Origin: Citrus sinensis | Lineage: Eukaryota > Streptophyta > Magnoliopsida > Sapindales > Rutaceae | Assembly (NCBI RefSeq): GCF_022201045.2 | Contig: NC_068561.1 | Coordinates: 25,240,501-25,304,500 of the forward strand | Length of the DNA: 64,000 nt | Direction: 5' to 3' | In this document: positions 1-64,000 of the stretch, piece by piece | Numbering within the stretch: position 1 is the first letter of the stretch | How the letters are laid out: the number at the start of each line of letters is the position of its first letter | Notes under the pieces: model-generated | Seen by the model: the letters and a program-made list of their open reading frames with translations, nothing else | Told to the model about the DNA's origin: nothing | Databases searched by the model: none | Translations under genes and position numbers: made by a program

Positions 1-499
1 AATTGTCTCAGTTAGTATTAACTGCCTTAATGCAATCCCTTCATACATTGTGGTTGTATACAAACAGAGCTGCAAACTGCATCATTGATCTCCAGCAGAA
101 GTTGTGCTCTCAGAGAGTTCACTGTACTATATCGGAACCCTCGTTCATTTAAATTGAGAATCCCACTTAGTCCGTGTACCATTTAGTCAAATACGCGTAA
201 TATGCCCCAAAATTTTGTGAACACGTTGGTTACGTCGTTGGATGAACTTCAAAAAGAAGAAATGGCCGGAGACCTTGACTTTGACCTTATAATTACGTGG
301 CACTGAATGACTGCACAGCTGGCCATGATGATTAATCTGTGATTTTACAGGTTATTTTTCCTGGAAACCGCACGAGGAGTAGTAGTGTTTCCTACTAATG
401 ATATATAAACTTCATTATAAATGCTTAGCAAGTTGCTAAAGATAGCTGATTCAGCTAGAATATGGAGTTGCTATCCTCCAATTTAAAGACAAAAGTGAC
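1..499. other. upstream spacer of RLK pseudogene
   Basis: No gene, RNA or repeat is recognised here. The stretch is AT-rich and precedes the first recognisable residues of the receptor-kinase pseudogene. It may hold remnants of that gene's promoter, but no motif is clear enough to call. Confidence 0.4.
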
Positions 500-2726
500 A
501 TGTGCAACCCTTTTCAAATAATCATTGTTGCAGAATCTGTATTATCACCCATGGAGTTAGAAAGAGAAGCTCTTCTCAACAGCGGTTTGTGGCGCAATAC
601 AATTGCCAACAATAGTTCCGAATCTGATCACTGCAAGTGGGATGATGTAATTTTCAATACTAAAGGAGCATCACTTAGATATACGTAATTAATAAGAAAA
701 TAAGTGGGGAGCTAAGCCGACTCAACTTTTCTTTCTTTCCTAACCTGGAAATTCTCAATCTTGGCTACGGCTGTCTCACAGGTGAGCTATACCAATAATA
801 ACTTCATTGGCTATCCATTGGATCCCTTAATTAAAAAGATAGCTATTTTTAAATTTTTTTGAAATCTTTTTCTTCGATTTCGATACAATACGTACAATTC
901 CTTCAGACATTGGGAGTTTCCCTGAAGGAGCTGAATCTTGCAGCGAACAAGCTCGATGGTTCAATCCCTTCAACAACAGGTACATTAAACAACCTAATAC
1001 GCCTATATCTTTATCAGAACAAGCTTAGTGGTCAACTACCTCAGGAAATTTGTAATGCGAAGAATTTGATTGGAATTAGATATGGGGCATAACAACCTTA
1101 CTGGACCTATTCATTCCACTCCTTTTCTTTTAACCAAGCTGACGTACGTAAACCATCAATTTAATCGACTTTCTGGCCAAATACCAATGACGATTGGAGG
1201 CCTTTCCAAACTTAGTGGTTCAGTTCCATCAGAGATAGGCAATTGCTCCGGGTTGCTGAATGTAACCTTGAGCAACAACAGTTTAGACGGAACCATTCCT
1301 CTAGAGATGGGTAAGATTATATTCTTAGAATACTTGGATCTTTCCTATAATAACATTCCTGGTACAGTCCCTGAATTTATTAATAGAATAATGCCCGCAG
1401 ACTTAGTACATAATAATTTGGAGGAAGAAACTCCTACTACTTTTGGATATTCATCCCCTGCGCCTGCACCTGTCACTGTCCAAGGTACCGATGATTAATT
1501 TCAGTATTTCTCCTACACCATCACCTGCATCTCCACAACAGGAACCCAATAAGGTAATGATCCTCTTGATTTCAATTATTTTTCCAATCGCGGCATTTGT
1601 CGCCTTCTTAGCTCATGGAACCTTGTTTCTTCTTAGACGTAAGAACAAAAGAGCTGAGCTCACGTCAGGAGAAATCAAGAGTCAAGACAGAGATGCTTTC
1701 TCAATATGGAATTGTGATGGTAGAATTGCATTTGAAGAAATAATTAGAGCAACAGAGGATTTGATATCAGATATTGCATTGGAGCTGGATGTTACGGCAG
1801 CGTTTACAAAGCACGGCTGCCTAGTGGCAGAATATGGTTCAGAACAGGGGAGATCTGCTTTCTTCAAAAGTTTCCAGAATGAAGCGCATGTATTGTTTTT
1901 GTTTGCACAAAAGATACATGTTTTTGATTTGTCAGTACATGGAGTGGGGAAGCTTGTTTTGTGTTTTGCTCAATGATGATTAAGCTATGGAGTTGGATTG
2001 GACTACGTGGGTGAATATCCTCAGGCGTGTGGCACACGCTTTGGCTTACTTCCATCATGACTGCTGACCATCAATTGTCCACCGTGACATTTCAAGTAAC
2101 AACATTTTGTTAAACTCAGAATTTGAGGCATTTTTTGGTAATTTTGGCGTGGCTAGGCTTCTGAATTCCGACTCATCCAATAGAACTCTAATAGCAGGCA
2201 CTTACAGATACATTGCTCCAGGTGAACTAGTTCTTGTTATATCTTTCTTGTTTTCTTCATTTTCAACGACACCTACAATAATTAAACTTATATATATTTC
2301 TTTAAACTTTTGTTTTGATGTTGAACATGCCTACACCATGGTTATGACAGAGAAATGTGATGTTTACAGCTTTGGTGCGGTGACACTTGAATACTAATAG
2401 CAAAGCATCCCCAAGAAATCCTCTCTTTGTTTTCATCAACATCTGATCCACATATAACGTTAACCTATATATTAGACCAACGTATATCACCTCCAAAGAA
2501 GCAAAAGATTGTTCAGGATATTGCTCTTGCTTCAATAGTTGCTCTTGCGTGCTTGCAGTCCAAACCCAAGTCTGTACCTACAATGCAACGTGTGTCTCAA
2601 GAATTTCTTGTCCGGAAAACACCATTGGAACGACCTGCTCTTGAAGAAATTTCCATATCTGGACTTAGAAACCAGGGGATGTATTTGATTGATCACATCG
2701 ATGGATTTAATCAAGGAACAAAATGA
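500..2726 (+). pseudogene. LRR receptor-like kinase pseudogene
   Basis: This is the relic of a leucine-rich-repeat receptor kinase (a plasma-membrane Ser/Thr kinase of the MIK/LRR-XI-XII type). Pieces appear in the right order: an LRRNT segment (MELEREALLNSG, ~548-690), LRR blocks at ~915-1390, a membrane-spanning stretch after 1555, and juxtamembrane/kinase pieces to 2726. The kinase part keeps the HRD loop ([13 protein letters not shown], ~2074-2112), but a TGA stop lies four codons upstream of it, at ~2062-2064. The DFG motif reads NFG (~2140), and APE is interrupted at an intron-like GT around 2221. The subdomain IX sequence (EKCDVYSFG) reads on in frame only to ~2390, then needs a frame change to continue as [10 protein letters not shown]. 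With several stops and frame changes plus loss of the DFG aspartate, this is a dead copy, not a pseudokinase gene. The family is confident; the subfamily is not. Confidence 0.85.
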
Positions 2727-2918
2727 GTCTTTCTCCTCAATAAAAACACGTTGCAATAGTATAATATAAAATTTTATTGCTTTTTATATTATTTTCAGCA
2801 AATCTCCACTTGAGAACAAGAACAAAAAATAAAAACAGTACAACAGTGCAAGAGGACGTAGCTACTAGCTGCCCACAAATCAAGCATTTATTATTGTAGA
2901 AATAAGTGACAACATATG

Positions 2919-3740
2919 TGTTGGTGGTAAATTTTGTGGGGAATGACAAATGTAGAGAAATACAACAATAATGGTGAAACTTTATTATGTAAAATAATGT
3001 GTTTACAACTAACTCTGTATGTAGGAAGAAACTGCAGAAATTTTGTGTGCTTTAAGGCACGTTACAAATGTCGCTTTCCTTAAGACGTTATTTGCCCCCA
3101 CCAATTGAGTGATGCACATGGGTTAAGCAAATACGCCTCCAGGATACAATGAAGCACTTGTTTGTTTGCTTGCGTTGTGCATCGACGAAAGCAAACTAGA
3201 ATACTCTTGAATGTTGCAAGCCTACCAAGAAATAATATATTGTTCCTGCAGAAAACAATATATTGGAATGTGAATGCACAAAAGAAATGGGTGTTTTGTG
3301 TTGAGATTCGTACTAGAAAGGAATGTTAAGAAAAGAGTGGTGTAGGATCATTCATTTCATGTTTAAATGGCTTAAACATGACCCCTATTTATAGATATAC
3401 TTGTGCCCCCTCATTTGGGTTATCATCTTTCATGATACCCCTTCATTCATGGCCATTGGATCTAGATTTGATTTTAATCAATGGTCCAAATTGAACCATC
3501 ACCATTTCAAATGAAATGTCACCATGAAATGATGCATCTCTAAGTGAAATGTTGCCATGAAAAGTTATATCATTTAGTAAAAGGATATATTTTCTACAAG
3601 ACACAATTAAATGGACATGTCCTTACAACAAGACATCATTTAATTAGACAAGTCTTTAGTGAAAGGTACCTTTTCTATAAGGCACAATTAATAGGACATG
3701 TCTTTACCATAAGACACAATTATTTTGAAAATTTCCAACA
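2919..3740. mobile_element. solo LTR (822 bp) with 5 bp TSD
   Basis: The segment starts TGTTGG and ends CCAACA, a perfect 6 bp terminal inverted repeat of LTR type. It is flanked by the direct repeat ATATG at 2914-2918 and 3741-3745. A TATA-like CTATTTATAGATATAC lies near 3383. No retroviral genes are present, so this is a solo LTR left by LTR-LTR recombination. The termini look copia-like, but no internal domain proves the superfamily. Its right end is 21 bp from the stop codon of the O-methyltransferase gene, so that gene's 3' UTR and polyadenylation must run into it. Confidence 0.8.
3574..3738. repeat. two imperfect ~82 bp tandem copies inside the solo LTR
   Basis: Copies start at ~3574 (TTAGTAAAAGG) and ~3656 (TTAGTGAAAGG). 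Each holds the order TTTTCTA..AGACACAATTA..GGACATGTC..A.AAGACA. They belong to the LTR described above. Confidence 0.55.
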
Positions 3741-3761
3741 ATATGTCTATAATTTATTGAA

Positions 3762-5256
3762 CTATTTATAGAACTCCATGACCCAGGAGTTACAGACAAA
3801 GCATAGGAATCTAATGCCACTAAATCCAGCTGCAGTTGCCAGGTTGATGAATTCATGTTTGGTTCGCACCTTTCCTCTGGGAGAATGAGTTAACATAAAC
3901 ACATCAATTTGGGAATTTGCTTTTGATGTAGCGCTATTCTCTGGCAATTCTGGAAGTACTGCCTCCACAACAATTAATTTACCGTCTTCCTTACTAATAC
4001 TTTCGTAGCAATTCTTCAGCAACTTCAAGCAATGTTCATCGCTCCAAGCGTGTAGGATCGACTGCAAATTAAATACGAGTTTACAGCATTGGTATTATAT
4101 TCAAGAACAGTTTCATTAATTACTGTATGCAAATTAAATTTGAATCATCTCACCTTCATAAAAATGGCATCACCTTTCGGAACACTTTGGAACATATCTC
4201 CCCCTATATGTTCCACCCCTGCAAGAAATTACATAGAATTTCTGCCAGGTGAGAGCCAAGCAATAACGTTTAACAAAATGTAGCATATATTTAAGGTTAT
4301 TTAAATTAAGCTTCTCTACAACATATCGATGAATATATATCATAATTAATACCAGGATCGTTTTGGGCATGTTGTACAACATGAGGCAAGTCGAAATTGA
4401 TGCCCATAATATGGGGATATTTGGATATGATAGACTTGAGAGTAATGCCAAGATTGCCACCAACGTCGACTAGCTGCTTGATGTGATCGAAACCCTTGTA
4501 AGCCTCTAGGATTTTTTTTATATCTAGACAGGTTTTACTATTATTTGCTGTGTTGAAAACTTCATTGAACCTGGGGTCAACTTTCGGGTATTCAAATGCG
4601 TTCATTCCATGAACTCGATCAAATGGAACTCCCCCTTCAACGATAGCATCTTTCAGTTGATACCTAAACGATCATGTCAATCAATGTAACATCGATTACT
4701 AATATATTCCAGAATAAGGTAGGCTCCATTTGGTGACAGCAAGGCTGCCGCATGGTAATACGAAATCGACTAACCGAGCCTTAATTAATTTTCAATTAAC
4801 AAACAAAAAATTGAAAAAAGAAAAGAAAAAGAAAAAGAATTGAACTGACCAGGAATCCAAGAAAACCTTGTCATTCATGAAGGCTGCCAAGGCATTCAAT
4901 GGCGCCACACCATCTTGATTAGGCACGAAGTATTTGGATACCAGAGCGAGGCTGTAAACCAGCACTCCACAAAAAACAGAGCAATCAAGCACAGAGTGGG
5001 TGGCAAGAACCCTCAGGATTCTGTCAAGCATCACGGGGGCATCTTGGTTTTTGGACTGGATTCGGGCAGCAATCTCTGAAGCGGAAAGTTTGGCTCCTTC
5101 ACCGGCTTTGGCTATAACCTCAAAAATGCCAAGCTCTATTGCTCCTCGGATGCTCATTGGTAGCGCTATGCTTGTTGTCAGTTGCATGGCTTTTGCATAT
5201 GCCTCTTCTTCTGTATTCATTTTGGGTGAGGTTTCGGTTTCCGTTAAAGAAGCCAT
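3762..5256 (-). CDS. caffeic acid 3-O-methyltransferase-like protein
   Basis: SAM-dependent small-molecule O-methyltransferase of the plant COMT family (lignin, flavonoid or alkaloid methylation; cytosolic). Model on the minus strand: join(3762..4061,4154..4218,4353..4663,4850..5256). All four exons have GT-AG borders and frames close exactly to 360 aa, the usual COMT length (~360-370). The N-terminal dimerisation domain is residues ~1-120 (AMQLTTSIALPMSIRGAIEL). The SAM-binding loop is VDVGGNLG (exon 2) and the catalytic-His region is LHAWSDEHC at the start of exon 4. Two substitutions stand out against alfalfa COMT numbering from memory: the residue after the catalytic His is Ala rather than Asp, and the acidic residue in GKERT (Glu329) is Val (GKVRT). 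The other catalytic Glu is kept (VVEAVLP). A minus-strand TATAAATAG lies ~45 bp upstream of the ATG (5298-5306). The substrate cannot be inferred. Confidence 0.88.
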
Positions 5257-5297
5257 TCTCTTCTTGCTTCTGTAACATTTTCTGTCAGTTTAATCGC

Positions 5298-5306
5298 CTA
5301 TTTATA
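5298..5306 (-). promoter_or_regulatory. TATA box of the O-methyltransferase gene
   Basis: On the minus strand the bases read TATAAATAG, 42-50 bp before the ATG at 5256. This implies a short 5' UTR of roughly 15-20 nt. Upstream, ACGTGTATAC at ~5471 and AACACGTGTA at ~5627 contain G-box/ABRE-like cores. Confidence 0.55.
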
Positions 5307-5339
5307 GAACGAGAGCCAATCATTAAATATTTTATTTTC

Positions 5340-5821
5340 TGACTAGTCTTTTTAGATGTTTGTTGAAGTTTGTTCCTCTGTCCAATCGAGTTATTTACAT
5401 GAAGGAGAAACTCCAATATTTAGCGAGCGATAGCCGGTGCAGTAAAAAGATCAACGTTATATTCAATACACGTGTATACGTTATCGCCCCACACACGCCC
5501 CATGCTTTCTCTCACACATACACACTCACACACACGAACGCAACATACGCACACGCGCACAATTTTTTTTATTGATTATTTCAAGCGAGAATGAACTAAA
5601 AGACAAAGTTATATTCAATACACGTAACACGTGTATGTTATCTTCTGTACATGAAAATTTGATTTTTTTTAATTTATATAAAAAATAGTTTTTCATTTTC
5701 TCTCAAGTATGTCTCTACATCAATTTCCGCTAAAAATATTATTTTATAGTTAAGTTACTCTTATATCGATACCTTTAAAATCTGATATTAAATCAGTAAT
5801 TCATTATTTTAATTAGAGTTA
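5340..5821. other. COMT upstream region with CA-rich simple repeat
   Basis: No gene. CA-rich simple sequence (~5508-5560) and two direct copies of TTATATTCAATACACGT (~5458 and ~5611) are visible. A segment starting at ~5570 (TGATTATTTCAAGCGA) recurs at ~7625. Confidence 0.45.
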
Positions 5822-6428
5822 GGTATCGTTTGTTTTTTTGTCTGAAATCTGAATAAACTTAAATTAGTCTTAATTCTGAAAAGATCTGAATGTCTGAATC
5901 TGAATAATATGTTTATTTTTTTGTCTGAATCTCGAAAAATAAATATTAAGTTGTTTATTTTTTTCAACTTAAAAAGATGAAAATATATACTTTTACATTT
6001 GTATCCTTATTAAATTTGAATGTCAAATAAATAATATATTAAATACCACAATATTTTAACATTTATAAGTAAAATTATATTCAAGTGAATACATAATTAT
6101 TTTAGAATTTTAATATATAAAATACCATAAATTTTAAATTTTATCGTATTTAATATAAGAAAGAAAAAACATGGATATTTTTATGTGGGGTAAATATCTA
6201 TGGGTGAGTTTTGAGATAGACATGAAAAATAAATTATAAAGTAAGGATATTTTTTACATTAGTAAGTAATTGACTTAATTCATATTTCTCCATTAAATAA
6301 AAAGCTAAAAAAATTGATTTATTTTATTAAGTCAAAATTATCTAAAAAGTCTCATTAAGTTATAAAAACAAACACCTCTAATTAACTTAAGCCACTTTAA
6401 ATTATTAAGTTAAAAAACAAACGCCACC
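5822..6428. mobile_element. 607 bp MITE with TTA target duplication
   Basis: The termini are inverted: the left end reads GGTATCGTTTGTTTTTT, and the right end, on the other strand, reads GGTGGCGTTTGTTTTTT. Both sides are flanked by TTA (5819-5821 and 6429-6431). A 3 bp TTA duplication and no coding capacity point to a PIF/Harbinger-type MITE. Sub-terminal TTAAGT/ACTTAA motifs recur in both halves. Confidence 0.75.
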
Positions 6429-6431
6429 TTA

Positions 6432-8115
6432 GTATCTTATTTTATTAAGTATATGTATTTTATTTAGAGAGAGATTCTTAACAGCACATTACTTGATGTA
6501 TATACACTTTTACTCAAAATATATGTAATAAGTTTATAAATTAGTCTGGGGTAATCAAAGATCCTGAAAGGATTATATCAGCTAACAAGGTAATGAAGCC
6601 GGTGAGGTTGATACAACTCTTGCTTTGCTCATTGCGGTGATAAGTTGCCTGCTTTCGCGCGTAATGGAACAAGAATCGAATCGCGCACACCTTGTATAAT
6701 ATTTACATGTTTTACCCTTAATTATATATTTATTATTTGATTATTATTTTATTTATTATTTTTATTTAATTGAATTATTTTATTAAGTAGAAAAATAATT
6801 GGAGATCATGAATAAAAAATACGTGAAAAAATTCAATTTGGAAAGCATGAAAGATTAATTGAATTTGAAAGCAATTAGGCATACATATATGTGGAATTCA
6901 AGTTGAGGAAAACCGAAGCCAATAAATTAATTCATCCATGCACATGCAGACAAAGAAGCTCATAGCCATCAGGTGGAGATTAAAGTAGAAATTGAATTTA
7001 ACTCAATTTGGCGGCTTCACCTTTTTGCATCGTAACAACTGGAATAAAAAATCTTAAAGGATTTAACTATAGAGGCGGCTGCTTGCCTTACAAGAATTAC
7101 AATTCAATTTTGACAAGAATTCGGCCAAGTAGCATTACATAAATAGAAGCCAAAGAGGTAGATCGCGGAAGACAGAGAGGGAGAGCAGTGGCAGCAGCAA
7201 TCCAATTTTCCTGTGGCTGATCTTATTTTATTTATTTTTTATTGCTCCTTATTTAAGTATATCTAACTAATTTTTTTATATGAGACTAAGGATGAAAACC
7301 CATTCAATAAAATAATTATTTACTAAGTTTCCCATTCTGTAATGAACAAAGAGACATTTTGATTTTGTAAACTAAGTTACAAAATTGACCCTGATGGTAA
7401 CAATCAAAGCAAAGTTTGTTTAAGTCTAGGGGTGGTTAGTGTGATTTTGAATAGAAAATCCATCTAAGTGTGGGTTGGACATAGTTGAAGGTAAGATAGT
7501 GAAAATCACCCTTTTGATGACATATCCCAAAACTCGTGGTCATTGCACTTACCAGTAAAGGGGAAAAAAAATAACTTCAATGGATAAATAAAAGTCTTTG
7601 CTGATCCAAATTAAACCAATTCTCGTTGATTATTTCAAGCGAAAATGAAGTTACATTCAATATCGTTAAGAATTTTTTTTTAAAAATAAATGACGATGCT
7701 AATGAATCTAGAGTGAACATAGGATTAATTATATCAAGTTGACAAGGTCATGAAACCTGTGAGTTTGATACAAATTAATGAAGTTAACAATGTACTCCTG
7801 CCGAATTTGCTTATTGGGTTTCAGTCACTTGCTCTTGCATAATTGAACTCACAGCTAGCTTAGTAAATATATGAATGAGCACTTGCAACTTTATACTTAA
7901 TAAAGGCTAATTTGAACTTAATTAGAAAACTTAAGCCTAGCTATGTTTCTATTAATAGGCTTAGGATGAAGAAGTGAATCCAAAGTTCTTTTTCAAGTTT
8001 AAGTTTCAGATATATAAAGATTCCCCTTTCAAAAAAAAAAAAAAAAGATATGTAAAGATTCCAATTAAAGCAATAATAAAATTAACTTAGGATTTTTGCA
8101 CCATCTTATACTCTA
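6432..8115. other. AT-rich spacer with diverged duplicate of 5.57-6.68 kb
   Basis: No coding region. The text at ~6565-6665 (AGGATTATATCA, then a GATACAA..GCTTATTG-like stretch, then TAATGGAAC) has a diverged copy at ~7720-7850. The sequence at ~5570 is also echoed at ~7625. This suggests an old local duplication of the COMT upstream region. A short poly-A tract lies at 8033-8046. Confidence 0.4.
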
Positions 8116-8118
8116 CGG

Positions 8119-9172
8119 AGGTATTTGGCACCCCTCATTAATTCTCATTGCATTAGCTAAACATGGGTTGCATTACAATCCCATATTTGGCTGAGGCAAG
8201 TGGCTGCATTAGCCAAAACCAACTGTGAGTAGGGCAATTGGGTTTAGCTAACGCGGCCACAGTCGCATTAGTTAGTTTCTCTCTCTTTTTTTTTTTTTAC
8301 ACTTTATAATAATTATAAATAAATATAATTTTTAAATATAATATAATATTAATTTTTATTATATTAAAAATATAACTAAATAATGTATTATTTAATTATA
8401 TTATAATAATTAATATATATATATATATAATTGATTAATATTTAATAATTTAATATAATTAATGATAAATATTTATATAAAAATATAATATAAAATAATT
8501 AATTTTATATAATTGAATATAACTAATAATAAAAATGTAAATATGAATAATATTAATTTAAAATTAATTATTAGAGAGGATGATATAAAATATTATTATA
8601 TACTACAAAACTCTCTTTTGGATTATTTAGCACAATTCATTTTGCTAGTGAATATGTTACAACAATTGTATCACTTTATTATTTGTGGTATGTATAAACT
8701 TTTATTTTATCATCCTAAAATGACTTTTGAACTAATCTTATAGGTTTTAACTATTTATTTATGTTGTTATATTATTCATAGATTATTTGATTAAATTATT
8801 TGCTTTGATCTTTATTTCATAGGTTATTATATTTAGAAAATACTGAAAATAAATGTTATACTTTAAAAAATTTGAGGGTATAAGCTTTGATCTTTATGAA
8901 GAATTATGATTTTTTTAATATTTATAATAAAAAATATTAAATTTCTAAAATTTAAGACTTCTATGTTTAGTATTTTTCTAAGTACTAATGAATATTATTT
9001 TCTAAATATATAATTTAAATTAATCACAAAAAAATTAATATAATACATTGCAAAACCAAACATAGTATAATTAAAAATTAATATAATGCAATATAGTACC
9101 AAATATTGTATGATATTTTTATAATACAGTGCTAATAGAATACAATATATTATAATACAGTGTGTCAAACAC
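8119..9172. mobile_element. probable degenerate TIR DNA transposon
   Basis: The left end GTATTTGGCAC and the right end GTGTCAAACAC (inverted: GTGTTTGACAC) pair with about 9 of 11 matches, and weaker similarity continues inward. The interior is extremely AT-rich and codes for nothing recognisable. No clear target duplication is seen, so the borders and the class are uncertain. Confidence 0.35.
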
Positions 9173-12354
<3,182 letters not shown>

Positions 12355-13190
12355 ATTAGAACCGATGAAAGTTGAAGATACTGCAATTTGTTTTATGGAA
12401 CATACTTTTAAATAGTCAAGTGTCATGATAATGCCTAGGAACAGTAGTAGTAGGATTTAGTTTTATGTTGACTCACTTCATGCTTTGTTATGTGTAATTT
12501 CATAGTTTTAACTTTAATATAATCTCTCATTAATTGATGTTGAGTTCTTTTATTGCCACTTTCTCTTCTGACGTTTTTGTGGACAATCTTTATAAAAATT
12601 AAACACCATCACAAATTTTATAAAATTCCATAATCCATGTTAACGTCAAAATTTGGACAGAAGAATCTTCCCAACCATAGGACAATTGCTTTTTTTTTTG
12701 TTTTGTTTTTGTTTAAACTACTACTGAAGTAATGATATATAATAAAACTGCAAGAATAAGTGGTAAAGGCCTTTTTTTCAGGAAGCAAAATGGCAATCTT
12801 CCATATTTGCATTATCTCTCATCCTTAAGTCCTCACATCTTCTTCAGCAAAGTTAGACCGAGCACATGATATATTGAAATGCAACGAACCTGATAACTTA
12901 TAGTTGAAATATCTGTTATTGGCTTGTTGCCAATATTACTATTGCAACTATTAATTAAGTTGTCAATTTCCCCACGCCAGATGATGGTCCATTGAGCTCG
13001 ACTCATTTAGTTGTCATTTTTCCAGAGACTAGTTTAGCTAAAGGATTGCGTAAGTTTCGATCGTACGGTGGTCTCGGAATTTCTGGGGCGAAAGTACTAT
13101 ATTGCCCAGGCATGTTATAAAAATTAAAATTATCCTACATCCAATAGCATTGATGTTTGTTAGACGTAATCTTAGCTGATAATGTGAAAA
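12355..13190. other. CDC48 3' region and spacer
   Basis: Contains the presumed CDC48 3' UTR (T-rich, to ~12550) and then non-coding spacer with a short poly-T at ~12690. No gene or repeat is recognised. Confidence 0.45.
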
Positions 13191-14098
13191 ATATCTTTAT
13201 GTAAAGAGTCGAAAGTGATGTGCTAATTCTCACAAAGAGAGCGGCTCTCAATCTTGATTATCAGAATTTCCCTAAGAAGCCTACATGGTTGGTTGAGTTG
13301 ACTGTTTATGATTTGATTGGTCTTCCATTAAAGTCTTCCTTTTAAGTTAACAAGATCATAAATAGTCAACACAGATATGCTCTTCCGGTGTTGTTGACCA
13401 TTCTAGTAGATAAATGTAGAGGGACAGTCACCAGTGTTCCTAGCGATTCTCCAGATGATTATATGGCGTTACATGTTTTGAAAGCAGCCACTCGCTGCTA
13501 CCATATAGAAGCTCACGGATCTAACTCAACACAAAAGTTAATTCAAGAATTCAAGAGTTGAGGGTTATAGTTATCACTCTAATTTGCCCTCATTATGCAG
13601 AGCATGTCTTGAGGAGATTCTGAAGAAGGATGGCTTTGCAGTGAAAGGAGGCTGGCCAACAGCTGGGAATCATGATCTGACCTCAAGAGTGCCAATAAGT
13701 ATTTGCAGGATTCAATTGTTTCGATAAGGAATCTGCTCCGGACGCAAAATTCTGGGATCAAAGAAGGCCAACAAGAAAGAGGCTCCAGTTACAACGCTGA
13801 GTGACGACAAATTGAAGGGATTGGTATATGTGAATGAGAAATTTGATGGATTGGAAGCAGAGTGCTTGAGGAAACTGCAGAGCAAATTTGGTGATAGTAT
13901 CATCAAATTTGCTCCAGAAAAGGAGGTGTTGAAGGCAATGCAGAATATATCTGTTGGTCAGGCTGCAAACTTTAGACAGGCTCAAAAGCGTTTTATGCCT
14001 TTCTTGAAGTCCAAGATGGATGAGGCCAAAAAAATGGGGCCTTAGGCCTTGGATTTAAAGCTCCCATTTCGGGAGATTGAGGTCCCTCAGGGGAACTT
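13190..14098 (+). pseudogene. cytosolic leucyl-tRNA synthetase pseudogene, 5' part
   Basis: Broken pieces resemble plant cytosolic LeuRS in the correct order. The segment around 13205-13340 reads like RAALNLDYQNF..VELTVYDLIGLPLKS. Near 13430 comes [16 protein letters not shown], the editing-domain signature. The C-terminal extension follows: GGWPTAGNHDLTSRV near 13650, then an open stretch (13812-14045) with NEKFDGLEAECLRKLQSKFG and SVGQAANFRQAQ, then LDLKLPFREIEVPQGN to 14098. Stops and frame changes separate the blocks, and the large catalytic middle is missing. The frame is interrupted at 14098 by a Mutator-like insertion and resumes at 16502. Confidence 0.8.
14090..14098. repeat. 9 bp target-site duplication, left copy (GGGGAACTT)
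   Basis: Identical to 16502-16510. The two copies bracket 14099-16501, and the pseudogene reading continues across them. Nine bases is the hallmark length for Mutator-superfamily insertions. Confidence 0.85.
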
Positions 14099-14624
14099 GG
14101 GATTTTTAATTAAATACCCTTTAATAGTTTTAAAATTATTTAAATATTTCTTCCTTTTTTTTATTTTTATGGATACCCTAACAAATGTGAGCAAAGTCGG
14201 AAATACCCTTAATGAATGCATCAAATTTACTCAATGAATTGTCTTCATATTTCTTTCCTCATTTCTTTCACCAAAATCTATTTTTGCTGCCGATTCTTTC
14301 AAAATCTCTTAGAATCTCTCAAAATCTCTCATAACTTCTTACACAAATACAATTATGTATTCATTTCTTTAACACCCACTCTTTCTTTAAAGGTGCATTG
14401 CTTATTAAACAACCCAATAAGGTATGTTAATGTTGTTGGGTTTTAAATTTTTTTAATTTTTAGGAAAATTTAGAAATTTTCCTCACATTACAATGTTTTA
14501 TTTTCACCATTTTTTCTTATACATAGAAATATATGCGATGTATGTTGTTTAATTATTTTTTTCAGCAATATAACTTATTTATGGCGAAAATATTTCAAGT
14601 CGTGCATTCTTTTGATACCGTGTA

Positions 14625-14873
14625 CGTCATATAGTTAGTCATGTAGGTCGTGTAAGTAATATAGTCGTGTAAGTCGTGTAGGTCACGTAAGAAATATAGT
14701 CATGTAGGTCATGTAAGAAATATAGTCGTGTAGGTCATGTAAAAAATATAGTCGTGTAAGTCGTGTAAGTAATATAGTCGTGTAAGTAATATAGTCGTGT
14801 AAGTCGTGTAAGTAATATAGTCGTGTAAGTCGTGTAAGTAATATAGTCGTGTAGGTCATGTAGGTCGTGTAGT
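14625..14873 (+). repeat. minisatellite of GTCGTGTAAGTAATATA-type units
   Basis: Units such as ATAGTCGTGTAAGTCGTGTA recur about 12 times with variants (GTCATGTAGG, GTCGTGTAAG). The array lies inside the Mutator-like element, directly before its transposase remnant. Confidence 0.8.
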
Positions 14874-14921
14874 TACTTGTATATGAAATTTAATATTATT
14901 ATTTTTATTGTATCATCAGAT

Positions 14922-15179
14922 ATGGTTTTGGTACGTGTGCATATTATCTTCAATGGTGAATGGATTGAGTAAAATGACGAGTATAAGTTCAAAGGTTCAA
15001 AGGCTAAAGGGATAATGATACCACGATCGACAACATATGCCGAATTGGTGGAGAAGATAGCTGAAGTTATTGATATAGATACTTCGGAATTCGAAATCAC
15101 AATGAAGTTCAAACTTAAGACATCTGATCTTATGTCACCAGTTACAATTCAAACCAATGATGATGTAGAATTTTTTTAG
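14922..15179 (+). pseudogene. MULE transposase N-terminal domain remnant
   Basis: An 86-codon stretch starts MVLVRVHIIFNGEW and ends with NDDVEFF and TAG. It resembles the PB1-like N-terminal domain that precedes the MuDR/MULE transposase core in many plant elements. An in-frame TAA at 14970-14972 breaks it. Nothing of the zinc-ribbon, DDE or SWIM regions follows. Confidence 0.65.
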
Positions 15180-15712
15180 ATTCCAATTTAATTTCACTTC
15201 TTTTTTTTAATAATTTTTATTGACATTTTTTGCTTAGCAGCAAATATAAATTCTTAGCACAAATTAAGTCTTTAAAGAACTAAATTAATCTAATGATTAA
15301 TGGAAAAATTAGTATAATTTTAAAGTCGTAATTAAACATATTATAGCCATTTAAAAAGTTTTTTTTTTTTATCTTCAAAGTGCTTTCTTCCTCTGGCCAA
15401 GCATACAAGCATACATGAGGAATGCTTGCATATAATTAATCCATGAAATCAATTAACAAAAAAAAATATCAACTATAGGAAATTAATGTAATGTTATACA
15501 CATAAGAACACCATTCGTAATGATAAAATATTTCCACTCATAACTAGACATATCATGACTTAACATGGCTTATAATTGGAAATTAAGAATCTCTCTAACT
15601 AATGACATTTCACCAGGTAAATGTATATGCACCATTCCAATTTATTGTGAGCCTAATTAAACTAAATGTAATGTGTAGATTCTATTGACAAAAAACAAAA
15701 TGTGGAATTTAA

Positions 15713-15865
15713 GGTCGTGTAATTGTGTAATACAAGAAGATCGTGTAATTGTATAATACATGAAGGTCGTATAAACATGCAATACATGAAGGTCGTGTAA
15801 TCGTGCAATACATGAAGATCGTGTAATACACAACCTTGAATCTTACATAACCTTACACGACCAAA
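15713..15865. repeat. second GTCGTGTAAT-type tandem array
   Basis: About five units of the type GGTCGTGTAATTGTGTAATACATGAA lie ~850 bp downstream of the first array, in the same MULE. The GTCGTGTAA core is shared with the first array, and both read in the same orientation. Confidence 0.7.
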
Positions 15866-16501
15866 TCTTGTGTTACATAATAAAATTATAATCAGCACAA
15901 TCCATTAATTTTTCACAATTTGCATGCAGCAAAACAACTAGAAATTTGTTTTCAAACATGTTATGAGAGACCCACAACTAATTAATCTATTTTTTCAATA
16001 TAAAACCCTAACTTTTTGTTTTTTTCCCTTGAATATTAACAAGAAGACTAATTACATGGAATTACTTGTCTCAACTAGTTACATTCTGACAATTTTACAG
16101 TAAATGTTCAACTCTCTCCGGCGATTATGTAGTGACGAACTATGCTTCACTTTCTTAGTTGTGGCAGCTTCCCCTTCTCAGGCTTAGTTTGCTCGTGTTG
16201 AAGTTTGATTTACCATGTATGGAAAATGAATGTTTGTTTTCGGTAGAGGTGATGCCGGTGAGGGAATTGCAGTGTTTGTTTGTTTGTTGATAATGGAGGG
16301 AATTGCAGCAGATGAGTGTTTGTTTGCTTCAGTAGAGAAGGGAGAGGAGCTGTCCGTTGAGTTGAAATGTTTTAAAATGAGGATAGCTTAGTAATTTTCT
16401 ATCAGTCTTTAAATGGTATCGATGAAAATTTTGGCAAAAACAAATTTTAGGGTATTGAGATAATTTTTGAAGTATGGAGGTGTACCGGGCGCAATTGGCA
16501 C

Positions 16502-16640
16502 GGGGAACTTTGGTCTTGGAGAAGTTGAAATATTGTCTGTCTCTGATCCTGATGCTCTTGCCAAAGCTGGGTCTTAATCTTGTCTGCTAAATCAGAATCC
16601 TCTTTCCCCTGGAAACCCAAAAGCTATTTTCTTGAGGTGA
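16502..16640 (+). pseudogene. leucyl-tRNA synthetase pseudogene, 3' end
   Basis: Continues the LeuRS C-terminus after the insertion: GEVEILSVSDPDALAKAGS, a stop, then CLLNQNPLSPGNPKAIFLR, which is the usual end of plant cytosolic LeuRS. It begins with the right copy of the 9 bp duplication (16502-16510). Confidence 0.8.
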
Positions 16641-17384
16641 GGCTTTATTGTTTGTTGCAGGCATGTCGTGTGTTGCTTGTTTTGGGGCACTGACGTGTAA
16701 TTGACTTTTTATAACGCCGTATCTTTATGTCCAAATTGTGTTGAGATCAGATGATAAGTGTTTCTTTTTACTTTCAGCTTCCCTTGATGGTTCAGTTCTT
16801 TTCTGTATATGCAATAGAAAATAAACAAAATTAGCCAAGCTGTACCAAATGCTTGATATATATTCGATTTTTCACTCTCCTCATAATTTAGAGGATTAAG
16901 ATAGAATTTGAGAATATATATTCTTTTTTCACTTCTCCTTGTTAGGTAGATGTGATCATGATCTACTTCAGCAGCATTCTACATTGCCCAGCCATGATAC
17001 ATTTTGCTTCATACACTTCGCCAGGTACTAGCCCTTTTAAGTTCACTTATATTATGTCATTTGGGTTCGATTGTATGTTCTTAATGATCATTTTCTAGGT
17101 AAGTATGTATATATATATATATATCTGTCTGTTTCTCATTCAGCAGATTTCCCTAGTCAACTGGGTATGATCCGTTTTCATAAATCATGCCATGTGTATT
17201 GTTTTATTCTGATTCTTTTGCACTTGGATTATCTCAAAAACGTTTAAGACATTGTATGAGTCCTATCCAATATTATATTGGATTAACACATGCTTAGAAA
17301 AAATCAGCTTAACAGCTAAATTTGTAATTAATGAAAAACATACAAAAGTATGGCAAAAAGAACATAGCACTTTTTTCTTATACA
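16641..17384. other. spacer between LeuRS and F-box pseudogenes
   Basis: No gene is recognised. It probably includes the old LeuRS 3' flank. A (TA)n tract lies at ~17107-17123. Confidence 0.4.
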
Positions 17385-17554
17385 GGCACAAATTTAATCA
17401 ATTACCCATGATAGATGGTAGCTACTTCATCTAAGTTCCAAAATACTAATGGCCTTTCTAACTTTCAATTAGGTCCAATAGTTAATGGTTTCTTCCAAAT
17501 TCCTTTTAACTCTTGTCGTGTATGACAAATGACTCACTAAAAATAACCCTAATC
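17385..17554 (-). pseudogene. F-box (FBA-type) pseudogene, 3' part
   Basis: On the minus strand this aligns by eye with the C-terminal FBA region of the intact F-box gene at 19.7-20.8 kb. Both share TTCCAAAATACTAATGGC and CCAATAGTTAATGGTTT-type sequence, encoding ..LTIEG..LVFW. It contains stops. It is cut at 17554 by a Mutator-like insertion, and the remaining part resumes at 19095. Confidence 0.7.
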
Positions 17555-19094
17555 GGGTAATTTTTAGGGACCTCCCCTGAGGTTTACCGTATTGACACAT
17601 AGAGAGAATGTATCTATGTAATTACAACCACCTCCCCTCCCGTTAGTATCCGGTTAGTTTGACTGTTAGTTGGCTGTTGAAATTACTAAATTACCCTTCC
17701 CGCTATTATTTCCCCTCTTAAAGCAGCATATCCTCACTAGTTAATAAATACTCACAGACCTTGTTTGTGGGTCCACTAATTTTGACCAAAAGTCAAATCT
17801 GAGGCCTCCTAGTACAAATATACCATTTTCTTTAAATTCTTTTGTCATTTTTCATGGAAGTAATTTCAGTTTGCGAACCTGCAGAATGAAGGCTATGAAG
17901 GCTATAGAAGAAACGCAAAAGCCACACCCGCGAGTATTTAAATATCACACTCGCTTTTCACAATTTGTATGCTTTTACATCTTTCGCATCAAACATGCCC
18001 ACATGAGGTGTCTTCGTCAGGGGCCGTGAGTTGAATTCACACGCGCAGGTACGAACAAAAGAATCTTATCTACACCGTGGCATCATCGTAATTTTCAATA
18101 AAACGAGTGTCGTTTTTCAAAGAGTCCATTACCGATCTCTTTGGTAAGACCTTTATCAGAGAGAGAGAGGGAAAGGGAGAGTGAGAGAGAATGAGAGAGA
18201 CTTCAAAACGAGAGATAAGGACACATGCATGATGCCCCCCTGCTGAACGGTCAAGATTCTCTCAATCTTTTCATCAAAGCAATGCTGACCGTCAGATCTG
18301 TAACCCAGTTAATACTCTTAACCACGGTTGAAAACTAACCCTGGTTAATTACCTAAACTCAGAAAAGAGTTTCTTTTTTCCCCTCAAGTCAGAGAGAGAG
18401 CTTCACTGAGTTACAAACACAAGCTCTTGCATTGTGTTCTTGTAGGCGCCATCTCTCTTGATCCTTTGGCCTCTCTAGATATGTTGTCTGTTCTTAAATT
18501 GTCCTCCAATTTATTAACTCTCAATTCAACTTCTTTGCTTCAACTTCCATTTGGTTTGAAACAGCTTGAGTTTTCTTCAGCTGGTCTTTAAATTGTAATA
18601 AATGAGGATTACCTCTTTTTTGCACCAATTCCAGTCGCGATTGAAGGCGTTCGTCGCCGGTACTCACTTCGTTGCACACTTGGGCCACCACCAGAACTCA
18701 TCTCGTTACCTCTTTTTCGCACTAAATCCTTCAGGCAAATGAAGCTCTCCTTCACAGCTACATAAAGATGAAGATGTTGTTGGGTGTTGTTTACGTGAAA
18801 GAGAAGGCTAAGTGTAATATTCATTTCGTGAAAATTTTTATTTGCTTTTGTCCACTGGTTAGTGCAGAGCACTGGTTAATGGAGTAAACTCTTACAATTT
18901 TCTCAGACGTCAATCCTCACAAATCTGCACTTTTGATTTCTTTTGAATTTTAAAGGGTAATTTTACATATTTACCCTCATATACTGATGGCATAAGTAAC
19001 CGGATACTAACGGGAGGGGAGGTGGTTGTAATTACGTGGATACATTCTCTCTATGTGTCAATACTGTAAACCTCAGGGGAGGTCACTAAAAATT
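17555..19094. mobile_element. Mutator-like element with ~100 bp TIRs (1.54 kb)
   Basis: The left terminus (17555-~17660) is repeated in inverted orientation at the right end (~18995-19098). Both contain GACCTCCCCTGAGGTTTAC, GACACATAGAGAGAATGTA and CCTCCCCTCCCGTTAGTA. ACCCTAATC flanks it directly at 17546-17554 and 19095-19103, a 9 bp duplication; four of those bases overlap a possible extension of the right TIR. The interior has GA-rich tracts and promoter-like sequence, with no transposase. It may carry captured host DNA. Confidence 0.8.
18155..18204. repeat. GA-rich simple repeat inside the TIR element
   Basis: An AGAGAGAGAGGGAAAGGGAGAG-like purine tract. A second, shorter one lies at ~18391-18400. 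Confidence 0.7.
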
Positions 19095-19335
19095 ACCCTA
19101 ATCCATAATGTCGACTCGCAAAAGAAACGCAAGCGTCCTTCAACACCATAGTATTCACAACTCCTTGAATAGTCTAGATACGGCATTGATTTCTTCGGGA
19201 AGACCTCATCACTCACGTCAAACAAAAGGATGAAATCATGGGCGTTTGCATCTAAATCACCCCCTGCCAACCAATAACAAGCTCCATTGATGCATCCGCG
19301 CTGATGATCATCAAAGATAATGGTGGTGGGCTAAA
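19095..19335 (-). pseudogene. F-box (FBA-type) pseudogene, 5' part
   Basis: On the minus strand the frame reads AGGDLDANAHDFILLFDVSD. It is similar to the segment GDFHESDSFILSFDIRD of the neighbouring intact F-box protein. No F-box motif remains upstream. Together with 17385-17554 it forms one decayed duplicate of the 19.7-20.8 kb gene, split by the Mutator-like insertion. Confidence 0.7.
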
Positions 19336-19548
19336 ATGTTAGTTTCATTAAACTGTTATTTTATACCAACAAGGAGTGATATAAAATTTGATAAATAGCC
19401 GAAAATGTCGGCTCTAACTACGGGGATGATAATTTTTTACGATTTCCAAAATTCAATGGCAAACATCTGAAGTTGGATTCCTCTACTAAACATGAAAACA
19501 TTAAACATTTAGGTAACCAAGAAGATAAGGAGATTGTTAAAACTACAA

Positions 19549-19632
19549 CAGTTATTTTCATTACATTATAAGAAAGGGCTAGTAGTAGTATCTATTGACA
19601 TAACCTTTCTTATAATGTAATGAAAATAACTG
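19549..19632. repeat. perfect 29 bp inverted repeat (hairpin), 26 nt loop
   Basis: Arm 19549-19577 begins CAGTTATTTTCATTACATTA. Arm 19604-19632 is its exact reverse complement. It lies 34 bp beyond the stop codon of the F-box gene (minus strand), so it is probably in that gene's 3' UTR or terminator region. It could be a tiny fold-back element or a small-RNA precursor. Confidence 0.85.
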
Positions 19633-19665
19633 AATATTCAGCTGAAACTTTGTAGGCATAGGTTC

Positions 19666-20844
19666 CTAAGTCAAACTGTGATTCCCTAAGTCAAGCTTAT
19701 TTCCTGCTCGGACTGAAACCAGGCTGCTCAAGTAATTTACAGCAGAATATTTTCTAAGACGCCTGCGAACAGGAAGATCTTTAATTTCCCCTGTACGAAG
19801 GTTGTAGCGGCAAAACTTTCCAGTCTTATCTTCCATGACAAGCTCATCACTTTTCCAAAATACTAATGGCTTTTGAAGTCTGGAATTGCCTTCAATAGTT
19901 AATAGTTTTTTCCATTTTGCTTTAACACCAACTTCGTCCATGATCCATATCTCCATTGAACTTTGAACAGCGGAGGTATCATGCAAAACAAATGCAAGAG
20001 ATTCATTCAACACAATAAGCTCCCGAGAATCTTTACGTGCATTAAGGGAAGAACTTGGTCCTGCTATCTTTTTGAAGGTCTCATCCCTGATGTCAAACGA
20101 AAGGATGAAACTGTCACTCTCATGAAAATCACCCCATGCCATCCAATGAAAAGCTCTATTGAAGTATAGAGATTCAAGCCTCTGAAGGAAACAGATCCCA
20201 GCTGCAAAAAGGTTAATGTTGACTTTTCTCCAGGAATCTGTACTCAATGTGTACATCTCAACCTTGATAGGAGACTCACAACCCGGATTATCTATAAAGT
20301 ACAGGATCCGGACAACTTTGTAATCATTGGTCTTAGGATCATAACCAAAGCCAAAACCAAGCGGCAAACACACCACTTCTTCCGAGCCTGGGGAAGGATG
20401 GAAACAGGATACAGGGAGTTCCCTGAATTCCCTCGTGGCTGGGTTACATAAAATGACTTTTACATAACGCAAAGAGATACATACAATGCCGTGGCAATGA
20501 CCAAAGAATGGATAAAGCAGCCTATCCTTGTAAAAAGGAAAATGGATAACCTCATCAACAGCATAAATATGATCCTCACCATGTAGCATTTCTGTATTTT
20601 TATCAAAAGAGAGGAAGGACAAAATGCTTTCTTCATTACCACAATCATTGAAGAGCCTGCACTTGAGAAGTAGACCACTCTTGTTATATATCTGGTTGCA
20701 GAGTTGCTTAATGACGAATTTGGGTTTCGCAATAAGAGAATACCAAGATTTCTGAACACATTTAAATCGCATCAGTGAGTCCGCAGGCAGATATGCCAGA
20801 ATCTCAACCACTAATTCTTCAGGTAGATCACTGAACCTCGCCAT
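19666..20844 (-). CDS. F-box protein with F-box-associated (FBA) domain
   Basis: Substrate-recognition subunit of an SCF (SKP1-CUL1-F-box) ubiquitin ligase; the target is unknown. I start it at the ATG at 20844 (MARFSDLPEELVVEILAYLP), giving 392 aa. The open frame extends 12 codons further upstream, but only to a TTG and across a likely splice acceptor. The F-box is residues ~4-45 (LPEELVVEIL..LMRFKCVQKSWYSLI), followed by an FBA/beta-propeller-like region (~90-340) with GFGFGYDPKTNDYKVVRI, the signature of the large plant FBA family. The coding region is single-exon. The 5' UTR seems to contain an intron (~20873-21531; donor after CTTTCAG, acceptor GAATCAG) and a GA microsatellite. A degenerate duplicate lies just downstream, at 17.4-19.3 kb. 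Confidence 0.9.
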   Translation of the reverse strand: MARFSDLPEELVVEILAYLPADSLMRFKCVQKSWYSLIAKPKFVIKQLCNQIYNKSGLLLKCRLFNDCGNEESILSFLSFDKNTEMLHGEDHIYAVDEVIHFPFYKDRLLYPFFGHCHGIVCISLRYVKVILCNPATREFRELPVSCFHPSPGSEEVVCLPLGFGFGYDPKTNDYKVVRILYFIDNPGCESPIKVEMYTLSTDSWRKVNINLFAAGICFLQRLESLYFNRAFHWMAWGDFHESDSFILSFDIRDETFKKIAGPSSSLNARKDSRELIVLNESLAFVLHDTSAVQSSMEIWIMDEVGVKAKWKKLLTIEGNSRLQKPLVFWKSDELVMEDKTGKFCRYNLRTGEIKDLPVRRRLRKYSAVNYLSSLVSVRAGNKLDLGNHSLT

Positions 20845-20872
20845 CAATTTCTGCCTTTTCTTCGAATATATC

Positions 20873-21645
20873 TGATTCAAGAAGATTACAAGTCAACACG
20901 GTATACCTTTCATCAAATATACGCTTGATAACATAATGCCATTCATTGAAAATGAAGCAGACACGTGTGCATTTCATCCTTACAATATATCCATGTTATA
21001 TTATTAAAGAATTGACATAACAGAAAAATAAACAATGCTGATAATGGTCCTAAGCTCCATGCACCCTAGGATTATTATTATCTGTGTTTTAGCCAGAAAT
21101 TTATTAATTTTTTCTCCTTTCAAGTTGACACGTCATGAAGCTTGTCAGCTGAAAATAAATTAAAAAGCTCTTAATTGTTTTTGGTTTCAAAATTTAACTT
21201 GGTCTTCAGGCTTCAGCTTCGCGGTTACTTTCAACTGTTGGTTTCCTCTATGGAGTTCAAAAATTATGAAGCAGATAAGTGATTTTAAACAATTACTGAC
21301 TGTGCTGTCTTTTCATAATATATGGAAACCCAATAGCTCAGTGAAATAGTGGATCTACACAAGGGCATAAAGCAAGCTTAATTACATTTAACATTTTGCC
21401 AGTTCCAAAATCTTCTATTTTCTCAAAATCAAGTGATCAAAGCATAAAAATATCCCACAAAAATTCAAGTATTAAATAGACTAAACTCTAATTCCAAACA
21501 GTAAAGTTATTATTTTTGGATCACAATTACCTGAAAGATCAGAGCTAGTTTGATGTGTTCTTAAACGAAAATGGATGAAACCCAGAACTTGGAAGCTAAA
21601 TTCATCTGCAATTCAGTTGGATCCGAGGGTTCAGACATCCCAGAG

Positions 21646-21686
<41 letters not shown>

Positions 21687-21860
21687 GTGTAGAAGTAGAA
21701 CAATGAGACTGACGAGCAAAGAGAGAGAAAGCCCGCTGCCAACGGGATAAAATACCTAGCGGACGGTAGTTTTGTAATTTTATTAATATGAATGGCATTT
21801 CTGTCATTGTGTATTATTCCCAAGTTATGGAACCATGTACGACTCCGGTAGTCCAAGATA
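20873..21860 (-). other. 5' UTR intron and leader of the F-box gene
   Basis: The minus strand reads CTTTCAG|GTAATTGTG near 21531 and GAATCAG|ATATATTCG near 20873, a plausible leader intron of ~660 bp. A (GA)n tract of about 36 bp at 21648-21684 lies in the leader or core promoter. No coding sequence is supported. Confidence 0.5.
21648..21684. repeat. (GA)n microsatellite
   Basis: About 18 GA units in the F-box leader. On the transcribed strand it is (CT)n, a common plant 5' UTR feature. Confidence 0.9.
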
Positions 21861-22435
21861 CATTCATGACAATCAAGAAATTTTGACCGTTGAACTTTGC
21901 ATGTACATTGGAGTTGTTACTTGTTAGGCTGTAGTAATTCATATAAGATCACATAAATTATTTAATGAGCAACTTAGCACACTTAGTACTGAGATGACTT
22001 GTTATGGTACCATTTTATATCATCTGATGAACGCTGTTGATATTGAGTAAATTAATTAGATATCATTACACTCGCTCACATAAAATGTCAATATCGTCCA
22101 CTAAATCATTACTATGTAAGTTAAAGTTGATTTTAAAAGCTTGTAAGGTATAAGAATTCTAAGTTTTTCTTGTTATGTTCAAATTAAATACAACATTACA
22201 GTTTCTTGGCACCAAGTTGAACTAATAAAGGGACAAAGATGAGAGGATGAAGAAGTAGCAGCAGAGAGAAACTAACAAATACTGGAAATAATTAGCTTTA
22301 GGGTATAATTGAAATAGATGAAATATGTACAATAGCATTGCAAACAGAACCAGACATATTTCTGCTACTAGCTTCAATGTAATCAACCAATTACGCATAC
22401 AATAAGGCAGCAACTTGTTCTGTATGCAAATAACA
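21861..22435. other. spacer and NAC 3' UTR
   Basis: AT-rich. The half nearest 22435 is likely the NAC gene 3' UTR (minus strand). No other gene is seen. Confidence 0.4.
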
Positions 22436-24130
22436 TCAAGTGTAGCAATTGTTTGTGGAATATGTAGTAGACATTTCACTAGTACAAGGCGGTGAATCCC
22501 ATGGCAAATTAGACTTCCAAGCATCAGGCATATTCAACGGCAAGCTGAAAGGAAATCCGACTGATCGGATAGTTCCCCAGTTGTTGTTATCATTTGGGTT
22601 CTTTCTTGAGCCTGCTGTCTCATCTTCTTCCATTGTGATATTGCCTTGCATATCTTGGGGCACACTGATTGAGAATCCCCTTGATTGCTGCTGTTGACCT
22701 TCAACTTCTATATTGTTCTCGGAGCCTTTGATTATGTTTTCAAAAATGGCGGTGTTCGGAAGCATGGAAGGAGCATCGTTTGTACACTCGTTTGGTCCTG
22801 AGAATTCAGGTGGCAAAAACATAAAGTTGTTTCTAAGGTCTCCGGTGGAAGCAGGAGGTAGAGATGGTTTGTATAAGGGAGGATAGAGAGGCTTATACGT
22901 AGGGATGTCGAAAGCTGAGAAACTAGTAGTAGAGGCTTGCTGTAAGTCATTGTTTCCACATAGTTGGATGACTGAACCAATTTCAGTTGTGCAAGAAACA
23001 TTTTCTGAGCTGAATTGAGTACAGCGTGCACCTTGGTTCAGTATATCAGAAGCTGCAGTTTCCGGAAATGGGGAAATCCAAGAATGAGACAGAGCTCTCT
23101 GTGCCATGGAGTTTGTTTTCTTGAATATCCTACATATTGCCCATGCATCCTGTTTAAAAATGAAAAACCTTTGATGTCAGAAAGATATGAATCCAAAATG
23201 AAAATAGCAAGTTGGGAAAAAAAAAATACAACTAGGACTACTGTTATTACATTTGGAGGAATGGTTTTGTCTAAGAGCTTCTTCTGTGGTGCTGAGTACG
23301 TGAGAGAAGGAAGGCGAAACTCGTGCATCATCCAGTCGGTTTTCATCCCCTTAGCAGCTCTGCCTCTGTAGAAAACTAAAGACTTCTTCAAACCAATACA
23401 CTTGGTACCATCAGAGGAGTAAATAGGCCTATCAGTACCAGTTGCCTTCCAAAACCCAGCTCCTGTTACTCGGTTTGGCCTTGCACTGTTTCTGTATTTG
23501 CGGTCCCTTGGACAGTAGAAGTACCACTCTTTCTCTCCTGCTGTCGCAAGCTCTTCTAGTACAAAAAAAAACCAAAAATGAGCTATTAACAACCAAGTTT
23601 AGTACTAGAAGCAATTATTGTAAGCATGCCAGAAAGAGTTGTCGAAATTAGTTTTAACAAAGGACTGCAAGTTTTAAGCTTATGCTCAAAGTTCTAGTTG
23701 AGTATTGGAGACATAAGATTAAGCAAAGGCGAAAGCATATATGTGTAGACAAATCAAAGCAGAAGAATGTTTAGACAATAATAATGATGTTAAGCTTTTG
23801 CAAACATTGTGCGTTTGTTTATGAAAAATGAGTCTGCTAAAAGTTCTAGTGTGAACACCTTGACAATTATTGCATACAATTAATATTCAGTAAAAGCAAA
23901 TGGACCAAGCAAACTGTGAAAGTCATGCAGCAAAGATATGCAGTCTTACTTGGAAGATCCCAGGGATCATATTTGTATATATCAACTTGCTTAATGAGCT
24001 CTATGGGCAGAGGTCTATGCTGAATCTTTCTCTTGAGGTAAAATCCAACAAGCTCCTCATCCGTCGGATGGAACCGGAACCCAGGCAACATCACATCATC
24101 AATCTTGTCAATTTCATTCTTGTCATCCAT
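22436..24130 (-). CDS. NAC transcription factor, NAC094/FEZ-like
   Basis: Plant-specific nuclear transcription factor. Model join(22436..23149,23251..23555,23950..24130) closes to 399 aa with GT-AG introns. This is the canonical three-exon NAC layout: intron 1 after DLP, intron 2 after the D subdomain. NAC subdomains A-E occupy residues ~14-172: [18 protein letters not shown] (A), DPWDLP (B), [15 protein letters not shown] and [12 protein letters not shown] (C), [16 protein letters not shown] and [10 protein letters not shown] (D), [11 protein letters not shown] (E). The C-terminal half is variable, Asn/Pro/Ser-rich (activation region), and ends with a [13 protein letters not shown] tail like that of Arabidopsis FEZ. 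The FEZ/NAC094 group controls stem-cell-type divisions in the root cap. Position next to DEG8 and SUV3 favours NAC094 as the closest relative; both relationships are from memory. Confidence 0.92.
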
Positions 24131-26200
24131 TTTTCTCTTCCTCTTCTCTAAACCCTTTTTGAACTCCTAAATTTAGAGAGAGCTGGAGGTGAAAGATGAA
24201 CTTGAATGAACTGAAACTTGGAAGCAGGTTTTCTTCCAGAAGAGCTCTAGCTGTGAAGCAATATCCTTGAACATCAAGAAATAGTTCAAAAGTACAGTTC
24301 ACTTATTTCAAAGCCATTATATGCTTCCTGAGAAGGGGTCTGCCTCCGAAGCTTCGGCCGCCCTTTCAGGGTGTGGCTCTAATGGAGAGATTGTGTGTTT
24401 ATGCAAATATCAAGATGACACTGTACGAATAAGAAGTTTAAGCTAAGTTAGCAAGGGATGAATGAACCTAAGTTAGAAATGAGAGTTTTAAATGGAGCTC
24501 GCTTCCATTTCTGAACCCCAAATGAGCATTGTTTAAATCCAATTTGAGGATCTAAATAAGACCACAAAATAACTTTCAAACCCAAAATGTTTCACACTCT
24601 GTCAAGGAAACCTCTCCCTTATGTGTTAAAATAAAATAATAATAATAATAATAATAATGATAATCAAATACAAAATGACAAAGAAATCTTCCATGTCATA
24701 TTTTATTAATTTCCATGTTTAAAAGAATGCTTGATTGCATTGTTTTTTTTTATAAGCCACATTACATAATGTTGCTGGACCAAATCCCAATACAAAAGGT
24801 TGAAATTTATAGTCAATCAATCAGATACTGTGGAAAATTCCCCTCAGGCTCCTATTAAGATAAACATCAATTTGGACATTTTTGGTATGTCCTTGGATCA
24901 GAAAAAGCCATTTCTGTTCCATTCTCATTATAGTTTCTATCCTGATTCTCGTTGTCACATATGAACACACGTGACCTCTAGATTGGATATATAATTCTGA
25001 TCCAGAAATTAATTAACTCTAATAATATATCAAAGGGGACCCCATACCCTTTAAAGCACAAGAAATAACCATTTGACCCTTCAAAGGGCACTTTCTGATT
25101 CTCTTTTCTAAGGCAGCTGGAATCTACCCACCCCTACTTCTTTGTTGTGTTTGGCTTTTAGAGTGCTTCTACATAATGACCTTTTTCTAATTTATTTAAT
25201 GTGTCATGTAAAGAAAATACAGAAATTACAGAAGAAAAAGAATTGTCAAAAAAGGATGAAAGCAAAAACATTGCAAAGCTCTCTCTCTCTATATATATAT
25301 TTTCAAGTGCAAGGGTTCTTATTTTTTTAATATTGACACATTATTAAGTTATGTGACTTAATATAGTTTATTTTTAATATACTATAAAGTCATGCAGTTC
25401 AATAGCATTAAAATTTAACTCTAATAAATTTCATGATTTAAAAGTATGTCTGCATGAAAAAAAATAAGGGTGTTCGCTTTTCTGATGAGAATATGTTGAC
25501 TTTATTAAAGTAAGGATTTCAGTAAAATATTAAAAAAGAAAATTAAATTTCAATATATTAGAGACTATGTTTTTTAATATATTAGTATATTAAATTGGTA
25601 TTCTCATTTTAACAAAATCTGGACTAAAGAAGGAATATATATACAAGTACAAGCAGCAGGACGTTTTCACTGAAATTGAGAAAAAAAAAATTGCGTATAT
25701 TTTTTCAGCTATCCGAAGCTAAGCAAGAGGGCTTGTGATTAACTCTAGAACACCCTATGTTTTACTGTCTTCATGTGACTGATCATTGAATTTTCTGTTG
25801 TGTATGTGCACGTGTTTGTTTATGCAGTATAAGGAAAAATGAAAAAAGAAAACTAAAATTTGGATTAGATATTTTATATTCTGTATTATATCTTCTCATT
25901 CATCTAGAAAGCACTTGAGACTAATGAGTTAAGCATGTATGGTAGAAGATGATCAATGCATGTTAGGCAAACAGTCAGTTGTGGGCTAAATATGCTTTAA
26001 AATATGGCACAAGGCGAAAACTGAACAGGTGACCAAACTGTAAGAGATGAGCAGCTCAACTACTAAGAGTTTTTCGTTGACCAGTGATGCCATTTCATCT
26101 GACATCATGATTCATAATTTCCTTGCATAATATCAGCAAAATATATATGTTAGGTTTCCAGTTATAGGAACTGCTTAAAAATGGAAAAAAATTCGTAAAG
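24131..26200. other. NAC upstream region and spacer
   Basis: 5' leader and promoter of the NAC gene (C/T-rich leader to ~24180), then AT-rich spacer. An (AAT)n microsatellite lies at ~24633-24665, with short CT/TA tracts at ~25280-25300. No gene is seen. Confidence 0.4.
24633..24665. repeat. (AAT)n microsatellite
   Basis: AATAATAATAATAATAATAA-type repeat of about nine units, imperfect at its right end (GATAAT). Confidence 0.85.
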
Positions 26201-26230
26201 TTTGTATGCCAAAAGCTTGAGTAACTTTGT

Positions 26231-26443
26231 TCATAGCTTGAGTTCGCTCACCATGTCTGCTAGATGGATAGCAATATGCAATGACACTTCAATAAATGCA
26301 TGGTCAAATGGGTTAGTCCAAACTGAAGTGAAATTCCCAGAAATTCTGCCCTCGTTTAAAATCCTTTCCATCTGTTCTTTCAAGTGGGATGATGGGTCAA
26401 ATTCTTCTAACCAAGGCTTCCTATTCTCTTTATGTGTGAACAT
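26231..26443 (-). other. unrecognised 70-codon open stretch, possible exon relic
   Basis: The minus-strand frame runs from ATG with MFTHKENRKPWLEEFDPSSH through FTSVWTNPFDHAFIEVS. Its composition looks protein-like (balanced, Trp- and Asp-containing), unlike the AT-rich junk around it. I recognise no family. No partner exon with matching splice sites was found nearby. It could be an exon of a decayed gene. Confidence 0.25.
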
Positions 26444-26453
26444 TAACCTCTAA

Positions 26454-29187
26454 GCACGTAATCATGTTCCCAATGTAGAAAATCTACATGAAAGTCATTG
26501 AAACCAAATTCTATACAGTTCTAAGAGGCCACACTAATTTTTAAATAATATTCTTAAGCTATCAGGAATTATTTTATAAAGCTTTAAGTTCTGTGTAAAT
26601 TGCTTGGACATTGTCCACTATGCATTGTTTTCATATTAACATATGAGGAGTAATAGCTAACATTTGGGTTTATTTTATTGTCATACCAATGAATTTTAAA
26701 AGCATTAACTCTGTGGACTGCATATTGAAAATGATATATAGCCTGAAAGATTTTTTTTTTTATATATATACGGATTATACAACCAAATAACTGGTGTATA
26801 TTATATCTAACTGGGACTACAACTTTATATTATATTAAGATTTATAAAGCACTTATCCAAATAAATAATTCTGCTCCACTCGTATTTTATAAAGTAGAAA
26901 GATAATAAATTAACTTCACTCAACCATACTTAATTGAGGAAGAATTTAAGTTTAAAAAGATTCAAACCGCTACTCTCATAAATGTGAAAGCAAGCGGTCC
27001 ACCATTCGACCAAAGACCCAATATTTGCTTGAAAAATATTTAAGTTGTCTTGAAGTGAAAATTTTTCCTCCATTTCCTTGTTTCCAGGCACCTCTATGGT
27101 TGATTTTTTTCTCCTAGTCACTTTTTTGGTAGTGACGCCGTGAAAGTCTCCATTATATGAAGAATACAAAAATAGGCAAGCCTGAATTATAAGTACACGA
27201 TGGAAAACTACAAATAAATCAATACGAAATATACGAAGCAAACAGCATTTTAAAATGATAACTAAACGAAAATGAATAACAACAGAAGATATTATTAAAA
27301 TTACTGAATTAAAAAAATTAAAAAATATATATTTGAAGGTCTAAACAATGGAATTTTACCAAAATCTTACGATCTTTGTTACATCGACATTAGACTTTTT
27401 CTCCAGAATTTTGAAACAGTATATTAATGGCAAAAATCTACCACAGTAAGTAAAATCAACCCATAAGTTCAAACGCGAACACATATCCCCACTTATCTAA
27501 CAGCACTATTGCCAATATACTTAAAAGCACTTGTTATTAAGAAGAACTTACTCTTGAGTCAACAAAGCAGATTCATAGATGCAAGCATGATACTTGCAGC
27601 TGATCTTGGACTTGATTGAGAAAAGGGAAAGGGACAATTCTTATTATCAATCTAGAGGTCAATAATAGCAACTTCATAAATAATATAATCACATCATCAA
27701 CTTGGAATTGATATATAACTATAGATTTGGAATATTCATTACATTATAATTTAATATAATCTTAACCTAATCATACATTGTCCAGGTTAGTTAGCGAAAC
27801 TTGAGGTTAATCTCTTTGAAAGCAACTCTATTTCCTGGAATATCTTATGAATTTTATAATCCTTAGTTTACACACGACATATGCTACATTTTAGCTCACT
27901 ATTCAGACCTTATCTCGAAGCTTAAGCCGTGTAAGGCTACTAAAGAGTTCCATGTAGCCATCTCAATCAAATAAAAACTCTTTATGCATCAATCATGGCA
28001 AGTTTTTCATCCTAAATTCCAATAATTTTGCTATTTATTTTATCGAAAAAAAAAAACTTCTTTTCTCGAGTTATTCAGAAAAGTTTTTTTTTTTTTTTTG
28101 TGGTTGAGGATGAGAGAAGGGTGCAAATCAATAAAAAAGAAAAAGAACTGTATTCAGCTGCCAGATTATTGGAATTAAACATATAATATCACTTTGATTG
28201 TGAAGTTTAAGATTCCTGAGAAGTATTTAAGCCCTCGAAGCAAAGAGTTAAAGAAAATAAAGAAAGCAATTAAGATACAATAATCACATTTCATCTATCA
28301 AAACTCTTAATCAATATAAATTATTTGGATAGTCTAGTTTAATAGGGACCCCATATCGACTAGCCAGCTACTGTAAAATGGTTGGTTGGGTGGGGAGAAG
28401 TTGATTGCCAAAATAACCAATTAAATTTTGGGGGGAAAAATAAAGATTGATGGGATTTTGGAGACAGCATATCGAGATATCATTATTCATCAGCGTGATA
28501 ATATGAGCAGAATTACACACACAACAGTTTTGTTTATGCATAGACTCCTGTTTACATAAAATCTTTGCATCATTGCATGAAAATAAAATATTATTCAAGT
28601 GGCAGATAAAGAAAAACCACTTCAAGACAACAATGGAAACATCATCTTGGCCTAACTAAGTTTTCTTGTTCACACCCATTCATACTTCTTTGTTTGGTTT
28701 CCACTTTCTATTGATGTTGGACCCAAGATTAACTCCAATGACTTTAATGACTTAACTGGAATAAGGATTTTGTATCAATCTGAGTCCAACCATCTGTTTT
28801 GAGTTGACACGGCATACTTCATTCTAGTAATTCACGTACAGAATATTACCCGTATAAAATTAAGCAAGCCTTCAAATTGATCCACATATGCACAGACAAA
28901 ATTTTGAAAAGAATAGAAGATTCTCCCATCTAAATTTGAACACTAATATTGCAACTAGCTTCAGTCAATCGGCAGCATGGCAGCACCCAAACCGAGTATT
29001 CACATTTCTAAAAAAGATCAACAAAATTTCCTTGGAGGGTATACATCTATAATCATAAGACTCTGTATGAAAGCCAAAGCGTATATACAATAGAATAAGC
29101 AGCATTTACATTTATAATCCAAGCCACTTGACAACTTGTCTTGAATACTTCATCTCCGAGCATAGGTGATATAACTTCCAAGTTTGG
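26454..29187. other. long AT-rich spacer
   Basis: No supported gene. Poly-T and poly-A runs lie at ~26753-26770 and ~28086-28100. The part nearest 29187 probably includes the 3' UTR of the next minus-strand gene. Confidence 0.4.
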
Positions 29188-31501
29188 TTAACCTGAGGAT
29201 TTGCGATTCCGCTTACTTAAAAGTGATTTTTGCCTCCCCCACTTCCTCCTATTATTATGCAGATTTGACTTAGAAGTAGAAGGTTGACCCTGCAGCTTGG
29301 GCATTTTTGAGGGCAAGGCAGATTCTGGAGTCACAGCTGGAGGACTGGTATTCAGCTTTTCTAGCGATTCATGATGCCTCGAAGTGAACTGACTTATAAC
29401 TCTTTCAAAATTTTGCAATTCTTCATCAGAAGGCTCAATATCTATCGGGATCGCTTCCTTGTTCTGTATGCATAAAGAATGATCAGTTCCATAATTACAC
29501 ATATGGAAAATAGGATTATGCAACTAGCGTTTTGCTATTAAGCCAGTATAATATTGTTAAGACGTGATCAGGGGAAAAGTCCATATTTGTTACTGCAAAA
29601 ATAAAAACGGCAATGATATAACTGATATCTCATCTACAGTTTCAACAACCTTCTTTGACAGGTAAGAAATGCTCACATAATCATAATCATAATCATAATT
29701 ATAAGCATTACCAGGTATAATGCATAGTCAGGAGTTGAAAACTTACGGTTTCACACAAATCCCCAACTTGATAGTGACCAGTGCTTTCCAATATGTCAGG
29801 AAGAGGAATTACGTCTCCATGACTTGAAACTGCATTTTCAGGCATAAAAAGATTTCCCATATTACCCTCAGATATGTGAGGCGGGGAAATACATTGAGAT
29901 CTATCTGGCATTCCATCTCCATTTTCAGAAGGAGAGGCCATGTTTTGGTCAGAACTAGTTGATCCATTACATGGCATGAGCAGGCTCAATCTATTAATGG
30001 AAGTGTACTTTCCTGGATTTTCAGTCAGCACCTTGTCAATTCGATCTTTCAATTTGCGAACTTGTGATTGTGCCACTTCAATCTTTGAAAGCATTTGCTC
30101 CAAAGAATTGCCACAATCTCCGAATTCAAGAGATAGCCATACATCATTGAACTCCAACCCATCAGTGCCATTGACTGTTTTATTATCTGCAGAGTTCACC
30201 AAAGTGGGAAATTCATGTACTGATGCAGAAATTTTTGAACAACATATCTCTAGGTAAGGGATTACTTCTCTTGAAAGCATATTCACTTGCAATTTTCCAG
30301 CACACTTTTGAAAAACAGTTGGACTTTTTCTATTCATTTCAATTATTGAAATTTACAACACAAACAACGCCTGTTTTGAGAGAGCTATTCATGATATTCA
30401 TGTCAAGAAATTTCATCAGTTCCTTCCATGGGCCCAAAATATTGTCATCTTAACACCACAAAATTAGATGCAGTGAAAAATTTTTATACTGCAACTAAAA
30501 TACACACCAAAAACTTGTAAGAAATCCACCAATCTCTGTTAACAAATATCTTCCAATATTTTGGAAAGCAGTAAATCTATTTTGCGGGATAGATGCAAAT
30601 AACAGAATAAAGTAATATATCAACATTCCAAAGTATGTAAATAGTATTAAACTGTTGATTACACTCAATTAAAATGTTACTGAAAAGATAAACCCGCGAC
30701 CACATGCTAACTACAATATCAATAACATTCATGATCTTTGCAAGCTATATAACTCACCAAAATTGAGGATCAAGGCAAAATTCTTGCTTCTTACCTCTGT
30801 TACCATAATCATTTTCCAAGAGAGCACAATTAGCAATGGACCTCTTATACTCTGGAAGAGAAACACGAGAAGAAGATACCTATTAGACTTGAAACAGATA
30901 AATAAGCCCAGCAGAAAGCAAGAATTGTGAACTTCATAGTTCATACCATAATAGGAGAACAGGTTATGTTGTGACATGTAGGATGCGACATCAGTTTTTT
31001 CTTCAACTCGTTTTCTCTTCTTCCTCTTCATGACTTGATTTCCTCGAATATTGTGACTAGAGAATGACTGTGAACTTTCATCGAAACCCTCTAACATAGA
31101 GTTTTCCAATTCAACCTCCTTTCTCTGATCATACTGTGCAAGTTTTGTATCATATTTCAGTGCCTGAGACTTCATTTCCTTAATCTGGAGTTCTATCCAT
31201 TTACACCGCCACATAATAGGACGTATAAACCTCCGCCAATGCTCTGTCAACTTCTTCTTTCTGAGAAAAGAAAACAGACAAATAAATACATTGGTCATGG
31301 AAGTATTCAAAGCCGTACCAAGCAATAACATACACCCATGTTTCACAGCATCTTTTAGATGCCATGACAATTCATGGAAAAAACAGCACAACATGGATAG
31401 CTTGCCAGACTTTAAAAGCAATGTAGCTGATGAAGCCAAGAAAAGTGGTCCAAGAAGCACTGTTACACCAGAGAGCCAATACCACTTCATTTTTATCCCT
31501 C

Positions 31502-31532
<31 letters not shown>

Positions 31533-32060
31533 AAAATCTTATGGCCAAGTGTTGTATGAAAGACATGATCTTGATTCATATATATATCATAGCTGATCCC
31601 AAAGACAACACAACACACACGTAATACACCTGAACTAATTGAATAAAAATTACCTCATAGGCAGTGCCCTGCTGTATCCATCAACCATCGATGCAAACAC
31701 ATTGCCCCCACAAAATGGTGACTCAACTTCAATATCACTCAAAGTTGAGGAGTTCTCGGTCCCTGAAATGGTGCCACTGAAAGAACTCGAATTCTCTGTC
31801 GTGTCCTGGCACTCGGCTTCAACCAGCACATGGTCTCCAGATTTTGTACACTCAGTTACATCATCCTCAATTCCACTCCTTAAATTAGCTCTACCATCAG
31901 ATAACACTTCATCGTGAGTCGGGTTGTCATCAAAATTATTCCCACAATGCATAAGCTTACTCAATGGAGATTCAGGAACACTTCCATTATTCTGCTTAGC
32001 AGGAGAAATCTCCATCAGGGTATTTGATTTCGCCTCCATCTCTACTAATTCGGGGCCCAT
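29188..32060 (-). CDS. uncharacterised plant protein, probably nuclear
   Basis: Multi-exon gene, minus strand. Supported exons: 32060-31654, 31260-30947, 30851-30795, one starting at 30449, one ending at 29747 and 29463-29188. All have GT-AG borders and matching phases except the junction between the fourth and fifth exons. There the fourth frame meets TGA near 30350, and the fifth frame (30337 downward) is shifted. Either an intron inside ~30360-30160 was missed or the copy is frame-broken. The N-terminus is acidic and Ser-rich. A conserved Trp-rich block (EHWRRFIRPIMWRCKWIELQ) is followed by KRKKRKR-like basic residues, typical of a nuclear localisation signal. Then comes a probable coiled coil (EQMLSKIEVAQSQVRKLKDR). 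The C-terminus is basic (RRKWGRQKSLLSKRNRK). I recall similar uncharacterised plant proteins but assign no function. Head to head with DEG8, 0.93 kb between ATGs. Confidence 0.7.
31499..31535. repeat. C(n)A(n) homopolymer tract in intron
   Basis: A run of ~22 C followed by ~14 A within the first intron of the uncharacterised gene. A similar tract lies in DEG8 intron 7. Homopolymer lengths may be assembly-affected. Confidence 0.8.
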
Positions 32061-32992
32061 ACTTACATCCAGAATCAGTTGATTCCTTCAAGCAATAGTT
32101 TCAAGTACACTAAAAGATAAGCCATTCAATCCAAATCACCATTACAAATTTATAAATCGAAATAAATAAAAAAAGCCAACAAACAAGTCCAATCAAATTC
32201 CCAAATAAGCAATCTCCATAACTACATGTAAAAATAAATTCAGAACTTAAAGAAAACGCTAGACCATAAACCATATAAGACAATAATTTGAACTTGAAAA
32301 TTTATGAGTAAATAATAAATAAATAAAGCAAATTTAAAAAAAGTCCAATTATTCAACAAAAGTTGACAAATTTTGCGGCAAAGCCCCCACATTTACCAGA
32401 ATCTTTACAAAAGCAGCAAACAAAAGAACAAACAAGAAAAAAAAAAAGTGAGACTGAAAAAGAAGCCACCTTGAAGTTAGAAATCGCAAGATCGCAAAAC
32501 CGCAAAATGGAGTATATCACTTCTCCCTCGAGAAATTTTGACGTCAGAGTAGAATTTGGAGAAAGCGGAGAGCTTTGATTTTGACCAGAAACGAACCGGT
32601 GAGCCGTGAGGGAATTGAGAATTAAAAACGATTCGATTTTATATGTACCTGTTCTTGATGCAGTTTTACATTTATACCCTCATTCTGTTACCGACATTTG
32701 ACCTCTGTTGGATGTGGTTATTTCGTAAATCAGAAGTTTCAAGTTTCAACCGTGATAGCCCACTAGCCCTTGAGCGAGTGTGGGGAATTATACAACTAGT
32801 CCCTGGAAGATACGGAAATAACAAAATAATCCACCTACACGAGCATCCGCAGCAAAGGCCACAGTTAACGCCTTATCCGCTTTGCTTTAGCTTTTGCTTT
32901 GCTGCTTCAACTTCTGCAGATTCTGTTATTTTATCAATTTCATTCAACTATCTAGGCCATTTATTTATCATTATCAGCCATAAGGTACCAAA
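32061..32992. promoter_or_regulatory. shared divergent promoter region
   Basis: The 932 bp between the ATG of the uncharacterised gene (-) and that of DEG8 (+) must hold both promoters and leaders. It has no strong TATA box in either direction, as is common for housekeeping-type divergent pairs. Confidence 0.45.
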
Positions 32993-35900
32993 ATGCAAAT
33001 CATAGCATGCAGTTCTTGGTCTCTGCAAGTACCTGCAGGAATCATCAACAGCTTCCAGAAGCGCTTCCTCTTGGGTCAGTCTCGACCAGTTTGTTCAAAT
33101 GAGCACTCAAACGACATGGATTTTCCTTCCCAACCCTCCTCCACTTGCGGCCAAAGGTTCCCTTTTTCACTCTCAGCATTGCATTTTCATTCTTTCTTTT
33201 ACTATTAAAGAAATCATAGTCATTGGTTTCAAGAGTTTTGATACCTTATAATTTTGATAATTTTAGAAGTGATAGGACCTGTGTTGAGGACTTGTGTGAA
33301 GTAATAAGCAAAAAGGTTGATCCTTTCACGACCCGGCGGACGTTGGTGTCTAGTTTTTTCATGTACTTGAGTTATTGTCCTTCAAGGTACTTATCAGGTC
33401 CGCACAATTCAGCTTTGTTTTTTGCTTTAACTAGTTTTCAGATAATTTATTTATGGCGTTTAAACGTATGATCCGAGTGTGCTTGCTAACAATGATGTCT
33501 TTGAAGAGGTTGGCGCCCTAATAATATCATTCAGCACGCTCATCACTAAAAATTCATTCATTATTGAAGTTCTCGGTTTTATATTTATTGCATATCTTTG
33601 TACTTGTTTGAGATTTGATTCGAATCATGGTAAAACTATTGAAATTACAGCCCAAGCATTAGGGGATCCATCCATGACACTTGAAGAAGTAACTCCTTCG
33701 GTTTTCCCATCGGGCCAACTCCTCCCTAATGAGGTTTGTCAATTATTAGCTAATGTGTTCTTAGATGAGTAGTTGAGTAGCTCTTCTATTAGTTTCAATT
33801 ATATTTTTTACCTATGTTTAGGGCATGCTAATTAATTTGTGTCTCATTGGCAGGAAAGAATTGCCCAACTCTTTGAGAAGAATACTTATTCTGTTGTTAA
33901 CATTTTTGATGTAACATTGCGCCCTACACTTAACGTAACTGGTTTAGTTGAGGTATTTTACGGCTTTAATATCATTTATTGCATGGTTTTTTCCTTCACC
34001 TTAACAAGAACTTAGCATTTGGTTCTTTCATCATGTTGGCATCTTCTAATGCTTGTAGTCCATATTTGGGCAGATTCCTGAAGGAAATGGTTCAGGAGTA
34101 GTCTGGGATGGAAAGGGACACATTGTGACAAACTTTCACGGTAAGGGCTAATGAAAGATTGCAAAGAATAAGATGATGATATAAAAGATTATGCATTAGG
34201 AGTTCCAACAATGTAGATGTTATCTGAAGTAAAAGAATGCTCTATTCAATTGTACAACATTGCTGCTTATTGTTATTAAGTTACAGAAGAGCGTCCATGA
34301 TGAGTACGTAATCACAATGTCATGTTTACCATTCATCAGCTTACTGCAGAATGCTATCAACCTTCATTTATCAATAGTTCCTCATTCTGGAATATGCTTA
34401 GTTTTCCTTTTCGATTGTTCTTTCCATATGCTGTTAAACTTTATTATTTGTCATTCATTGTTCACAAGAAACCTTGTTCTTTCCACATGCTGTTAAACTT
34501 TGTTATTCATCATTCATTGTTCACAAGAAGCCTTGTACACCTTTCAGCTCATATTAAGCTCAATGTTTAAAGCCTGCTTTCAAGTAGAAACTCATTCTTA
34601 AAGACTGGCTTTTGAATATCTTATGGATTACAGTTTGGATGCCAAATATTTTTGGTGGTATGTCAGTTACTTTTTTTTTTTTTTTTGGGGTTATTGAATG
34701 GGCTGTGAAGTTGCAAGTGTTTTCCAGTGATAGGTAGTGCCCTTTCGAGAAAGCCAGCTGAGGGGCAGGTTGTTGCACGAGTTAATATTTTAGCTTCAGA
34801 CGGGTGAGATTTGAAGTGCCTTTAGCCTAGAGTGGTAATTAACTACAGTATTTAGTGTTACAGCTTAAGCTGCTGCTGCCATTCCTCTCATTTCGTATAG
34901 TCTTTTAAAGGGTGCAAAAGAATTTCGAGGGTAAGTTGGTTGGTGCTGACCGAGCTAAGGACCTTGCTGTCTTGAAGGTACATTGTCCCTCCTCCCCCCC
35001 CCCCCCCCCCCCCCCCACAAAAAAAAAATTGCAATACTGTGTCAATCAACCCCTGTTCGTTTGCCTAGTGTTGGGTAAGCCAAAATATTCCATAGTTTCT
35101 GCTGTCATGATGACTGATTATTTGATATTATGGTTCTCTCTCTGGGACTTTGACAAACAGAAAATTTATGGTACAAGATGAAAATAGAGATCCAATCCAT
35201 AACTGCTTTTGTGGTCTTGTCGATGCTTAATTTTAGCGCAGGAGTTAACCACGAGGTAATTGTAAAAAGGGTTTGATCTGTATATGACATGCTAGATTGA
35301 AGCCTCTGAAGATCTGTTGAAGCCAATTAATGTGGGACAGTCATCTTTTCTAAAAGTTGGACAGCAGTGTCTAGCAATTGGGAATCCTTTTGGTTTTGAC
35401 CACACCCTCACAGTTGGGGTTATTAGTGGATTGAATCGAGATATTTTTAGTCAAGCTGGAGTGACAATTGGCGGTGGAATTCAAACAGATGCAGCAATCA
35501 ATCCTGGGAACAGGTTAGTGTAAGATTCGTTGTAATGAAAATTCTTACTTGAAGTTATTTTGTCCTCTTCTTCTCTCGTCATTAAGGACCGTTCTTCGCA
35601 CCCTAATCTCTCCTGTCATTCATTCTTGAAATCTTGGCCAGAATGAAAAGATGTTTGTATTACTTAGAAAAAATAGATATACATAGATTCATAGTAATTG
35701 ATGCATCATCTGCTGCTTGTTCTGAAATTGCAGTGGAGGACCTTTGCTCGATTCTAAAGGAAATTTAATAGGGATTAATACTGCGATCATTACTCAAACA
35801 GGTAATTCTCTTTCCATTTAGTGTTATAGAAACAAAGATAAAGAATATGTTATGGTAAAGGATATTTACCTTAGTAAATTTTGCTAGCCAATTTCAACAT

Positions 35901-36935
35901 TCAACTGTTTGCAATTATTATGTCATTAACATGTTCATGTTATTTAAGTGACTGACTAAACGAATTGTTGGTATGAGTAAGTCCACCTTTGTACCAACAT
36001 AATAAATGGTTCACTGGATTCTTGGTATGGCAGGGACATCGGCAGGTGTAGGTTTTGCCATACCGTCATCAACTGTACTCAAGATTGTACCTCAGTTGAT
36101 CCAGTATGGCAAGGTATGTTCACTTGCCACTTTGTTATGCCGGTTGGATACTTGGTTTTATTGTAATATATGGATAATTAAAACTCCTTTTGCAATTTAT
36201 TCTCCTATTAGATTCTGTCTTTATGTTCTAGATTTTTTGTTATATGCAAGTCTTTCTCTAGTTCGTATCTCATGTGTCATCCATTTCAGGTGGTTCGAGC
36301 TGGTTTGAATGTGGATATTGCTCCTGACCTGGTAGCAAGTCAACTTAATGTTCGAAATGGAGCTCTTGTTTTACAGGTATTGTAATGCAGTTGAAAATGA
36401 CCGTTCGAACTTTGTACATATAGTGTTTAATTTGCTGCTTTTAGAATATCTACATTTGTAATATATATCCCCTATGTTGCTGTAGGTCCCTGGAAATAGT
36501 CTGGCAGCCAAAGCTGGGATACTTCCCACCACCAGGGGTTTTGCTGGGAATATTATACTTGGGGACATCATCGTGGCAGTTAACAACAAACCCGTGAGTT
36601 TCTTCTGCTTATCAATCCCCTCTCGAATTTATCTTATCTGTGCAGAACCAAATCAAGATAATCTTACGTGCCTCAAATCATCCTAGAATGATTGCTAGTG
36701 AAGAACATAAGCGGAATGAACTGCATCTGTAATAATCCAGTTAATCTTGGAGCAAGATACGGAAGCATAAACATATTTTAATTAATTTTATGCATCTTTC
36801 CATCAGGTCAAAAGCAAAGCAGAGTTAGAAAAAGTATTGGATGATTACAATGTGGGGGACAGAGTGATGCTGAAGATCCAGAGAGGAAATGAACACTTGG
36901 AACTGCCCATAACTTTGGAGGAAAAGAATGCATGA
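32993..36935 (+). CDS. DEG8: thylakoid-lumen Deg/HtrA serine protease, DEG8-type
   Basis: ATP-independent serine endoprotease of the thylakoid lumen. With DEG5 it cleaves photodamaged photosystem II D1 protein. Model join(32993..33156,33267..33397,33651..33733,33854..33952,34074..34140,34728..34803,34911..34977,35296..35513,35734..35801,36034..36113,36290..36376,36486..36593,36807..36935) closes to 458 aa with GT-AG introns; Arabidopsis DEG8 is ~448. The N-terminus is a plastid transit region, then a twin-arginine (Arg78-Arg79, [11 protein letters not shown]) for lumen export by the Tat route. The catalytic triad is His181 (TNFHV), Asp224 (AKDLAVLK) and Ser302 (GNSGGP, split across an intron). 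One PDZ domain (~330-445) distinguishes it from DEG5, which lacks one. Exon 2 needs the downstream donor at 33397 (TCAG|GTCCGC) to hold frame; the donor at 33386 would not. All triad residues are intact. Confidence 0.93.
34996..35028. repeat. C(n)A(n) tract in DEG8 intron 7
   Basis: A run of ~20 C, then CACAAAAAAAAA, starting about 20 bp after the donor of intron 7. Confidence 0.8.
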
Positions 36936-37241
36936 TCACATCCATCACCCGACGTTGTATTTAAATTTGTTACAGTTTTCCATATTGTAAGAGAAGGAAA
37001 GAACTATGCTTAAGTGGATTTCGAGTGATGAATAATTGTGCATGTAATTGTTGTTTTTGTGAAAATGCATCGATTCAAGGCAGTTTTGTTCCAAAGAATG
37101 GCAGTTCAACATGGTTACAATTAGATTTTTTTCAATAGAAAATTTGATTTGCAATTTCTTGCATGATATAGACGAATCATGATCCTAATAATGACTCTTT
37201 TAATTTTGTAAACCCCCTTTAAATGAAATGGAAATGCATAT

Positions 37242-38265
37242 TGTTTAGGGAATGAAATAGGGTGACCAAGATAAAGGCGTTTGCTCATACATTATCATGC
37301 TCTCCTCCAAAGTAAAAGCGAGCAAATGGTTGAGCAGATCACCTCGACCAGGATAATATGTGGTGACCTCAACCAGAATAATATGTGGTGACCTCGACCA
37401 GGAAATTACCAGAAAGCACGATTCAGTCAAAATATTTTCTCCGAAATATTAGGGACCATATTCTTAATGGGCTGAAAATTAATAGTTTTCTTAATAATTC
37501 TAGGAGAGTGGATGAAAACCGCTATAGTTTCCTATAAAAACCCTAGGAAGGGAAAGGAAAGGGGGATTTTGCTAGCTTTCTCTCTCTCTAAGCAACTGAA
37601 CCCATTGGACATTTTTCTCTCTCTACCACAGAGAAATTTCTCTTTCGCCTGTGATTTCTTTAAGATTGATTATTTTGAATTCTTTTCCTTTAAATTTACT
37701 TAAAAGCTTTTTGTTTAAAGCAATCATAATTAAACCACATGAATTGTGGTATGAGTTTTTCCAAGTAAGACCCGAATCCCTGACTTGAGCGTCGGAGGGT
37801 TCTCGCCGGAAAAACTTCCGGCACCTCCTGATCGTTGGTTGTGTTCACAGGCTCACAGGTTATCTGCTCATGGATTATCTGCTCATGGGTTATCTGCTCA
37901 CGGATCGTTTGCTCATGGGTTATCTGCTCATGGATTGCCTGCTCATGAGTTCTCAGCTTATGGATCGTCTGCTCACGGGTTATCTGCTCATGGATTGCCT
38001 GCTAATGAGTTCTCTGCTCATGGATCGTCTGCTCATGGGTTATCTGCTCATGGGTTGTCTGCTCATGGGTTCTCTGCTCATGGATCGTCTGCTCATGGGT
38101 TATCTGCTCATGGATCGTCTGCTCATGGGTTTTCTGCTCACAGAACATCTGCTCATAGAAAATCTGCTCATGGTGCTAACTAATCATCAGCTTCCCACCA
38201 AACAAATTTAATGATGATGCAGGGATCTAAGATCTGACCAACTTATCCGGATTTCGACATCAACA
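37242..38265 (+). mobile_element. solo LTR (1024 bp) with 5 bp TSD, gypsy-related
   Basis: Starts TGTTTAGGG, ends CATCAACA, and is flanked by CATAT at 37237-37241 and 38266-38270. Its start, its end and the segment GACTTGAGCGTCGGAGGGTT (37784-37803) match the LTR of the complete element at 38.6-49.7 kb (TGTTTGGGAGGG, CATCAACA, 39390-39409), so it belongs to the same lineage. A TATA-like CCTATAAAAACCC lies at ~37531. The right third is a 15 bp minisatellite absent from the complete element. Confidence 0.88.
37853..38178 (+). repeat. 15 bp minisatellite inside the solo LTR
   Basis: About 21 units of the type TCTGCTCATGGGTTA with variants (GGATCGT, GGATTGC, GAGTTCT). Because 15 is divisible by three, it stays open in two frames on the plus strand. 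One of these reads as repeated SAHGL/SAHGS pentapeptides. I regard these as by-products of the repeat, not a gene. Confidence 0.9.
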
Positions 38266-38270
38266 CATAT

Positions 38271-38627
38271 AAATTGGCATCATAATTTTTCTCTCATTAT
38301 TAAAATCAATAATCAGTCAAAAAATGTATTGGGGACATTATCATTTATTTTTTAGTGGCGCGTATCTAGGACTGTTATAAAAACCCTGTTATTAGATTTT
38401 ACATTTTTGCTCTGAACTAAAAACAAATTCTTATCGATACGTATAATTTTTCTCTCGCTACAAAAATTATTCACACCCCATTTAGATAATTCTTTCTTTA
38501 ACTGCGAAACTTGTATATGAAAAAAAAATTAACCAAAAAAAAAAAAAACTAGTTAATCCTTGATTTTACATATTCTTCTTGTTGCCATATTTATTTTCAA
38601 AATTATTCTTCCTTTATCATTGCCGTA
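38271..38627. other. spacer between solo LTR and complete gypsy element
   Basis: AT-rich with poly-A runs (~38521-38548). No gene is recognised. Confidence 0.4.
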
Positions 38628-38632
38628 GGAAT

Positions 38633-39563
38633 TGTTTGGGAGGGATACTGTTTGGGATAAATGCGTCGAAGGGACCAGGAATGACGAGCAGATATCTGAT
38701 GGCGGAGTTCTGCGAACCGGTGTGTTCCGTTAAAGCCTGGTGCGTGGAAGAACAGGAACAGAAATATCCTGCTCGTCCACGATGTTGTCATCCGCGAGGC
38801 CAATTTCCTATAAGGGGCATAAGGCCATTCCGGCTAGAGATCGAGAGGCGAGGAGACCCGGTCGACGGCAGTTGGCAAGACGCGCTCTCCAGCACGAGAA
38901 TCTAGGCACAACGGCCACACTTTCCCCAGAACCGCGACGTAACACGCAAGATCTCACAGAACCATGACAGCCACACTTTCCCCAGAACCGTGGCGTAACA
39001 CGCAAGGTCTCACAGAACCATGACAGCCACGCTTTCCCCAGAACCGTGGCGTAACACGCAAGGTCTCACAGAGCCATGGCAGCCACGCTTTCCCCTGAAC
39101 CGTGGCGTAACACGCAAGGTCTCACAGAGCCATGGCAGCCACGCTTTCCCCTGAACCGTGGCGTAACACGCCAATCCGGTTTTTTGCCCATAACGCAGCA
39201 GTGGGAGTCCCAGACCGGGGGGAAAAAGGGCGGAAGACTGAGATTCAGAGGAAGCCTATAAAAAGATAGCCAACGAAGGTAAAAGGGTTGGCATTCTGGA
39301 GATTAGAAGAGAAAAAACCTAAAAAGAAAAGAAAACCACAAAAAAACGCCATAAGACCTGTGGCAAGCTTTTCCCGAACCTTCATATCTGACTTGAGCGT
39401 CGGAGGGTTTGCGCCGGGAAAACAACCGGCGTACTCTGACTTGTCTGTGTACGCAGGGACCTCTGGAGAAGAAGCCTGGCGAGGAGACCTCCTGGTCGTG
39501 ACGAAGTTGATCAAGCAGAGATCCTGATCGTAGAACGAGGGGAACCGGAATCTCGCATCAACA
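38633..39563 (+). repeat. 5' LTR (931 bp)
   Basis: TG...CA termini. It contains four full and one partial copy of a 56 bp tandem unit (~38911-39170) and a TATA-like CCTATAAAAAG at 39255-39265, so transcription probably begins near 39290. The 3' LTR differs by one extra 56 bp unit and a few substitutions. Confidence 0.95.
38911..39172 (+). repeat. 56 bp tandem array in 5' LTR
   Basis: The unit contains CTTTCCCC.GAACCGTGGCGT, AACACGCAAGGTCTCACAGA and CCATGGCAGCCACG. About 4.5 copies lie upstream of the promoter, the position of enhancer-like repeats in other LTR elements. Confidence 0.9.
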
Positions 39564-39583
39564 TTTTGGCGCCGTCTGTGGGG
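39564..39583 (+). other. primer-binding site
   Basis: TTTTGGCGCCGTCTGTGGGG directly follows the LTR CA terminus. TGGCGCC matches the 3' end complement of tRNA-Asp used by many Tat/Athila elements, though the second half deviates from the usual GTTGCCGGGGA. Confidence 0.7.
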
Positions 39584-39641
39584 ACCCAGAGCAAAAAGCT
39601 TCTGTCGATAGCAAGAAGAGGGGTGGAGTAAGCGAAAGGCA

Positions 39642-42600
39642 ATGGAGATAGGAGGAAGTAGCGCACAAGGGGGTGACATGAGACTTAACGATTCCGTGAC
39701 GCTGAGGGAGGTAATCAGCGAAGCACGGGAAAAAGTCATGTTCGACCGGATGGAACGAATGGAAAAGCAGATGGAAACCTTGACAACCATCCTGCATGAG
39801 CTGCGGAACGAGCGAAGGGTAACCCAAGAGGGAAGGGTGAGAGGCGGTGGAGCGGCACCAGGTACCGATAGTGCGGAGAGAAGTCAAACCGCTGGGAGAT
39901 TTGGTGGTGAGAGAGGTAACGTACCTCTGCGGGGAGAATTTCATAGAGAAAGAGAGCAGTCCCCGGTAAGACAGACTTATGACGGGGGCGACGGGGCGGT
40001 GAATGCAGAGGAAACAGAACTGAGGCAACACTTGCATGATGTAGAGCGAGAGCGGGATCAAGCTGCAGCACGTGACCCTGGTCGCGCAGGACAGCTGGAG
40101 GAGGAAGTGCGAAGGCTAGTGCAAATAATTGACGACATGCAAGGGAGGAACAGAGCCCCTGGTTGGAGGATAATGCTGGACGGGGAATCACCGCTCGCAG
40201 CAGAGATCATGAGGGCAGTTATTCCGAGAGATTTCCGCCTCCCCGACCTCAGATACTCGGGAAGAACTGACCCGCTGATGCACATAGAGCGCTTCAACGA
40301 CATAACGGGGGTACAGGGATTATCTCCACCCCAAAGGTGCAGGGTGTTCCCACTATCCCTTGAGGGACGTGCACGAGAATGGTACAGGAAACTTCCTCGG
40401 GGCAGCATAAAAACCTTCGAGCAGATGTGCCAGGAATTCGCAAAGCAGTTTAGTGGGGCAATGTCACCGGAAGATGACATGATGGAGCTGAAGAGCATGA
40501 AACAGGGGGAGCAAGAAACCCTTCGGGAATTCATCAAGAGGTTTCATCGGGCTGTCCTCGACTTGGGAGCCTTCAACCACCCTCAGGCGTTAAGGGGACT
40601 GAAAGAAGGGGTGAAGATAGGAAGGCTGTGGTACAATTTGAGAAGCCCAGCTATTCAAACGTATGCAGCCGCATACGAACAGGCTAAAAGAGACATCGAG
40701 ATTGAGGAGGAGAAGGCTGCACGGATCAAGACAGACCAGTTGGAAGGGTTAGGGAGGAAAGAGAAGAAAGCATTACCAACCAATGGGCCGATCAGGAGGA
40801 GGGACCACCAGATCTCCGGTAGTGGAGCAGGAGGTAGGATAATTGCTTACCAGCCTCATCAGAGGCCGTCACAGTATCAGCGCAGCAGGGCGCCACCTCC
40901 TCGTTCCCCAGCTAGGGAGCCTTGGAGAAGACATGATTCGACATCCGGTGATCTTCATCAACATTCCCACGGAAGCAGGACGAGCAGACCAGAAGCACTC
41001 CCACCGCCCCCAACTCACAGTGGGGCAAACAGAGAAAGAGCAGTGCATCTGGTCGACCAGAACCAGGACTATGGGCGGTACACTCCCTTGAAGATGCCCC
41101 TGGATGAGGTGTACGAGGCCATAAAGGATCGGGGGCTGCTGCACCTCCCTACACCAATAACAAAGCTACCCAACAGGAGGGATAGAGGACGTTATTGTAA
41201 GTTCCACGGCACCCATGGCCATACCACAGCAGAGTGTAGAGATCTCAAGACCCAGGTCGAAGATTTGGTGAGAAATCGGTACCTGGACGAGTTTATGGAT
41301 GGGACTTTCCCGATGGTGGCCACAACAGATGAAGGGGAGCAGAGTGATGGGATCTTGAGACACGAGCCGCCCGCAGTAAGGGTGATAGCTGGGGGCCCAA
41401 CGTTGGCCGGAGACTCGAACAGATCGAGAAAAAATTATGCCAGATACGCCATGACCAGTAAAGAGATACTCTTCAACACCCCAGCAGCCAAACGAGCAAG
41501 GGTCAGGCAAGTGCCAATCATGTGGACGGATGAGGATGAGGAAGGGATTCTATACCCCCACGAGGATGCTTTAGTCATCAAGGCTACGGTCGCTAGCAAG
41601 AAGTTTGACCGGATACTGGTTGATACGGGGAGCTCAGTTGATGTGCTATTTAAGTCAACTTTGGAAGAGATGGGAATAGCCGACCGGAAGTTGGAATACA
41701 CCAACACCTCCTTGAAGGGGTTCGGAGGAGGGAAGCTGGTCCCTCTGGGCGTGGTCGAACTGCCTATCACAATTGGGAGCCCCCCGACAGAAAGAACAAT
41801 GATACTGGACTTCGTCGTAGTGGATGAGGAAGGTCCTTACCAGATGATCCTAGGTCGGCCATTTTTAAGGATGAGCAAAGCGGTGTTGTCCAACCATTAT
41901 CTGGCTCTGAAGTACCGGGTGAATAGGGTAGTCGGAGTGGTACGAGGAGACCAGAGGATCGCAAGAAGATGCTACTCCTCGGCAGCAAGGGAGGCGATGC
42001 AGATAACATCCCTCGATACCCGAGTGGAAAACAAGACTGGCAGACAAGAACCCGTAGAGGATCTAGAAACGGTAAGCATGGGACCAGAGAACCCGGGAAA
42101 GACGATCAGAATCGGGTCGAGACTTGAGGGAGAGCAAAAGCAGGAGTTGGTGAAATGCTTACAGGCTCATGCCGACGTGTTTGCCTGGACACATGAGGAC
42201 ATGCCAGGGATTGACCCAGAGGTAGCATGTCATAGGCTGGCAATAAAGAAAGGTGCTCGGGCAGTAAGGCAGAAGAGGAGGTGCTTCAACCAGGAGAGGT
42301 ATGAGGCTGTAAATGATGAGGTGGAGAAGCTTCTGAGAGCAGGGTTCATTCGGGAAGTCAATTACCCAGAGTGGATATCAAATGTGGTGTTGGTAAAGAA
42401 GGCAAACGGCAAGTGGAGGATGTGTGTGGATTTCACAGACCTCAATAAGGCGTGCCCAAAAGACAGCTTCCCTTTACCAAAGATCGATCAGCTAGTAGAT
42501 TCAACGGCTGGACATGGTCTGCTTAGCTTCATGGACGCATTCTCGGGATACAACCAGATCCCCATGTACGAGCCAGATGAGGAGAGCACGGCTTTCATCA

Positions 42601-43700
42601 CTAACCAAGGTCTGTTCTGTTACAGGGTGATGCCATTCGGTCTCAAGAATGCTGGGGCCACCTATCAAAGGCTGGTGAATAAAGTCTTTAAGCCCTTGAT
42701 CGGGAAAACCATGGAGGTGTACGTGGACGACATGATCACCAAGTCCAAAATTCCGAAGGAACATGTCAGGCATCTCGAGGAGACGTTCGAGCTCTTGAGG
42801 AAGTATAAGATGAATCTCAACCCGGAGAAGTGTGCTTTTGGGGTCGAGTCAGGGAAATTCCTGGGATTCATGGTGAGCCACAGGGGGATTGAAGCAAATC
42901 CCGAGAAGATCCAGGCGATTGTGCAAATGACGTCTCCTCGAAACCTGAAGGAGATGCAGAGCCTCACGGGGAGGTTGGCGGCGTTGAGCAGATTCATATC
43001 CAAGGCTACAGATAAGTGTCAGCCATTCTTTCAAGTGATAAGGAGGGGAAAGAAAACGGAATGGACCCCAGAATGCGAGGAAGCCTTCCGGAACTTGAAG
43101 CATTACTTGCAGCAAGCTCCGCTACTGTCCACACCGAGGGATGGGGACAAGTTGAGTCTGTATTTGGCGGTATCTGATCGGGCCGCCAGTTCCGTTCTGG
43201 TGAGAGAGGAAGAAGGAATTCAGTATCCGATATACTACACCAGCAAGGCTCTGCTCGACGCTGAGACCAGATACCCAACGTTGGAGAAATGGGCACTGGC
43301 CCTTGTGGTTGCTGCTCGGAAGTTGAGGCCGTACTTTCAAGCATTCCCGGTCTCGGTAATAACCAACCAGCCATTGCGTCAAATTCTGCACAAGCCAGAT
43401 GCCTCTGGTCGGCTCGTCAAGTGGACTGTAGAGCTGAGCGAATTCGACATAGACTATAAACCCCGCGCGACGATAAAGGCCCAGGCAATGGCCGATTTCG
43501 TAGCTGAGTTCGCGGAGCCCGAAGTATGCTTGGATCAGCAAGATGCAGATATAGGCAACGACGAAACTCAAGTATGGCAGATATCTGTGGATGGGTCATC
43601 AGGAGAGCGGGGTTCAGGAGAAGGGATTGTCCTGGAAGGCCCAGAGGGGGAGGAGATCTCCTATGCTGTAAAGTTGGAATTTCCAGCCACAAATAACTAG
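39642..43700 (+). CDS. gag-pol polyprotein, first part (ends at amber codon)
   Basis: A 1352-codon frame from the ATG at 39642. An N-terminal coiled-coil region is followed by the retrotransposon gag domain (~195-330; around MHIERFND and EWYRKLPRG). A zinc-knuckle-like CKFHGTHGHTTAEC sits at ~519. The aspartic protease has DTGSS at ~661-665. Reverse transcriptase spans ~880-1070 with YVDD at ~1027, and RT-linked RNase H spans ~1150-1290. The start of a second, archaeal-type RNase H domain (QISVDGSSGERGSG) begins at ~1312. The frame stops at TAG 43698-43700 inside that domain, and the same frame continues open after it. Translation past this point would need readthrough. All visible RT and protease signatures are intact. 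Confidence 0.93.
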   Translation: MEIGGSSAQGGDMRLNDSVTLREVISEAREKVMFDRMERMEKQMETLTTILHELRNERRVTQEGRVRGGGAAPGTDSAERSQTAGRFGGERGNVPLRGEFHREREQSPVRQTYDGGDGAVNAEETELRQHLHDVERERDQAAARDPGRAGQLEEEVRRLVQIIDDMQGRNRAPGWRIMLDGESPLAAEIMRAVIPRDFRLPDLRYSGRTDPLMHIERFNDITGVQGLSPPQRCRVFPLSLEGRAREWYRKLPRGSIKTFEQMCQEFAKQFSGAMSPEDDMMELKSMKQGEQETLREFIKRFHRAVLDLGAFNHPQALRGLKEGVKIGRLWYNLRSPAIQTYAAAYEQAKRDIEIEEEKAARIKTDQLEGLGRKEKKALPTNGPIRRRDHQISGSGAGGRIIAYQPHQRPSQYQRSRAPPPRSPAREPWRRHDSTSGDLHQHSHGSRTSRPEALPPPPTHSGANRERAVHLVDQNQDYGRYTPLKMPLDEVYEAIKDRGLLHLPTPITKLPNRRDRGRYCKFHGTHGHTTAECRDLKTQVEDLVRNRYLDEFMDGTFPMVATTDEGEQSDGILRHEPPAVRVIAGGPTLAGDSNRSRKNYARYAMTSKEILFNTPAAKRARVRQVPIMWTDEDEEGILYPHEDALVIKATVASKKFDRILVDTGSSVDVLFKSTLEEMGIADRKLEYTNTSLKGFGGGKLVPLGVVELPITIGSPPTERTMILDFVVVDEEGPYQMILGRPFLRMSKAVLSNHYLALKYRVNRVVGVVRGDQRIARRCYSSAAREAMQITSLDTRVENKTGRQEPVEDLETVSMGPENPGKTIRIGSRLEGEQKQELVKCLQAHADVFAWTHEDMPGIDPEVACHRLAIKKGARAVRQKRRCFNQERYEAVNDEVEKLLRAGFIREVNYPEWISNVVLVKKANGKWRMCVDFTDLNKACPKDSFPLPKIDQLVDSTAGHGLLSFMDAFSGYNQIPMYEPDEESTAFITNQGLFCYRVMPFGLKNAGATYQRLVNKVFKPLIGKTMEVYVDDMITKSKIPKEHVRHLEETFELLRKYKMNLNPEKCAFGVESGKFLGFMVSHRGIEANPEKIQAIVQMTSPRNLKEMQSLTGRLAALSRFISKATDKCQPFFQVIRRGKKTEWTPECEEAFRNLKHYLQQAPLLSTPRDGDKLSLYLAVSDRAASSVLVREEEGIQYPIYYTSKALLDAETRYPTLEKWALALVVAARKLRPYFQAFPVSVITNQPLRQILHKPDASGRLVKWTVELSEFDIDYKPRATIKAQAMADFVAEFAEPEVCLDQQDADIGNDETQVWQISVDGSSGERGSGEGIVLEGPEGEEISYAVKLEFPATNN

Positions 43701-45287
43701 GCAGAATATGAAGCCTTGATAGCAGGTCTGGAATTGGCTAGGGCCGTGAAAGCAGACAGAGTTAAGATCAGAACTGATTCCCAGCTGGTTGTGAATCATG
43801 TCAGTGAGAGATTCCAACCAAGAGAGGAGAAGATGGAACAGTACCTAAGGATAGTCAGGCAGATGATGGGGAAGTTCGAAGCAGTGGAGGTGATACAAAT
43901 CCCCAGGGAGCAGAATAGTCGAGCAGACATTTTGGCTAGGATGGCAGCCGTAGCCGACCCAAAAATGCCAAAGTCGGTCCCCCTAGAAGTGAAGTCTCAC
44001 CCGAGTATCGAGCAAAATTTGGGGGTGTTGCGGATAGAACAAAAAGGCTCGTGGAGGGACCCGATAGTTTCATACCTTAGAGACGGGGTCTTACCACCAA
44101 ATAAGCTACGAGCTCGGAAGATTAGAGCTCAGGCCTCGAGATACACGATGATCGATGGGGTACTGTATCGGCGAGGATATACATTACCGTTCCTTCGGTG
44201 TTTGGACGATGACGACGCAGATTACGTGCTGAGGGAAGTACATGAAGGAATTTGCGGAAATCATTCTAGCGGGAGGTCCCTGGCCCACAAAGTTCTAAGG
44301 CAGGGATATTTCTGGCCGACGATGCACCAGGATGCGCAGAGGAAGACCAGGAGCTGTGCAAGCTGCCAGAGTTTTGCAAATTTCTCTAACCAACCACCAG
44401 AGAAGCTCACCTCCATGGCCTCCCCTTGGCCATTCGCCCAATGGGGAATTGATCTGATCGGCCCATTGCCAAAGGGACGAGGAGCAGCAACACATGCAAT
44501 AGTTGCTATAGATTACTTCACGAAGTGGATAGAGGTAGAAGCCCTTAGCAGGATCACAGAGAAGAAAACAACAGACTTCGTGTGGAGAAATCTGGTCTGT
44601 CGATACGGGATCCCATATGCCTTGGTAACGGATAATGGCAGACAGTTCGATAATCACAGCTTCAGGGATTTCTGCCAGAACCTCGGGATAGAGCTGAAGT
44701 ATTGTTCGCCTGCTCACCCTCAATCGAATGGACAAGTAGAAGCAGCCAACAAGACAGTCAAGAGGCTTCTGAAAATCAGGCTCGGAGCAAAAAAGGGTGC
44801 GTGGGTTGACGAGCTGTCAGGTGTGCTATGGGCATACAGAACAACCCACAAAACCGCAACTGGGGAGACACCGTTCGCTTTGGCCTTCGGACATGAAGCG
44901 GTCGTACCGGCTGAGGTAGGAACGACCACACACCGGACAGATTATTTCAATGAACAGGAGAACGACGAGCAGATGTGTTTGAATCTTGATCTGCTAATGG
45001 AGAGGAGGGAACAAGCAGCCGAGCGATCAGTCACTTACCAACAGAGGGTTGCTCGGTATTATAACCAGAAGGTGAACATACGGCAATTCAGGGTCGGAGA
45101 CTGGGTACTGAGAAGAGTGAATCAGAGCACCAAAGATTCGACTCAAGGAGTGCTGGGACCGAATTGGGAAGGGCCGTATAGAGTCAAGCAGATAGCGGGG
45201 CCCGGAGCTTACAAGCTGGTTCGCGCGGACGGCCACGAAGTGAAACGCCCATGGAACGCAGCACACCTCCGAAAATACTTCCAGTAA
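43701..45287 (+). pseudogene. pol continuation: end of second RNase H, then integrase
   Basis: In frame with the upstream ORF but separated from it by the amber codon; no ATG of its own is expected. It begins AEYEALIAGLELARA (second RNase H core, with TDSQLV). A zinc-binding HHCC region follows at ~44242-44380 (HEGICGNH..CASC). The integrase catalytic core has Asp in GIDLIGP (~44449), Asp in VTDNG (~44629) and Glu in QVEAAN (~44737). The C-terminal GPY/F-like motif NWEGPYRVKQI lies near 45165, and the stop at 45285-45287. All integrase catalytic residues are present. Confidence 0.88.
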
Positions 45288-45429
45288 GACTTGCTCACAT
45301 TTTGAAGCAATTTCTGCTTATGCTGTTTATCTTTTATTTTTATGTTTTATGTCCGAACAATTTCATGTAAGTCAAATCCTGCCATTAATGGAACGTCGAC
45401 GAATTTCATTCGCTTGAAGCCGAAAAAAT

Positions 45430-45970
45430 CCTAAGGCATGCAAAGGCTCGCCAAGTCTCAGAGCCTGTCTTATGGCGAGACAGAAGCCAAGCATGCCGGG
45501 ATCTGCTCGGCCACGAGAAGGCAGCAGAATCCAAATCGTTTAAAGAAAATCCTAAGGCATGCAAAGGCTCGCCAAGTCTCAGAGCCTGTCTTATGGCGAG
45601 ACAGAAGCCAAGCATGCCAGGATCTGCTCGGCCACGAGAAGGCAGCAGAATCCAAATCGTTTAAAGAAAATCCTAAGGCATGCAAAGGCTCGCCAAGTCT
45701 CAGAGCCTGTCTTATGGCGAGACAGAAGCCAAGCATGCCGGGATCTGCTCGGCCACGAGAAGGCAGCAGAATCCAAATTGATTACAGAAAATCCCAAGGC
45801 ATGCAAAGGCTCGCCAAGTCTCAGAGCCTGTCTTATGGCGAGACAGAAGCCAAGCATCCCACGATCTGCTCGACCACGAGATGGCGAGCAGAATCCCCAA
45901 GCATACCAGGATCTGCTCGACCACGAGAAGGCGAGCCGAATCCCAAGCATTGAAGAATCTTCGGAGGCAT
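45430..45970 (+). repeat. 121 bp tandem repeat between convergent ORFs
   Basis: Copies begin at 45430, 45551, 45672 and 45793 with CCTAAGGCATGCAAAGGCTC. The spacing is exactly 121 bp, followed by degenerate partial units to ~45970. The array sits between the end of pol (+) and the end of the antisense ORF (-), so it may carry terminator or polyadenylation functions for both. Confidence 0.92.
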
Positions 45971-46155
45971 GTGGCAAAAACCATGAGCCAAGCCGGAGTC
46001 CGCTCGTCTAGACAGAGACGAGCAGATTCTCAAACAAAAATTAACTCATAATTACAACACAAGAAAGTAATCAAAAAATATCCTTATTAATTGGTTAATG
46101 ATTAACAGAGGGGATAATCTTCATGAACATTGTCCATTACAACAAAAGAAATATA

Positions 46156-48207
46156 TCAAAAAGACGGCGGATCTGTGAGCCGAGCAGCATCGGTTGGCTG
46201 GACCTCCTCAGGTGCGGGGGGGGTATCGCCAGTTGCGTCCGGGGGGGTGCTCGCCTCGCCAACTTCAGCAGGGACTCCACGAGGAGGAGAGTTTTCCTCC
46301 TCAATCACGATCGGCTCCACCCCCTCGGCATCTTCCTTGGCCGCCTCCTCATCCATATGCCGAGCAACGCCAGCTGCAAGGTCATCCATCTTGAGGTCAG
46401 GGTATTGCTTCCCGAGGACGGCCATGATGCAACGATAGGAATGCCGGAGTCCCTGGTCGTACTGGTTGTCGGCCTCCCTCTCCAAGTTCTCGACCTGAGC
46501 TCGGTGGGAGTCACGGAGAGACTCGAGCTGAGCCTCATACATAGCCTTCTGCCTTTGCAGATCTTCCTTGACCTTGGTAAACTCCTCCTCGAGGGTAATG
46601 GCTTTTGCTTGAGCAAGTGATTCTTGCTCTATCAGCTTCAGATTCTCGAGATTCAGCTCCCCTGCTTTCTTCTCGGCAACGTCAGCTCTGTTCGTCGCCG
46701 ATTGGATATCCTCCTTCATCTTCCGATCGTAGCGGCCAACCTTAGCCTTGTAATAGGTGGTCATGCAGCTGAGGTGGAAAGCGCTATGCTGCATGGCCCC
46801 CACCAGCTCACCCAAGGTGCGGCCGTCAAAGGCCTCCAGGTCCCTCTTGCTCACGGATTTAGTTAACTCATTGAGGTAAGGGACCAGATGTTCTGCTCGG
46901 CTGTCCGGTAAGCGAGGTCGAGGCCCGACAGGAGGAGAAGAGGTAGCAGGATCTGTGGCTACTCCACTAGCTTCCCCGACTTCTACAGGAGCCGGAGGTA
47001 AAACCTTCAAGTGTGGGGCCTGCTGCACGATGTTGGCCCGCTTCGCGGTAGGGGCATCCTTACTCTCGTCCCTCTTCGTGGTCGGAGGTCGAGAACGTTT
47101 TCGGGTCAGAGCCCCAATCACAGCGTCCTCCATCCTATGGCCAGGAAGTATCAAGCGAGACTCGAGCAAGTTGTATGTGGATATCAGTTCCCGGCTCGAG
47201 CAGGAATTGACTAGCACAGCCTCAACCCATTTGAGCGGGCCGGGTCGGAGTGGGAAATGAACGCCCCAAGAAACTACAACATAAACGGACACTTGGTTAG
47301 AAACAAGCCAATGAAACAAGAACAATTATGGATACAAGACATCTGGAGCGAGCAGGCAACCTGGAACCGTGAAACGGGGTGGGACCCGATAATCCTTCCC
47401 GTCCATTTGTGCGACCTGACCCCAAGGACCCCCAGCAAAAAAGAACTTTCTCTTCCAATTCCCACCACCACCAGTAGGGAGGTCGGTTATAGGTTTCCTG
47501 CTCTTGGTGCTAGATTGGAAGTAGTACCAGCCGGCATCTTTGGGGCTGCTCTTTAGCTGGTACAGGTGCTTCACCTCATCAACCGTGGGCTCGCTCTGGC
47601 AACATCTGTCCCACAATATGAACAGACCAGAGAGCACTCTCCACCCGTTGGGATTCAGCTGACCAGGAGCTAGATTTAGCCCGTTAAGTATCCGGGCAAA
47701 GTAAGGTTGCAAGGGACACCTCAGCCCGTACTTAAAGCTGTCCAGATACAGGGTAACATATCCCCTAGGAGGCCGGCTGGGAGCATCCTTCTTTCCCGGG
47801 ACCTTGAGAGGTATCTCGCCAGGAATGCTATACCTCAGCCGGAGGTCCTCGAGCTCATCAAACGTGGTCGTGCATGTCATGTAATCAATAGCATAATCCC
47901 GCGATAGGGCTCTACCTCCTATTGTGCTCCTCCCTTCTGGTCGCGGCGCCCCCGATGGGGACGCCTCACCAGAATCATCTCCTCGACCCTCACTCAAAGT
48001 ATCCTCGGAGTCAGAAGATCCATCCTCACCATTACTCCCGCTTGTAGAGGTCGTTTGGGGAGACATGCTCCTAGCACTAGTCCTGACACTAGGCCTAACA
48101 GGCTCTAAGGGGACCTCGGGGTCAAAGGCGGGATTGGCGAGCAGACTAGGCAGGAAGTCCAACTCGTCGTCATCAACCTCAACGACCTTCTCTTTGCCTT
48201 TCGACAT
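46156..48207 (-). CDS. antisense ORF of the gypsy element (gypsy-type transposase-like family)
   Basis: On the strand opposite to gag-pol, two exons join exactly: join(46156..47273,47361..48207). GT-AG borders and phase 1 join them into 654 codons with no stop. The first exon starts MSKGKEKVVEVDDDELDFLP, then an acidic Ser-rich stretch. It continues into a conserved region (LYLDSFKYGLRCPLQPYFAR, LAPGQLNPNGWRVL) like the family that databases label putative gypsy-type transposon/transposase (PF04195, from memory). The second exon begins VSWGVHFPLRPGPLKWVE and carries HRMEDAVIGALTRKRSRP, a basic nuclear-signal-like stretch. A long coiled coil (Glu/Lys/Ala-rich) and an acidic Pro-rich tail follow. 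Function is unknown; antisense ORFs are reported for other Tat elements such as maize Grande. It is intact although pol is interrupted. Confidence 0.82.
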
Positions 48208-48667
48208 TCCCTAAACTCTAACCACAACACCACCAACTACTACCCAAACGAAAGAAAAAAGAAGTTATCTACAAACTATTCGAGACCGAGGAGAGAGAAG
48301 TAATACCTGAAGTACCGCTTCAATCGGAGAAAGGCAAGGGGGGGCTTCGTGCCGGAACTTCTTTGCCGGAGAAACGGAGACGTAGACGGAGACAGAGTGA
48401 ATGGTGAATATGCCGTTCGAGAGGATTTGGCTTTCCAAATGAGGACGGACTCTTGGGTTGCCAGCATATAACTGCGCCGAATCCCGAGGATCTCGTAACC
48501 GTCGGTTTGAAATTCAAATGGAGGGGGGGATTTCTGCCACGTCACCACGTCCGCAATTAAATGCGACATGACTCCTGGCAGCCTTTTCCAATCCCACGCG
48601 GGCGAGTACTATCGAGTTTCTACTGCTGGTCCACTACATTACCCAACACCAGAAACTAGGGGACCGG
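48208..48667. other. untranslated region between antisense ORF and 3' LTR
   Basis: Holds the presumed promoter of the antisense ORF (minus strand) and, at its right end, the purine-rich ACTAGGGGACCGG next to the LTR, a candidate polypurine tract for plus-strand priming. Confidence 0.55.
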
Positions 48668-49654
48668 TGTTTGGGAGGGATACTGTTTGGGATAAATGCG
48701 TCGAAGGGACCAGGAATGACGAGCAGATATCTGATGGCGGAGTTCTGCGAACCGGTGTGTTCCGTTAAAGCCTGGTGCGTGGAAGAACAGGAACAGAAAT
48801 ATCCTGCTCGTCCACGATGTTGTCATCCGCGAGGCCAATTTCCTATAAGGGGCATAAGGCCATTCCGGCTAGAGATCGAGAGGCGAGGAGACCCGGTCGA
48901 CGGCAGTTGGCAAGACGCGCTCTCCAGCACGAGAATCTAGGCACAACGGCCACACTTTCCCCAGAACCGCGACGTAACACGCAAGATCTCACAGAACCAT
49001 GACAGCCACACTTTCCCCAGAACCGTGGCGTAACACGCAAGGTCTCACAGAACCATGACAGCCACACTTTCCCCAGAACCGTGGCGTAACACGCAAGGTC
49101 TCACAGAGCCATGGCAGCCACGCTTTCCCCTGAACCGTGGCGTAACACGCAAGGTCTCACAGAGCCATGGCAGCCACGCTTTCCCCTGAACCGTGGCGTA
49201 ACACGCAAGGTCTCACAGAGCCATGGCAGCCACGCTTTCCCCTGAACCGTGGCGTAACACGCCAATCCGGTTTTTTGCCCATAACGCAGCAGTGGGAGTC
49301 CCAGACCGGGGGGAAAAAGGGCGGAAGACTGAGATTCAGAGGAAGCCTATAAAAAGGTAGCCAACGAAGGTAAAAGGGTTGGCATTCTGGAGATTAGAAG
49401 AGAAAAAACCTAAAAAGAAGAGAAAACCACAAAAAAACGCCATAAGACCTGTGGCAAGCCTTTCCCGAACCTTCATATCTGACTTGAGCGTCGGAGGGTT
49501 TGCGCCGGGAAAACAACCGGCGTACTCTGACTTGTCTGTGTATGCAGGGACCTCTGGAGAAGAAGCCTGGCGAGGAGACCTCCTGGTCGTGACGAAGTTG
49601 ATCGAGCAGAGATCCTGATCGTAGAACGAGGGGAACCGGAATCTCGCATCAACA
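48668..49654 (+). repeat. 3' LTR (987 bp)
   Basis: Same termini and order as the 5' LTR but with one more 56 bp tandem unit (987 minus 931 equals 56). By-eye substitutions include the TATA flank (AAAAAGG versus AAAAAGA), TATGCAGG versus TACGCAGG and GATCGAGC versus GATCAAGC. Confidence 0.95.
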
Positions 49655-49833
49655 GGAATTAAGAAGTCGAGAGTTAAAGCTCATGTGATTCGATGAGAAG
49701 GACTTCGATGACTTTCTCTGCCATTGACCTCCTCTGACTCATTGCACAAATTGAGTTAATTTCTATAATTTTATTGATCGATTAAAGATGTTTTCATTTA
49801 GGAGAGTGAAGACTGTAGACTTTAATATATTTA

Positions 49834-50857
49834 TGTAGTGTTTACTTTCTCAAGTGGTGGGAGTGAAGAGTGTGGATTACTCCTACAATTTTTAAAGAGA
49901 GAGTGTGAATCTCACTCTGTGGATCCCACCTAATTTTGGAGTGGGAAGTGGGATTCCCACTCCCATGGGAGAAGGTGGGAGTAGGAATTCACTCCCCTCT
50001 CTTCCTTTTTGACTCTTATATTTAATAAAATAAAATAAATAATATCATATTTATTTAAATAATATTATTTTATTATTTTATAAATTACATTTATTAAAAA
50101 TAATAATATTAAACATATTTATTTTATTTTAATAAAATAAGTAATATCATATTTATTTAAATAATATTAATATATTATTTTATAAATTAAATTTATTAAA
50201 AATAATAATATTAAACATATTTAAATATAATATTAATTTTTTGGTTAAAAATAATAATTTACATTGATTCTAAGTTAAAATTACTTAAAAATAATATTAT
50301 TATGCTCATAAAGAATTAATAATATTATTATATTCTATTTTTATTTTAAAATATAATATTATTATACTTATTTAAAAATAATAGTATTATATTTATTTAA
50401 TATTAGTAATTAATAATAATAAATATTTTATTGTAAAAAAATTAATTTTATACTATATTATCAATAATAATGTTTCATTTGTGTTGTTGTTATTAATAAT
50501 TTTTTTATTTATATAATTTAAATTTAAATTAATAAAATAATTGTGATTTACATAGTTAAGAATATTAATAATTATTATTAATTTAAAAATAGAATAAAAT
50601 AAATATTTTATTTTTTAAATATTATTTTTATTAATTTTGTAATTAATAACTATAATTCTTTAAGGGTAAAGCTATAATTTAAAACTATTTACTCCCAATT
50701 CAAAACAATGTAAATAAATAAATTAGATTCTGATTTCAATTCTATACTCTCATTTTAGTGTAAGTAAACAATCTACTTTGACCTCCACTCCACATTCATA
50801 ATCTCAGGATTCCCACTTCTCACGATTCTCACTTCAATCCAAAATATAAACACTACC
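49834..50857. mobile_element. ~1.02 kb TIR element with TTA duplication
   Basis: The left end TGTAGTGTTTAC and the right end, on the other strand GGTAGTGTTTAT, are inverted. TTA flanks both sides (49831-49833 and 50858-50860). The sub-ends are G-rich (left: GTGGGAGTGAAGAG) and C-rich (right: CACTTCAATCC, CTCCACTCC), again inverted. The middle is extremely AT-rich and non-coding. This is a PIF/Harbinger-like non-autonomous element. Confidence 0.7.
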
Positions 50858-50860
50858 TTA

Positions 50861-51881
50861 ATGTGTTTTGAAATTTTAAGAAACTAAATAAGGAAATTGT
50901 TTTGGGGTTTGTTTTTAAAGGAAACAAGCAACAAAGAAGATGATTGCAGGGAAATCCAAATACGTTAAAGATAGAAATTTATATCCTAATTTTAAGTATA
51001 AATTTGTTACATAGGAGAGTTGATGACACATGAAGGAGGCACTCAGTCTTTTTTTTTATTACATGAGATTATTATTCAAGAGTACAACTCATATTACATG
51101 AGATTACAATTGATATTTACAAATCAGACTATTATTGAAATTAATTTACACATTAATCTTTATGAAGTACCGTCCAGATTTTTATCATTTCTAATATTCG
51201 AATGACGTCTACTCCACTCACACTTTAAAAAGAAGAAAACTACATTTACTTAAATTGAGGAAAGAAATTAAACCCACTCAAAAGAGGCACTCAGTTACTC
51301 TACAGAGTTTGAGATTTTAGAGATCGAGAGAGAAAATGAAATAGAGTGAGAAAGATAACGAGAGAAATTATTACCCTTTACAGGGGCTTCATGAATATTT
51401 CTGAGGGGTGCTAATAGCACCGTCTTCTTTTATTTTTATTTTCCCACTAGATTTTCGAATTGGCTCATCTTGGTTTGGGCCTTTCCCAAAATCGAGTTTG
51501 ACCGAAACAAACGGAGTTAAACACCGAGTTACAATTACAAATCTTCTGCAAATATCTTATTACAGACCGCCTAAGGTTTAGGGTTTTAGCCTTTTAGCTG
51601 GCTTAAGCCTAATCACAAATTTCCCTTCTTTTGCTCTCTGTCACTCTCTTTTTCACATTCTGGTATGCTGTTTAATATCCACCAGTTCAATAATTCATTT
51701 TTCTAGGGTAAAAGTTCTTATTTTACATTCGGAGGATTTATTTGTGAATTACAATAAAGTTTGTTTTTTCACTCATTTTTGCTCAACTCTGGGGGTGAGT
51801 AATTGCTTTGAAACACGAAAAAAGAGTTTTTTTTTTTGGAGGGGGGGAGGTTTCTTCTGTTTGATGTGAGTAAAGGGTTAA
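50861..51881 (+). other. SUV3 upstream region
   Basis: Spacer and presumed promoter/leader of the helicase gene. A short purine tract GGGGGGGAGG lies at 51841-51850, ~30 bp before the ATG. No other gene is recognised. Confidence 0.4.
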
Positions 51882-54681
51882 ATGGCAAGAGGTCAAGCGA
51901 CGATTCTGTTTCGAATATACAGATCAAAGAATAATGTTTCTAGGGTTGGGGCTTTGAGTTCAAATCAATGTTTTCATTCTGTTGGGAGATGTGACAAGTG
52001 GGTATTGGAGAAAAACCAGTTTGGTCTCACTTTTGATGGGCGTAAACGGGAATTCTCCGCAAGCTTGATAGACACTGTTCGTTTTCATTTGCCTTCAGGG
52101 AACACTAGGTTTATAGAGTTAAAGGCTAGATCGTTTTGTTCATCTGTTGGGAATGAGGGTTTGGTTAATAATGGCACTGCTACTAAACCAAAAGTGGAGG
52201 ATGTAGAGCAAGAAAGTGGAGTGAATTTTGTGCAGGGTGGTGAAGAGGATAAAGTTGAAGTTTTGGATGATTATTTTGATGGGAGTGTTATTTCTGATTC
52301 AACAATGGTTGAATCTGTACATAAAAATAGCAATCAAAGTGTGAGGTTTTTGCATTTGTCAACGCGTGATCCTGTGGAAGTTTTTGGGGAGCTAAGGAGT
52401 ACTGAAAAGGGTGCCAAAATTAATCGGTCTGATTTTGAGGTTCTAAGGGAAGTTTTCCGTTTCTTTTCAAATTCAGGGTGGGCAGCCAATCAGGCACTTG
52501 CAGTTTATATTGGCAAGTCATTTTTCCCTACTGCTGCTGGCAAGTTTCGCAGCTATTTCATTAAGAAATGTCCTGATGATGTTGCCCAGTATTTGGTGTG
52601 GCTTGGTCCATCAGATGATGCTGTTAAGTTTCTTTTCCCTATATTTGTTGAGTTCTGCATAGAAGAATTCCCTGATGAAATTAAGCGGTTTCGAGCAATG
52701 ATTGAATCAGCTGATCTCACAAAGCCACACACATGGTTTCCTTTTGCACGGGTGATGAAACGTAAGATTATATACCACTGTGGTCCAACGAATAGCGGTA
52801 AGACATACAATGCTTTGCAACGATTTATGGAAGCAAAGAAGGGTATTTATTGCAGTCCGCTGAGGCTCTTGGCTATGGAAGTTTTTGACAAAGTCAATGC
52901 CCTCGGGGTTTACTGTAGTCTTCTTACAGGCCAAGAGAAGAAGCTTGTTCCTTTCTCAAACCACATTGCTTGCACTGTGGAAATGGTGTCTACAGATGAA
53001 ATGTATGATGTTGCTGTTATTGATGAAATCCAGATGATGTCAGACCCATGTAGAGGTTATGCATGGACTCGGGCATTGCTTGGGTTGATGGCTGATGAAA
53101 TACATTTGTGTGGAGATCCAAGTGTTCTGGATGTTGTTCGGAAGATTTGTTCAGAAACTGGGGATGAGCTTCATGAGCAACACTATGAGAGGTTCAAACC
53201 ATTGGTTGTTGAAGCCAAGACCTTGTTAGGAGATCTTCGAAATGTGCGATCTGGGGACTGTGTTGTTGCATTCTCGAGGCGAGAGATATTTGAGGTGAAA
53301 ATGGCAATTGAGAAACACACTAATCACCACTGTTGTGTTATCTATGGGGCTTTGCCTCCAGAGACTCGTAGACAGCAAGCTAACTTGTTCAATGATCAAG
53401 ATAATGAATTTGATGTGCTGGTTGCAAGCGATGCTGTGGGAATGGGTTTGAATCTTAATATTAGAAGAGTTGTTTTCTATAGCCTTTCAAAGTACAATGG
53501 TGACAAGATTATTCCAGTTCCAGGATCACAAGTGAAGCAGATTGCAGGGAGAGCTGGTAGGAGGGGAAGCATTTACCCTGATGGACTCACAACAACCTTG
53601 AATTTAGACGATTTGGATTACCTAATCGAGTGCCTGAAGCAACCTTTTGAAGTAGTTAAGAAAGTGGGTCTTTTTCCATTTTTTGAGCAAGTTGAGCTAT
53701 TTTCCGGGCAACTCTCAAATTATACTTTCTGCCAGCTGCTTGAGAAGTTTGGTGAAAATTGCCGTCTAGATGGATCATACTTCTTATGTCGACATGATCA
53801 TATAAAGAAGGTAGCAAATATGTTGGAGAAGGTCCAAGGATTGTCTTTGGAAGATCGTTTCAACTTTTGTTTTGCTCCTGTTAATATTAGAGACCCAAAA
53901 GCAATGTACCATCTTCTGAGATTTGCTTCATCTTACAGTAAAAATGCCCCTGTTAGTATAGCAATGGGCATGCCAAAAGGTTCTGCCAAAAATGATGCAG
54001 AACTCTTAGATCTTGAGACTAAGCATCAAGTTTTGTCCATGTATCTATGGTTGTCTCACCAATTCAAGGAGGAAGTATTCCCATATGCAAAGAAGGCCGA
54101 GGCAATGGCAACAGACATTGCGGAATTATTGGGTCAGTCACTCACCAATGCTAACTGGAAACCAGAATCAAGGCAGGCAGGGAAACCGAAGCTGCATCAG
54201 CAAAGAGAAGATGGTTACGACAGACCTCGGTCAATCATTAAGTCATATGAGAAGTAAGTTTATTGCATGGATTATTTCTTAACTTGCATTTTGATGGTTG
54301 ATATCAATTATTTTGTTGGAATATTTAGGATATAGCTAAAAGTACTCATTATTTGGAAATATCTGTTTTGTGCATTCATCTGAAGAAACCTGGATGATTG
54401 TTGTAGTCACTGAAACACAATCCATATCTCTACAAATCAAAAACTGCATCTCTGAAATCATTTGGGCAATAGATTTTCATCCATGGATAGGTTGGGGCAG
54501 ATGAAGATTGTTTTGATATACTAAAGATTTTGGACAATAGACATGGAATTTTTACATGGCCAACAGTTCTCTGTCTTACTTGTAAATTTTCAGTGCCTTC
54601 AATTTGTCTTGTTTTCCTTACAGCAGGAAAAGGCAAGAAAAAACCTCACTGACCTTGCACACAGAAAAAATACCAGCATGA
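51882..54681 (+). CDS. SUV3: SUV3-type mitochondrial DExH RNA helicase
   Basis: ATP-dependent RNA helicase of the mitochondrial (or dual mitochondrial/plastid) RNA surveillance machinery, a partner of exoribonucleases. The main exon is 51882-54253. GAGAA|GTAAGT gives a donor, and a second short exon runs 54624-54681 (acceptor TTACAG|CAGG), giving 809 aa. If that intron is retained the protein ends at 54257 with 791 aa. The N-terminus is basic, Ser/Arg-rich and acid-poor (mitochondrial presequence), followed by an acidic linker. Motif I is GPTNSGKT (~301-308), motif II DEIQ (~380), then the SF2 C-terminal motifs SDAVGMGLN and [10 protein letters not shown] (~553-562). The SUV3 C-terminal bundle follows. 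Adjacent CAGCAG at 54621-54626 offers tandem (NAGNAG) acceptors, both in frame. Confidence 0.92.
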
Positions 54682-56050
54682 TCATTTCGCCAGTAATTGG
54701 ACTGTATGGTGCAGCTCAATGCAGACATCTGGGAATTGTCAGTCCATTGAGAGGAGTAGAAGAGAAGCACACCTGCTACTTACAATACAGGTGCAAACGC
54801 TACCCCCAGTCAGTGTTAATGATTTTTTAGTACAAAAGACGGGCCGTTGATCAAACTTTCATACTGATATTGATATGCAATTCCGGAATTTCCTTTTACC
54901 AGATGAGAACTTTTGCAATTCACAGAAGAAAGATGTTGGGATGATGCTGCTTGATAATAGCAATCGGCTTAAATGGACTGCTGTAATAGGTTCTCTGTTC
55001 TCTGTATTGTATATTATTAATTGGATTTTACTAAGTTACAGTTTATATAATTTACAGTCTACCTAAATTATGCACAAACGAGTAACATGGTAGTGGGATC
55101 ATCTGATTTTGGCATTACTTTAAGTGGGCTGTAAATTGCAATAATTGTAGAGGAGTAAGAGACATTTGGTATAATTTTGAGTCTATGATTTTATGTAAAA
55201 TTTTGAAATTTATTAATGCAATTAGAATCCCAATGTCACTTCTCCACAGCCAGGATGGCAAACGGTGGGGTTGTACTGTTGTAGACCACAAGTGAGACTA
55301 AGAAGCAATCGATAACCCTTTCCCTATGTTAAATTGGAGTTTCAATAGCCTCACTGACAGTGTCTTCTTGGAGTTGAACTTAGTTTGTTTATATTTTCTC
55401 ACTTTAGCTATTGCAGTTTATTCCATGTAAGTCAAGTCATTACCAATACAAGCACAAACAGACTCCATAAGTGACACTGTATAGAGTAATGCGAGATGTA
55501 GTATCACAGGAAAAAATCTGTCAAGTATTTGTTTTACAGATTCAAGAAACAAAAATATGGTCTTTTAACTAAAAGCATTTCCTTATCTGTTTTATGAACC
55601 ATCACGGAGAGCAACAACATTTTGGAATATACAAAATATGACCTTATCTATCATTGGCCCAAGTTCACATCCTCTGGTTCTACGATCAGCAAAAAAATCA
55701 AAAGTTTGGTGGAGTAAGAAGATTGCGTGAGGCGCCATGTACATACAATATCAGGCCTCCATTTCCACCACAAAAGTAAGCAATTAGTTCCTATACTCTT
55801 GCTCTTCTTTGAAGGGTGCATCCCACACATCAAGACACCTGCTTAATACGTAATCCTTTTACATATACTATTTCTTCTATGCAGACAGAGACTTTGTTAC
55901 TGTGATGAATCCATCAGCTAACAATTCAGCGGAGATTTCTCTTTGAGGGACTACAAAAGAAATAAGAAAAAGTCAATGTCAGGTAAGGGGAAAACAAAAA
56001 TGAACTGCAATTACATGCTTCTACTTCAAGAAGGTGGTTCTGGCTTGGTC
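54682..56050. other. convergent 3' flanks of SUV3 and the ANK/RING gene
   Basis: 3' UTR sequence of SUV3 (+) and, nearer 56050, of the next minus-strand gene. No gene or repeat is supported. Confidence 0.4.
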
Positions 56051-59000
56051 TTACTGGAGTGTATCAGAAGGAGATAAAGGAGGGAATTCCTCAGGATTTG
56101 ATATTAACATGATATCCTCTACTTTCTTATCACAGATGACGCATAGGTGCTCTGAACCAGCAGCTGCCTCTATAGTTTCTCGTTTACAAACATTGCACCA
56201 CAGCAGGTGCTGGCATGGATTATTGGCCCACTGCATCTCTTCCTTTTTGCATCGAAAGCAGATTTTCTGTTTGAAACATGAATTGTATTCCTGCACACAC
56301 CATCCACAAATCCACGCAACAATCTCTTAATTTAATGTTATTATAATTTGAAAATGGAAAAAATAAAAATAAAATGTAGTTCATTGCTCACATGTGAAAA
56401 ATCATATTCGCGAAGAAAGAGAGAATTGTTGTGCCCTTTAAGCCATCGCAGAACCAGATGATCTTCTGGAGGCCGGGGATTCTTTCCTTTTGAATTCTCT
56501 AGTCCTTTTCCTTTTTCATTATCTTTACCTCCTGAACCTCCATCATTTCCCTTGCTGGAGGATAGACCAGGCTTTGAAGACGAAAATATTGTTGAATAAT
56601 CAATCACTTTCTTTGAGGCTGAAATTGCACTAGTTGATGTATCCCTCTGAGATGAACTACCTTTGGGGACCTCATTGGTTGGCTTCCGCTCAATAGTGCT
56701 ACTGATTGATACTGACCGGAGGTCCTGAGGAGACTTGGAATCATTACGATCACATTCATTACTATCACTAGCAGAGTTGACTGGGGAGGACGGGTTCCCA
56801 TTTTTGGATAATTGGAGAGCTCCCCACTTTTGCTTAGGAGGACTTGGCACAAGAACCATGTGATTAGGTGATCCATTTTTTCCTATAGGCCCAGCCTTCA
56901 CATGACAAAGATCGGGAAGAGTTCTCAGAAAGTCACTAAGCTTTGAGTATCCGAGAGAGGCATGATCCAGTTCTAGGCCGCATACCGCCTTAAAATCTGT
57001 TTTCAGAGATGACAGAGCATATTTTCCTTCAAGTGGATGCCTATATACATCTTTCAAGAAGCGGGGAAGCCACTTTTTGAACGTCCTAAGCCATTTCGGC
57101 ATACTTTTCTCCTCGAAGCTCTCCACGAGGTATGCTTGAGATTCATTGGAACTTGTCTTTGGTTGACCATAGAGCAATCTACCAGCCCAAGACTTCTCCG
57201 CTGTGGCCTCTTCTGTAACCCTCCTGCATGGCATCTCTTCTGTAATCTTCTTAGTCTGAATTTCCTCTTTAGCGTTCCTACTGATAATCTGTTCCATAGT
57301 TCTCTCATCTGGAATCTTTGCTCCCAGTTGAGCCTGGTGCTCATGTTTTGATTCTTGTTGCTGAGCAGACTGTTTCTGCAACTCGGCAAATAATACTTCT
57401 TTTGGAACTGCACTTTTAATTTCAACTTCCTTGCCCATAATGGTTACAAAGCGTGCTTGAACAGCTGCAGCAGCAGATTTCTTATGTTTAAAGGTTACAA
57501 AGCCAAATCCTCGGGACACACTCTGCTTTTCTGTCTGAAATTCAGCAACTCTGGCATCTTCAATTGGCCCAAAATGTTTTTCAAAATACCCTCCCAGGGA
57601 ATCTGATTCATAAAAGTGAAAGAAAAGAATCACATCAGTGAGATAAAATATAAATAAACCGAATAGGACTTAGTTTCGAATGCCAAGAAATGTCACATGG
57701 TCCTAACCAGAATCCAGGAAACAAGGAAGGCCTCCTACGAAAATTTTACTCTTGAATTCCTGTGTTGAAGCATGGATCATGCACATTCCTGGATTCATCT
57801 TGCGATGCTGCTCTTCACCATGGGCATAAAAACACTTGGACCCTCTTATGCATCCACTATGAGATTCATAGTACTTACAAACCTCTATCTTCGTGCCGGA
57901 GCAGATTCTGGAGATCAAAGGAATTAGAAGACCACTAAAACCCATACAAAAGAAAAAGATTCGAAGCATTTGCAAAATTTGAGGTTTTGCATTAAGGTGG
58001 ACACCTCTCAGTGTTGCTGTTGTCATCTACCATGGACAGAAGTGCTTCACAGGTCCCTGAAATATCTTCATCACTTTCCAGTGAAGCATTCTGTTTCTCT
58101 TGGTTCAGGAAAGCAAGATTCGCTACATATGGATTTACGCACATTAGATTGAATAAAAGGACATTGTTTTTATATAATGTTCAAGACAATCTACTTTGTT
58201 CAGGTCCAACTTACTGTGACAAGTATTGGCTGCTTTTAGCAAGAAACGCATGTCTTGTGACTTTGCAAAGTCTATCGGCCTCTCTCTACTGGGGATGACA
58301 ACAGTTGGTACACATACATAGGCATACAAAAATATGTTAGCAACTCGAACTTACATATCAGGATGTCTCTTAACTACGCAGACAAATATCTACTTGCAAG
58401 ATATATGATAACAATTATGATGAACATAGGACAAAGGGATTTGTTGTTTAAATTCCTACCGCAAATTCAGCACTTCACTGTTTGCTCCCCACCTCAAAAG
58501 AACCTCAGCACAAACCATATGATCATTCTTCACCGCAAAAAATAGTGGGGTTTCCATCATTATTGTTTTTAAGTTGATACAATCAGGCTCTTTCCGAATA
58601 AGGTCCTGTAGCAAAATGTCATGAGAAATGCACAGATAACAAACTAGAATTGAAGAATATTGCTAAAAATAAGAGAGTTAGCAATGGAGAAATAAAGTTC
58701 TAATTTTTACATATACCTCAAGTGCTTGTGAATTGCCACTACCAGCTGCAATGTGCAGCGCAGTTAAACCCAACTTATTCTGTTGGCTCACTATAGCGCC
58801 ATGCTTAAGGAGAATCCCGACAATTCTGTAAACAAGAAGTTATTTTTGAGTCAAAAACGCAATCATTTGTTTATGCATGCTAGCTAGGAGAGAGAGAGAC
58901 CTATTCTGCAGTATATGTTGTGATAAGCCCATAGATGTCTTAAGGGCGCAATGAAGAGCAGAGTTCCCATCAGCATCAGCATCAGCATCATTTATGTCTA

Positions 59001-60162
59001 TATTCTTCGACTTCAGAAGTATCTCAATCACATCTTCATCTCCTGCCTGCACGTGATAAAATCTAATTCAACCGTTTCTCACTCTGGAATTAAGTTTTGT
59101 CATTATCATTTTAAATAAAATGAAAATTCCAATTAGAAAAGGCTTACAAGTCCCATGATAAAACATTATTCCTAAAATGCAGGAAGCATACAATAATAAG
59201 TCCGAGACATGTGGGCCAACGGAATTACGAAAGTGCCCACACTCCATTAATCGAATGATTAAAATATCACACCCAACCCGGACAACAAGGTTTCGTAGGG
59301 ACACAAATCATCATTGTAACTGAAGTTGCCACTTAGATTATCATTATCTTTACCTGAGTCGCGAGTATCAATGGTGGGCCCACCTTCTTGTCCGTACAAC
59401 TGCCGTTAGCAACAGCACCAAAGAGCTGAAGCAACTCTATCTCAAGGAGCAAGAGCTTCCTCTTCTCTGCAGACTGGCTCGTCGTCGGAGTAGAGTTCCG
59501 TTTAACAGCTCGCTGCAACTTCGTTGCGCGGCCCAAAGCTAAGGCCTCTCTAATCACGCACTCGTAAATCGTCGTCTTCTCTTTGGCCCCCAAATCCGAG
59601 TCGTGTAACACCAAAATCGACTCGTTCACTTTATCCGCAGCTACTATCAGCAGCGCAGCTAACGCCACTATTCTTCCTCCTACAGCATTTGCATAAGCCA
59701 CCTCGTCTAATTCCTTCGTTTTCTGGCTTAGCAGTTTGACCGTAGTCAAATTCTGTGAAAAACAAAACAATAAATTAATAATTAATTATCATTTAATGAC
59801 AATAACATGCAACTCCCTTCTTTTCGGGGAAAAAAAATACTGGTAATATGGTTTAAGAACTGTTTTGACACAGATCCCATTATCTAAGCAGTTGCCGGTT
59901 ACAGTCAGTCAGGAACCTGAATGAAAATAAAATGTAAGCTATTACTTCTTTGTGATTAGACTAGCAGCTGAGGATCTGAATGTTATTGAGCTAATTAACT
60001 TTCTGGACAACCAAACATAACTCGAAATAGAAGTTGACACAGCAACCTTTTGGCCAAGAATGACAACCAAGTCTTCAACGGAGTACTCATCCGGATTCCA
60101 AATCACATCCATCCTGAAACAAATATTATAATGATAATGATCATCATCATCATCATCATAAA

Positions 60163-60201
<39 letters not shown>

Positions 60202-60766
60202 CTTGGAGAGCGAAAGGTGAGGTTACTAAAAGTGGAAAGTGCTTTTTTCGTGTTGCGCTGGTTGGCGAAGCAAAAAGCCAAAAACTTTTACCATTTATAA
60301 TCACACAAAACACTGAAAAGCTGGGAAAACGGCACCGTTACCTACTACTAGACAAAGACAGCTCCAGAGGCAGCAGTCGCCGTCCGTCCTTACTCCTAAT
60401 GTCCGTACGGGCGCGTTTTTTAAGCAGCAACTCAACGCAACGTGCCGCGTGGGATTCCGCCGCCAGGTGGAGGGCCGTCATGCCGGAGGATTCCTCCACC
60501 TCGTTGACCAAAGCGACCGGTCCGAGGTCCCCGTTGACGAGCGACGTGGCGCAGCTGACGGAGTCGAAAATGCAGCTGACGCGGAGGAGCTTTGTGACGA
60601 TAGCCGTTTGTTGATCGGCGCTGTCAAGGGAATTGTCGATGAAGTGTCGTTTTGAGACGTTTATGAGCTGCTTTTTGTCGTCTTCTAAGAGGGAGTTGAT
60701 TATGAGGGTGGTCTCTAAGTCTGTAACTGATGGTGCTGCTGTGTATGAAGAATAGGAGCAGTTCAT
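56051..60766 (-). CDS. ankyrin-CCCH-RRM-LOTUS-RING protein
   Basis: Eleven exons: join(56051..56290,56392..57602,57708..57907,58005..58122,58215..58285,58460..58605,58717..58825,58901..59046,59354..59752,60047..60113,60342..60766). All borders are GT-AG and frames close to 1043 aa. Ankyrin repeats occupy ~90-140 (GMTALHLAAESHAARCVELL) and ~300-430 (GNSALHCAL, GLTALHIAAGSGN, ETPLFFAVKNDH). A C-x8-C-x5-C-x3-H zinc finger spans Cys504-His523. An RRM follows, with RNP2 KIFVGGLP and RNP1 RGFGFVTF (591-598). An OST-HTH/LOTUS-like winged helix covers ~727-810 (LKTDFKAVCGLELDHASLGY). A C-terminal C3HC4 RING-like finger begins CFRC (975-978). Domains imply an RNA-binding protein with E3 ligase potential; no function is known to me. 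The middle is Ser/Lys-rich and low-complexity. The ATG at 60766 follows a leader with a probable intron. Confidence 0.88.
60134..60201. repeat. (ATC)n(AAT)n compound microsatellite
   Basis: CATCATCATCATCATC followed by about fourteen AAT units, inside the first coding intron (60114-60341) of the ANK/RING gene. Confidence 0.9.
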
Positions 60767-61760
60767 ACATTTTGGTACCTTGTTGAAAAAATCTGCGAAT
60801 CCATTACCTCGTGTTTCCTGTAAATCAGTTATTAAACAATGAACACGAAAAATAAAAACAACATATTAGCTAGTGACAAAGTTTCTGGAGAAAATGCAAA
60901 GCTTATCCTAGGAAATCTACTACTGCAAGCAATGGCATAAAGAAGGTAAAACTGAACGTGGAAAAGTTCAAAAGTTTTGTTGCTATCTTAGGCAATGAAA
61001 AAATCAAGTTCTTTTTTTTTTTCTCAAAGAAAACAAATCTTTAATAAAAGTCACTGAAAAATGAAAAAAAAAATCCGTTTTTTTTTTTTTTATCGAGAAA
61101 GTGGAACGTTTTTTTTCCCGAAAAATCGATTTTTTTAATTAATATTCATATTAAAAAAAGGTAAAATCTCGAGCAAGAAAGAGAAAATATTTAGACGTAA
61201 CTTCTACCAGAAGCTGAAAATAATCCAGATTTTTTCTTTCTTTTTTTTATTTTGGAGAAAATGCTGGACTTTCCAAGAAAATCTTCTTTTTCTACAAAAT
61301 ATCTTAAGAAATAAGAAACTATGCAAAGACACTAAAATGCATATATATTTTTTCTTTGATCGAAAAAATGCCAAAATTCCGATAAAAAACAACTTTTCTG
61401 CTATCAGCATAAGATACTGAAATGAGAAAAAGAAACGGTTCAGCGTTTTGCAGAAAGTGAACTTCAACTTCCAATTAAAAGAAGAAAAGAAAATCGTTTT
61501 TCGCATGAACAAAAGAAAAATGGAGCTGAGAATCAGAGGAGCAGAGGGGAGGCGCGCACCAGATCCATTGCAAAATAAACCCTAGCTATTTGCTGCTGGC
61601 AAGGGCAAATCAATCAGCTTTCAGTTCTCGAACAATGTATTATATGATGATCCCCCTGCTCTCCTGCTCATATTATGCCGCCTTGAAAACGACAGCGCTT
61701 TAATTAGTCGTTTTGTGTCTGTAGAAGAGAGAGAGAGAGAGAGAGGGGGGGGGGGGGGGG
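60767..61760 (-). other. 5' leader of the ANK/RING gene, with probable intron
   Basis: A splice-like donor (CTG|GTGCGC, near 61560) and acceptor (TTTACAG|GAAAC, near 60818) suggest a ~740 bp leader intron rich in T/A homopolymers. A (GA)n(G)n tract lies at ~61727-61760, upstream in the leader or promoter. No coding sequence is supported. Confidence 0.5.
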
Positions 61761-62344
61761 AATACTGAATAGCTGCTTGTTAAGGTGGTAGTGGTGTGGT
61801 GGATTTGATGTGTTATTTACAGGGGCGGAATCGGATCAGTTAATGAAGTGAACTTTTTTCGTCTTTCTCATGTCCCTCGTCTTAGTCTTACTACTTTTTT
61901 ATTACTATAATATCCCTCGGATCGACTGGGATCGACCAATCATTTTAACTCATTAAAAGAAGGGGTAGTTTTGGGAATTACGTTGGTTCATTCTCTGGCT
62001 GACTCGCGTCCTGTTCTATTCTTAGGACTATGATCGATAGGCAGCTAGCCGATGGATACCGGACAAGTGTCAAAAACTAAAAGCATTAAGGACTTGTACG
62101 CCTACTATTCATAAACGGTGAAATTAATTTTTCAAATAAATATAAAATTGTTTTTAAATTTCAAATAAATTAATCACACCATCTCACTTTTCACTGTTCA
62201 TTTAATAAATGTCACACAATAAGGTGACTTTCATCACTTGAATGCTGAGATTAAAAAATAAAATTTTTAATTAAATGATAAATGCTCGTATGTTTGAAGT
62301 AAATTTATCACATTTTTCACCATCAACTTAAAAATCATATTATT
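61761..62344. other. promoter-side spacer of the ANK/RING gene
   Basis: AT-rich, no gene recognised. An ATT-rich stretch lies at the right end (62339-62350). Confidence 0.4.
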
Positions 62345-62349
62345 ATTAT

Positions 62350-63105
62350 TGTCGTTGTTGTTAGACCAAAAATAAAATAAGTCTAGTTACAATCTAAATA
62401 AATTTAGTACATATAAAATCCTCGTAAAGGTGGATAAGCCACCTATGAGAAACCTCTTAAGTAACAAGGCTCAAGACCTAAAATGTTTTAAAGTTCTAGA
62501 ATTTTATCCTAAGACAAATCATCAAAGATCAACCTTTTAAGTGGTAAGGCTTGAAGGCCCAAAAAATTCTAAGGTCCTAGGATCTTATCTTAAGACAAAC
62601 ACCTAGTATAAATCTCCTAGGTGGTAAAAATTCAAAGCCCAAAAGGTTTCAAGGCTCTAGGATCTTGTCTTAAGACAAACCATCTAGAATAAGATTTTTA
62701 GGTTCTAAGGTTCTTATGATCTCATAGTTTGAAGAAAAACAACCTAAGACAAAAAAGTTTCGTTCTCTAATTCTCAGACAAGCTTGCATATTCATGTGTC
62801 GATCAACATAGGTACAAGAAAACAAGTGTCTCTAGATGTCATGAGAACAATAACGCTTGTCATCAAAATAACTAGAACTTAAGTCAAATCAATTTCGCTT
62901 ATAAATATCCCCCCCATTCTGATTAAAAAGTAAGAAAAAAGAGACTTGAGAGGGGAAATGGTAAATTTCTTTTCTAAATTCCTATTTTCAAAAATCTAGT
63001 GACTGACTGATTGACCGGATCCAACAAAGAGAAATCACAATCCTAAGCAGGCCATCCTCGGTTGGAATCACAACATAATAAATTGGGACAAAATTTGCAC
63101 CAACA
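62350..63105 (+). mobile_element. probable solo LTR (756 bp)
   Basis: Starts TGTCGTTG, ends CACCAACA, with ATTAT on both sides (62345-62349 and 63106-63110). A TATA-like CTTATAAATATCCCCCC lies at ~62899-62915, typical of an LTR promoter. The left duplication lies in an ATT-rich tract and could be fortuitous, so confidence is moderate. Confidence 0.6.
62440..62700. repeat. ~80 bp degenerate tandem repeat inside the LTR
   Basis: Three copies of a unit containing CTAGGATCTTATCTTAAGACAAAC, with AAGACAAA at ~62511, ~62592 and ~62673. Confidence 0.75.
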
Positions 63106-63110
63106 ATTAT

Positions 63111-64000
63111 TGTTATTATTACTTAAGTTAGTTTAGAAAATACTCGACCTAAATCCTTGAAGGCAATTTGATAGATAAAATTTGATTCATTATGAGTCTA
63201 GCTATTTGGATCACATCATCACATCATTATATAGTACTAAATATAATTGTTTCTAAAAAAAATTAATTTCAAATGGTCATCTAAAAAAAATATTTTTTTT
63301 TGATTTATTGGTCTTTAAATTGGATAAATTTTACATAAATGTATATGATTTGGTGGATGGTATGTCCAATTTGACGTCGATAAAAAATCACTGCCATTTC
63401 AAGTAAATTAGATTAAATGGAATGATCAATTCATTTAGAAGTGAAATTAATAAGAAAGAGTTTTGTCTATTAATAAAAATTGACTCATTATTAATATAAT
63501 AGAGAGAATCATTTCAATTTAGCAAAAATATCAAAGAAAAATGATTGGTTTGAACTATTGGGGATTTTCAAAATTTGAAAGTATCCAAATGGAAGCATTT
63601 TTTGGCCATCTTCAAAAAAATCTTCTCCTCGTGTGTATTCTTTTGGGCCACACTCATCGCATCATAAAATTCAAATAAAAATGCAGCTTGGTGACAATTT
63701 TCAAAGCAGCTGCTTCAGTAGTCATCTGATCTCCACTAGTAAAAACCAGTGCAGTTGGGTAATACAAACAAAATGCAAAAGCACAGTCAAAATAAAAGTA
63801 CTTCTAGAAAGAGAACAATCAAATTATTGAGAATTTTACTTAAAAAATCAAAAGAGAACAATCTAAGTAACTCCCTTAATTTCTAATTGGTGCATTGGTC
63901 TTTCAAGTCCTTTTTTTTTTGGTTGACTTATTTTTTTATAAATTTTTCCTCTTAATTTGATATTTTCACATTACAGCTGTTGACTATCATTTATTAGCTG
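63111..64000. other. right-end spacer
   Basis: AT-rich, no gene, RNA or repeat recognised. A 65-codon open stretch at 63633-63830 looks like chance. Confidence 0.4.

What the first reader, a model, noticed from the sequence alone, without database searches (positions are those of the whole stretch)
56051..60766. ANK-CCCH-RRM-LOTUS-RING architecture in one plant protein
Five domain types combine RNA recognition (CCCH, RRM, LOTUS) with ubiquitin-ligase potential (RING) and a protein-interaction scaffold (ankyrin). LOTUS/OST-HTH modules are known in germ-granule proteins and are reported to bind G-rich or G-quadruplex RNA. Linking one to a RING finger suggests RNA-directed ubiquitination. All eleven exons keep frame, so it is a real single gene. 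I know no described function.
Basis: partly seen in the sequence, partly recalled or inferred. Interest (0 to 1): 0.75.

Follow-up and report, generated by a model that had tools for sequence, protein, structure and literature searches.

The report
MEL2-type meiosis gene outside grasses
The gene encodes a five-part RNA-binding protein with the same layout as rice MEL2, which sets when germ cells enter meiosis; the architecture is therefore known, but here it sits in what looks like a citrus-like plant although print says it occurs only in grasses.

Summary
On the minus strand, 60766-56051, eleven predicted GT-AG exons join into one 1044-codon frame (1043 with the other NAGNAG acceptor of exon 7). 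Pfam supports ankyrin repeats, RRM and LOTUS firmly; the RING passes its cut-off only when the C-terminal 80 residues are scored alone; the CCCH has exact spacing but a sub-threshold score. "No described function" is wrong: ANK-RRM-LOTUS-linker-RING is the layout of rice MEL2, needed for meiotic entry (passages). A female-sterile rice allele changes His369, codon CAC, in the sixth ankyrin repeat; here His370, CAC, lies in an ankyrin motif. The RRM's best single-domain PDB match is DAZAP1, which MEL2 is reported to resemble. No second full copy was found in the genome. The plant is very probably a eudicot, perhaps Citrus-like (partly recalled), so "Poaceae only" looks too narrow. Ligase activity is unproven; usual E2-contact residues are absent (recalled consensus). 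Verdict: new member of a known kind.

The parts
60342..60766 (-). coding exon 1 (ATG at 60766); first ankyrin repeat, residues 95-125
60047..60113 (-). coding exon 2
59354..59752 (-). coding exon 3; spacer and start of the second ankyrin block
58901..59046 (-). coding exon 4; ankyrin repeats
58717..58825 (-). coding exon 5; ankyrin motif TALHIA with His370 (CAC at 58755-58753), counterpart by position of rice MEL2 His369
58460..58605 (-). coding exon 6; ankyrin motif TPLFFA
58215..58288 (-). coding exon 7; end of ankyrin block; acceptor is NAGNAG (1044 or 1043 aa)
58005..58122 (-). coding exon 8; linker between ankyrin block and CCCH
57708..57907 (-). coding exon 9; CCCH motif (residues 501-526, 57891-57814) and start of RRM
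56392..57602 (-). coding exon 10; rest of RRM (550-620), LOTUS/OST-HTH (733-803, 57090-56878), Ser-rich linker (804-960)
56051..56290 (-). coding exon 11; C3HC4 RING (973-1024, 56269-56114) and stop

Best explanation
This is the single-copy eudicot counterpart of rice MEL2 (MEIOSIS ARRESTED AT LEPTOTENE 2). Most likely it is a cytoplasmic RNA-granule protein of premeiotic germ cells: the DAZAP1-like RRM (with the CCCH) picks U-rich 3'-UTRs, the LOTUS domain adds G-rich RNA or partner binding and helps it enter granules, the ankyrin repeats dock partner proteins (some specific to female meiosis in rice), and the RING at the C-terminus is a docking or ligase module. By controlling translation or fate of meiosis mRNAs it times premeiotic S-phase and entry into meiosis. 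Shown here: gene structure, domains, order, no second copy found, residue-level match to the rice allele site. Inferred from rice: germline role, RNA targets, granules. Not shown in anything I read: ubiquitin ligase activity.
For: Same domain kinds in the same order as MEL2. Position, codon and repeat type of rice His369 match His370 here. Among 28 PDB rows for the RRM, 6 have a single stretch that passes 1e-8 on its own, and the best of these is DAZAP1 (9.9e-14), the protein MEL2's central region is said to resemble. In the genome search 11 of 18 matches are this gene's own exons; the other 7 are RRM-only (6, 35-43% identity) or ankyrin-only (1, 26%), so no second copy competes for orthology (44 of 59 candidates were scored). 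Rice mel2 nulls lose male and female fertility; [quoted passage not shown] MEL2 as component of cytoplasmic RNA granules: title of a 2021 preprint seen only in a reference list. LOTUS domains of several kingdoms, plants included, bound G4 RNA in ELISA according to PMC12247748 (passage); LOTUS and RRM of Arabidopsis AtC3H18 each went to cytoplasmic foci after heat stress (passage).
Against: No rice MEL2 sequence was available, so orthology rests on architecture, position and copy number, not on an alignment or tree. The 2024 rice paper, citing the 2011 one, says the combination is absent outside Poaceae, which this gene contradicts if the plant is a eudicot. The passages on rice MEL2 do not mention a CCCH finger, and put His369 in the sixth exon, against coding exon 5 here. 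For a plant LOTUS protein, DNE1, G4 prediction found no G4 in its targets, only a short G-rich motif (passage). No expression data for this plant.
Confidence: 0.78

Rival explanations
1. An RNA-directed E3 ubiquitin ligase: the RNA modules bring the RING to proteins on chosen mRNAs, which are then ubiquitinated.
For: C3HC4 ligand set C976, C979, C991, H993, C997, C1000, C1015, C1018 is complete; zf-C3HC4_3 33.1 bits in the C-terminal 80 residues against a cut-off of 27. [quoted passage not shown]
Against: By recalled consensus E2-binding RINGs have Ile/Val/Leu before the second Cys, often C-P-x-C as last pair and Arg/Lys right after it; here these are Arg978, C-V-I-C and Asp1019 (sequence). 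No ligase assay was seen for MEL2. Only one solved chain matches at E up to 1, with E 0.79.
Confidence: 0.3
2. A somatic RNA/ubiquitin regulator that shares the MEL2 layout but not the germline role, as the Arabidopsis ankyrin-family gene At3g28880 is linked to root length.
For: An At3g28880 insertion mutant has shorter roots (PMC4580642, passage); a cassava gene whose Arabidopsis match is At3g28880 rises after a histone deacetylase inhibitor (PMC5220070, passage). That At3g28880 is the nearest Arabidopsis relative is recalled, not tested.
Against: The relation of At3g28880 to this gene is untested; the RING survey lists a lone Arabidopsis ankyrin RING-HC gene LHC05, but no locus number in the passages read.
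Confidence: 0.15
3. Two neighbouring genes (ankyrin protein; CCCH-RRM-LOTUS-RING protein) wrongly joined.
For: An ATG-led open stretch runs into exon 9 through intron 8 (58026-57703), so a second start is not impossible.
Against: Only 307 bp separate exon 7 from exon 9, of which 118 bp are an in-frame exon (introns 92 and 97 bp): little room for a terminator plus promoter. Rice MEL2 has both halves in one protein.
Confidence: 0.03

Closest known systems
Rice MEL2 (LOC_Os12g38460)
   Same: N-terminal ankyrin repeats, DAZAP1-like RRM, LOTUS, low-complexity linker, C-terminal C3HC4 RING, in that order; His in an ankyrin repeat at residue 369/370 with codon CAC
   Different: Other plant lineage; a CCCH motif before the RRM is seen here and is not mentioned for rice in the passages read; exon of the His is coding exon 5 here, called sixth exon in rice
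AtC3H18 (CCCH, LOTUS, RRM protein of pollen mRNP granules)
   Same: Same three RNA-binding modules (passages)
   Different: 536 aa; no ankyrin repeats or RING described; LOTUS seems to precede the RRM (inferred from the construct borders given)
MARF1 / DNE1 (NYN nuclease plus LOTUS)
   Same: LOTUS domain; the other 4 of 5 LOTUS matches in this genome lie beside NYN-like sequence (judged by eye)
   Different: No NYN nuclease in the window protein
XB3-like ankyrin-RING proteins
   Same: Ankyrin repeats plus C3HC4 RING (PMC3596331, start of abstract in listing)
   Different: As recalled, no RRM, CCCH or LOTUS
CNOT4, MKRN, MEX3, Roquin, DZIP3 (RNA-binding RING proteins)
   Same: RNA-binding domain with RING in one chain (DZIP3 is mentioned; the rest is recalled)
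   Different: No LOTUS, different RNA-binding modules (recalled)

Membership tests
MEL2 | N-terminal ankyrin repeats (seven in rice) | tested here: met
   Ank 2.4e-23, 5 stretches; 5 TPLH-like motifs; a count of seven was not shown
MEL2 | RRM similar to DAZAP1 | tested here: met
   RRM_1 3.5e-10; best single-domain PDB match DAZ-associated protein 1, 9.9e-14; two-RRM hnRNP A2/B1 and A1 chains score higher as whole chains
MEL2 | LOTUS domain C-terminal to the RRM | tested here: met
   733-803, 6.9e-11
MEL2 | PscP-like stretch between LOTUS and RING | tested here: inconclusive
   157-residue Ser-rich (20%) stretch; no PscP-named family among the Pfam rows
MEL2 | C-terminal C3HC4 RING | tested here: met
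   8 ligands in order; 33.1 bits in the C-terminal 80 residues, 26.9 against cut-off 27 in the whole protein
MEL2 | His369 in an ankyrin repeat | tested here: met
   His370, codon CAC, in TALHIA; by position only
MEL2 | groups with rice MEL2 in a tree | not testable with these tools
   no plant protein collection; no rice sequence
MEL2 | acts in premeiotic germ cells | not testable with these tools
   no expression or mutant data for this plant
Active RING E3 ligase | zinc ligands plus E2-contact residues | tested here: inconclusive
   ligands complete, usual E2-side residues absent (consensus recalled)
CCCH zinc finger proteins | C-x8-C-x5-C-x3-H above Pfam cut-off | tested here: inconclusive
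   spacing exact, score 16.1 below 20.5
AtC3H18 type | CCCH, LOTUS and RRM only, without ankyrin or RING | tested here: not met
   ankyrin and RING present
MARF1/DNE1 type | NYN nuclease domain | tested here: not met
   no such domain among 15 Pfam rows at E up to 1

The most novel reading that the evidence does not exclude
The full MEL2 layout predates the split of grasses and eudicots, was lost or reduced in Arabidopsis, and works across flowering plants as a germ-granule protein whose RING tags proteins on meiosis mRNAs, so that entry into meiosis is timed by RNA-guided ubiquitination.
Probability: 0.15. Interest if true: 0.65.

Novelty: new member of a known kind. Interest (0 to 1): 0.3.

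Why it matters
MEL2 is one of a small set of plant regulators of the mitosis-to-meiosis switch and has been described as grass- or monocot-specific. A complete copy in a eudicot means that this control may be general in flowering plants and simply missing from Arabidopsis, the usual model, and that it can be tested in eudicot crops. It does not make the architecture new.

Tried and rejected
Structure prediction of exon 10 and of exon 11 from single sequences gave mean pLDDT 42.2 and 41.4, too low to use; no fold search was made. Relatives in viral contigs (15 stretches matched a pattern) and prokaryote genomes (33 stretches): none confirmed, as expected for a plant gene. NCBIfam hits to bacterial ankyrin effectors and RRM families, 12 rows, are far below their cut-offs and reflect repeats and the RRM only. 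Species test by terpene synthases was not decisive. The Rubisco small-subunit comparison with PDB did not separate rice from Arabidopsis. The 2011 MEL2 paper and the 2021 preprint are not held. A literature search for MEL2 with citrus gave 10 papers; by title none is about a citrus MEL2, and the one on pollen development (PMC4814731) was not opened.

Full report
What is there. On the minus strand, eleven predicted exons from 60766 to 56051 join in one frame. Shifting any one donor by one or two bases produces a premature stop in 40 of 40 trial models. The 5' end is less certain: no in-frame ATG precedes 60766 within the 120 bases checked, where an in-frame stop lies 102 bases upstream; a possible 3' splice site (ttacag) and a 13-codon upstream reading frame (60804-60763) that overlaps the start as ATGA are visible by eye in the sequence.

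Domains. Pfam gives ankyrin repeats (best 1.4e-23), LOTUS/OST-HTH at 733-803 (6.9e-11), RRM at 550-620 (3.5e-10) and a C3HC4 RING at 973-1024 (4.3e-6). The RING's whole-protein score, 26.9 bits, is just under the cut-off of 27; the C-terminal 80 residues alone score 33.1. The CCCH call is the weakest: score 16.1 against 20.5, yet the spacing C-x8-C-x5-C-x3-H is exact. Against solved structures the LOTUS region meets only two chains at E up to 1: FI02030p (0.0022) and Tudor domain-containing protein 7 (0.48). Between LOTUS and RING lies a Ser-rich stretch (20% Ser).

One gene or two. The last ankyrin exon and the CCCH exon are 307 bp apart, with a 118-bp in-frame exon between them. Rice MEL2 carries both halves in one protein. 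I regard the two-gene reading as very unlikely.

What it is. The 2024 paper PMC10838886 (passages) describes rice MEL2, LOC_Os12g38460, as seven ankyrin repeats, RRM, LOTUS, PscP and C3HC4 RING from N- to C-terminus. That is the order found here. The same paper reports that A1106G in a CAC codon, His369Arg, in the sixth ankyrin repeat, makes rice female-sterile. In the window protein residue 370 is His, codon CAC, in the ankyrin motif TALHIA. The paper also says that MEL2's RRM region resembles human DAZAP1; in a PDB search with this RRM (28 rows) DAZ-associated protein 1 is the best of the 6 rows in which one stretch passes 1e-8 on its own (9.9e-14), while two-RRM hnRNP A2/B1 and A1 chains have better whole-chain values. 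The genome search with the whole protein gives 18 matches: 11 are this gene's exons, 6 are RRM-only genes of 35-43% identity, 1 is an ankyrin gene of 26% (44 of 59 candidates scored). The other 4 of 5 LOTUS matches lie in two places, on C7 and C8, whose frames hold NYN-like sequence beside the LOTUS matches (judged by eye from recalled motifs). A LOTUS split by introns or below E 0.001 would have been missed.

What rice tells. Loss of MEL2 stops most germ cells from entering premeiotic S-phase, with asynchronous meiosis and sterility in both sexes (passages of PMC4171991, PMC3747318, PMC10223186, PMC10838886). MEL2 binds meiosis-expressed mRNAs in vitro, with U-rich consensus in the 3'-UTR by the title of the 2015 paper. 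[quoted passage not shown] Two sorghum genes are listed as MEL2 orthologues with anther expression (passages). I read none of the original MEL2 papers: the 2011 paper and the preprint are not held, and the 2015 paper was not asked for.

Which plant. The genome has 9 large contigs (24.8-52.3 Mb) and two small ones, so probably n = 9 and about 300 Mb, with contig 3 the longest. From memory this fits Citrus (a eudicot); no paper with chromosome lengths could be opened. Other signs of a eudicot: the O-methyltransferase exon in the window scores 115 bits against 8zn0 and 106 against 1kyw, and 82.6 or less against 3p9c and 4pgg (I recall 1kyw as alfalfa, the last two as ryegrass and sorghum); one Rubisco small-subunit gene, of three places found, seems to have an intron inside the mature protein near codon 47 besides one near its start (read by eye; that this is the eudicot form is recalled). 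The 11S globulin exon is nearest to 8uai chains (165 bits) and 2e9q (161), but 5wpw, which I recall as coconut, a monocot, is not far behind (151), so this is weak. Neutral: for the Rubisco protein itself the chains I recall as rice (3axk, 120.7 bits) and Arabidopsis (9n37, 120.9) score alike. I put eudicot at about 0.95 and Citrus or close kin at about 0.75.

Consequence. The 2024 paper, citing the 2011 one, says the combination is present in Poaceae and absent in Arabidopsis and other organisms, and calls MEL2 specific to monocots. If the plant is a eudicot, that is too narrow. The 2010 OST-HTH paper already noted ankyrin fusions in plants and Ub-system fusions in several lineages. In the listings of the searches and the passages I read I saw no eudicot MEL2 by name; most listed papers were not opened, and the library is limited.

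Mechanism. Most likely an RNA-granule regulator of meiosis mRNAs. Plant LOTUS domains were among those that bound G4 RNA by ELISA, but G4 prediction found none in targets of the plant LOTUS nuclease DNE1, only a short G-rich motif. The ligase step is open: the zinc ligands are all there, but Arg978, the C-V-I-C pair and Asp1019 are unusual at the E2 side (recalled consensus). At3g28880, an Arabidopsis ankyrin gene linked to root length, may be a reduced relative; this is a recalled resemblance, untested.

Verdict. Real, well-formed, and a new member of a known kind; moderately useful because it widens the known range of a meiosis-entry gene.

Noticed in passing
60804-60763 (-): A 13-codon upstream reading frame overlaps the MEL2-like start codon as ATGA; a possible 5'-UTR splice acceptor lies just upstream (by eye).
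   Followed up: no
60128-60201: A 74-bp ATA microsatellite (about 25 units) lies in intron 1, near its acceptor.
   Followed up: no
9958-12354 (+): A CDC48/p97 ATPase in one open frame of 798 residues without introns; possibly a retrocopy.
   Followed up: partly
51882-54257 (+): SUV3-type (DExH18) RNA helicase in one open frame, tail-to-tail with the MEL2-like gene.
   Followed up: partly
37860-49262: A Ty3/gypsy-type retroelement region (by eye from the frames, and one Pfam match to a gypsy-type transposon family) with GC 0.52 at 40001-48000; similar 56-bp tandem arrays at 38914-39171 and 48949-49262 near its two sides and a 121-bp array at 45425-45896. Described only.
   Followed up: no
L045 1480-1749 (G000:C9): A Rubisco small subunit that matches one PDB chain (9pvb) far better than the next (156 against 123 bits), perhaps the divergent T-type (type recalled).
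   Followed up: partly
G000 C9, C2, C8, C5, C1, C3: Very large, clustered terpene synthase family: 190 exon-level matches, with 150 of 257 candidates scored.
   Followed up: no
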